This document shows, piece by piece, positions 1 to 64,000 of a stretch of DNA of 64,000 nucleotides; within the stretch, counting starts at the first letter, position 1; each line of letters begins with the position of its first letter. Under the pieces are notes generated by a model, which saw nothing but the letters and a program-made list of their open reading frames with translations, did no database searches and had not been told where the DNA came from. Source of the stretch: Urechis unicinctus (Eukaryota > Annelida > Polychaeta > Xenopneusta > Urechidae); assembly GCA_034190875.2 (NCBI GenBank), contig CM067356.1:60520208-60584207 (forward strand). Reading direction: 5' to 3'. The translations under genes were made by a program, and so were the position numbers.

Positions 1-699
1 TAAATATCCCTTCCGTAGGGCCCAGGCAGCTTACCGTTATATTTTTTATCCTATGGTATAATTATTTTACAATCGTGAGCAATCTTCAAGATATTACGAT
101 TTTACGCAATTTTCATTTGTATCCATTTTTTATGAAAAGGTTCGACTTCATTTTTGATTTCCGAAGTACATTGACAGAGTCATAAAAAAGTAAGCCATTG
201 TTAGCCGGCCCGTGTATCAGCAAGCAAAGCACCGTGAATTGACCAGTGATATATTGGAGCAAATGTTTATGTGGTACAAAATGTACATTAATGAATTAAT
301 TTGAAAATATGGTTTAGCATAAAGCATTATGTAGCAAACAAACAATACACAGTATAAATATGCATTATTCTGTGCGCGTCTTATGACATACAAGAATGAT
401 TCAAGAATGTGGATTTTATTCGATGTTTCGTAGTGGCCGGGCAACCAGGATGGGAAAGAACCATGCGTTTTCAAAGTGTTCCCAGCGTGTGGCGGGTAGA
501 GTGGGGCAAACTCACACACACTTTCTTTAACGTAACTTACTGAATAAATCTCACCATGGTTTTTAATACAAACGCCCCTGCCTCACCAACCTTATGGTGC
601 TCCTACAATGTTACAAAAATGATATGCATGGGGGATCCTGTGGACCTATTTGGACTTTCAGTTGTGCGCTAACGTTTACCTAGCACACTTGCGGCCAAC
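1..699. other. Intergenic DNA, no gene seen
   Basis: AT-rich DNA without a convincing reading frame. The 100-residue minus-strand frame at 217-519 has no recognisable domain and is rich in Tyr, Ile and Cys, as expected from translated AT-rich DNA. Confidence 0.6.
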
Positions 700-891
700 G
701 ATATCAATGGTAACGTATTAACATGGATAAATGGATGGAGCAGTAATAGCAGACTTAAAGTGGTGATAAATGGCATTGAGTCATATCTGAAAAGGTTTAC
801 TAGTGGAGTACCTCAAGGGTCTGTCCTTGAACCCCTTTATTTTTTAATCTACATAAATGATTTTGGCTGTTCTGCTGACATAAGGCCAACA
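700..891 (+). pseudogene. LINE reverse-transcriptase fragment
   Basis: A short open stretch reads as the palm region of a non-LTR retrotransposon reverse transcriptase. It has the pattern TWINGW, then KVVINGIES, then TSGVPQGSVL (about 811-840), then FLIYINDF (about 844-867). In Jockey/CR1-like LINEs this is the segment between RT blocks 3 and 4, just before the block carrying the YxDD catalytic motif. Here similarity stops soon after INDF and YxDD is missing; the frame runs on to 1008 without RT likeness. The usual VLGPLLF reads VLEPLYF. No endonuclease, 3' tail or target duplication is visible nearby, so this is a dead internal fragment. Clade is an inference; the RT call itself is strong. 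Confidence 0.82.
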
Positions 892-3800
892 TATTTGCAA
901 CTGACACCCAACTTTGCTCCAAAATTATTTTCAAAGGTCTCTACTTTACTACTATCAGTTCGTCTATTACCGCGTTTACAAGTATGTTTAGGTGGCGCGA
1001 CATGTTGAAGGTTGCGATACATGGCTGTCTAATCTCATCAACTTGACTTCCGGGCGGATTATTGGTGTTGTAGTCACGATGTACAGACGAAGCTGGTATT
1101 TGTTTATAATTCTTGCCTTGTGTGATTATATTACTGCGTGAGTCAACGGTATACAGAAAATGTGATAATGTTAATTTGTAACGCGCAAAATCACCAAGTA
1201 GTGGTAATTTTCATTGCAAATAAGTATATTCTGATCGGGAATTTATTTAAATGATAATCTGATTGCACGTTTTCAAGCTATATTGTATGCATACCATCTC
1301 ATGATGTTTATATGCTAGTTTGTATATCAATGACACCATATACAGCATTCAACAAACATGTTTGCTACATAGTCATTAACAGATGGTTGGCTGTATGTGG
1401 TTAAAAACACAGCAGAGGATGTTTGTTATTCACTGAGCAATACAGCGCACACATGGTGGTAAATTTTAAGCCCTAGAAAACCAAGAAAGCACATCTCCGT
1501 ATTGAGAATCGTATTATGGTCGTCGCCGCTTAGTAAAAATTTCTAAATAATAGATTATGGTCATAATTGTAGCTGATAAATCAATCAGTTAAATCTCTCA
1601 CAAAACATTAGAGCCGGATAGAGTTCCCAAGTACTGCGTTCTTGTCGACAGCCATTTTGTATATTCACAAAACCGCACAAAAAGATAACTCATTCTGCGA
1701 TTTATGTGTTTTTAATTATTTCGTCTCTCTAGAACACGGGTTTCATCCAAATTTTTCTGCAATAATTTCTTTTTTTTTAGTTTCATGAGAAAGCAGAGTC
1801 TCTGAAGATGTCTTCAGGCTGCTACGTGTAATTGTAATTGTCGACAACCCTTTTTATCGGCCCAGGGAAATATTTTCACAAATGGCATTGATAATGGGCT
1901 TAGATGAGTTATGGATAATAAACGCAACTTTTACCTTTAATGTCAATACGTTGACAATCTCTTCAATATCTGCATTGCATTTAACCACACAGATCATAGT
2001 AACATTAGTTGTTCAGAAAACAGGAATCATGTCACATCACTTTTGAAGAGATTATGTCCAATGTATTATATATAGTTCGTTAATAAGCAAGGGTAAGTGC
2101 CCTCCACGTTCTACGTCATCTATTAAAAAACATTTTTAAGGGTCATGCAATGATATGTTTTAATGTTAATGTATCACCATTATCAAAGGCACTTGCTGAT
2201 ACTAAGTGTAACCACAGAGGCTGCAACTTTAAACGGTGAAGCCATTCTAGTTGCGGGAACTCCCAGACCGTTCTAGGTCGTCAACGAACACAGCCACAAT
2301 ATAACGTCACCTACCTCTGGCACAAGTTTGCTTGTCATACGAGAACCAGAAACACCATGTTGTTTGCAAATGTTACCATGGCCGTGAATACAAAGTAAAT
2401 AAAGACGCTAGCGATGGTTCATTAGTATAGACACTGACGTGCCTTGAATTGTAGCTGTGAAAGTGTTTGCTGGTAGCATATATAGTGCCAAGTTAGAGTA
2501 TCGGAGGATTAAAAGCACATGTTTCACGGCAATATTAACTAACATTTACCTTCTACAATGCTAAATGTAAAGGTATCTGGGATTTTTCGATTCATTACGA
2601 GAAGCATCAAATATTGCTTACATCTTTATGCTAAGGCTTAAATAGCTGTTTTACATTTAACTTGTTCATGTGCTGTTTATAACAAAGCTAAACCGGCAAC
2701 AATATATTATCGTGATATATTGTACTACATTATGTGCCCCAGTTAGTATGGCAATCACATTGATAACTATGATTTGATTTCGGTACCATATGTGTCTTAT
2801 GCTTATTATAGTATTATAATGTATGGCCGTTATAATACATTCCAAGGTCATGTTGGATTCATATGCCACAAAATAAGATTTCCCTTCCTTAATTTGGATA
2901 ATAAAACTGTATTTATCGACGCTAGGATGTTACACTAGAACCCTGTTGTATAGTTATGCGTTTATTAAACATCAAGATTCGTCCTCTTATAAGATGTCAT
3001 GCACAAATTACCCTTCGCCAATATCTTGTTCTTAGCAACAATGGTGATACTGCAAGGCATTGTCCAATGTTCAATTACCGATAATGAACTCCTGAATTTA
3101 TTAGACTGTTGTGTAGGTTTGGAGCAATAAGCGCCACGTGCCGTGTGGGATCACATATGCACTTAGGCATATCCCTATAATCAAGTTGTTCTTTATTTCC
3201 ATGATCCTCAAATTGCTCACTTATGTAGTTCGACATATAAGCGCGATACTATTTTACTTTGCAGCAGTGTGAATAGCTTTAATCTTGTTATTTTGTCTAT
3301 TGCAAAATATTTGGGTTAAATAATCGGACAATCGGAAATGCAGCATCATAATGCAAAATCAGGATATGCTTTCTTCATCAAGCCATGCATAGTCACGTAC
3401 GCGATTCTGCAATAATAGCATATACACTCATGTGCAATCATGCAACAATTCGTGCGTAATGGTTATTACAAGGTAGATCTGCGCATTGATGATATCGCTA
3501 TCATTGCGTCTATCCCTATTAATGACGAAGCCATAGCGCTATAATGGGCAAGGTTGTCAGCTTATGTGAGCAGCAAATGTTTATTCTGAATCCATCAAAG
3601 AGACGTATTAAAGTCTTAATTGCTCAGCTAATGGAACAGGCATTGTGACATCTAGGCTTATTGAAGTCTATGAAATACGGAATAAACGAAGATAGGACAA
3701 ATAACAGGTGACATCATATTAACGACCATTGTATGCTACTAAGTAGTAAAGTGTTGGCATGCGTTTGTATATGCACGTACCGGCCAGCAAAGCATTAAAG

Positions 3801-6190
3801 CTATTCAGCTATAGTTGAGGTAGCGTCCTCGCAAATGAATGTAAATGCAAATCGGCTAGCCATAAAAACTGCTAAAACAGGTTTCCAACAAAAGGCTGTG
3901 TTTAACAGAGTGGCAGAACCACAACCGAAGCATGTGCTGTTTTCACTTGCGGCCCTTGTGGTGGAACTAAGCGCTCAGTCAACGATGTGCAATTGCGTCG
4001 TCAACACGGGTAACAGAGCCGCCTACCTGTATATCACTCAATTGTTAGGGGTTGTTAGTACGCGTTCTGCTGTCTGATCCCTTGGGTATGGTGGTGGTAG
4101 TATATGACCGGCTGGTATTTTGCGAAGTTACTTGAAGCCGATTATCTATGGGCGAGAGGCTATGTATCACGTCGTCGAGAAACTTCTGCCTGCTTTTAAT
4201 GTCGACGTTCGGCTCTCTTATGCAAATAGAGCAAGTTTCCCCTGGAATGCGAGGCAAGTCACATGAGTCGATTGCCAACAAGAGCATCTTATCTGCAGCT
4301 TCCAGCAGTGTTGTTCCGTCATTTTGTCACTCATGATTGCCTCCCCTTCAGACTTGGCTTGCGAGACACGTCGTCGAGGATTTGCGGAAGAATATAGCCG
4401 ATGACGACTTTTCAAGAATGTATTTATCCATCTGCAGAGGATAGGTTAATTTGTTTACGCCCCATAATGTAATAAATACATTTATCGATGGTAAACAATC
4501 GGATATTTAATTGAATATGTAATTACAAACGGCTATGGACAATATGAAAAAAATAACGCAAATGGTCCTAAACTATACATATCTAATAACACCCCTTCCT
4601 CGACCATAAGTGGCCATATTGCATTGCAGCATCTTTATACTTGTACAGTATTTTGTCTGATTGCTAAACCAGAAAATAGATTGGAGATCCTGGTATTCAA
4701 ACACATCTGTAATTACTATGAATATATACTGCAAAGGCTACAGTTTTGCACCGATCCTCGTGAACAACGATTTCGTTTGTATCAAAATTAATCCATCAAC
4801 ACCAATAGTTAACCAATCTAATATGCTTCCTGAAAATATAAATGCGATGAGCTTGGCATGCTCAGTTGGCTGTAACTGAGTTACAAATGACTAGTAACGT
4901 AATATGTGCTTTACATACAACTAAATTTTGACAACATTCTAGCGGGTACCGAGCTCATAAAACACTCATTATTGTGTATATTCATTGCGCATTTTTGCTT
5001 CAAAGCGTGTGAGTGACATCATTTGGAAATAAACAAACCACAGGTTAATATGTCTTTTGTGTGGGTAAACACCTTTCACCTGTCTGATCCTGCCCGCTTT
5101 AACTGTCGGCATCAGAATTGTCCGCGTAAAGAAACCGCTCAGTGTTTATGCAAATCAGGTGATCTCGCATTATTTGTGGTTATAAGTAATCACATTTTAT
5201 GCAAATGCATGTTTATTGTTTGGTTGGGTTTTGAACAACGGCCGTATAATACCCCAGGCTGCTGATAAACATCATGGGCGACATCGCATACTTCAAATCA
5301 TATTTAATGCAAAGTAATATGCGATCAATTAATAGCCAAATACTCTGTTAGCATCCATCTGGAGATATTGTATTTATCATCTAGGTTCACCTGAGCCTGC
5401 TACATTGCTTTGCAGGTGGTGTGTGCATGATTGCATTATGCACATCACGCACGACACGCGCATCTCAGTAATGCAGCTTGAAAAATGGTATGGAATAGAA
5501 TGTCACACGTAACACTTTTATCTTCTGCATCAGACCAATTGTTTGCATTTACAAGTCCATTATGGGGATTACGAAAACTGAACGGAATGAAGCAGAATTT
5601 ATTGACATAATTCTTCGAACACAATTATTGTTCATTTGCAAAACCCATTCAACACCGTCGACGCCAGGCAGTTATTGGCCGCTGCGTCTATGTGGCGTCA
5701 AATTACGCGAAGGCAGAATGGTGGGACAAAGGCTGTGGGATGTACATTCGGAATAACACGGAATACGCACGCCGCTGCAATCACTCACGTACTTTCGTAC
5801 CATTCTGCTTTGGTCGAGCTGTAATCAAAATTTGGATACGTGACCAAATTCATAACTGCCCTCTAAGGGAAAATTGTACTTGCACTTGTACACAGAAAGC
5901 AGGTAACACACTCGCCCATAAGCAATTGATGTAAGTTTTATAATCTGTTTGTAAGATTTATGCTGAATCCTTTACAAATCAACTGCACCAACTTGATATG
6001 ATAAGTTGACATTAGAGCTATATATTTCAATAGCTGCAGCTTCAAACGGATGAAATGTTTCTCTAAGAAAGCTTTGTGATAAACTTGCCCCTAGGGCCCC
6101 ATCGTCTCAAACAAGGTTCACTGCATAGCTACATTTCAAACAATAAGATGTGTCAGGGGCATTCCAACAGATGCGGTTAAATTCTATATA
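892..6190. other. Intergenic DNA containing one copy of a duplicated block
   Basis: No gene recognised. The frames at 3835-4077, 4661-4879, 5023-5265 and 5562-5934 show no domain and overlap on several frames. The stretch from about 3420 to 5000 is a diverged direct copy of about 7230-9020. Around 1571-1640 the sequence resembles 11822-11880 and 15946-16000, so this region belongs to the wider duplicated landscape. Confidence 0.55.
3420..5000 (+). repeat. Direct-duplicated non-coding block, copy 1
   Basis: Shared landmarks in the same order as in 7230-9020 include AAATGCAAATCGG near 3843 and 7667, the TATCTATGGGCGAGA segment near 4142 matching TATCTGTGGGCGAGA near 7896, a GCAGCATCTTTATACTTG segment near 4626 matching one near 8724, and CAAACACATCT near 4699 and 8802. 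Spacing between landmarks has drifted by tens to hundreds of bases and identity looks moderate. This suggests an old duplication about 3.8-4.1 kb apart, not an active element. No coding frame is conserved between the two copies. Confidence 0.6.
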
Positions 6191-9020
<2,830 letters not shown>

Positions 9021-9129
9021 ATATGAAAGGTTAAACATTGCCTCATGTATGATGTTGTTTGAGAAGCGACTAATAATAAGTGGGTTCGAAAGATAAAGCT
9101 GTTTACGTCAAAGATAGAATGACCGGAAA

Positions 9130-9925
9130 TGAACGTGACCTTGAATTATCTCCATCCATTTGAAAGTGTTTTTTGAATGAGATATTTGCTTTGATACCAA
9201 TAATATTCAAACTAATGGTGGGTCACCTTGAAAGATCTTGAAAATCTATCCATTTGAAAGTGTTGAATGAGCAAGTTTTATGAACAAACTCGTATTAAAA
9301 ACCATGGTATGAACATCGTATTAATCGTATCTGATGTCAACATGGTCATGAAACCCCTAACAGTTATCGACTAATAGGAATTGCTATATTGTCAGTGACC
9401 TTGAAATAAGGTCAAGGTCATTTTAGAAGTATTCCTGTGTGAGAATTTTGGTTACGACGACAAATTTAATCAGGTTTAACGCAACACACAAGCATCGAGC
9501 CACAACACCGTTGTACAAATCCCAGCACAACTGACTGGTAAACAACGTAATATAATGTAGTAATTTCACCAACGTTTGACGCGGTCGCTGACGTCATGTA
9601 CATGCTTGTGATTTTGCAATTAGTTTCAGATTGTTCCTATAAAATAAGTAAGTATCCGCATTTGAGGATAACGGGACAACTGGTAACGATTGCATAAGCA
9701 TCGGAAATTTTATGCCGATACCGCAGTTTTGTTCATTAATCATCCTGCTAAAAAGTGCTTCAAGGTGAACAATACTACATGAAGATAATCAGTATTATTA
9801 TTATTATATTACATGCTTTTCTGGTGTCAATATGGTTACAAAAGATGTAGTTGTGATCATGTTATAGCTAATCAACAAAAATAGTAATTACAGGGACCTT
9901 GAAATAAGATCAAAGTCATCTGCGG
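9130..9925. repeat. Possible interspersed repeat with TGACCTTGA motifs
   Basis: Extended half-sites TGACCTTGA and TCAAGGTCA recur here: near 9137, as a compact cluster at 9397-9422 where TGACCTTGA is followed by AAGGTCA and then AGGTCA, and in decayed form near 9895-9918. A segment ATCCATTTGAAAGTGTT occurs twice (about 9158 and 9248). The pattern looks like a degraded interspersed or tandem repeat. TCAAGGTCA is also the consensus site of monomeric nuclear receptors of the NR5A/ERR type, but repeat context makes function unproven. Confidence 0.4.
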
Positions 9926-10289
9926 ACAATTGTTGTATAGCAATCTTTGTAAGGATTACACAGGCAACAATCGTACAAGATTTTGTCCTGCTAGCTGACA
10001 TTTGATGCTCACAAAGCGCATGCGCATCAAACGTTTAACTGCACTTAATCCCTTTATTCGAACCTTTAGCGGTTTCAGAGGACATATGAATGTGATGAAG
10101 CGGAATTGGCTGATTCTTATCCCGACGCATAATTGTTTCGTTTACAGCATTAAAACAGCCGCAAAGACTGGAAATTGGCCTAGTCATTGCGCATGACAAG
10201 CATCAACTAAGTTTTTTTATGACTTCAAAGTGCGAAAAGTACGCGCTTCTTGTGGGGATATGGTTGGACAAGTATATGGGTCTGATTAA

Positions 10290-11500
10290 AATTACCATAA
10301 TTTGACTATTAAATGAGACGTGCTTGGATTACGTAATTGAATCCCTGTGGAACGAACTTAGAGCTCATGTTGCATTAATTATAGTTCGAGGTCTAATTAC
10401 CATACCGGCGTGTCAAACTACTACTGAAAAAATCATTGGCTAAATAGCAATTACATGTTGTGTCATATATTCCGCCATTATAATTCATTCTGATGACACA
10501 TTGAAATGCACGTACAGAGTGCATGTGGTACTTCACACGTTCAATGAACATCTAAGTATTCATAGTGTAAAACATTGAAGGCAATCCAGGTTTGACCTGT
10601 GTCTACCATTTGAATCCCATGGCAGGCCTAATTTTCCCATTGCTTCATCTGCGTTTATCCGCCGGTTTGAGCAGGCTCTCATCACAGGGTTCTACACATT
10701 TCCTCCTTTGAACCCTAGCTGCTCAATGTGTGTCCTTCTATAAATCACTCTGCTTGCAAAACGGATCATACTACGGTGATCCTGTCTTATTCAAAAGGAG
10801 TATAATGATCAGGGCATTTTTGCAAAACGGATACTACTCAGGTGCAGACAGGAAATGAATTTACCTCAATCTGCTGTTATTGATGCAGCAAGCTAGTCAG
10901 GGATACATACTTGTTTAACGTGTTAACAAGACGTTTAAATAAATCTCACTGAAACCGCGAGATTCACATCCGAGAGCAATTAGCTAGTTTACCATTGTGA
11001 CAGTCAAAGAATGCTGACTTGGCTTGTATCCTTTTTACTGCTTAGCAAATGACGATACTGAGTCAATAACGCTTTAAGTGAATGCCACGAAGTATATATC
11101 TATCGAATATGTATAGCAACATAGTCGAGAACATCCGGAAAAGGGCGCCGCGGATTTTGCAAAACAATGAGGAAATAACAGTTTGTTGTGCATATCTTCT
11201 TATGATCTTAGATATTGATTGCCATATCACTGAACCATATTATATATTTAATCTAAATTGAATATAGGAAGTGCTAAATTGTCGTATACAGCAAAACGCA
11301 CTGATTATCCAGTAAGCGCAATGCTAACGCGGGTCATTGGGGCCATTGACAATGTATTGCGATACAATTCTAGTAAGAAGGCTCAGTAAACATATCAGCT
11401 CGTTTCGACCTTAATCCAAAACATACAATTATGTATTGGCATGTTGCTGTTACGTATGTGCTGAATGCTGCATGCTGCAGAGAGCGCACATTGGCGTCTA
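10290..11500 (+). repeat. Duplicated non-coding block, copy 1 (paired with 19260-21060)
   Basis: Ordered landmarks shared with about 19260-21060 include a TGCTTGCAAAACGGATCATACT segment near 10752, a TATCCAGTAAGCGCAATG segment near 11307 (20324 in the other copy), and AATCCAAAA followed by a TGCTGAATGCTGCATG-like segment near 11413-11480. The other copy is longer because it holds the (AT)n tract 20741-20940. No reading frame is shared. Confidence 0.55.
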
Positions 11501-12920
11501 CTCGCCTTGTTAGAGAAGTAAAGAATTTAGATGAAATACTTCATAGCATTCTCGTCGGTGCTGGTTGATGCTAATGGGCCAGTGTTAAGTGCACGTGACT
11601 GCAAAGGATAAACTAGTACCTTTCACAATTAATCTACACCACAAGTAGCTACTTGCATCTGCATTGCAAATGTAGCAAAATAGAAAATCGCGGAGTACAT
11701 TAACAGATTTCTTTATACGTAATGCACTGAGTGACGACGAAACAATGTCAACATCAAAGTCACCGTTCCTAATGATTTGCTTAAATCCCCGAATAGCAGG
11801 ATCGGCCAATATATGTGGCCAATAAATCAAGCCATTAAATCCCTCACAGAGCATTAGAGCCGGAGAGACAAGGATCTACCCAGTAACAAATAGACAAAAC
11901 TTAGAATTAGTTCATTTGTTCCGTAAATACACATAACATTTATCGTGGAGCGTTAATAATTGGATTTGCTGAACATCTTATCTAATCAATGTGCAACACT
12001 GAACTTTAGCGGCTTATAAGGTTTACTTACAATTTTCAACAAGCCATCCTATAATAAAATAACAAATGCATGTCTTTGGAATTTACGGCATATATCGCAA
12101 CAACGGGAATCATTCCGGGTTGCATTTGACCCCATTCAAATATCATTTGTTTACATCATTCACATCACAATGATATCAATTAATAGTAATTTCTGTATGC
12201 ACATAATATACACATAATCAATCTGGGTTGTAATGTTCTGATCATTTCATCCAGTTTCTGACGGTGGAGCTGAACCGATGCAGAATTGAACGACAGGGTG
12301 CAAGTCAAATTTCCATAGCCATACGGCGCTGATTGAAGGATTTGAGACAAATCACATGTATGGTTTATATATTTAGATCTTGCCTTGAAATCCGAACGGT
12401 GAATACACTATTAATTGATACGTATTGAGTATCAAATAACTTCGCCTAAAGCCGTGTCTGTACTCAGCCCAATTAGGGTTTTCCTTTCAATCCACACGGA
12501 AACTTAAGTAACTAGACCAACAGAAAATCACATAACCGTCCCGGAACGGTGTCTTTCTACAACGCTTTTAAGGGTCATTTTGTTATATCAACATACAATG
12601 ATACTATATACTGGTACATTCTGATACTTAGGACAATCACCAGCGTTGCCTTGGGACTCATCCTTATCAGACTGCCTCGCCTGGTTACCTAACCCAATAT
12701 GATGATGCCTACTCAGCAACATACATGCCTGTCTGGCAACTATAACTTTCATACATGAAGCAGTAACACTGTGATGTAAATACCGAATATGGTACACATG
12801 TATGCAATTATAAATAGAGACGATTGCGACGAGTACTGTATTTAACCGTGGATATACGTACACAAAATGATCAAATTAAAATCGATCTACCGTGGTTGAA
12901 TCTGCATGATTGTGATAATT
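11501..12920. other. Intergenic DNA, no gene seen
   Basis: The minus-strand frames 11585-11854 and 12588-12863 have no domain. The segment 11770-11880 aligns with 15890-16000 as part of the duplicated landscape, and the frame is not conserved there, which argues against coding. Confidence 0.5.
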
Positions 12921-12929
12921 CATAGAAGT

Positions 12930-15480
12930 TATTAAGTGTGGGGATTTTGTCTTAATGAAGCATTTAATTACAATAGTAGATCCGAGTATTACGTGTTTCT
13001 ATGGCGATAGTAAAGATTTGCCGAAAGCGCTTACACGTGCTTCACGCAATGCAGCCTCCCAGGAGAGAAACTGCAGCGTTGGTTTTCGATAATGATAATT
13101 GAATCCATAACCCGATAAAATCGGCCTTTATTAGTTGAATGACCATCTACTATGAAATGAACGTCATATGCCATGTTTCTGTTGCACAATATTCATTTGC
13201 GGTGGCAAAAAAAATTTGTTCAATGGTTCAACTGGCTTGTATAGATTAGGTAGCGGCTCGTGTGCAGACATAGAAAGCTATTACCCATTTGCGTGCTATT
13301 GCAACAACGTGTTAATCAGGTAGTTACATTTAGGGTTCTAATTGTGACAGGGTAGGTTTAGGTTTATTTCGCAATTTCGTAGAGGCAATAGCTTCCTGGG
13401 GTCCATTGCAAACAAAGACGTTACCCATTATAACAAATTCCATGGGCAATATGTGTCACAACAACACAAAATTAGTACAAGCATACGCCGAAGTGGTTTA
13501 TATTTCGCCTCCTAGCACCACAAGAGCATACCATGTAACATAACTAACTCGCCAAGAGGCATTAATCCTAATGCTCCTTTAACGACTTCGGTCAATCAAA
13601 ATCCCTGTTGACGATGCAAAGCGTGATTGTAATATCACATTTAACATAATCTTCAGCGTTTTGCCAGCAGATTTTATCGTTGATTTCGATCCTGATGCCT
13701 CTCTGGTATTCGAAGGGACAAGTCAGGCAACAACAAAAAGCCATTCTGGGGTACATGCACAACATAAACTTCTAAGTGAAGTGGCTATTCAAGCGACGAG
13801 TTTACAATCAATGAATAAGACTGAGCTGCCGCAACATCTTGGCGTCAGCAACTGACTGGCTCGGCACATTATATCAGTGCACCTGTGTTGCGGTATAAGT
13901 GCCCTTATTGTATTCCAATGTCGTTTTCAATGTAATGTAATGTCCTTAATGATACAATTACGCAAATAATGCAAAGTAAACGCTGTGTTTCGGATTAACC
14001 CTTCGTCTCTCCGATCGTGGAAACCAACCGGTTTTGCTCCAGTAGAGGCTAGTAGATTTGAATTGACGTCAACTAGTGGCCGGCTCATCCGCAGATGTCA
14101 GTATATTTGTATTGGGTGTAAGTATGGCTTGGTGCGTTTGGAGTCTCAGTCAAGGTCAATTGAATACTACTTAATGAAAGTGTTAAGTGAATAATGCATA
14201 GTAAAAGTTTATTCGCGGACAATTTGTTGTACTTTTATATCGTTGAAACCACCTAGTATTGCTCCGGAAGAAGCCCCAATAACTGTTTGTACAATTACTA
14301 TCGTAGCTTCGTTCCATCGTTCTCACGCCGTAGCTGTACATATATCATAGCCAACCCTCCATACCTTGAATGGCTATATTTGTCCGACGGCATTGGCTGT
14401 AAATATACTTTGCTACTGCAGCCCTGGTTTACATCATACTTGCAACACTTAACACTAAGTTGATATGTTAATACAATGCTGCATTAACTGGAATTTTGTA
14501 TGGATAATCTATATTTCAATGCAAACAAAGATTTCTGAATGTGCACAGTTTCAGTCATTGCGATATCTGCTTGAAACATGTTTGTCACAACACAAGTATA
14601 ATCTGCGAGTATCACAGATCCGCCACCGTCCTTTATAAAAAAAACCGTAGGAGGCGTACTCATCTCCGTTTACCAGCACCCCAATGTACGTGATTAGTAT
14701 TGTACGGTCATCCAGAAAGTATTTTATGGGTTCCAGTCATAAGATGCGATATGTACCTTAGTTGCTTAGCCAGACAGGTACATGGGCGAAGTGGGTGGCA
14801 TGTGATAGCCTCCAACCCATAATCATCTACTTTATCTGCACAATCATAGAACCAAATAACGGTGGACTGATATACTACAACCCAAGAAAAAACATTAACA
14901 CACTTGATTTATGTATTGATGTGATATATTATAGTTGTCCTGTACGATGTCTCCGTCACAGCCTGTCGTTTCTGGGATAGTTTCAGTCACGCTGCATTCC
15001 ACAATGTTCTGCTGAATGGTGGTCCTGTTTTATTTGGCTTTTATCAGATCATTTGATGTATCATCCTTTGTAGTATCTCAAATTCTAAGGAAAAGAATAG
15101 CATTTGCATTATCCCTATTATCCTTTCGATAGGTAACGAAAAAAAGATTCTATACATATTTCCAACATCATTGTTTCTGCAATATTCTTCGACATTGATC
15201 TACTTTGTAATGATAAAACCTTCTCACCTGAGCCTGGTCACTAACCAGCCATATAAAGAATAGTGAAGTTTACGCAATGAATAAATTACCATAAATTAAC
15301 TGCTAAATGATACAAGCTTAGGGTGTTTGATTGACTCCCTCTGGCCGGTGCATGAAGTACTCGTGCTGCATTAGCTATCGTTCGATTTGCATCACAAAAT
15401 GACGGCCATAAATCATGATTTTGTCAATCGGACTAAGTCGTTCGGTGTAATAATGGTTTCCTGCTGATATTCTGCAATTT
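12930..15480 (+). repeat. Large duplicated non-coding unit, copy A
   Basis: Copy A runs parallel to copy B at about 16440-19400. Shared landmarks are ATCGATCTACCG followed by GGTTGAATCTGCATG (near 12881 and 16409), GTTACATTTAGGGTTCTA (near 13323 and 16781), CACCCCAATGTAC (near 14679 and 17789), AAGATGCGATATGTACC (near 14740 and 18728) and TGAATAAATTACCAT (near 15278 and 19267). The offset grows from 3.5 to 4.0 kb because copy B holds an extra block. No gene is recognised in it. Confidence 0.65.
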
Positions 15481-16439
15481 TAACTGACATACACCTCCTC
15501 TATCGGACAAACTGTGGATAGCATGCGCCAAAACCGTAGTTGATTTTTCGATTTTGTTTTGCTCTTTAGTTTTGCTGTTTAACTGCCGTGTGAAATGCTT
15601 TTGTTGTGTTCCTTTAGTTGCCAGTAGGATTGTGGATGCCGAACTTCACGCGGACTGGTTTGATAAAAATGTCCATCCCATATACGAAAAAGCAGTAGCA
15701 ATAAAAATAATGCATGACTATGAATAATTGCCGAGTGTACGAAAATTGGAAAGCAACAAGACGAAATCCAAGCTTGACAAATGAAAACGTAGGTGTGTTA
15801 AATGACAGAGTGACACAAAAAGCTTATGATACCCGTACCACGAGTAAAACATATCAGAACGAACTAGAATTAACATACAGTTACATGGCGATCTGCACCA
15901 TTCACCTTAAATCTCTGAACTACAGGAGAAGACAATATATGTGGCGAGTAAATCAAGCCAACCAGTTCCACACAGAGCATCAGAGCCGGATAGACGAAGT
16001 TCTTCCCTTTAACAAATACATTAAACTGTGTTTTAGGTGGTAGTCACCTTATGAATTCGTTAATTTGTACAGAACCTACAAGGGTCGCTTAGTAATAGCA
16101 ACATACAATGACAATAAATAACCGTACCTGCTGATATAAAGCACGACCCCAAGCTCTGCATGGAGGTTATATTGGATAGGCTAGTTACCTAGCATCATTC
16201 AAATGATATGAGATATACCACAGTCACATACCTGTCTGCTTGTTAGCTATAACGTTCATACAAGAAGCAGTAAGATTTTTCTTTGTGAAAATGTTATCAA
16301 GGTCGTAGTTAATTAGGATAGTATGCTTGCATGCAATTCTAAATATAGACACTTGCGACGATAGCTGTATTTACTTATTCATATGCTTACACAATATTAT
16401 CAAATTGAAATCGATCTACCGCGGTTGAATCTGCATGGC
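15481..16439. other. Intergenic DNA, no gene seen
   Basis: The 109-residue plus-strand frame at 15714-16043 is the longest non-repetitive frame nearby. It is Asn/Arg/Thr-rich, has no domain I recognise, and its second half aligns at DNA level with 11770-11880, where the frame is not kept. I treat it as chance. Confidence 0.5.
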
Positions 16440-17804
16440 TGTGTGGGGATTTTATTTCACTACTAGATCCAAGCTTTACGTGTTTCAATGGCAATAGTAT
16501 AACTGTGCTGAAAGCTCCTACGCGTGCTTCACCAAATGCACCCATCCTTGGGAGAAACTGCTGTATTAGCTACCGATAATGATACATGAATCGATGATCC
16601 TACAAAAGCAGAAGCGGCATGTATTTGTTGAATAGCCATCTACAATGCAATGAGCGTCATATGTCGTGTTTCCGCCAAGTACACTGGCTCACTGGCTGGA
16701 CTTTCCTGCGTAGATACGTGTGCAGACAAAGAAAACAATTACACTTACGTGCTGTCACAACATCTTGGTAATTAGGTCGTTACATTTAGAGTTCTAGTTG
16801 TGATTGGGTAGGTTTCATGTCACCAATCATTCGTTCCTGCTGTCTATTGCCCGCAATGTCGTTGCTTGCAAAACGTCAATCGTTTCACCAGAACAATACA
16901 GAATTAGCAAACGCATCAGCCCAAGTCATTGATCATTCGCCTACTAGCTGCACAAGAGCATAACATGTAACAACAATTACTCGTCTAGATGCGTAAATCA
17001 CAATGAACCTTTGATTCTATTTCTCGTGAAAAACGATATTGCTGGAATATTGAATCAATTGGTATTATATCGAATCATCGGTATTATCGATGACAATGAA
17101 TGGAATTGATAACATAATTGGCCCTCAATTGAGAAGATCGCCCGTACACATGACTTATGATGAGCATGGAATTGATCAGGGTCAAAAACTCGTATTGAAG
17201 AATCAAAGCGTGAATCCATTACAACTCACATTGCGCTTTACCATCGGATTTCAATGGTCATAGATAGGGTGCCAAAACACAAACTCCGAGGATGACGACA
17301 GTGTCTCGATGAGGAAGACCAAGCCATCGAGTATGATAGCTCAGCATTTAATGTCAGCGCTCCTTTGATTCGGGGCAAGTCCGATGTCTTATTGAATGCC
17401 AAGTGAATAATCGTTAATGATAAAATTACGCGAATAGTGTATAGTGAAAGCCAGTCGGTCATGTTGCAGCTGATCCCCTAATGCCAATACATCTGTGTTG
17501 AAGGGTATCTACGGCTATGTTTGTTTCACGACACGCTGCAAATTTACTGGAGTAATTGCAGCCCTGGTATATTATGCTAGGACAAATAATGTTCATATGA
17601 TAAAATAATGCTGCATAAATTAGAGGTTCGCTATTTCTATGCAAACAAAGACATCCGAATGCTTTAGATTCAGACATTACGGTACCTGTCTGCAACAGTA
17701 GCACAATCTACCTAGATTATGGATCCGTCACGGATCTGGTTGTTGCCAAGACCTATAACAAGAACCAAAAGAGGCAATCAGCAAAAACACCCCAATGTAC
17801 ACGG

Positions 17805-18690
17805 CTTAAGCCTTAAAGCCATCAAGCCAATAAATGACCAACAATATTAATGACTGAAGCGGGCTGAAGAAAAGTGACTTTAGGTTGTGAATAAAACATC
17901 AGGTGTATGTTATATTTGAAATGCATCTTAAAAAGCCACCTCGTGGCTGGAAAAGTGCCATTGGTAGAAACATTGTTCTGCCTTGAGCTTTGACAGAGCT
18001 GACATAACAGAATTGCGCCTACTAACAGAACAGGACGCCTACGATATGAAGTAGTCACCACAGCAAAGGCGGCCGGTGTTCTGAAACTTTCCATCACGCA
18101 TCGCTGCCTGACGAGGCATTGCAGTATGGCAGAAACAAAGTATGTATAACTGTAGCTCTCTTGGTGCTTCACCCGGTGCTAAATAAAGTGTGTTAGAGGT
18201 TAAAGGTCAATACAGCCGAACAATGAAACCGAGGTCACCCAGCCACAGGAAGCCGGATCCGTTAGAGGTGTGTGAATCTATCAGTCTATGCAATATTCAT
18301 ACAGACAGCTGTCCACCACCTAGCGTCTGTACAGCCAATACTATATCACAAACCCAGCCAAACAGCAGACAATCAGACACGTATGACGAAAACAAATCAA
18401 TACAAATTAGTGTCCATCCTTCATGATATTACCTGGATTGAAGTGGGATACGGCAGCGTATCGTCGCAAGTGCTGCTTAAGTTTCGATTGCGAAATATCC
18501 CAAACGTCAGTCCTTGTTGGTAGCGGGTCAAAACTGTCTCAAAGTCAATGCTTTTACAAAATATACGACCCACGTGACGTTCTGCTAGGCTAAGGTTTGA
18601 GCTAAGATCAAGGGCACGAGTCACATGAATGAAAATGTGTTTTCACGTTTCAATAAGCAATCAAAATTAAATGTATCATACTGCTGAAAA
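17805..18690. other. Extra block in copy B with a signal-peptide-like frame
   Basis: This block is absent at the equivalent place in copy A (near 14690). Its base composition is less AT-rich than its surroundings. On the minus strand a frame from 18172 to 17822 contains a basic then hydrophobic stretch (RRRPVLLVGAILLCQLC) that resembles a signal peptide or membrane anchor. On the plus strand 18190-18426 is open but Ser/Pro/Thr-rich without a domain. It could be an insertion, an isolated exon, or sequence lost from copy A. I do not recognise a product. Confidence 0.35.
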
Positions 18691-19259
18691 GGGATTTTCG
18701 GGAAGGATTTGATGGGTATCAGTCTAAAGATGCGATATGTACCATAGTTGCATCAGATGGACAAGTACATTAGCGAATTGGGTTTACTTGTTACCAACCA
18801 ACCAACAATCGTCTATTTTATCTGCGTTATCCCTGCAATAACAGAACAAAATAACCGTTGTCTGACATGCTAAAACCCAAGACAAAACATTATCACACTA
18901 GATTTATATATTGATATGATATATTATAGATGCACGTATGATGCCCACTTCTCCGTAGAAAACCTGGATAATTTCAGTCATGCTGCATTTCTGCTATGTT
19001 AGAATTTTCGGCAGAATGTTTTTCCTGTTTTATTTATAAGATCAATTGATGTATAATCCCTCGTAATATTTCACATTCTAAGGAATTGAATTAAAATTTT
19101 GTATGTTATCCTTTAGAAAAGCAATGGGAAAAAAACAAATATCTTACACCTTTGTTTCTGGACTGTCCTTGGGCATTGATTTATTTTTTAATGATAAACC
19201 CTTCTCTGCTGTGCCCGCAAATGGTCACTAACCGGCTACGTAAAAAGAATAGTCAAGCA

Positions 19260-21060
<1,801 letters not shown>

Positions 21061-24000
21061 ACTCAGTCATTCTGTAATAATGAGTTAGAAACAAATGAAC
21101 AATGTTGTATGGGTCCCACAAATGTTGCTGAAATAGGAAAAATGCTTATTCCAAGTAAAATAGCTTATGGTACGAGTATGTCATGCAGTGACCACTCTAC
21201 TCGGTTCTGTTAAGATTATCTAGTTAATATTGTGGAGGTATGCCGATGCAGGATTTAAATTGATTCAGTTGACTGAAAAATCTTATCCAGTAGCATATTG
21301 GCTACCTTTGGTACCGTTGTACTGACACATTGGAGTTAATTACCTCATGGTCTGCATAATTCCAAAACATTACCAAAAATGACAAGCAATGATCCAAATT
21401 GCACGAGGTTGAAACCGTACGCGAATCTATCATTGCTTAATTTTCTATCATACGAGCAGCTACCAAAAGTTTTTCTTACCCACAAAAGCGTCTTTTCGAC
21501 ATTAACATAGCCACGTAGGAACCAATATGGTCCCTCTGAACTTTATAACCCCAATATGATATATTAAAGGTACATTTATTGACGCCCAATATGCGTACAT
21601 CAGGCAACATGAGCACCTTTTGTGAGCTGAAAAACAATTTAGTTGTTATGCATTTGAAACGTGCAGGACGATGTAAGCTTATAAACAGGAGAGCGTCATT
21701 CGAAGTTGCTTTCCGATGTCATCAATGACTCAATACACATGAATCTTAGTCCGTCAATTGGGCTACATAACCCACCGCCCCCATCTAATTTTTGAAAGCG
21801 CAATGTATAATGGCATAGCGTGTACAACAGTAAGAACGTGGAATAATACAACTAGATCACGGCATAGCTTTTGCTAGACATCAGCTAAATTTGTATCTAT
21901 TCACTCCATGCAAGTGCCTTGTTTGTGGTCTGATTCGCTGCAGCCCAAGACAAAGCATTATCTCTATTGCAGTAATGCTCCTTTAAATCTAAGTGTTCCG
22001 GCTCATGTGTGGACGCCCTCATTCATCTGAAATGCGGGTTGTGGCGCGTAAGAATATACTACACGTTTGTCTATACATCGTGTCACTTGAATAGGATCAT
22101 AATCCTGATTGGATGGACACTAGCGATTGTTACGCCACCTCCCGGATCGACAGCGGGCAGCAAACAAAAACAAATACCAGTTGTTAACGCAGTCGATCCC
22201 TCTTTGTGACAGTCTATTGCGTTATGCTGTTCCTAATCTGCTAAATGTATGTGTTTCTAATTATAATGTCTGTGATTAACACGATTTTAGCACAGATATA
22301 CTACAGCATATATTTTACTGTGATATCAGGATCGACTTGGACATCGCTGTATTTTTGTGTTCTTGCTCACATATGCATCACATACATATAAACCGTTTGT
22401 TTGTTGTATTATATATTTCTCACCACAGTCGTGTGGGACGGCTTGTGTTGATCAGTTGCACATTATATTGATTTGCATTCAGTAGAGAACGATCGCAGAC
22501 AAATACGTGGTGATGACACATGTCAATCCGCTAAAATAAAGTCCATTATGCTATCAATACGACATGTACTGACTACTAATTTCAATTGAATGAATTATAT
22601 CTATAACCGAGCACCATTCAAAGCACAATAGATATCACATAATCCGATCTTTCCTCATTATCTGGATTGATAGCCGCATAAATACAATGTTTCCTGCACT
22701 AATGACAACTGTTGCCCCGTTACACAAGCAAAGCAGGATTTAAGTTAAATGTTAATTATTAAAGCAGGAGACAGTTGAGCCTCATCTTGTGTCTCAGACT
22801 CAGATGATCGACTCGCATTATTTTCAATTATCACTACGTAGGTTTTAATGTGTCGCTGAGCATACATGAGTGTATTTGCCAATAAAAATAACGAAAAGTC
22901 TTCCGATTGTCACACTAAAGCAAAGCAACGTTAATTATTATTATCGATACCTAACGACATGTAAAAAAAAGTTTTAGGAATAGCAAAATGGCTCATCATA
23001 CCATGATAAAAACAACAAAATTTAATCACATTTCTTTACTTTAATCTTTGCACCGAATGAATATGAATATCATTTGTATTCGGCCAATTATTATGAAATC
23101 TACCATGGTATCACGAATAGGTACTAATTTAATAATTAGTATCACCGTCGTATTTTATTATGCTTAGTTATCCCTTGGGGTATTTTCATCGTTTTGCCAG
23201 TAGCAAATTTACAGATGACGATTTGTTATAAAGATGTTTAAGTGCGATGACTTTCCGTGTTTTTGTCAATTGTCTATGATGACAACGATGCTACCACAGT
23301 TATACAATTATTCAATTGAACTTGTCATCGATTTAACGAAGCCGCATGTACCCCAAAAACCTGATGTACCGATATAGGGGGATGAGCTTGTCCCCAGTTG
23401 ACGCCAATTCTACGAGCCTCAGCTGGAAAAAAAACTGGTTGGCTTCCACCAGCTGGTTTATCCGCAATCCAGCGTTTACTATGTACTATTTGCGCACTGC
23501 TATCATTAACGATAATTCAATTGTACTTAAATTAGGCATTTTATTTACCCCGTAGCACAGACGAAATACAATAAATATCAATTCAGTTACATTCTTCACT
23601 TTCTCGACTATTTTGTTGCTAAAATTTACAATAACTGCTGATTACTTTGACATATGTGCATATGATCATATACCTTTTCTGTACCAACTGAACATTGGGC
23701 AATAAGAATCGTGCAATTTTGCAATTTCCAAATATAACAATGCTGAACTACATCCTCTTCTAGAATTGCTTTTGCAAAGGTTACATGGCACCATACTTAC
23801 AAAGCAGTTGGCCCATGTAACTTTAATATAAATTTCCTCAATTTTCAGTACAAAAAAAAATCCAAGCGGTAAAACCCTTACTTTCAACCAGCGCAGCTTG
23901 CATACAAATTGCGCTCGTATTGTCGTTGTACTTAGAAATGATTTCCAAAAAGAGCGCCAATGTGTACTTAAAACTCAAAACCTGCTAAAAATTCCTCATG

Positions 24001-26568
24001 GAGAGACAAAACAGTATTGAGCGATTTGTTACTGCTTTGTCACTCTTTCCGGCTTACGAAACGCGATTATTTGTTTTGAAATTATCATCGCCCACCTGGC
24101 TCCGCATAACCTTATATAACGGCGACAATAGTTATCGAAAGGATGCGCATCGATCGTCAACGATGCCACTGTTGAAATTTTCATGACAGAAATGTTTTAT
24201 AATACAATAGATGATATTGCAATCATTACATGCTTTGCTTTTCAAGACAGCAACTTTATATGCAAGGTAATTTGACTTTCATTTACTTTCAAGACATAAA
24301 AGCTGCAAAAATACAACATATCACAATCACGGAAAAATCTATGGTTCAAATATATTTATGGGTTAATTTGGACACCTAAAATTTAATCCATGTGGTGCAA
24401 CAGCACCTGCAAGTTAAAGCTGTAATATCAACAGCTTCGAAATAAAATAGACTGGCCACGTGCGTTTTGTATGGGGGTGTTAATATGTCAGTGGTAACTA
24501 GACGATAATAAAACCGATCCTTTCAACTACAAAGAGCTCTGCGTTTTGTGGCATTTTGAAGGTGCTCTCGTTTACTGAAATTAATACGTAGACTATCACC
24601 CGTTCATGGCGTTACCCAAGCAGAACAGTGCGATAGTATGCGAGTGACTGGGGCCACATGCTTGATCTCTGTCACACAAAATGTAGACCCATGGCCTTGT
24701 TGTACCTATTCGCCACATCATATAAAAGCTAAGATGATGACGCTCATCATCAAAACAAGGCCAATGATTGACCACAACGTTGTTAAAATATTATATACAT
24801 ATGAACAAAACATGTGTTTGCAAGATAAGTGGTCAGTCGATTCTGCAGCATCGCTTTTAGTTCTTTGAATTCCATGCAAGGATTTGTAAAAGCTGCCAAT
24901 CGGTATAATGTAGATTAAATAATGGTTATATAGCGTGACAGTCCGTTCCTTATAATTTCAGGCATACATTATTTTAGGCATAATTTATAAGTACTGATGG
25001 ATTCCCACAGATTAATGGTTATCCATAGATTGTACATTATTGGTTGTTCAATGCCGAAATAAAGTTGTTCATGAATGTTTAGAGTTAAATTAAGACAACA
25101 ATAATAAATGCGCACGCATTTGCCTTAGATGGTATTATTTTTAAGGATGATTAATACGCGATAATCCGATATTATGGCTCACACACTTAGACGGATCTCG
25201 TTGAAGGGATTAGTCTGATGTTATTGTACCTATCAAAAGGAGGTTTATAAATGTAGGCTTGGAGACACATACTATGTTTACCCACACAACGGGCAGGACT
25301 TTCAAGGCACCATTCTATCAATCTAAACAATGCAAAAGAGCGCAACGAATAATAACAATAATGAGTTGGTTATGAACTCTCCGCTTACTAGACATGGGCT
25401 CGTTAATTTGGTTGGTCGTATCTTGTGCAATTTAATTCCGTTATGCTGCGCGTATTGTAATTATGAGGCTCCATGAAAAGTTATGTTCCTGGTCATTTGC
25501 AATCTTTAACTCATTTACAACCAAATAAACTTGCCAAACCTTCTGAGAAAACATTTGCCCCACCATCATGTTTTAGTCTTAATGTTTCATCTGTTATTAC
25601 AGCAATATAATTCGTTGTAGAAGCACTGTCATTCCTAACGTAAATATTGTTTAATGAATCGTCACAGGAGCAGAAATCAGCAATACTACTAATATGGTGT
25701 CGAAACAGAGTAACATATATGCGTCACGTCAATTAGCGCTATTCTCTGTACCTCGAATGCAATGCATCCTCAAACATGTTATATTCAATAACCAGATTGG
25801 ATTGGTTATCTCATGGGGTAAATGGATACATTTGAAAACGCAATGAACAGAATCTCGTCCATTTTTAATCGGCAACTGGCTTTGTTTAATATCAATGAGT
25901 CACACACTGACGACACAGGAAGCCGAACGCGAATCAACTCTTACGTTTCTCATCCCAACAATGAGGTGTCGTTCAAGCAGGCGATTCAGACGAAGCGGCT
26001 CCAGTTTGTTCTCCTCATGGGTGGAACATAAAGACAGCACATGGTATAGGTTCTATGGAGTTTGCTGTTCAAAACATGTTGTTGTAGTTTTTTAGGGTTA
26101 CCGATGTGCATTAAGCTTGGCGAGGCCAGCGTAGTTTGTCGAATAGCTTTAATTTTATTTTAAGCCGATAAGAGCATATTGCGCTAAGTAAACAGAAGGT
26201 TTTGCTGGAACCGCCATTCCAATACAAGTTCATGTCCTAACTATCAAGATTGACTACGTAGCAGCATACAATGGTGGATGTCAACGGATGATTTATACCA
26301 TATCTCAAAATACGATAAAAGACTAGGACACGTGTCTGATGGATGCATGTTGCATTAGTGAAGTAATTTCGCAGTTCATTCGTTCCTTTGATTGTTCCTT
26401 AATCAGCAACGTTTGCAGCTCGCAAAAAGCTGATCACCTTGGCCAAAAACAACCATATGATTTTCGGCATTAATACGTTTATATTGAAGGGGTAATTGCA
26501 ACGTGTGACTAATACTAGCAGCCATTCTACACACAATACGTTCAAGACAAACTGCAAGGTAAACATTT
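21061..26568. other. Intergenic DNA, no gene seen
   Basis: I find no recognisable protein, RNA gene or long repeat here. Frames such as 22009-22209, 23346-23555, 23998-24186, 24638-24868 and 25822-26031 are 60-76 codons long with no domain, no flanking splice pattern that I trust, and no second copy in the window. Confidence 0.5.
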
Positions 26569-26588
26569 ATATATATATATATATATAT

Positions 26589-26647
<59 letters not shown>

Positions 26648-26661
26648 AATATATATATATA

Positions 26662-26710
<49 letters not shown>

Positions 26711-26764
26711 TATATAGAGGGATAAATATATATGTATTAAATAATATTAAATATATTAGATAAA

Positions 26765-26857
<93 letters not shown>

Positions 26858-26947
26858 ATCTATATATTATAACTGGTAATTAATGACAGTTCATAAAACA
26901 TTCGTCCACGAATGGTTGGAATCAACGAATGGTTTTTATCGTCACTA

Positions 26948-27027
<80 letters not shown>

Positions 27028-27051
27028 ATATATATATATATAAAACATATA

Positions 27052-27128
<77 letters not shown>
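26569..27128. repeat. (AT)n microsatellite pair at the outer end of the left arm
   Basis: Two AT tracts, 26569-26866 (with AAT and GATAGAGG interruptions) and 26946-27126, are separated by about 80 bp of unique DNA. The second tract abuts the outer end of the inverted-repeat arm, as a matching tract does at 54780. Long self-complementary tracts like this are also frequent assembly break points. Confidence 0.95.
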
Positions 27129-27130
<2 letters not shown>

Positions 27131-30100
27131 TTTCAATTGCAACCATATTGGACAATATCGACAAAACCGACTATCATTCGATTATTTCGCTTTTTGGAGC
27201 TCAAATTATGTGATATCGCGGATGCAAAACCTTATACATCTACCGTGTAAAGCTTTCAGTTAATATCTTCAATCAAAATTTATTTTGGAAGATTATAAAA
27301 ATTATAGGCCAAAATGGTTGTACCAAAAAAGTCATGATTGTTTTGTCATGCAAAAAAACAACCATTTTGGACCTTTTATAAAACCACTCATTTTGGCCAT
27401 TTTAAATAACCATTTTATATATCCATCCATATTGGCCATTTAAGTAAACAAATGAGCCGGGCTGCATTTTTGCCTTCCGATATTACCAACTATTATTATC
27501 CCAACTAACCTACTACTGACAGACTATCGTTTATACAACCTTGGGTTACAAAGCTTAGAAGGTCAGTGAAACAATAAACGACTGAAATTAAATTCGAATA
27601 AACAAGCTTTCACAAAGTATTGCGCGTTTTTAGGTCTTTCGGGAACCGAAAGAAACTTTTTCGATTTCTCATTGTTTATACATAATTCGAACTGTACATT
27701 TACAATATTCAACGAGCCATGAAGAAAATTGTGAAGTTAAATTATCAGCGCGATTCAAAATGCTGACGCAATGTCTTGCTCCGAAAAGTTCCGTACCTTG
27801 CCGAGCGGCAGGTGTACCGCGGAAACGGAGAAAATATGTATTAAAAACAACTTGTTTAAGGAAGGGAGTTCTTCAACGTACCCGTTATTAATTTGGATAC
27901 AAGTTTATAGTTAGGAACTGCGGGTTTTAACAAGAATAGTGATACTTAACATTCTGAAGATTGTCGTCTCTAATGTTGCAGTACGAACGATTCCAAGTCA
28001 AAAATGCACGTAGGTCATATATTTTAACGTATTTTTCCCACTCTGAACACTGTTATCTGTCTGTCAACGATGTTGGACAACATCCCCCGTCCCTTGAATC
28101 GGGAGAGTCATCAAACAGCTGTCACGTTTTATCTCCGTGCTACATGGCGACAGTCTTGCCGCACATGGCCAAAGTTGCCAAATCCGCTTAAATTTGGTGC
28201 AACCAAAACAAGGTGATAATATTAAATCAGTTCCAATTAAATGAAAAAAGAAGTGTTTATATATAGTAAATAAAAGGCATATAAGATATGTTAATTAGAG
28301 AGCAAATAACTTTCGACTGAAGCTATTTGGGTGTCTTTCAAATCGGTCGGGTTGACAGGCTTCTGTTAAGTTCTGAGCAGCTAGCTATACGCTGAATAAA
28401 ACGGAGCAGTGGCGGCAGAATCACATAGCGTTATGAACCCAGTCCTCGCTCGTATAATCTACGTTTCAATAATTTATTTTCGTATTGTTAAATATTAGAT
28501 TTAGGCAACAGGGCACTTACCAAAGTATGTGCATGTCATATAATGATGTGTCCAACTGCATATGTTCATGCATCTATTCACAATTTGCTTCATCGAGTGT
28601 CAAACTGACCTCCAATTGATTCATTGTACATTCTGTATTACTTGTTTTATCTGTTCATTTGACAGAGCATCATTGTCTTGCCTAACATTAGATTTATTTT
28701 GAGAATGTAACTGAATCTCATCTTTCAGATTGAATGATATAAATCCCCTCCGGACAACATGATTAAAACATGGATTAAACAATCTTTAAGTTTTAAATAT
28801 ATCACTTTTATTCAGTTTGACACATAATAACATGTAGTTACAAAATGAAAAAACAGCAGCATCTGCAGGCAATGTGCTGAAGGATTAATTGAGGTCAGAA
28901 CTAGGAAAAAGATGAATTTGTTTTGTTGATGATTAAACTTTGATTGCTGTTCACTTGCCTATCTAGAGTCACTTAAATTCTGCAAAAAATATATCCACAA
29001 TATAAGCATTCAGAGTTGATTCGGCTGAATAAATTGACCTTAATGGACTGAATGTATTGACCTTATAAGGGTTAACAATTATAAGGAAATCTATGATGAG
29101 GATTTCAAGCAAAGCATATCAACAGATAAATTTGACCATGATCAGCAGGAACTACCACAACAGCGTCTTATGTTGCACTATCAGTAATAGACTTTCAAGA
29201 GGTCCAGCCTTGGTGGGTTTACATATAGACACAATTAGTGAATCCATACAACAGCTTGTCCATATGATTCAGCAAAAGATGATTCACCTGCTGTGCCCCA
29301 GCTATAGTTGCACATTCTGTTACACACATAAAATTAACTTGTCAAACTGCCTATCAGTCTTATATCATAAGAACTAAAGGAAGTCTATGTAATACATTAC
29401 ACAACATTAATTCTTACCGACCTGATTAGGTTGATCATCAATACAACATGTCACACGAATCAATCTCTTGTTATTAAGTTAAGGAAGTAAAAACTAATCC
29501 ACTCTCATGTGGCAGAAACTGAATCTACATTTGAATATTAACTAATAGAATATTGGTAAAAACACATTGTAAGACTGATCTGATCAATATGCACTTAAAC
29601 TGCAATTATATAACCAATAAAAAAACTGCCCACCCATCAATAATTAATGTAACCTCCCTTCATTGACCACTGATGGCAACTTTTACATTTTCTTTCTGGG
29701 TACTGAGATGACGGGCATTGACTAGTGACCACCAGGAAGGTTGCTATGGAGCTTAGCATTGATAAATATACTAGCATTCAATGCTTGGCTGCTCCCCTGG
29801 GTTGGCTTTGGGGCATCTCCTATGGTCACTTTACCACTGATAAAATGGTGTCTGATCCACATAAGCCAGCTCTCTTCACCCTAAACCTGAGGTCACATTT
29901 ACAATTGTGCACATCTGAAAATTAGTATATGGTGAGGTTGAGGACATACATATCTGATGTTCATCTGGAGTTGATTCTGTGACAAAACATTCACCAGATG
30001 TTCAGAATAAGTCTACAGCCCAGAGAGCATAGTTCAGTTATCAGTAACAGGGCTGGAAATTAACAAAATTGCCACCTCTCCTGAGCCTGTCCCGATGACG

Positions 30101-30172
30101 GGTGGCCATTTTAGATGTTAACCGGCCTCAAGAAATTCTACCCCTCCCAACAAAAATGATGCCATGTTAGGC

Positions 30173-30322
30173 GAACCCCAGGTCAGTGACATACTGGGGT
30201 GGTGATGAGAACCCCAGGTCAGTGTCACGATGGGTTGGGGATAAGAACCCCAGGTCAGTGTCACGACGGGCTGGTAATAAAGAGAATCCCAGGTCTGTGT
30301 CTTGCTGGGCTGGTGATGAGGA
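30173..30322. repeat. 36-bp tandem repeat, four units
   Basis: Four units begin with GAACCCCAGGTCAGTG or a close variant at about 30173, 30209, 30245 and 30284 (periods 36, 36, 39). The inverted arm has the corresponding repeat at about 47413-47548. The 60-residue minus-strand frame over it is a translation of the repeat. Confidence 0.85.
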
Positions 30323-30649
30323 GGTGATATGAATTACAGATAAATACAAAGCAGATTAACTGTACAACAATGTGACACTATACACAGGTGCATACATCAT
30401 AACTGCAGGACCATCAATCAGGACCAGGTGGAGCTTAACAGTCATACTGGGTAAACAGAACCTCTGATAAAAAATTCTACTTAAACAGACTGATGAAGCC
30501 ATACAAACAAAAAATACAGATATTACTCATTGTTTTGTTCATTTTTGTCATTCTGATGGTTTTAATAGCAATGACATTTAGACATAAAATGTCTTTTTAA
30601 GCCCCAGTGATAGATATATCTCCACAGGATATGATGCAAAAGAGAAGCC

Positions 30650-31437
30650 AAAACATTTGAGAATCAACAACATTAGTGAAGCCAAAACATTGATGAAGCC
30701 ACAACATTGATGAAGCCACAACATTGATGAAGCCACATCATTGACAAAGCCACAACACTGGTGAAGCCACACAATTAGTGAAACCACGGTATTGTTGAAG
30801 CCACAATATTGGTGAAGCCACAACATTGATGAAGCCACAACATTTATGAAGCCACAACATTGACAAAGCCACAACACTGGTGAAGCCACAAAATTGGTAG
30901 AGCCACAGTATTGGTGAAGACACAATATTGGTGAAGCCACAATATTGGTTAAGCCACAATATTGATGAAGTCACAATATTGTTGAAGCCACAACACTGGT
31001 GAAGCCACAACATTGGTGAAGCCAAAATATTGATGAAGCCACAATATTGATGAAGCCACAATATTGATGAAGTCAAAATATTGATGAAGTCACAATATTG
31101 GTGAAGCCACAACACTGGTAAAGCCAAAATATTGCTATAGCAACAATATTGAAGAAGCCAAAGTATTGGTGAAGTCACAACATTGTTGAAGCCAGAGTAT
31201 TGGTGAAGCCAGAGTATTGGTGAATCAACAATATTGATGACGCCACAATATTGGTGATGCCACAGTATTGGTGAAGCCACAATATTGGTGAAACCACAAC
31301 AATGGTGAATCCACAGTTTTAGTGAAGCCACAATATTGGTGAAGCCACAATATTGGTGAAGCAACGATATTGGTGAAGCCACAGTATTGGTGAAGCCACG
31401 ATATTGGTGAAGCCACAACACTGGTGAAGCTACAATA
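30650..31437. repeat. 17-bp minisatellite, left arm, about 46 units
   Basis: The unit is GAAGCCACAATATTGGT with common variants (AACATTGAT, ACACTGGT, CAGTATTGGT). Because 17 is not a multiple of three, 51 bp (three units) encode 17 residues, and all three minus-strand frames read the same Trp/Cys-rich cycle (WLHQYCGFTNIVASPIL). This produces minus-strand frames of up to 227 codons. On the plus strand the unit quickly meets TGA. Arm-wide conservation is that of the DNA repeat, and I see no start context, splice signal or codon bias, so I do not call a gene. Confidence 0.95.
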
Positions 31438-34080
31438 TGATGATGAATTTATCATTAACATGCATCCAGAAGAAAAATTTCGCGGTGGTTTAGCACATGG
31501 ACCTTAATATTGCAAATGCAAATCATTATGTAGAATAGACAAGAGATCATGTGGCTTCATCTACATTACTGTCAGTAATGCAGATAAAGTCGCATGACCT
31601 CCTCACTATTCTTATCTTTAACTATACATTTATCTCATATCACCAAATGTCATGAAATGATAAGACTAAAGAATATTTCTTTTCACTAAGCAAGAGCCTA
31701 GTGGCCCTAAAGCAAAACACTGCTCCCTTTGATATGAGGAAGTGTCTTGCAGAGATAAATGAGCTCAATTGTGATGTTTGGACAGCTGATACTGTTGCCC
31801 ATCTTGAACAAATAAATTTCCTAAATAGGGCAAATTAACCAACACAGAGGATATGAATCTCCAATATGATTCAATTGAGATACTGGGTCCATAATATTAA
31901 ACCCAGAACAGGAGGTAAAGCAGTTAATTACTACCAGATCATGAGTGCTGCTAAGCAAAATGTCATCGCAAACACCTAGTCAATCTCACTGCCTTACAAT
32001 AAAGACAGAAGGCCGATGGCTATTGAACTCTGCTGCTTTTGACATTAACAAGTTATGACAGCATTTAATCATAGCGTGTATAGTATAACATTATATTCAA
32101 TGACATACCAGAGCTGAACAATAATCCCCGAACCCACTTGTCTAGCAACAATAGTCCATCGCCAAGTAGTTATGCAAATAGTTTATTTATGCTAATAATT
32201 TAATTTTTTAAGAAATGATTCACCCAAACGCCCATAAGCTAATAATAACTTAGCTACATTTTTCCTGGAACAAGCAATTTTAATTTGCTTTTATTTAGCA
32301 AGACAAAGGTCAAAAGCCATAAAGCTATGAGTTAAAAGTTGCAAGATTTGGTCAATGTGAAGTTGCTAGCTTGCATTATAAGAAAACGTGCCATCTAGAA
32401 TTATTCCCCATTGAGTAAATCACTCAGGGAACAAATGGGTCATGCAGTGCTGATATTTACTTTGTAAGTGATCATCAATATAAGAGTGGTTCATGTTTAA
32501 TTTGAAACAGGTATTCCCTATTTGGTTTGCATAGCTAATGAGATTAAGGTCACAAAGGACTGATATTTTGTTTGTAAGTGACAATCAATATAAGAGTGAC
32601 TTGCATTATTAAAAAAATATGACAACAAAAGTTTAGAAGCAGACAGATGGACAGGGCAAAACTGTGTTGGGGAGCATAACTATTAATGGTTACTGCCTAA
32701 TGGTCCCATAAATTTTACCTTATAAGTGGCATGCAACAGGTCCGGGATGGGCAACCAATGAAAGTGACCTTCTAAGTCATGCGTAACCAGCCACATTGTT
32801 ACATCTTGGGAACTGCACTGTCCTAAAAAGGCCTCATGTGTGATTTTGGGTTTCAGATATGCTTAATACCCCTATCAACACAAGACCAGATGCACAGCTT
32901 TTAAGACTAACTGACAGATGACCATGGCATTTATAGCTTATACATGATAGATTCAAATGATGTGATTGTACTATTGAACAATTGCTTGGATTACAAACAT
33001 TGAACATTTGACAATTTTATTACCAATATTGATGTGGCAGATACCCTGACAAAAGAGGCCCTTGACTTCAAAAACCTACTTGGGGTCTGATTATTTGGCT
33101 AGCCGCTGTTGAACTTGGCTGTCAACTCAAACCAGCACAGTTGTTTTGGATAGCTACTATTGAGATCTAAAGGATCACTTTCCTGACTAATTGATGGCAA
33201 AAGTGTGACTCTGTCCATGACTGAACTATCATATAACACATAATCAAACTTATAGGAATTAATAAAGAACTCATGTTTTAGTGTATTACAATAATACATA
33301 ATATTAGCAGATCATGCTATTTCCATGTCCAATAAAAGTACTTTAAAAGGTAGGTTAAGGGTAACATTACTGATGCAAGTATATAATTCAAGGATGTCGA
33401 AATGCAATATATCAATCTTCAACCTTTGAAAACAAAATTCACATTTGAAAGAGTAACCCCACACCCTAAGACACTGCCACCAGAGTTGTTATATAGTGTA
33501 CTATGACACTAGCCATCCTAGTGGCTAGTGTGATAGTCCACCATACAACATTGTGAGTTACAGGGCATAAAGACGAGTGGGATCGATGATCCTGGAATCA
33601 GGATCCCCTACCTTACTCAACAACAGAATTTGAGCGTTTGGGTTAGATACCGGCGCGCATGTCCGCTGTCAAGATCAGGCAATGTTTGCATATGACAGAT
33701 GGCGCAAAAGCCGTTTGCTAAAATGACCAATAGTCAATACGGTTAAATGAACGTTAGGAAATACATTTGAAAAAAAATCAATGGTAATCGGTAGATCTGT
33801 CCAACCAAGCTGCAGGCATCTAGTAACATTAACGTGGTATCTGGGTATTGTTGGCCGTTGGAATAGTGTTAGTGATCGGTAAGTGTGAGTGTGAACGGTA
33901 GAGCCCACGTGCGGAACAGCCCGGTGAAGCTCGCAAACCACTGTAAACTACGAGTATTTCATAATTTGTGGTACATGAAATTTCATCCCGCAACAATAAC
34001 GTTCATTGTCACATGAATTATATTCAATGTATAAACGTTGGAATCATACTGACCAAATAAGAATCAAATGGAAACAGAGC
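31438..34080. other. Non-coding interior of the left arm
   Basis: Collinear with the right arm (about 43250-46230). It contains small internal repeats, for example two copies of TTTGTAAGTGAYMATCAATATAAG near 32460 and 32572. Frames such as 33099-33299 and 33675-33941 are not maintained in the other arm. I see no gene. Confidence 0.6.
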
Positions 34081-34087
34081 GTGTAAA

Positions 34088-34240
34088 ATGGTCATGGCTG
34101 ACCGATCGCCTTTGTTTATACTCGCTTGTGTACCGGAAATTCCACGCGGTATGGAAAGCTGGAATTGTTACAATCCCAAAATATACCTTCAGCTTAAGCC
34201 CGCGGATGCGTTCGTGGGGACAATGGATTTTACGACATGA
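34088..34240 (+). CDS. Conserved short frame in left arm (50 codons), unknown
   Basis: The frame starts MVMADRSP and continues through VPEIPRGMESW and YNPKI before a stop. The inverted arm encodes a related frame of 52 codons at 43246-43088 that also starts MVMADRSP and has VPEIPCGMEGW and CNPKI. Immediately upstream both read ES(N/H)GNRACK in frame, so the true start may lie further up or this may be a terminal exon. The C-terminal halves diverge through indels. There is no domain I recognise. It may be a remnant of a coding exon carried by the repeat, or simply a conserved open stretch. Confidence 0.3.
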   Translation: MVMADRSPLFILACVPEIPRGMESWNCYNPKIYLQLKPADAFVGTMDFTT

Positions 34241-34950
34241 GCAAACTGATAATAAAAACACAGTCCGTTGATACGATATGATTTCATTTATTACTTAAAA
34301 CTTTACACATCATAGATCGAGAAAACCGATATCTCATTTCAAGGAGATTCTCCAACCGTTTTGAATGCTGAGTTGTGTCTCGAATTCCCAGCTTAAGTGC
34401 TACATTTGTTCTTATTTATTTAAATAAAACATTATCAGAAGGATATATATTGAGAAAAAAGCACCGAAAATGAGTTGACAAAGACTTACAACCCCGGATT
34501 TCTCAGTAAAATCCCATTTTTTTTATACCCGATATTTCAAAGATAGTTTAGCGAGTGCCGCCCATTACTCGTTAAACTGCTGATTTACATATTCATTCAA
34601 AATTTGTATGTTTTTCATTTCAAGCGATAATTTAAAACAAAGAATTGTTCATTGAATTTAAAAGTTGCACAAATCATGAATCTAAGTTTGAAGCAAATAT
34701 ACATGGAACAAAGCCATATAATGACCGATTATTCAACATGGCCAAAATGGTCGTTGGGGCAAAAATGTAAATTCAGGCAAAGGCATTGAACGTCAAGAAA
34801 AAGTGGATAGTTACCCCGAATAATAAGATTCCAACCATAGGTGGAGTAGTAGCCTATGAGATGACGCTGACTATTTTGGCCCCATGATCATCGACCAAAG
34901 TGTAAGTAGGGGCCAAAATGGCCGGTGACTTGTACCAAATTGGTCGGAAA

Positions 34951-35078
<128 letters not shown>

Positions 35079-38000
35079 CCGGAGAACAACATCGGCAGGT
35101 AATAGGGTCGGAATTGATGAGGGAATGTTGGCAGGAATCCTCATGACTGAAAAAGAAGGAAAGAATTGCCTCTTGCTCTTTGTTATTGCCTTGATTGGCA
35201 AATAACGTTGAATAAAAAACTGATCCAGGATAACCTGTTTTTCCAATCCTAACTCTTACTAACTATCAATATAATGATGAGCACCCACAAATGATGCACA
35301 GCGTTTATTAGTATGATTTATTTCGGTTCTATAAAAAAAAAATGTACAGTTACCGATGCATGACAAATCGCTTATCACATCAGACTCTACTAACGAACTG
35401 CTTGTTCATCTTTCCCCTGCTGATATTTCGATCATCACTTCCTCCATGTTTGTACACCGGTTGACACGATAAAGTAGCTTGGTTGGTGTGTGGCAGCCGC
35501 TTTGTTCTTTTTATTGCCAGATAAAGGCGTAAACTACACTCTAAAATGAAAGAAATCTCCTTTGCGGTAGAATCGATGGTCCATATCGGTTAACCCCAGA
35601 CTGTCTCCCTCCTAGAGAATGGGTGGCCGATGGCACAAGCAATGAACGAACGGATGTGTTCTTCAGGTATCATTAATTCAACATCCCTTCAATTAGGAGC
35701 TACAGGCTCTGATGTTGACATCAAACATCAATTTGAAGTAAATGTTTGCTAATGTTCTTATTATAAGTGTACACATAACAAACTGTAGTACGACGTATAT
35801 TACTGATCCTTACATGCCAATGGTTAATGGGCGAATGTGGTACCTACTTTCTTGCTAATTGACACAACAGAGCAATTCGACAACAAATTTATCCGATTTA
35901 GTCAGAATGAAGACATTCACTCAGTCGTTACTTGCTTCAGATTATGTCGAGCTGTCGTACGAGCCCAGTTATGATTGTGATCACGTAACACATATTTCAA
36001 TCACAGCTCATACAAAGCAGAACAGAGCGATAGTATATCAGAGATTACAGTACCGTGCATGAGCCATGTTATTCCAAATGTTAAGGCTACCTCATTACCA
36101 CTGGCAAGAACGCACTTTCCCAGAGGCTCTTTTTCTGCTTCTGAGTCAGAAACTTAATGCAATCATCATAAAATTTTCCTCCTATACTGAATGTGTTTAA
36201 ATTATACACATACAAAATGGACTGGCTATTTGATATCATTCTAACGTTGTTTTTTTGTAAAATGTACGATGTAAGCAAAAATAAGGGCAAATGCAAGGCA
36301 GACATTATAGATAAATGTACGGTTAATACGTACAAAGGTGAAATAAGTCAAGTGGTGCTACCTAACAACCAACAAAGCACATTAAATTGTTGATGAAAGG
36401 TCTCGCTTATTGCCTTATATATCTTCGAATCGTCTAATTGCGCAAGACCACCCCGCCCCTGAATCGATCCAAATATTCCTTGTGATTATAAGAGATGCGT
36501 TTACAAAGCACGCTGCTCACAGATGGCGCGAACACATAGCTTGCCGGGTGGGGCCGCGAGTGAGCCATTTTAGCCTAGCCATAAGCTTTTGGATACTACT
36601 TCCGCATACCTCAATTATATTTTTGATACAATTTGAGAGGATGGATGGTTGAAAAATCAAACGTAGAATTGTAACTTGGGGAGCAATTCCGCACAGGAAC
36701 TATTTGCAAGTTACTACACATGCACATTGATCCATTGAAAGGATTTCATGCAATATGCAATGTAGTAAACCGTCACATTTGTTTCTTGTTGCAGATTGAC
36801 AAGTTAAGTCACCAATCAAGCCACATTCTTCACAAGGATATTTCCGTAAGCATCGGAGCGCTATCCCTTATGATGACAAGCCCAATCCCCTATTCTCCTT
36901 TTCGGCTAATAAATAGTAATCTGGATGAAATGACCATCAAAGTATTGTTTTAGCAGAACAGTCTATATCATTTATGTGGATTAAGAATCGAATAGGTCAG
37001 AGGAACGACCAGAGAGGGAATCAACAAACAACCCTCATCCGATGTGATTATTTCCATTTTCTACCGCTATTTGCCGTCTAATACTCAGTAATCAAATTGC
37101 CAATTCCGGTATCTCACTATTTTCAATATTGACCATAAGGGCGCTAGCTAAACCCAGGTGCTAAACTTTATCAAAAGTCGTTTAAATAGATGTACAGTAT
37201 CCCAAACGGTTAACATTTCGGTAATATCTTCAATGTTGAAATTATTCGTGTTAAACAATGAATATTTTAAAATTCATTGCTAATTGGTTTGCACCGCTAT
37301 TTGTCACTGTTTGGAGCGAATTAAGCATATTTTACCACGATTTCAAACGGATTTGTTACTTTTTGGTTAGTAATGATTATTCAACCGTTTATGTCACAAG
37401 TCGACTCTACTCCACCTTGGCAAGACACGTGAAACGGCAAGTTATGTTACGGCATTCATATTCCTGAGATAACAATGAGTCTGTTGCTCGAATTCTAGCG
37501 TAGAGCATATCTGTATATAATCGTGTATCCCTTACAACTGTGAATATCAAAGTGTAATATTACAAGTGAGCTATAAATTACTGATGAGCCGTATCTTGCT
37601 CGCAATACTAGTACGCCTTGCGTTTTTTTCAAAAGGGTTGGTGGAATGCTAAGATTGGTACTGTAACTGAAATATGATTGCGATTACCAATTGCTGTTTT
37701 GTTTTTCCCACATTTTAGGAACAATAGCTACAGTATTTGAAACCTTTCTCCGAGCACCCTTTTGAACAGGCGACAAAAGCATGGAGTATCATCTATATAG
37801 CAATGACACCCATATATAATTGCCAATACTGCTCAATAGATTGATATCCCAATTTCTGTTAAAACCTCAAATAGGTCACTTTAATATTTATGCGTAATTG
37901 AATTCAGTGCTCATCTCTTGTGCTCACCATTATGATTGAAAATGCACATACTTGGTCGAGCATTGGGATGGAACGGGGTTATGCACACCGGGCAAATGGT

Positions 38001-39686
38001 TCAGTCTTGCCAAGCAATCCATACGGACGTAACTGCGTCGACGAAGTGTATACTATGTATTCTTTCGTCCAGAATAGCAACATGTTAATATGTATTGTTT
38101 CAACATTTGAGAGCAGATAACCAAGGTGAGATGAACTTGTTATATGATGGAATAATCCTATTGGTTGGTTGAAGATAGAAAGCAGTTGCATACTCGGTGT
38201 AACTATAGAATAAACGCTGCTACCTATATCATTCATTAGTACGAGGCCAATCCTCCACATCCCAAACGCTGCCGCTCGAAGCAAAACAAAGTCCAGCGTT
38301 TTGCATCACATAGCTGCATATAACATGACATTGGAAAACAGTCCAGATATATGTTGTTATCGACGCAACATTCCTTGCAACAAATCATGTCACTTTCATT
38401 TTAACTGTATGCTTTCCATAATGTGTCAGTGCCGGACTGAACCCGACAGCGTGTAGCATATTAGATGGTCACTGCCAGGGAGCATGCTCGTTTGGGAGGG
38501 ACTTTTACATACCCTTTCAGGAATGGTAATGCAAATTAACTAAATGTTATCTTGGCCATTCAGTATATTCAGTCCCCTATGCAACCCTCTTGACAGTCAA
38601 CCGCTACCCTACCAGATCCTAACATTGAGGCTCTATCGTACATGCCACCTTAATCAATGTCTTGTTCTTATGTTTTTGTGGACGACATGAACCATCATCA
38701 TCATCATCATCATCGTCATCATCATCATCTTCGCACTCATCATCATCGTCATCAACATCACCATCTTCTTCACCATTATCATATTTATTATCATGTATGG
38801 TATGGTGCGATAAACTTCAAACCATAAATGTATTATTGGTACTAGAATGACTTATATTCCACTGTAATGCAGAGTATCAGACCCGTGTGAGTATCAGACC
38901 CGAATCTTCGTGAAAACAGAATACCATGAACAAAGAAGTTTACGCAGCGTGCAATATATGATACAAAGTGAAATATTGTTGCATTGCGATCTTGAGATAA
39001 ATTAGTGAGTAATTTGGGTGTCGAGAAAAATCCAGACCATATGGCTATGACATAGTGCATATGTGATCGCACATGACACATGTCTGAAATAACTCCTAAC
39101 CCTCAGAGCGATATCGAATAATTGATCGGAAAGAACATACTGCCAAATACTGTCACCTTATGACAAATACTAACTTTCAACAAACATTGCAAGACAATTA
39201 TAACTTAATAATGACGTGTAAGGCACTTTTATCAATCCGAATGTGTGACGAATCATTATTTGGTCTTTCATAGTGTTAATTGTAAACATGTAAGATTTTG
39301 CGTTAAATTGGACCCTTTGGCGGCAGTATTGTAAATGCGTAGATCCTACCGACTTGAAATCACCATCATGCTCGAATATCGGTTTTATTTATCAACAATA
39401 GAAACAGTTGAGTCTTATATTCTATCATCGAGGATCCGCTTTTTAGAACCACTATCGTTAATTAACATGATAACAAAATCCAAGCCGTTGCATAGTAAAA
39501 TGTCGTTTTGCATCAAGATGTCGATATAAATAAGTGAGACACTCGGGGTCAAGGAAGTGAAGAACATCATGATTATGCGGTTATGTATGAAAAGAAGCCA
39601 ATTAATTATAATGATTTATCAACTTAATACTCATTCGTACATTAGCGATAGCCGCATAATAAAGACATGTTATTATGAACGGCAGT
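35079..39686. other. Centre of the inverted repeat, no gene seen
   Basis: Unique sequence between the arms. Frames such as 35859-36062, 36410-36652, 36720-36953, 37258-37467 and 37979-38284 have no recognisable domain and overlap one another on opposite strands. A CAT/ATC trinucleotide repeat lies at 38693-38790. Confidence 0.5.
38693..38790. repeat. Imperfect (ATC)n trinucleotide repeat
   Basis: CATCATCATC-type repeats with CGT, TTC and AAC interruptions. The poly-serine frame at 38662-38850 is a translation of this tract and not a gene. Confidence 0.92.
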
Positions 39687-39769
39687 GTTATCAGGTCAAA
39701 GACGACCGCAGAAGGAAGTACGTACCTCGATCGAGGTACGTACCTCGTTCCTAGTACGGCGTACCTGGT

Positions 39770-40123
39770 TTGAAGTATGCATACATAAACATTAATTTTC
39801 TCAACTGTTTTGTAAATTGTGACATTATTTACTGCGATTTGGTTGGGTTAAATCGTGGAAACCCCCTTAGTAGTCACAGCCTCGATTTGGGACCATATTT
39901 AGCGTTGACCATGTACGAGAAGGCTTTTCTATGCGTTTTCAAACTTAAGTTCGGCGGCCATCGCGTGTCTTTTCCGACGATTGATGAGGCAAAAATACTT
40001 TTCGAATCAGTCTGGCAAAGTAAAGAACTTTACCAGATATGGAATGGAATGTTCACAAAATCACAGGGTTACCGATCATGTTGTATTGATATTGACAATG
40101 CTTTATTACAATTACTTCCATAG
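39770..40123 (+). CDS. Open frame inside the TIR element, unknown
   Basis: A 117-codon plus-strand frame just inside the left terminal repeat. The part from about residue 35 (SHSLDLGPYLALTMYEKAF) to the end has a balanced composition with several Trp, Gly and Lys residues (FKLKFGGHRVSFPT, ESVWQSKELYQIWNG), unlike the low-complexity chance frames elsewhere. No domain is recognised. It could be an exon of the element's own gene or chance. Confidence 0.3.
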   Translation: MKYAYININFLNCFVNCDIIYCDLVGLNRGNPLSSHSLDLGPYLALTMYEKAFLCVFKLKFGGHRVSFPTIDEAKILFESVWQSKELYQIWNGMFTKSQGYRSCCIDIDNALLQLLP

Positions 40124-41154
40124 CAATGTGGACAGTGGTCATAAGATCATTCCTCATCGGTAAACTTCATGATAGTGTTTATTCTACATGCTGCTAATAA
40201 TTGAGTATCTATCGGCCAAATCATATGCCTTTAATCATATGCAATATAACATGCAGATCCATATTTTAATAAGAAGTGGAGGAACAGCAATGTTTGTTTT
40301 ATTTTAGAAATAATTCTCAAGTAGCAAATTGTGTTCAAAATCACATACATACAATATTCGTTGTTACATAATAGGATACGAGTAATCCGAGTGCAGGTAC
40401 ACTACAAATCAATTACCAGTATCACAATGAGGCAGATAATGATACCAAGTATAGAAATGTTATGACTGTTTAACAGCTTAAGGTATATGTATGATGTTGA
40501 TGCAATAAGTGAGATACAAAACTGTGATATGTCTAGGACAGGTTACACAAGGCAGGATAAAGCTACTTTAATAGATCATGACACAGATAGGATTAATTGA
40601 TATACCTATACATGTACAGACATACATATTACAACAGTGAGTGTTGAATGACAAAACAAGAGGAAAGCATGTACAAAAGGTGGGATGGCATTGAAAACGG
40701 AACGGGGGTGGGTGGGAGTGCAAATTGATGTGATCTCGTTGAAATCTAATTGCAAAAGACAAAGAAGCGCTGGTTACCTGACCATATCCGCGCAGGATTT
40801 AATTGGGGCAGCCTCTTCCCTTCTAAAGAGAAAAGATAAGGACTTATGCGATAACGTTTACAAATTCGACTCTGAACAAAATGCACCCAAACCTATGTTT
40901 TCATGAAAATGGAATCCAGAATAAAATATTCTCTGTTGTTTGGAATGGAATATATTGGAAAAAATTACTTAAACTTTCAGAGATCCAAAGTGGAAACACC
41001 TCACAGGTAAAATACATATTGCATACATAGCTGATGAATGCCGCGAGAGCGGAAACGAGAGGAAGAGGATAGTATGCACAAAGTCTTATGAACTTGTTCA
41101 GCGATGTGAGGGCAATATTCTGGTTGAGTATATAGACGAGAACAGGTGAGACCT
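40124..41154. other. Interior of TIR element, no clear gene
   Basis: The plus-strand frame 40685-40906 and the minus frame 40568-40762 overlap in opposite senses and neither has a domain. It may be untranslated sequence downstream of the minus-strand exons described next. Confidence 0.4.
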
Positions 41155-42230
41155 GGTACACCCCTCACAGGAATAGCTTCTTCATTGAGAGAGCTGTAAC
41201 CAACTTTCAGCGGCTTGGAAGGCGGCTCCATGGACTCATCACTAACGGCTGAAGGAATGTTCAAGTCTGGATTGATTAAATGCACTTCGTCAATGCATGA
41301 TTGACAGAACTTAGGAGCAGTTTTTGCGTAATGGACAGATTCTGTTTTTCTTTGACACCACTTGGAAATTTTAATTTCAGGTTGGAAATTTTAATTTCAG
41401 GTGTCCAGTTTCCAAACATCCTCATTGTGATTGAAGGCTTTCAGAAGAACACGTTTTGAAAATGGCTTGGCCCATAGCTGTTCCATTCTGGAAAAAAACC
41501 CAAAGTAATTCAGATACTGTCTAGTCAAATACATAACATTAAATATTATAATCTATGTTTAAGTACACAACACATACCACTTTTACCAGCAATTCCTGTG
41601 AGATTGTTTTATATCACCCTCTACTAATAGACTAAATCATATTCGGTTGGAAATATTGACATTGTCACTTCAAGCCGTGCACGACAAATTCCAAAACAAA
41701 TTATCTTATAACTTGCGATTCGTTCGTATGATTCATAAGTGTCATTCTTTTATCTGTATACGATCTACTATCAGAATATGGCACCAATTCAAAAGGAAGC
41801 ACACCGTACTTCGATTTAAGTACGATCGCATCACTGCGCCATTGTTTCAGAAATATATTCAACAGGGGTGTTATTTATTAGCGATAGCTCATTAATATGC
41901 CATAGAATTTTGAATAACATATAATGTATCATCAGATGATATACTTGTAAATGAGAAAACATAGACCTTACCTCTGCCATGTTGATGTGTGTACAAAATT
42001 TAAACCATGAACGCAGAAAAACTTGAAGTCGCTGTCGAATAATGGAAGTGAAAACTCTTCTTGTGAAGGCCCAATATCGCCCACAACAACAGATTTGGTT
42101 TCAAATGTAGGCCATAATATATTTGCATAATTAAATCGTTCAAAGCCAATCACATTTCACAAAATAATGTCATAAAATGCAAAACAGCAGAGGGCGGTGG
42201 CACGACTATCATGCGTACCTCAATCGAAGT
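41155..42230 (-). pseudogene. Spliced minus-strand gene fragment within the TIR element
   Basis: Exon A runs from about 42230 to 41972 and is open from inside the right terminal repeat. A possible start gives MIVVPPPS, followed by MIGFERFNYANILWPTFE and a stretch ending in HTSTWQ. It stops at a donor CAGAG/GTAAGG. Exon B begins at about 41491 after a T-rich acceptor (TTTTTTTCCAG) and continues in frame as RMEQLWAKPFSKRVLLKAFN to KLDT, then a stop near 41400. After a 20-bp tandem duplication (about 41363-41402) a second frame reads EIKISKWCQRKTES, then KFCQSCIDEVHLINPD, to about 41155. The matching splice phase and sensible composition support real exons. The stop plus the 20-bp duplication suggests a broken copy. 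The C-x13-C-x2-C spacing hints at a zinc-binding segment. Function unknown. Confidence 0.5.
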
Positions 42231-42307
42231 GCGCCGTACTGGGAACGAAGTACGTACCTCGATCGAGGTACGTACTTCGTTCTGCGGTCAGTCCGCGACC
42301 TGGTTAT

Positions 42308-42434
42308 TTTTCGATATGTGATAAATGCAATTAACGTATTTAATGATACGCGGTGCCTTTAATTTAGTAATTATGACTTATCGAAAGAGCGAGGGCAATA
42401 ACTAGTTAACATTAATCTCAGTGGCACTTTCAGA
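42308..42434. other. Short spacer between TIR element and right arm
   Basis: About 130 bp of unique AT-rich DNA. It has no match to the 175 bp that lie inside the left arm's inner end (34776-34952). Confidence 0.5.
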
Positions 42435-43087
42435 GTTTACATTTTGGCCCCAACGACCATTTTGGCCATGTTGAGTAATCGGTCATTATATGGCTTTCTT
42501 CAATGATTATTTGGTTCAAACTTAGATTCATGATTTGTGTGACTTTTACGTCAATGAACAATTCTTTGTTTTAAATTATCTCTTTAAGTGAAAAATAAAC
42601 AAATTTTGAATGTATATATAAGTCAGCAGTTTAACGAGTAACGGGCGGCACACGCTCAAATATATTTGTGGACGGATATTAAAAATGTAATTTTACTGGG
42701 AAATCCGGAGTTGTGAGTTTTTTCAACTCATTGTAGGTGTTTTCTCTTAATATATTTCTGATAATGTTTAATTTAAATAAATTAGAGCAAATGCAACACT
42801 TTTGCTGCGAATTCGAGATGCAGATCAGCATTTAAAAAAATTCGGAGAATGTGATGTGTAAAGTTTTAAGTAAGGAATGTTTTATTTGGATAAATAAGAA
42901 CAAATGTAGCACTTAAGCTGGGAATTCAAGAAGCAGATCAGCATTCAAAACGTTTGGAGAATCTCACTGAAATGAGATACCGGTTTTCTCGATCTATGAT
43001 GTGTAAAGTTTCAAGTAATAAATGAAATCATATCATATCAACAGATTCTTTTTAACAAGGGAATAATTAGCGAGATTGTTTTGTGTA

Positions 43088-43246
43088 TCAGTTCACTAAT
43101 TTCGTAAAATCAAATTGTCCCCATGCACGGAAGGGCGCAGCCAGAAGGTCTATTTTGGGATTACAATAAGTCCAGCCTTCCATACCGCATGGAATTTCCG
43201 GTACACCAGCGGTTATAAGCGAAGGCGATCGGTCAGCCATAACCAT
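43088..43246 (-). CDS. Conserved short frame in right arm (52 codons), unknown
   Basis: Partner of the frame at 34088-34240. It starts MVMADRSP and contains VPEIPCGMEGW, NPKIDLL and FRAWGQFDF. The frame is open upstream to 43354 (88 codons in all). Similarity to the left copy survives best in the first 30 residues. The codon-level pattern is not strong enough to claim selection. Confidence 0.3.
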   Translation of the reverse strand: MVMADRSPSLITAGVPEIPCGMEGWTYCNPKIDLLAAPFRAWGQFDFTKLVN

Positions 43247-43354
43247 TTTACACGCTCTGTTTCCATGTGATTCTCGTTGGGTCAGTATGATTCCAACGTT
43301 TATAGATTGAATATAATTCATGTGACAATGAACGTTATTGTTGTGGGAAGACAT

Positions 43355-46230
43355 TTAATGCATGACAAATGGTTTCAAATGGTCTACCCGTAGATTGCAA
43401 TGATTAGCGAGATTCAGCGGACTGTTCTGGACATGGGCTCAACCGCTCAGTCACACTTACTGATCTCTAGTCCAACGACCTACAATACCCAGATATCACG
43501 TTAATGTTACTAGGTGGCTATAGATTGGTTGGACAGAGCTACCGATTAACATTGCCATTTCGCTCACCGTCAGCCTGATATTTCCGTTTGTGGTATCTGC
43601 TGATTTTGACAGCGGACATGCGCTCCGGTATCACAATACCCCAAACGCCCCAATTGTCTTGTTGAGTAAGGTAGGGGATCCAGGATCATCGATCCCATTC
43701 GTCTTCAGACTTCATGCCCTGTTACTTACAATGTTGTATGGTGGACTATGCCACTAGCCTCCCCATAAGTCATAACTTACAGTGTAAGTTATAGAATGGC
43801 CAGTGTCATAGTCCGTTTGAAGATGGATATTTTGATTTTGACATCCTTGAAATATATACTTGCACCATTAATGTAACCCTTAACCTACCTTTTAAAGTTT
43901 TTTTATTGGACATAAATATGGCATGATCTGCTAATATTATATATCATTCCAATACCCTAAAACATCTTTATAACATTCCTATAAGTTTGACCATATGTTA
44001 TATGATAGTTCAGTCATGGACAGTGTCACACTTTTGTTATCAATCAGCCAGGAAAGTTATCCTTTAGATCTCAATAGTAGCTATCCCAAACAAACTGTGT
44101 TGGTTTGAGTTGACAGCTAAGTTTAACAGTGGCTAGTCAAATAAGTCAAGAGCCTCTTTTGTCAGGGTTTCTGCCCCATCAATATTGGTATTAACATGGT
44201 TGCCAAATGTTCAATGTTTGTAATCCAAGCAATTCTCATTAGTACAATCACCCCATTTGAATCTATCAATAATAAGCTATAAATGTCATGGTCACCTGTC
44301 AGTTTGTCTTCAAATCAGTGCTAGTTTTGATAGTGGTATTAAGCATATTTGAAACCCCAAATCACACATGAGTCCCTTTTTTGGACAGTGCAGTTCCCAA
44401 GGTGTTACAACCCGACTGATAATGGATGACTTGGATGATTACTTTGAATGGTTGCCCATCTCTTAAAAGGGGTTACCTGACCTGTTGCATGCCACATAGA
44501 AGGTCAAATTTATGGGACCATGAGGCAGTAGCCATTATCAGTTCTGCTCCTGAGCACAGCTTTGCCCTGTCCATCTGTCTGTTGATAAACATATGGTGGC
44601 ACATTTTTTTAGATAAAGCAAGCCACAGTTATATTGATTGTCACTTACTAACACAATATCAGTCCTTTGTGACCTTATTATTGGGAAATAATCTCATTAC
44701 CTATGTTAACCACGTAGGGAATCATTTTTAATGACAAGTTTTCTTATAAAGCATGCTGCCAGAATCAATTGAACATGAACCACTCTTACATTGACCAACA
44801 CTTACAAAGTAAATATCAGCTCTGTATGACCTTTTGTCCATAAGTGATTTACTCAATGGGGATTAATACTTGATTGCACGTTTTCTTGTAATGCATGATA
44901 GCAACTCCACATCGACCAAATCTTTCTGCATAACCTTTGACCCCTGGATTATTATTGAATAATCTCCTATGCCTATAAACCCAATGGCTTACTGAAAGTT
45001 TTGATGTCATATTTTGTTATAAATCAAGCTAATGGTCTCAAATCCTACATAGGGGTTTCTTATGTCAGTATCTCCTTGCTAACTAGAAATCAGATCTGAA
45101 AGGTCCTTGACTTCAGCCAAAATGTTATGATTATTGTTATGAATACTGGTCAAGTGAAAAATGCCATGGGGCAGTTGGTGATATGGGCCACTTGCCAAAC
45201 CCCAAAATTATTTTTGGGATTAGTGTTCACCCCTGTGTGTAATTAAATGATTTAATTTGTCATAACGTATTATTGAAAATCACAATAAAAGCAGCAGAGC
45301 TTCAAGGACTATTGACCTCTTGTATCAAGCTAAATGTCTCAAATCATGCGAGGGCTTTATCATGTGCAAACTATATCTCCTGGCAAACTATAACTCATAG
45401 CTTTATGGATTTTGGCCTCTGACTAGTTAAATAAAAGCAAATAAAAAGTTATTAAAGCTATGTGTGTCTGGGCGCATAATTCCTTAAAACTTTAATTATA
45501 AGGCCTAAATGCTATAACTATTTGCATAACTACTTGGAGATGGACTATTGTTGCCAGACAAGTGGGTTCGGGGGTTATTGTGCAGCTCTGGTATGTCATT
45601 GAATACAATGTTTAACTATAAAAGCTATGATTAAATGTTGTCATAACTTGCAAATGACAATCGTGTCTGAAGAAGCAGAGCTTCAATAGCTATGGACCTC
45701 CTGTCTTTATTGTTAGACAGTTAGAATTACTAGATATTTGTGATGACATTTCGCTCAGCAGCACTCATGATATAGTGGTGATTAATTGCTTCCCTCCTGT
45801 TGCCTGTTGTGGGTTTACATATCATGGTGCTACAACCTGAGGTGGCACTGTTATGGGCCCAGCATCTCAATTGAATCATATTCGAGATTTATTTCAGCTG
45901 TGTTGGATTATCAGCCTTATGTAGGGGATTTATTTGTTCAAGATGGGCAACAGTATTTAGCTGTCCAAACATCATAATCATGCCATCTATCTCTGCAAGA
46001 TATCTCATATTAAAGGGAGCAGTGTTTTGCTTTAGGGCCACTAGGCTCTTGCTTAGTGAAAAGAAATATTCTTAAGTCTTATCATTTCTTGACATTTGGT
46101 GATTTGAGATAAATGTATGGTTAAAGATAAGAATAGTGAGGAGGTCATGTGACCTCCTCACCATTCTACATAATGGGTTACATTTGCAATATTAAGGTCA
46201 ATGTGCTAAACAACCATGAAAATGTTAATG
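43355..46230. other. Non-coding interior of the right arm
   Basis: Collinear with 31438-34080 in inverted orientation. Frames such as 44426-44731 and 45786-45977 are not conserved in the left copy. I see no gene. Confidence 0.6.
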
Positions 46231-46231
46231 G

Positions 46232-47075
46232 TAAATTAACAACTTCATCAATATTGTGGCTTCACTAGTGTTGTGGCTTCACCAATATTGTGGCTTCACC
46301 AATACTGTGGTTTCACTAGTGTTGTGGCTTCACCAATATTTTGGCTTCATCAATATTGTGGCTTCACTAGTGTTGTGGCTTCATCAATATTGTGGCTTCA
46401 CCAATACTGTGGTTTCACCAATATTGTGGCTGCACCAATATTTTGGCTTCACCAAAGTTGTGGCTTCACCAGTGTTGTGGCTTCATCAATGTTGTGGCTT
46501 CATCAATATTTTGGCTTCACCAATGTTGTGGCTTCACCAGTGTTGTGGCTTTACCAATATTGTGGCTTCACCAATACTGTTGCTTCATCAATAATGTGGA
46601 TTCACTTATGTTGTCGCTTCACCAGTGTTGTGTTTTCACAAATGTTTTGACTTCATCAATATTGTGGCTTCACCAATACTGTGGCTTCACCAATATTGAG
46701 GCTTCATCACAATTTTGGCTTCAACATTGGTGTGGATTCACCAGCGTTGTGGCTTCACCAATATTGTGGCTTAACCAATACTGTGGCTTCACCAATATTG
46801 AGGCTTCACCAATATTTTGGCTTCACCAGTGTTGTGGCTTCACCAATATTGTGGCTTTATCAATATTTTGGCTTCACTAATGTTGTGGCTTCATCAATAT
46901 TGTGGCTTAATCAATATTGTGACTTCATCAATATTGTGGCTTCACCAATACTGTGTCTTCACCAATTATGTGGCTTCACCAGTGTTGGGGCTTTGTCAAT
47001 GTTGTGGCTTCATCAATTTTGTGGCTTCATCAATGTTTTGGCTTCACTAATGTTGTGGCTTCACAAATGTTATAG
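46232..47075. repeat. 17-bp minisatellite, right arm, about 49 units
   Basis: Same 17-bp unit as the left arm, here read as ACCAATATTGTGGCTTC on the plus strand. The five plus-strand frames of 77-162 codons over this array all show the same 17-residue cycle (WLHQYCGFTNIVASPIL) and are translations of the satellite. Confidence 0.95.
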
Positions 47076-47412
47076 CTTCTCTTTTGTATCATATCCTGTT
47101 GAGATATATCAATCAATGGGGCTTTAAAAGACATGTTATGTCTAAATGTCATTGCTGTTAAAACCATCAGAATGGCAAAAATGACCAAAACAATGAGTAT
47201 TATCTGTATTTGTTGTGTGTGAGTATGGCTTCATCAGTCTGTTTAAGTAGAAGTTTTTATCAGAGGTTCTGTTTACCCAGTATGACTGTTAAGCTCCACC
47301 TGGTCCTGATTGATGGTCCTGCAGTTATGATGCATGCACCTGTGTATAGTGTCACATTGTTGTACACTTAATCTGCTTTGTATTTATCTGCAATTCATAT
47401 CATCTCCTCATC

Positions 47413-47548
47413 ACCAGCCAAGCATGACACAGACCTAGGATTCTCTTTATTACCTACTCACTGACCTGTAGTTCTTATCACCAACCAATCGTGACACTGA
47501 CCTGGGGTTCTTATCACCAGCCCAGTATGTCACTGACCTGGGGTTCGC
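47413..47548. repeat. 36-bp tandem repeat, right arm
   Basis: Inverted counterpart of 30173-30322, with units centred on CACTGACCTGGGGTTC. Confidence 0.8.
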
Positions 47549-48720
47549 CTAACATGGCATTTTTTTGTTTGGAAGGGTAGAATTTCCTGAGGCCGGTTAA
47601 CATCTAAAATGGCCACCCGTCATCGGGACAGGTCAGGACGAGTGGCAATTTGTGTTAATTTCCAGCCCTGTCAATGATGACTTAATTGTGCTCTCTGGGC
47701 TGTAGACTTATTCTGAATATCTGGTGAATGTTTTGTCACAGAAGAGAGCTGGTTTAGGTCGATGAGACTCCATTTTATCAGTGTTTATGTGACCATGGGA
47801 GATGCCCAAAAGCCAACCCAGGGGAGCAGCCAAGCATTGAATTCTAGTATATTTATCAATGCTAAGCTCCATAATAACCTTCTTGGTGGTCACTAGTCAA
47901 TGCCCGTCATCTCAGTACCCAGAAAGAGAATGTAAAAGTTGCCATCAGTGGTCAATGAAGGGAGGTTACATTAATTATTGATGGGTGGGCGGTTTGTTAT
48001 TGGTTATATAATTGCAGTTTAAGTGCATATTGATAAGATAAGGCTTACAATGTGTTTTTACCAATATTCTATTAGTTAATATTCAAATGTAGGTTCAGTT
48101 TCTGCCACATGAGAGTGGATTAGTTTTCACTTCCTTTACTAAATAACAAGAGATTGATTCACGTGACATGTTGTATTGATGATCAACCTAATCAGGTTGG
48201 TAAGAATTAATGTTTTTTAATGTATTACATAGACTTTCTCTAGTTGTTATGATATAAGACTGATAGGCAGTTTGACAAGTTAATTTTATGTGTGTAACAG
48301 AATGTGCAACTATAGCTGGGGCACAGCAGGAGAATCACCTTTTGCTGAATCATTTTGACAAGCTGTTGTATGGATTCACTAATTTTGTGCATATGGAAAC
48401 CCATCAAGACTGGACCTCTTAAAAGTATATTACTGATAGTGCAACATAAGACGCTGTTGTGGTAGTTCCTGCTCATGTTCAAATTGATCTGTTGATATGC
48501 TTTGCTTGATATCCTGATCATTGATTTCCTTATATTGTTAACCTTTATGAGGTCAATACATTCTGTCCATTAAGGTCCAATTATTCAGCCGAATCAACTC
48601 TGAATGCCTATATCGTGGATACATTTTTTGTAGAATTTAATTGACCCTAGATAGGCAAGTGAACAGCAATCAAAGTTTAATCATCAACAAAACAAATTCA
48701 TCTTCTACCTAGTCCTGACC
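47549..48720. other. Non-coding interior of the right arm
   Basis: Collinear with 28880-30170. The minus-strand frame at 48240-48521 corresponds to the plus-strand frame at 29093-29377 (both contain SSKAYQQIN and LLCPSYSCTFCYTHKINLSN). Conservation is no better than in surrounding DNA and no domain is recognised, so I do not call it a gene. Confidence 0.5.
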
Positions 48721-48724
48721 TTGA
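48721..48724. repeat. Left target-site copy, TTGA (from TTAA)
   Basis: This lies immediately outside the left end of the transposon. The right side reads TTAA (53043-53046). Joining the outside sequences gives GACCTTAACAAATCC, which matches 12 of 15 bases of the unoccupied left-arm copy (reverse complement of about 28885-28899). That indicates insertion at TTAA with later mutation of one copy. Confidence 0.7.
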
Positions 48725-48739
48725 AGTGCCTATGACACC
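48725..48739 (+). repeat. Left terminal inverted repeat of the Kolobok-like element
   Basis: AGTGCCTATGACACC, exact reverse complement of 53028-53042. Inward of it, AAATTGTCATGAT here and TAAAATATGAT at the other end still align loosely. Confidence 0.9.
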
Positions 48740-48954
48740 AAATTGTCATGATAATTTTTATTTAACCAAATGAAAGACATAGTTGCATTTACTCTGTTTT
48801 TGTGGTTCAATTTCCGAACAAGTCACCCGAACCTAATGTAAATGGAAATATAAAGTCGGCACCCACCGCCATTTTCCAAATTTGTGGCCCCAGCACCCCG
48901 TGACGTCACTTGACGGAGTCGTCACTGACAGGTCCGCAGTTTCCAACGTAAACA

Positions 48955-49989
48955 ATGGCGAATGTTTTGGAGAGCAATGTATTTGAGTTGGACCGTTTGA
49001 CTATGGAGTTTTGGGTTGAAGAGCAATCAAATCCAGAGGATGTAGCTGGTATTGTGCCGTACAGATTCGAACCATATCGGTCCAAAAACAGCGCCAGCGA
49101 GTCTGACAGTGACATGACTGATTCACGTGTTCCGAGAAGCGATAATCCGAACATGAACCGTCTTCAAAACATTGATTGGTGAGTCCCATTGGAATTGTAA
49201 TCACTGCACGAAATTATTTTTTCTTTTGATTTTATATTATTAATGAAGAATACCTTTACCATTTGATATCGTTTTCGTTTCTTGGTGTTATTCAATGTGG
49301 TTTGTAGTCGCCAACGAACATAGCGAAAAATCTTAGACTTAGTCTTAGACAGAGTTTGGCATGTATTTGATTAGCTTTTGAAATACTGGTTTCAAGTGCA
49401 AATGTGGAGGCTGCTTAACCATGCCAACTGTCAGGGAAAGTGTCTGCTGTGTGGAGCAGGAGAAAGTGATGGTTAAAATAGAAAATTTACCAGAAATTAA
49501 ATGTGTGATGCAGCATCCAAATTTTAATGCTATATGTCTCAATGAAGATGTATCGGAAACAGTGTACTACGCCTACAAGCAGGATCATGGTCCACACAAG
49601 GGAAACAAGTAAGTATTGACAGACAACAAACACCAAATTATAAATATATGTTGGGTCATTTTTACTCAAATGAATGACGTTTTCAATTCAGACTGAATTA
49701 TCAATACAGTTTATACCAGGATAACACTATTTTGTGACTCAATCATCAAATCAATGTATGGGCTAAAATATCATATTTATTCAGCGCTGTAAAGATGTTT
49801 AAGGGTTTGTGTATGGTTGTGTGTTACAGCTGGAAGCGTTACACTGGATATAGGCAGTTTATCTGGTGGTGCTACCATTATCTTGGCAAAACAAATCGCA
49901 TCCCTATACCATCCTGTGTGACTTCAATCATGCGAAAAACATTTCCAGAGGCGACAAACAATTATGTTGGATACGAAACTAGCACTTAG
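48955..49989 (+). CDS. P2X7 ballast-like domain protein, three exons, transposon cargo
   Basis: Exon 1 (48955-49178) starts MANVLESNVFEL and contains an acidic Ser/Asp stretch (SASESDSDMTDS) and NRLQNID; donor GTGAGT. Exon 2 (about 49397-49608) reads CKCGGCLTMPTVRESVCC, then a region with MQHPNFNAICLNEDV, and ends at donor GTAAGT. Exon 3 (49830-49989, after TGTGTTACAG) reads WKRYTGYRQFIWWCYHYLGK, IPIPSCVTSIMRKTFPE and NYVGYETST. The C-x-C-x2-C plus CC cluster and the YR-x3-W...PSC-x3-IR-x2-FP...Y-x-GF-like tail are hallmarks of the P2X7 C-terminal ballast, which in the receptor is cytosolic and binds zinc and guanine nucleotide. No P2X channel segment is present. At exon 2 the acceptor reads TTCAAG and gives the wrong phase by one base, so this copy may be inactive. 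The 3' end overlaps the transposase stop. Confidence 0.85.
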
Positions 49990-52736
49990 AGAAGCGAGAG
50001 CGGAACTGATCGACTGCTTGGTGCTTTTCTGGGATCTCTAAGGTGGAGTTGAGATTGGGTGGGATCTCCAGTGCTTCCATCTCCTCATCATTTATGTCAC
50101 TGGCCTTGCATATGCTGACTGTCGTTGCCAAATGATCTTCTATATAGCCTGTATTGAATATATGTATTAGTTGTTCATTTGAGATTACAGATTATAATTT
50201 TCACATAAAAGTGAAATTTAGAAACAATCCCTACCATAAGTTGGATCATTCAGCACTTTCCTCACTGTGTGACTTCCTCCCTTGTGTTTGGGGTAGTGGA
50301 GGCTGTATATGTCCTCACCCTGTGCTGTTATTCTTTGTTGTCGTCCAGCATTTTCATTGAAATGCATAGTTGCAATGATTTTTCTGAAATCATTTATGAA
50401 CCTTTCTATAAGTTTGAAATAGGATAAGTTTGTGCTTTTCATGTTTGATTTATTGGATGTTTGGTGATAAGTTGGATTCAGCAGTAAATTAACTTTATTC
50501 ATGACTAGAATGAATGATGTGAGGCAAATTACTCCTTGCACAATTCTTGTTGGGGATAATTTTTTTTTTCAATTCTATGGCACACCTCGTATCTAAGGAT
50601 GTAAATAGCAATTTAACCATTAGATTTTTTTTTGTGTGTTTCACGGAAATTTAAGGAACTTGTGGTCTTTTTAGTCTGAACTCTAAAATGATATATTGTA
50701 TCACCTGGCTTGATCCACCTTTTGCGTCTCTCACGACCAGTCAAAGGTCCATGAACACAGGACTGGAACAGACCACCAAACCCAGAATGAATATTTTGAA
50801 TGTGGTCAAGGATTAAGAGCCACTTGTCCAACACCAGCTGTCCATTTCCAGGGGGGCTTGACACTACACTCCAGTACAGGTGGTTCACAATGCTTGGTAT
50901 CCACGCTTGAATATCCGCCAGATCTTTACCTCTGGCCACTGCCTTCAGTTTCTTTTTGATGCATGAAATATGCAGAAGATCGGGTGAAGCAATATCATTG
51001 CACATTTCATCATCATTGTACAAAAATATAATTTGAAATATTTACCCTTAGCAACATGCCAAATGTCAATTTCATGAGTGATGCCTGGGTGCTCCTCTTA
51101 GATAAACTTAGCAATTTGCAGGTGGTGGTCCGTTATGTGCGTCTCAACATCTAAGTAGTTTTCATCCAGTTTCTGCAACCCTAGGGCGAGATCGGCCTTT
51201 TCCATGTGGTAGCTTCAACCACATTGATTACTCTACAGAAAAAATGTGATAACAGCCTAAGTACCTTGGTAAGGTTGATAGCCTTTGGTTGAGCCACCTA
51301 CACATTTTATACCATTTGTAAATAAAAGATATAGTACCAACATATGAAAGGATGTACCTGTACAAGTTCTACATCTATTAGAGCCATTGCTTCCATCTCC
51401 ATCAAAGTGTATGTCCCATACTTGGCACTGTGTCCTGGAGTGTCTGCGCGCCCGTCACCCCCTAGAACAAGTCCCCGGTTTTCTGCCTGAAGGACTGCAA
51501 ACAACCATTGTTAACTCTCCTGCCACACTTGTCGGACTAATTGGATTAAAATATGTTTTTGGTGGCGGAAGAATGTTCGCAGAGAATAGCAAGCGATACC
51601 CATGTGCTTTAGAGGATTCCCGCTGAGAGCAGCAAGTTTCCTGCATACCATGTTTACCGACATAGGGCTGGCTATTCCAGAAAACAGATTTAGTACAGCT
51701 GGTGCATCTCAAGGTGACAGCTACTAATGTGCCAACCTCCCGCTTGGATGCAGCTAACCCAGTGGCACCGCAAAATCTGCACACACAAATAGCAAATAGA
51801 GTCTGCAGTGAAGACCAAAAAACTATATACTTTCTTTCCTCAATAATGTCCAAAAGAATCTGTTTCATCATTTTCAATCAAAGTCTTCTCGTCATTGATG
51901 TCCACATCATCTTGTATGTCTGAGGGGATGTAGTCAGGATCTGTTTCCTGGTCCATTCTCTCCCCTTGTACATAGCACTTATTCTCCATCTCATCCCACC
52001 ATGGGAAGGATGTTTCATGGGTCTGAGATGATGTTGTGACTGTGGTGCTTACATGAGTCTGCACAGCTTTTAACAACACGTTGCTAATGTTAACCATATA
52101 TCAGAAAAAGGACACAGAGCATCATAAATTATTAAGCATAATTTATATGTGATAGAGCACTGAAGAGAAATTCCACTAAAATCACCTGCTTCCCTGGATT
52201 TTGATTTAAATAGGATGCCCACTGTCCTGCAAGCGCGAGGTACCAGAGCAGGACCACAGTCATTTTCTTTTTCCTGGAGAGATGAGTCCAACAACAATGA
52301 CTCCACAGCCTGATAATCAGAACAAAGTCCTTGTTTATAGAATAAAATTATGGAAAAAGTAAACATCTGATAGATTTTGGCAATATGTCAGCTCACCTTA
52401 TGGTGCTCCCTTTTCTCCACTGCCTTAGACTTTCTGACTGGTGGCGAATCCGTGCAACCTCTCTTGAATATGGTAGGAACAGCAGTTGGGAGAATATTTC
52501 GGGAAGATTTGTACCCAAATCCGAGAGATTATTTCACTGCAAGTGCCTGGTCAAAACATTCCGGTCCAAAATGCTCGCTACACAAACACGAGTGTGCTGT
52601 CGGACCCGGCCAATCTGCCATTGTACTTGCGCGATATCAATTGCTTGCGCAACTTCTCCTCCCGAGGAAAACTGTGTGATCGAACGCTTTCCGAAGAAAA
52701 GTTCGAACAATTCGCGGCCACGCAGCTCTTTGGCAT
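49979..52736 (-). pseudogene. Kolobok-like THAP/DDE transposase, seven exons, decayed
   Basis: Exons inferred from frame and splice sites: 52397-52736 (THAP finger), 52186-52309 (linker), 51358-52083 (acidic linker with DPDYIPSD, Cys-rich segment CRFCGATG/CTSCTK, then GLVLGGDGRADTPGHSAKYG), 51046-51232 (SYHMEKADLAL, THITDHH, DIWHVAK), about 50705-50968 (KKLKAVARGKDL, IVNHLYW, HIQNIHSGFG), 50235-50504 (NPTYHQTS, MHFNENAGRQQ), 49979-50148 (YIEDHLATTVS, DEEMEALEIPPNL). The GGDGRAD Asp is likely one catalytic acid and the DIWHVAK Asp another. Where I would expect the catalytic Glu after QTS, the frame has NKSNMKS. Disablements: TAG and TAA in the THAP exon, frameshifts and a deletion in exon 3, and two stops in exon 4 (before SYHMEK and in KFI-stop-EEH). 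Confidence 0.82.
52397..52736 (-). pseudogene. THAP zinc-finger exon of the transposase
   Basis: Starts MPKSCVAANCSN, giving the first C-x4-C pair, followed by HSFPREEKLRKQL. After a one-base frame change it reads CLCSEHFGPECF, supplying the C-x2-H pair, and later AVPTIFKRG, the AVPTIF box typical of the end of THAP domains. THAP domains bind DNA and in transposases recognise the element ends. A frameshift near the CSEHF motif and a stop after LAVK break this copy. The exon ends at a donor AAG/GTGAGC. Confidence 0.82.
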
Positions 52737-53027
52737 GACTGATCCAGACTAAACAAGATATAAATTCATGGTTGACACGTGGGTTTTATGGTAGGCAAAG
52801 AAACTCCGGCTCTGACAGCGCCAGCGCATCTATCGAAGCTGACTTGGGCTGCAGAAACTGGGACCCCCTTTATGCGTCATTTCCGATTGACCTCGGCTCA
52901 CGCACGAAATGCTGCTTCGCTCCAAAGAACGTTTCATATCTCTTTTATTATTCATCGGAGGCCAAAAACTCCAACACCATTTGATCCGCATCGATTTGAT
53001 TAGTTTATGCTCAAAAATCATATTTTA

Positions 53028-53042
53028 GGTGTCATAGGCACT
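53028..53042 (-). repeat. Right terminal inverted repeat of the Kolobok-like element
   Basis: GGTGTCATAGGCACT, exact reverse complement of the left end, followed directly by the target copy TTAA at 53043-53046. Confidence 0.9.
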
Positions 53043-53046
53043 TTAA

Positions 53047-54778
53047 CAAATCCTTCAGCACATTGCCTGCAGATGCTGCTGTTTTTGTCATTTTGTAACT
53101 ACATGTTATTATGTGGCAAACTGAATAAAGGTGATATTTTCAAAACTTAAAGATTGTTCAAATTCTCAAAATAAATCTAATGTAAGGCAAGACAATGATG
53201 CTCTGTCAAATAAACAGATAAAACATGTAATTAAGAATGCACAATGAGTCAAGTGGAGGTCAGTTTGACACTCGATGCAAATTGTGAATAGATGCATGAA
53301 CATGTGCAGTTGGACACACCATTATATGACATGCACATACTTTGATAAGTGCCCTGTTGCCTAAACTTCTCGGCTGGTTTGCATGATTGCAGTTAATATT
53401 TAACAATACGAAAATAAATTATTGAAACGCATATTATAAGAGCGAGGACTGGGTTCATAACGCTATGTGATGCTGCCTCCACCGTGTCATTCAGCGTAAA
53501 GCTAGCTGCTCAGAACTTCACAGAAGCATGTCAACCCGACCGATTTGAAAGACACCCAAATAGCTTCAGTCGAAAGTTATTTGCTCTCTAATTAACATAC
53601 CTTATTTGCCTCTTATTTACTATATATACACACTTCTTCGTTCATTTATTCGGAACTGATTTAAGATTATCGCCTTGTTGTTTTTGTTTTGCCACATTTA
53701 AGCGGATTTGGCAACTTTGGCCATGTGCGGCAAGACTGTCGCCATGTAGCAAGGAGATAAAACGTGACAGCTGTTGGATGACTCTCCCGATTCAAGGGAC
53801 GAGGGATGTTGTCCAACCTCGTTGACAGACAGATTACAGTGTTCAGAGTGATTAAATAGCTTAAGCTGCCCAAAGCAATCGATATGTATAATAGTTACAG
53901 CGATAACATCAATGATGGCAATTTGATTATACATAAATCAGAATATAAATACGTTAAAATATATGACCTCCGTGCATTTTTGACGTGGAATCGTCCGTGC
54001 TGCAACATTAGAGACGACAATCTTCAGAATGTTAAGTATCACTAATTCATGTTAAAACTCGCTGTTCCTAACTATAAACTTGTATCCAAATTAATAACGG
54101 GTACGTTGAAGAACTCTCTTCCTTAAAAAAGGTGACTTTAATACATATTTTCTCCGTTCCCCCGGCAAGGTTCGTAACTTTTCGGAGCAAGACATTGCGT
54201 CAGCATTTTGTGGAATTGCGCTGATATTTAACTTCACTATTTTCTTCATGGCTCGTTGAATATTGTGAATGTACAGTTCGAATTATGTATAAACAAGTTT
54301 CTCTCGGTACCCGAAAGAACTAAAAACGTTTAATTGACCTTCTAAGCTTTGTAACCCAAAGTTGTATAAACGATGGTCTGTCAGTAGTAGGTTGGTTGGG
54401 ATAATAATGGTTGGTAATATCGGAAGGCAAATAAGGCTGGCCGGCTCATTTGTTTACTTAAATGGCCAATATGGATGGATATGTAAAATGGCCAAAATGA
54501 TTGGTTATATAAAATGGCCAAAATGGTTGGTTTTATAAAAGGTCCAAAACGGTTGGTTTTTTACATGACAAAACTATCATGATTTCTTTGGTACAACCAT
54601 TTTGGCCTATAATTTTTATAATCTTGTAAAATAAGTTTTTAATGAAGATATTAACTGTAAGCTGTACACGGCAGATGTATAAGGATTTGCATCTGCGTTA
54701 TCACATAAAAAGCGAAATAATCGAATGACCCAAAATGGTCGGTTTTGTCGATATTGTCCAAATTGGTTGCAATTGTAA

Positions 54779-54779
<1 letters not shown>
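53047..54779. other. Outer part of the right arm, no gene
   Basis: Collinear with about 27129-28885 inverted. The minus-strand frames 53667-53934 match the plus-strand frame 27961-28191 (both contain LPHMAKVAKSA and ESGESSNSCHVLSPCYMATV). A short open stretch is therefore present in both arms, but without a recognisable domain. CCAAAATGG motifs are dense at 54480-54610. Confidence 0.55.
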
Positions 54780-54825
<46 letters not shown>

Positions 54826-54872
54826 TATATATATAGATATATAGATATATATATATAGAGATATATATAGAT

Positions 54873-54926
<54 letters not shown>

Positions 54927-55067
54927 CTATATATATATACATAGGATATATAATAGATATATATATATATATATATCTCTATATATATAGATATATATAT
55001 ATCTATATATATATATATATATATATATCTATATATATATATATCTATATATATCTCTATATATATA

Positions 55068-55130
<63 letters not shown>
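54780..55130. repeat. (AT)n microsatellite with inverted sub-repeats
   Basis: About 350 bp of (AT)n interrupted by TAGA in the first half and TCTA in the second. For example TATAGAGATATATA near 54855 is the reverse complement of TATATATCTCTATA near 55050, so the whole tract could fold as one hairpin. It abuts the outer end of the right arm. Confidence 0.93.
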
Positions 55131-55132
<2 letters not shown>

Positions 55133-55725
55133 GTATACACAACCGTCTTTCTTCTAACCTCAGGTGGTTGTGTGGGTGTTATAATGAATTATACGTTATT
55201 TCATTCTCTTTTTGTCGATTAATGACTCGTTGTTGATCGTCGCAGAGCATCTTTATTTAGAACAAGTCACATTATTAACTAGGTGTGGCCCTTGCCGGAT
55301 AATTGGCAGCAATACAAACGCATATATCATTTATGACATGACGTTAACCGTTTAAAACGTGCGAGTTACCGGTGTATTATCAGGTATCCTGTATATACAA
55401 TGAAACATGGGTTGACAAATTATGCCTTCAGCGGTAACGCAGTTGGGGGGGGGGAGAATCTACCATGCAGGATATTGCGATTCCCTCGAAAGTCAATCAG
55501 AGGTTTGTTGGTTGGCGGAGAAGTCCTCGGCTGCGCCATAAGAAGCAGCTTCCAGGCAGCGCGAGCCACATTCCTGTCACCGCAGCCAGTGTGAGTACCA
55601 ATTCATACAGCGGGTTACACTGTTAATAAGCCTGCTGCAATACACTGAAGTATCAGTATCTCTGGATTGACAGAAATGTGAATTTCGTTATGAAAGCATT
55701 TCAGATGAACAGGTAAAAGTTGGAT
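55131..55725. other. 5' flank of the receptor gene with a possible untranslated exon
   Basis: Part of this stretch (about 55430-55590) is less AT-rich, has a run of ten G at about 55445, and ends at a strong donor-like CCAGT/GTGAGT near 55588. A plausible acceptor TTTCAG lies at 55699-55704, 22 bases before the receptor ATG. I infer a 5' untranslated exon; the 64-codon frame at 55400-55594 shows no domain. Confidence 0.35.
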
Positions 55726-56842
55726 ATGCAACATCGGAAAATACCTAAACTGTCGTGTGACTACGCTGGATTGAATAACGAAACAATTGCCGTCCACAGA
55801 GTTACCAATTACAGCATATCAGCTCCGCTAAATAAGACTGGATATGACCAGGCAGTGTATACTGGAGTTATCAATGAAATATTAATTCCTTCGGTATTCA
55901 TCTGTGGCATCATAGGAAATGCCATCAATCTTTATGTGCTAAGTCAGAGGCACGTCAAGCGGAAAATGGAGCAAATGGAGCGATCCGCTACACTAGGCCT
56001 GGTGAGTCTGGCACTCTCCGATCTCTTGTTCTGTATTGTGGGTTTCCCCATGATATTTCACAGCACATATGGACCAGGCAATGGCAGCAAGGCCCTTGAT
56101 GCATTCCGGTTTCATTATGAGATATACATGCGGCCACTTCTCAATATATTCCTCTTCTCCAGCACCTGGCTCATCACAGTGATATCCAGTGAGAGGTTTG
56201 TAGGCGTATGCTTTCCATACCGCGCTTGCACCATGATCAAAGTGCGACGGACAATCATGACTCACTTGCTGGTTTTCGTTGTATCAATCATCATTAATTT
56301 GCCGTTGTTTTTCGAATTCCGCATAGTGCAAGAAACGTGCTACTCTACCTGTTTCTGTTACATGATGCAACCATCATGGTTCGCTTTCCAGCCTGCACTA
56401 GGTAATATTCATCGCATCATATGGCTCACTGTAGGCACATTCATTCCCCTATTAATCTTATTATTCTGTAATGCCAGCATCTTGAAAACTATCTACCAGC
56501 TTCGTCATTCGTCCGGTCCCTCGAACCTCCTCAAACCAGCACCTCGCGATGACTAGGCTCACTTGGATCCTTCTGGCTATTGTGGTCCTCTTTATCGCTC
56601 TGGTTTGTCCTTCGATGATTCTCGAAATGGTCCAACAAAATGGTTTATACGACAACATAGCACATCTCACTCTCGCAGTTGCTATAACAAACCTAATGCA
56701 AGCTGTCAAATTTTCATCCAACTTTTTACTTATTGCGGTCTTCATGCTAGGTTTAGAAAAATACTTGCCTGTAAGATTCCGACAAGGTTTAGAAATGGCC
56801 GAAAGGATTGCGAGTTGGGAGTTAATATGCAAAATTTGTTAG
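55726..56842 (+). pseudogene. Rhodopsin-class GPCR, neuropeptide-receptor-like, frame broken before TM6
   Basis: A plasma-membrane seven-helix receptor. I place the start at ATG 55726 (MQHRKIPK). N-glycosylation sites are N18, N28 and N36, with another at N119. TM1 has GN (N65), TM2 has LALSD (D99), TM3 ends in E156-R157-F158 in place of DRY, TM4 is IMTHLLVFVVSIIIN, and TM5 is FIPLLILLF. The first frame stops at 56554-56556 in intracellular loop 3. TM6 (WILLAIVVLFIALVCPSM) and TM7 (VKFSSNFLLIAVF, the NPxxY position) follow in the next frame, to a stop at 56840. The NSSxNF-like TM7 is typical of FMRFamide-type peptide receptors; ligand unknown. I see no cysteine at the usual top of TM3, though extracellular loop 2 has three. 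The shift could be a real mutation or a sequencing error; no credible intron spans it. Confidence 0.8.
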
Positions 56843-56913
56843 CGGAGCGAAACCGTCAACAGCTGCTTGACAGAGACAACAATGTTGTTGCTGAACCAAT
56901 GATTATTGTGTGA
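56797..56913 (+). other. Possible alternative C-terminal tail of the receptor
   Basis: In the original (first) frame, downstream of TM7, the reading NMQNLLAERNRQQLLDRDN to a stop at 56911-56913 looks more like a receptor tail than the frame that TM7 uses. This raises the possibility of a second, compensating frame change near 56800-56825. A polyadenylation signal AATAAA lies at 57138-57143. Confidence 0.4.
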
Positions 56914-60782
<3,869 letters not shown>

Positions 60783-61590
60783 ATATATCCAACCTACAAG
60801 CGTTTCTAATATTCAACGATGATTTTACCTATAAGGCATCAATACATAGTAAGTACCTAAAACCATATATTTTAAATAGATATTAGTGTAGTGTGGTAGT
60901 TTAAAAGTTTAAAGAAGTTTGAATATTGTGGACTATTCTTACCAGCGGAGATTCGCATCATATTCTTGAAAAGTAATTTTGGTTTCGGAGACAACGTAGA
61001 TAAACAGCGTATTGCAATCCGGTGATAACCTCTATTAGGGCTTCCAATTCATTTACGAAAATGGAACCATGGCTTTGTCTTTTTTAATCAGATAAATGAG
61101 GGACACTTTGCAGGGATGGAGATAGATTCAAACATTGCAATCTGCTGGAGGTGTAAATAATGCCGCTTGATATTAAGACGGACGGGAACAGTGACAAATT
61201 TCTTGTGCAGGCTCCATTTTGTTACACTTTCGCAACTTTCATAATCTCGTCTGAACAACGTTTAAAAACATGAAATGTGAACTAAATTCTAAAAATATTG
61301 CCTCTGTCTACTTAAGTGTTGCTTTGTCATCAATTATTCCAATAAACCTTAATGAACATCTAATGATTCACACAAAAGACCTTCTTCTGCAGCAAGAAAA
61401 TACGCTACTCAACTAAGGGAAGTGTGGCAACCGCTGTAAGTGTGGCTTGCAACATGCTCTCAGGGGAATACATATGTGACAGCATATCGCTTAATAACAA
61501 TGACTTCGCCGTGCGACCTGCTACATATTATTCTTGTTTGCAGATTACGTAGCTTGTATAGGTGCTGATGCAATTCACCACTTGATTTTA
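60783..61590. other. Intergenic DNA, no gene seen
   Basis: AT-rich sequence with no recognisable frame. The C-terminal part of the minus-strand frame that begins at 61837 runs to 61460 but loses resemblance to any domain. Confidence 0.5.
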
Positions 61591-61599
61591 CTGGATATG

Positions 61600-61840
61600 T
61601 TACATTTCGGTTTATGTGTGTCGTACAATGTGTCTTTGAAACATTGACACTTAAATTCAGAAAAACAGGCCTATGGTCAGACAAGTTGTCTCCATCATCA
61701 GTACATGTACAACTCGAGACTAACGGCAACATATTTTTCGAAATAATGAAATGATCCAAAACAGATCTTGCATTAGATATTTTTCTCTCGTTGGAGAAAT
61801 CAATGAAACTTGACCCAATCGACTCACAAGGTCTCAAACC
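61600..61840 (-). pseudogene. LINE apurinic-like endonuclease fragment
   Basis: A minus-strand frame from 61837 reads RPCESIG, then SVLDHFIISKN, then DGDNLSDHRPVFLNLSV. The SDHRP motif preceded by a DHF-I segment is the C-terminal catalytic signature of the APE-type endonuclease that opens the ORF2 protein of Jockey/CR1-like LINEs. Upstream in the same sense there is a stop just before the QGLRPC-like segment, and the N-terminal catalytic Asn/Glu motifs are not found. Downstream the linker and reverse transcriptase are absent. It is unrelated in position and orientation to the RT fragment at 700-891. Confidence 0.78.
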
Positions 61841-62282
61841 TTGCTGCTAACAGAATGCATTCATGGGTTTAGGTCCAGGACAAATAAATCGACATAAGTG
61901 TTGGCGTTAATTTGCGAATGAATACATATAAACATACATCAAAGTGATGTTTTGACAACTTCATCACTTCAGGGTGACAAAAGAAATATGTGCTTTCTGC
62001 AATACGAGCATCATGCAGTTAATAAGCGGAATTGTGTTGCACATTTCAGTTGTCATATTATCTTGCTATGACTAAATGTACACACTTCATTTTTTTTTTG
62101 TGTTTGAATATGGGATAGTGGATGGAGGGAAATAACGTGCCACAATTGCGCAAGGCTGCGGCGTAAGGGAGGTCATGTATCTTACGCCCGTCCTTTGGTT
62201 ATCAAATCTTTTCTTAATGGCTAATAATATGGTTGGTATGATGAATTTCCTTCTGGAAAGTGCTATCTGCAAGAACAGTATG
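61841..62282. other. Intergenic DNA, no gene seen
   Basis: No recognisable gene. A T9 run lies at about 62091-62099. Confidence 0.5.
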
Positions 62283-62752
<470 letters not shown>

Positions 62753-64000
62753 ATGTATATATTTGCAAAAACTGCATAAAGTCATATTTGTTTATATTGG
62801 GTCATCAAATACCTTCTGCGTCCCTTGATGCTGAAACCGGGATTATTCTGTCAGTAAAATGACGCAAGCCATGGTCTACCTGCCAACGTGTGTTGCGACA
62901 AAAACCGACTCGAAATTGCTGTTTTACTGTTCTTTTCGTTCATCACTTTCAATGATAGTGACATGTGAGGCTTATGTTATGCTACTTAAATGAGTATGAC
63001 TGCAATATTACGAATCCTTGAGACGCATTTGAAAACACTTTGAATGTCATATTCCATTGCAGGTTTGATTTTTTTCACCAAGCATATTATTCATGCATAG
63101 ACGTTCCTGGTCATTAAATGATGAATTATCGCTTAATCAATGCCTACTATAAAATAATAGACGGTCTCCACATGGTTCATACGTTGTCCATTGCGGTGTA
63201 TTATCCAGTAGCATGGATCCATTTATATCATCATTGTCCCGTTGTTTTCATTGTCATGTTCTTGATTGGTCTGTTTGGTACCGTAACACAGCAATGAACA
63301 GGTAACTTCCGCTATTTTTCACCTGCGGTTCTGGCAAAGCGGCTTATGAATATCCAAAAACCGACACGAATCATCATTCTTAATTTTTTTCATTTTTTTA
63401 CAATTTTCTGAATCGATTATAAAGATTGATGTGTCAGTTATTTTTCTTCATTGTTACATATTTTGTCGTCTGGTGGTATTAAGAATCTAGAAAGTAACTG
63501 TTATTAATTTCTGAAATAACAAGCACAAAATGCTAAGCTTGAATTGATTCAATCAGTCCCACTTTGGTCAAATCAAAGCAATGTTGCTTTAATCACCAGG
63601 AACTACATCGCCATAAAGGACTGTTGGTTTGTTGCTGTACAGATAATGTTTGGCATGTTTCACATGATTACATAGCATTATGATAATCACATTTTACTCC
63701 CAAACATATTGACGGACGTAAAGACCAAGGTAAAATAAATGCTCATGGGGTTGTAGACGATGTAGGGGCCAGTCAATCTTGCAAGCATAGATAATTGGTG
63801 ATTTTCAATAACTAACTTCTATTCCATAATTTATTCAAAACAACACAGCCGCTAGTTATCACCTCCCTAACACACACAGACGCACACACTCACCGACACA
63901 CACAAACAGACACAAGATAAAGGTGTGCTATCAAAATAAGTTTCATCGAAGAAACATTTATGTAGTGTGCGAGGCATTCTGTACCGAATATCCTTGCCTA
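62753..64000. other. Intergenic DNA, no gene seen
   Basis: No frame with a domain. A short imperfect CA-rich stretch (CACACACAGACGCACACAC) lies at about 63870-63912. Confidence 0.5.

Follow-up and report, generated by a model that had tools for sequence, protein, structure and literature searches.

Kolobok transposons of the Kol0 lineage (type element Kolobok-1_XT) encode KolX, a protein clearly similar to residues 476-595 of human P2X7 (Kojima & Bao, Mob DNA 2022, PMC9587614). That region adopts the fold of the cytoplasmic ballast, in which seven cysteines are conserved; the same work derives the P2X7 gene from a P2X4-like gene that fused with KolX, and regards Nanor as a likely domesticated KolX (PMC9587614). 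The ballast-type zinc domain was found across animals by Rump et al. (2020, PMC7016195), who report that two markers share "ancestral synteny" with ballast genes; the word stem "transpos" is absent from the main text of that paper, and it may be wondered whether one of the two markers is the linked transposase. The XKol Kolobok elements of Xenopus have a THAP domain with a C2CH pattern and an AVPTIF box, a DDE triad, an H2CH finger, TTAA target sites and ends that start with AG (PMC6004289). In the literature searched, KolX together with Kolobok, or the P2X7 ballast domain together with transposition, was found only in Kojima & Bao 2022 (PMC9587614).

The window analysed here is a 64-kb stretch of the genome of Urechis unicinctus. 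The element at 48725-53042 (Table 1) is very probably an old, inactive cut-and-paste Kolobok transposon of the Kol0 kind, in which a THAP-DDE transposase is paired with a KolX-like ballast gene on the opposite strand. The original prediction knew of no description of this arrangement, but the pairing was published in 2022 (PMC9587614); what it implies for P2X7 is in print as well, and this family adds one more member. With Kol0 the element shares the TTAA target, RR...YY ends, a DDD/E transposase and a ballast-fold KolX with seven cysteines (PMC9587614). In the window element the two genes lie on opposite strands and the ballast gene has three exons. As regards KolX, the assignment to Kol0 is a putative one made by sequence match (to PF20478 and to solved P2X7 chains). 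The likeness to XKol extends to THAP C2CH and AVPTIF, DDE, the H2CH finger, TTAA and AG ends, whereas full-length XKol elements are longer (6.8-13.9 kb) and no second protein is mentioned in the parts of their description consulted (PMC6004289). KolobokP, of the same superfamily, also carries its second gene on the opposite strand, but the window element lacks the long terminal direct repeats of KolobokP, and its second protein is a ballast rather than a His-Me finger nuclease (PMC9587614). No direct repeats of 40 nt or more were found in the window element, and the sole direct-repeat family of L037, a relative of the window copy, covers bases 1-336 of that locus, almost entirely flank.

Table 1. 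Positions in the window of the element's ends, genes and target sites
Feature	Position	Strand	Basis
Left target-site copy TTGA (TTAA in relatives)	48721..48724	.	flank comparison
Left terminal inverted repeat AGTGCCTATGACACC	48725..48739	+	repeat search
Ballast exon 1, with ATG and GT donor	48955..49178	+	mapped from relative L037
Ballast exon 2, with CxCxxC, CC and KC cysteines; acceptor AA, not AG	49396..49608	+	sequence, L037 mapping
Ballast exon 3, with PSC cysteine, arginines matching P2X7 R546/R578, stop codon	49830..49989	+	alignment, L037 mapping
Open frame resembling 3' end of transposase gene	49979..50191	-	counterpart in L037
Transposase C-terminal region	50218..50568	-	counterpart in L037
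Junction of ~260-bp deletion; relatives hold the catalytic E (YIEAFHSLL) there	50533..50534	.	copy comparison
H2CH zinc-finger region (NHLYW...H...CVH)	50751..50885	-	motif
DxxH signature (DIWH)	51056..51067	-	motif
Second catalytic D (ITDHH)	51122..51136	-	assigned by motif
First catalytic D (GDGRADTPG)	51433..51459	-	assigned by motif
AVPTIF box closing THAP domain	52466..52483	-	motif
THAP N-terminal part; frame lost before CSEHF	52581..52748	-	intact in L037
Right terminal inverted repeat	53028..53042	-	repeat search
Right target-site copy TTAA	53043..53046	.	flank reading

The terminus AGTGCCTATGACACC occurs exactly twice in the window, at the two ends of the element, where it forms perfect 15-bp terminal inverted repeats. 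No further site in the window appeared when up to two mismatches were allowed (chance expectation, 0.08 matches), in agreement with the prediction that a single perfect inverted-repeat pair encloses the element. The ends read AG...CT and fit the 5'-RR...YY-3' pattern of the Kolobok superfamily. That the element is a TTAA transposon holds for its relatives, TTAA being present at both flanks in every one of the 14 fetched copies (of 20) in which both ends were located, but not to the letter for the window copy, which is flanked by TTGA on the left and TTAA on the right, a TTAA duplication altered at one base. Both repeats are perfect in 13 of these 14 copies, and L049 has one mismatch. A scan of viral contigs with a 17-base element end gave two matches, which are taken for chance, given the size of the collection.

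The ballast gene has three exons on the + strand and lies from ATG to stop entirely inside the inverted repeats. Its spliced 198-aa reading matches PF20478 (P2RX7_C) with E 1.2e-13 over profile positions 51-191 of 192, whereas the unspliced pieces match the same profile weakly (exon 2, E 0.53; exon 3, E 3.2e-05) and exon 1, which is N-terminal, has no Pfam match. Solved P2X7 chains are matched by the single ballast protein with E 0.0008-0.0026 and by a three-sequence ballast profile with E 8e-14 to 6e-12. The free-standing P2X7 ballast homologue of the original prediction is confirmed by these matches, and the two motifs on which it was recognised, CKCGGC...VCC and PSC...FPE, are both present. 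The window protein has all seven zinc-pattern cysteines, and they fit the three zinc-domain clusters described for P2X7 ballast/ZCD proteins, Nanor included (PMC7016195). By manual count on the alignment, the equivalents of P2X7 R546 and R578 are kept and those of H547 and K583 are not, which matches the invertebrate pattern of PMC7016195; the KolX-like protein differs from the proteins of that study in being encoded inside a transposon, with no channel domain. The ballast protein has no match among viral contigs, nor has exon 2 among phage records.

The transposase gene has multiple exons on the - strand and runs toward the ballast gene. The D, D, DxxH, H2CH and E motifs of the transposase were found by motif in relatives, and in L037 and other copies the DDE triad, likewise assigned by motif, has C/DxxH between the second D and E. 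The interval from the second D to E, counted over exon pieces with uncertain joints, is about 142 residues including the zinc finger, and the H2CH pattern is found in 15 of the 20 fetched copies as well as in the window copy. The predicted THAP/DDE transposase is real as a domain, for THAP is complete in L037 (E 1.2e-16), but the gene is broken in the window copy, where THAP reaches E 0.0029 and falls short of the Pfam cut-off.

A DNA search of the 1.19-Gb Urechis unicinctus assembly with the element, in which 33 of 1404 candidates were scored, gave at least 80 matching pieces on many contigs. The 20 copies were fetched from the best whole-element matches, so the sample favours complete copies. 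Other copies without the ballast would have spoken against the prediction; in this sample, picked as it was, at least two ballast exons are kept in 20 of 20. The ballast frame is open with GT-AG junctions in nine copies (L034, L035, L037, L038, L039, L045, L047, L048, L051), six of which retain the full length and all seven cysteines, while L034, L045 and L048 have in-frame deletions or lost cysteines. Stops or frameshifts disrupt the ballast genes of the remaining 11, with exon 1 missing from L050 and the end of exon 3 from L044. An open ballast frame is combined with every searched transposase motif in five copies (L034, L035, L037, L038, L039), the transposase being judged by motifs only; such natural copies put the function of KolX within reach of test.

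These copies also bear on whether the ballast exons are part of a host gene that extends past the repeats, the transposon having inserted into or beside it. Such an origin is scarcely credible: the three-exon gene lies wholly within the repeats, with no extension beyond them, and it accompanies the element on many contigs, where the flanks differ, by which the host-gene reading is refuted. All 15 matches to the P2X channel domain fall on contig C15, where no listed ballast match comes within 4.3 Mb of them, and among the listed ballast matches no P2X channel domain is joined to the ballast as it is in the P2X7 receptor gene.

Linkage of the two genes was assessed across the genome with a transposase query that fits one family; the 150 matches listed from 977 candidates fall at 145 places, 72 of them at 85% identity or more, 19 at 60-85% and 54 below 60%. 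The ballast searches with the exon-3 and Pfam queries listed 150 matches each, from 2849 and 2592 candidates respectively. The expectation that copies always carry both genes is borne out at 60 of the 72 places of highest identity, which adjoin ballast sequence, but three have none in the stretch examined and nine were left unexamined. At 48 of the 72 a listed ballast match lies within 6 kb, on the opposite strand in 48 of 48 cases and 1.2-2.1 kb away; 5 of the remaining 24 carry the ballast according to the whole-element search and the mapping of copies; and of 10 further transposase flanks that were fetched, 7 contain it. At the other three (L056, L058, L061) no ballast was found in 1.7-1.8 kb at the expected place, and one of these stretches adjoins a transposase of 96% identity whose open frame is long. 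At lower identity, at least 2 of the 19 places at 60-85% and at least 1 of the 54 below 60% have a listed ballast neighbour, and, in the other direction, a listed transposase neighbour is found for at least 50 of the 150 listed exon-3 matches and at least 1 of the 150 listed Pfam ballast matches. These low figures are lower bounds, and some lineages may lack the pairing.

Two more distant loci, L053 and L054, were fetched at length. L054, the second-best listed Pfam ballast match, has an intronless ballast frame and an opposite-strand transposase, each about 31% identical to its counterpart in the window. L053, the weakest listed exon-3 match, has a 73% identical ballast exon and, on the opposite strand, pieces of a transposase that include THAP. 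A TTAA-flanked inverted pair was not found at either locus in the fetched stretches, which may not span both ends. The predicted placement of the two genes on opposite strands, within one element in the window, is repeated in all 48 listed pairs at 85% transposase identity or more and at both of these loci.

Constraint on the ballast was estimated from exon 3 of L037 and 20 chosen stop-free matches, a choice that biases toward constraint and yields pairs that are not independent. In 153 of 210 pairs dS exceeds 0.1; the median dN/dS of these is 0.36, with 152 below 1 and 114 below 0.5. The last ballast exon evolves under constraint. A host ballast gene captured by chance, hitch-hiking as a passenger with no role in the element, would account for the three of ten fetched flanks in which no ballast was seen in the stretch examined, for the few listed pairs at lower transposase identity and for the broken ballast gene of the window copy; it is nonetheless very unlikely, because a passenger is expected to decay, whereas exon 3 is under purifying constraint (toward which the stop-free choice leans) and the two genes are still paired at a locus where both proteins share only about 31% identity with those of the window. 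Pairing across copies, its presence at the two distant loci and the constraint on exon 3 together suggest that the ballast is a second protein proper to the element and not casual cargo. This is copy-level evidence that the ballast is a constrained transposon protein, and it lends support to the origin published for the P2X7 tail.

By analogy with the superfamily, the transposase would bind the ends of the element through its THAP domain, and its DDE site would cut the element out and insert it at TTAA. KolX would then be a zinc-stabilised, probably nucleotide-binding accessory of transposition. We consider an accessory role of KolX in transposition somewhat more probable than its absence, because of the pairing and the constraint. 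Of the predicted spread of the ballast as a transposon-encoded accessory, linkage and constraint support the transposon-encoded part; the accessory role itself we infer. The tail of P2X7 would have come from a KolX-type gene, as was predicted here and already concluded by Kojima & Bao 2022 (PMC9587614).

KolX could instead belong to the element and act as a regulator or host-interaction factor, for example by repressing transposition or by suppressing host silencing. This is a possibility to be held tentatively: it would fit both constraint and linkage, and the P2X7 ballast is described as globular, with nucleotide and zinc sites and a function that is unknown (PMC9859053), while the N-terminal ballast exon, with no Pfam match, counts against it. 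By a different analogy, KolX might be a detached guanine-nucleotide module that serves the THAP transposase in trans, since the P element transposase requires GTP, held in its RNase H-fold insertion domain, to position the transposon ends (PMC7776569), the P2X7 ballast binds GTP/GDP (PMC9859053), and THAP is shared. If so, the guanine-nucleotide site of P2X7 would be a relic of transposition, but the use of GTP by the P element is called unique among known transposases (PMC7776569), and we regard this module as improbable. Neither GTP nor GDP is mentioned in the main text of PMC9587614. A KolX that assists transposition is the role preferred here.

The window copy is inactive, both of its genes being pseudogenes. 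The AG acceptor of ballast exon 2 is gone, a frameshift in THAP before CSEHF disrupts the transposase, which has more stops downstream, and the deletion of about 260 bp around 50533 has removed the segment that holds the third catalytic residue (E) in relatives. Between the window copy and L037, similarity is 0.931-0.951 in exons and 0.915 and 0.973 in introns; divergence is about equal in the two, as expected if it arose mostly after loss of function. The dN/dS of the whole ballast reading in the same comparison, 0.045/0.109, implies that part of the divergence arose under constraint and counters a wholly neutral history. Among the 14 copies with both ends located, 12 are mutually 98.4 to nearly 100% alike and L045 and L049 are 95.8-97.1% like the other copies, whereas the window copy is 94.0-94.9% like all 14. 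Thus, the family appears to have transposed fairly recently, the window copy being older.

The more distant locus L054, which is the second-best Pfam match to the ballast domain among those listed for the same genome, carries an intronless ballast gene and a neighbouring Kolobok-like transposase. Both have ~31% identity to their counterparts in the window family, and L054 represents a more distant family of this genome. Among the matches listed, eight transposase matches are spaced ~3 kb apart on contig C7 of this genome (about 33663650-33684587), which suggests that a Kolobok derivative is repeated there in tandem, and three ballast exons of equal score at spacings of about 7.5-7.7 kb on contig C879 likewise suggest a tandem array.

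The open frame that matches rhodopsin-type 7TM receptors may be a piece of a host receptor gene. Adjoining the Kolobok copy, the inverted pair, the bulk of which is a 17-bp minisatellite, and its outer repeats look like a ~17-kb structure with inverted ends.

Features at L054 and in the window
Feature	Sequence	Positions	Strand	Details
Ballast gene	L054	2013-2399	+	intronless
Transposase	L054	4071-4640	-	Kolobok-like
Open frame	window	55717-56556	+	7tm_1, E 9e-19
Inverted pair, arms	window	30503-31438 and 46285-47220		each 936 nt, 84%
36-bp repeat, outside each arm	window	30173-30320 and 47407-47546
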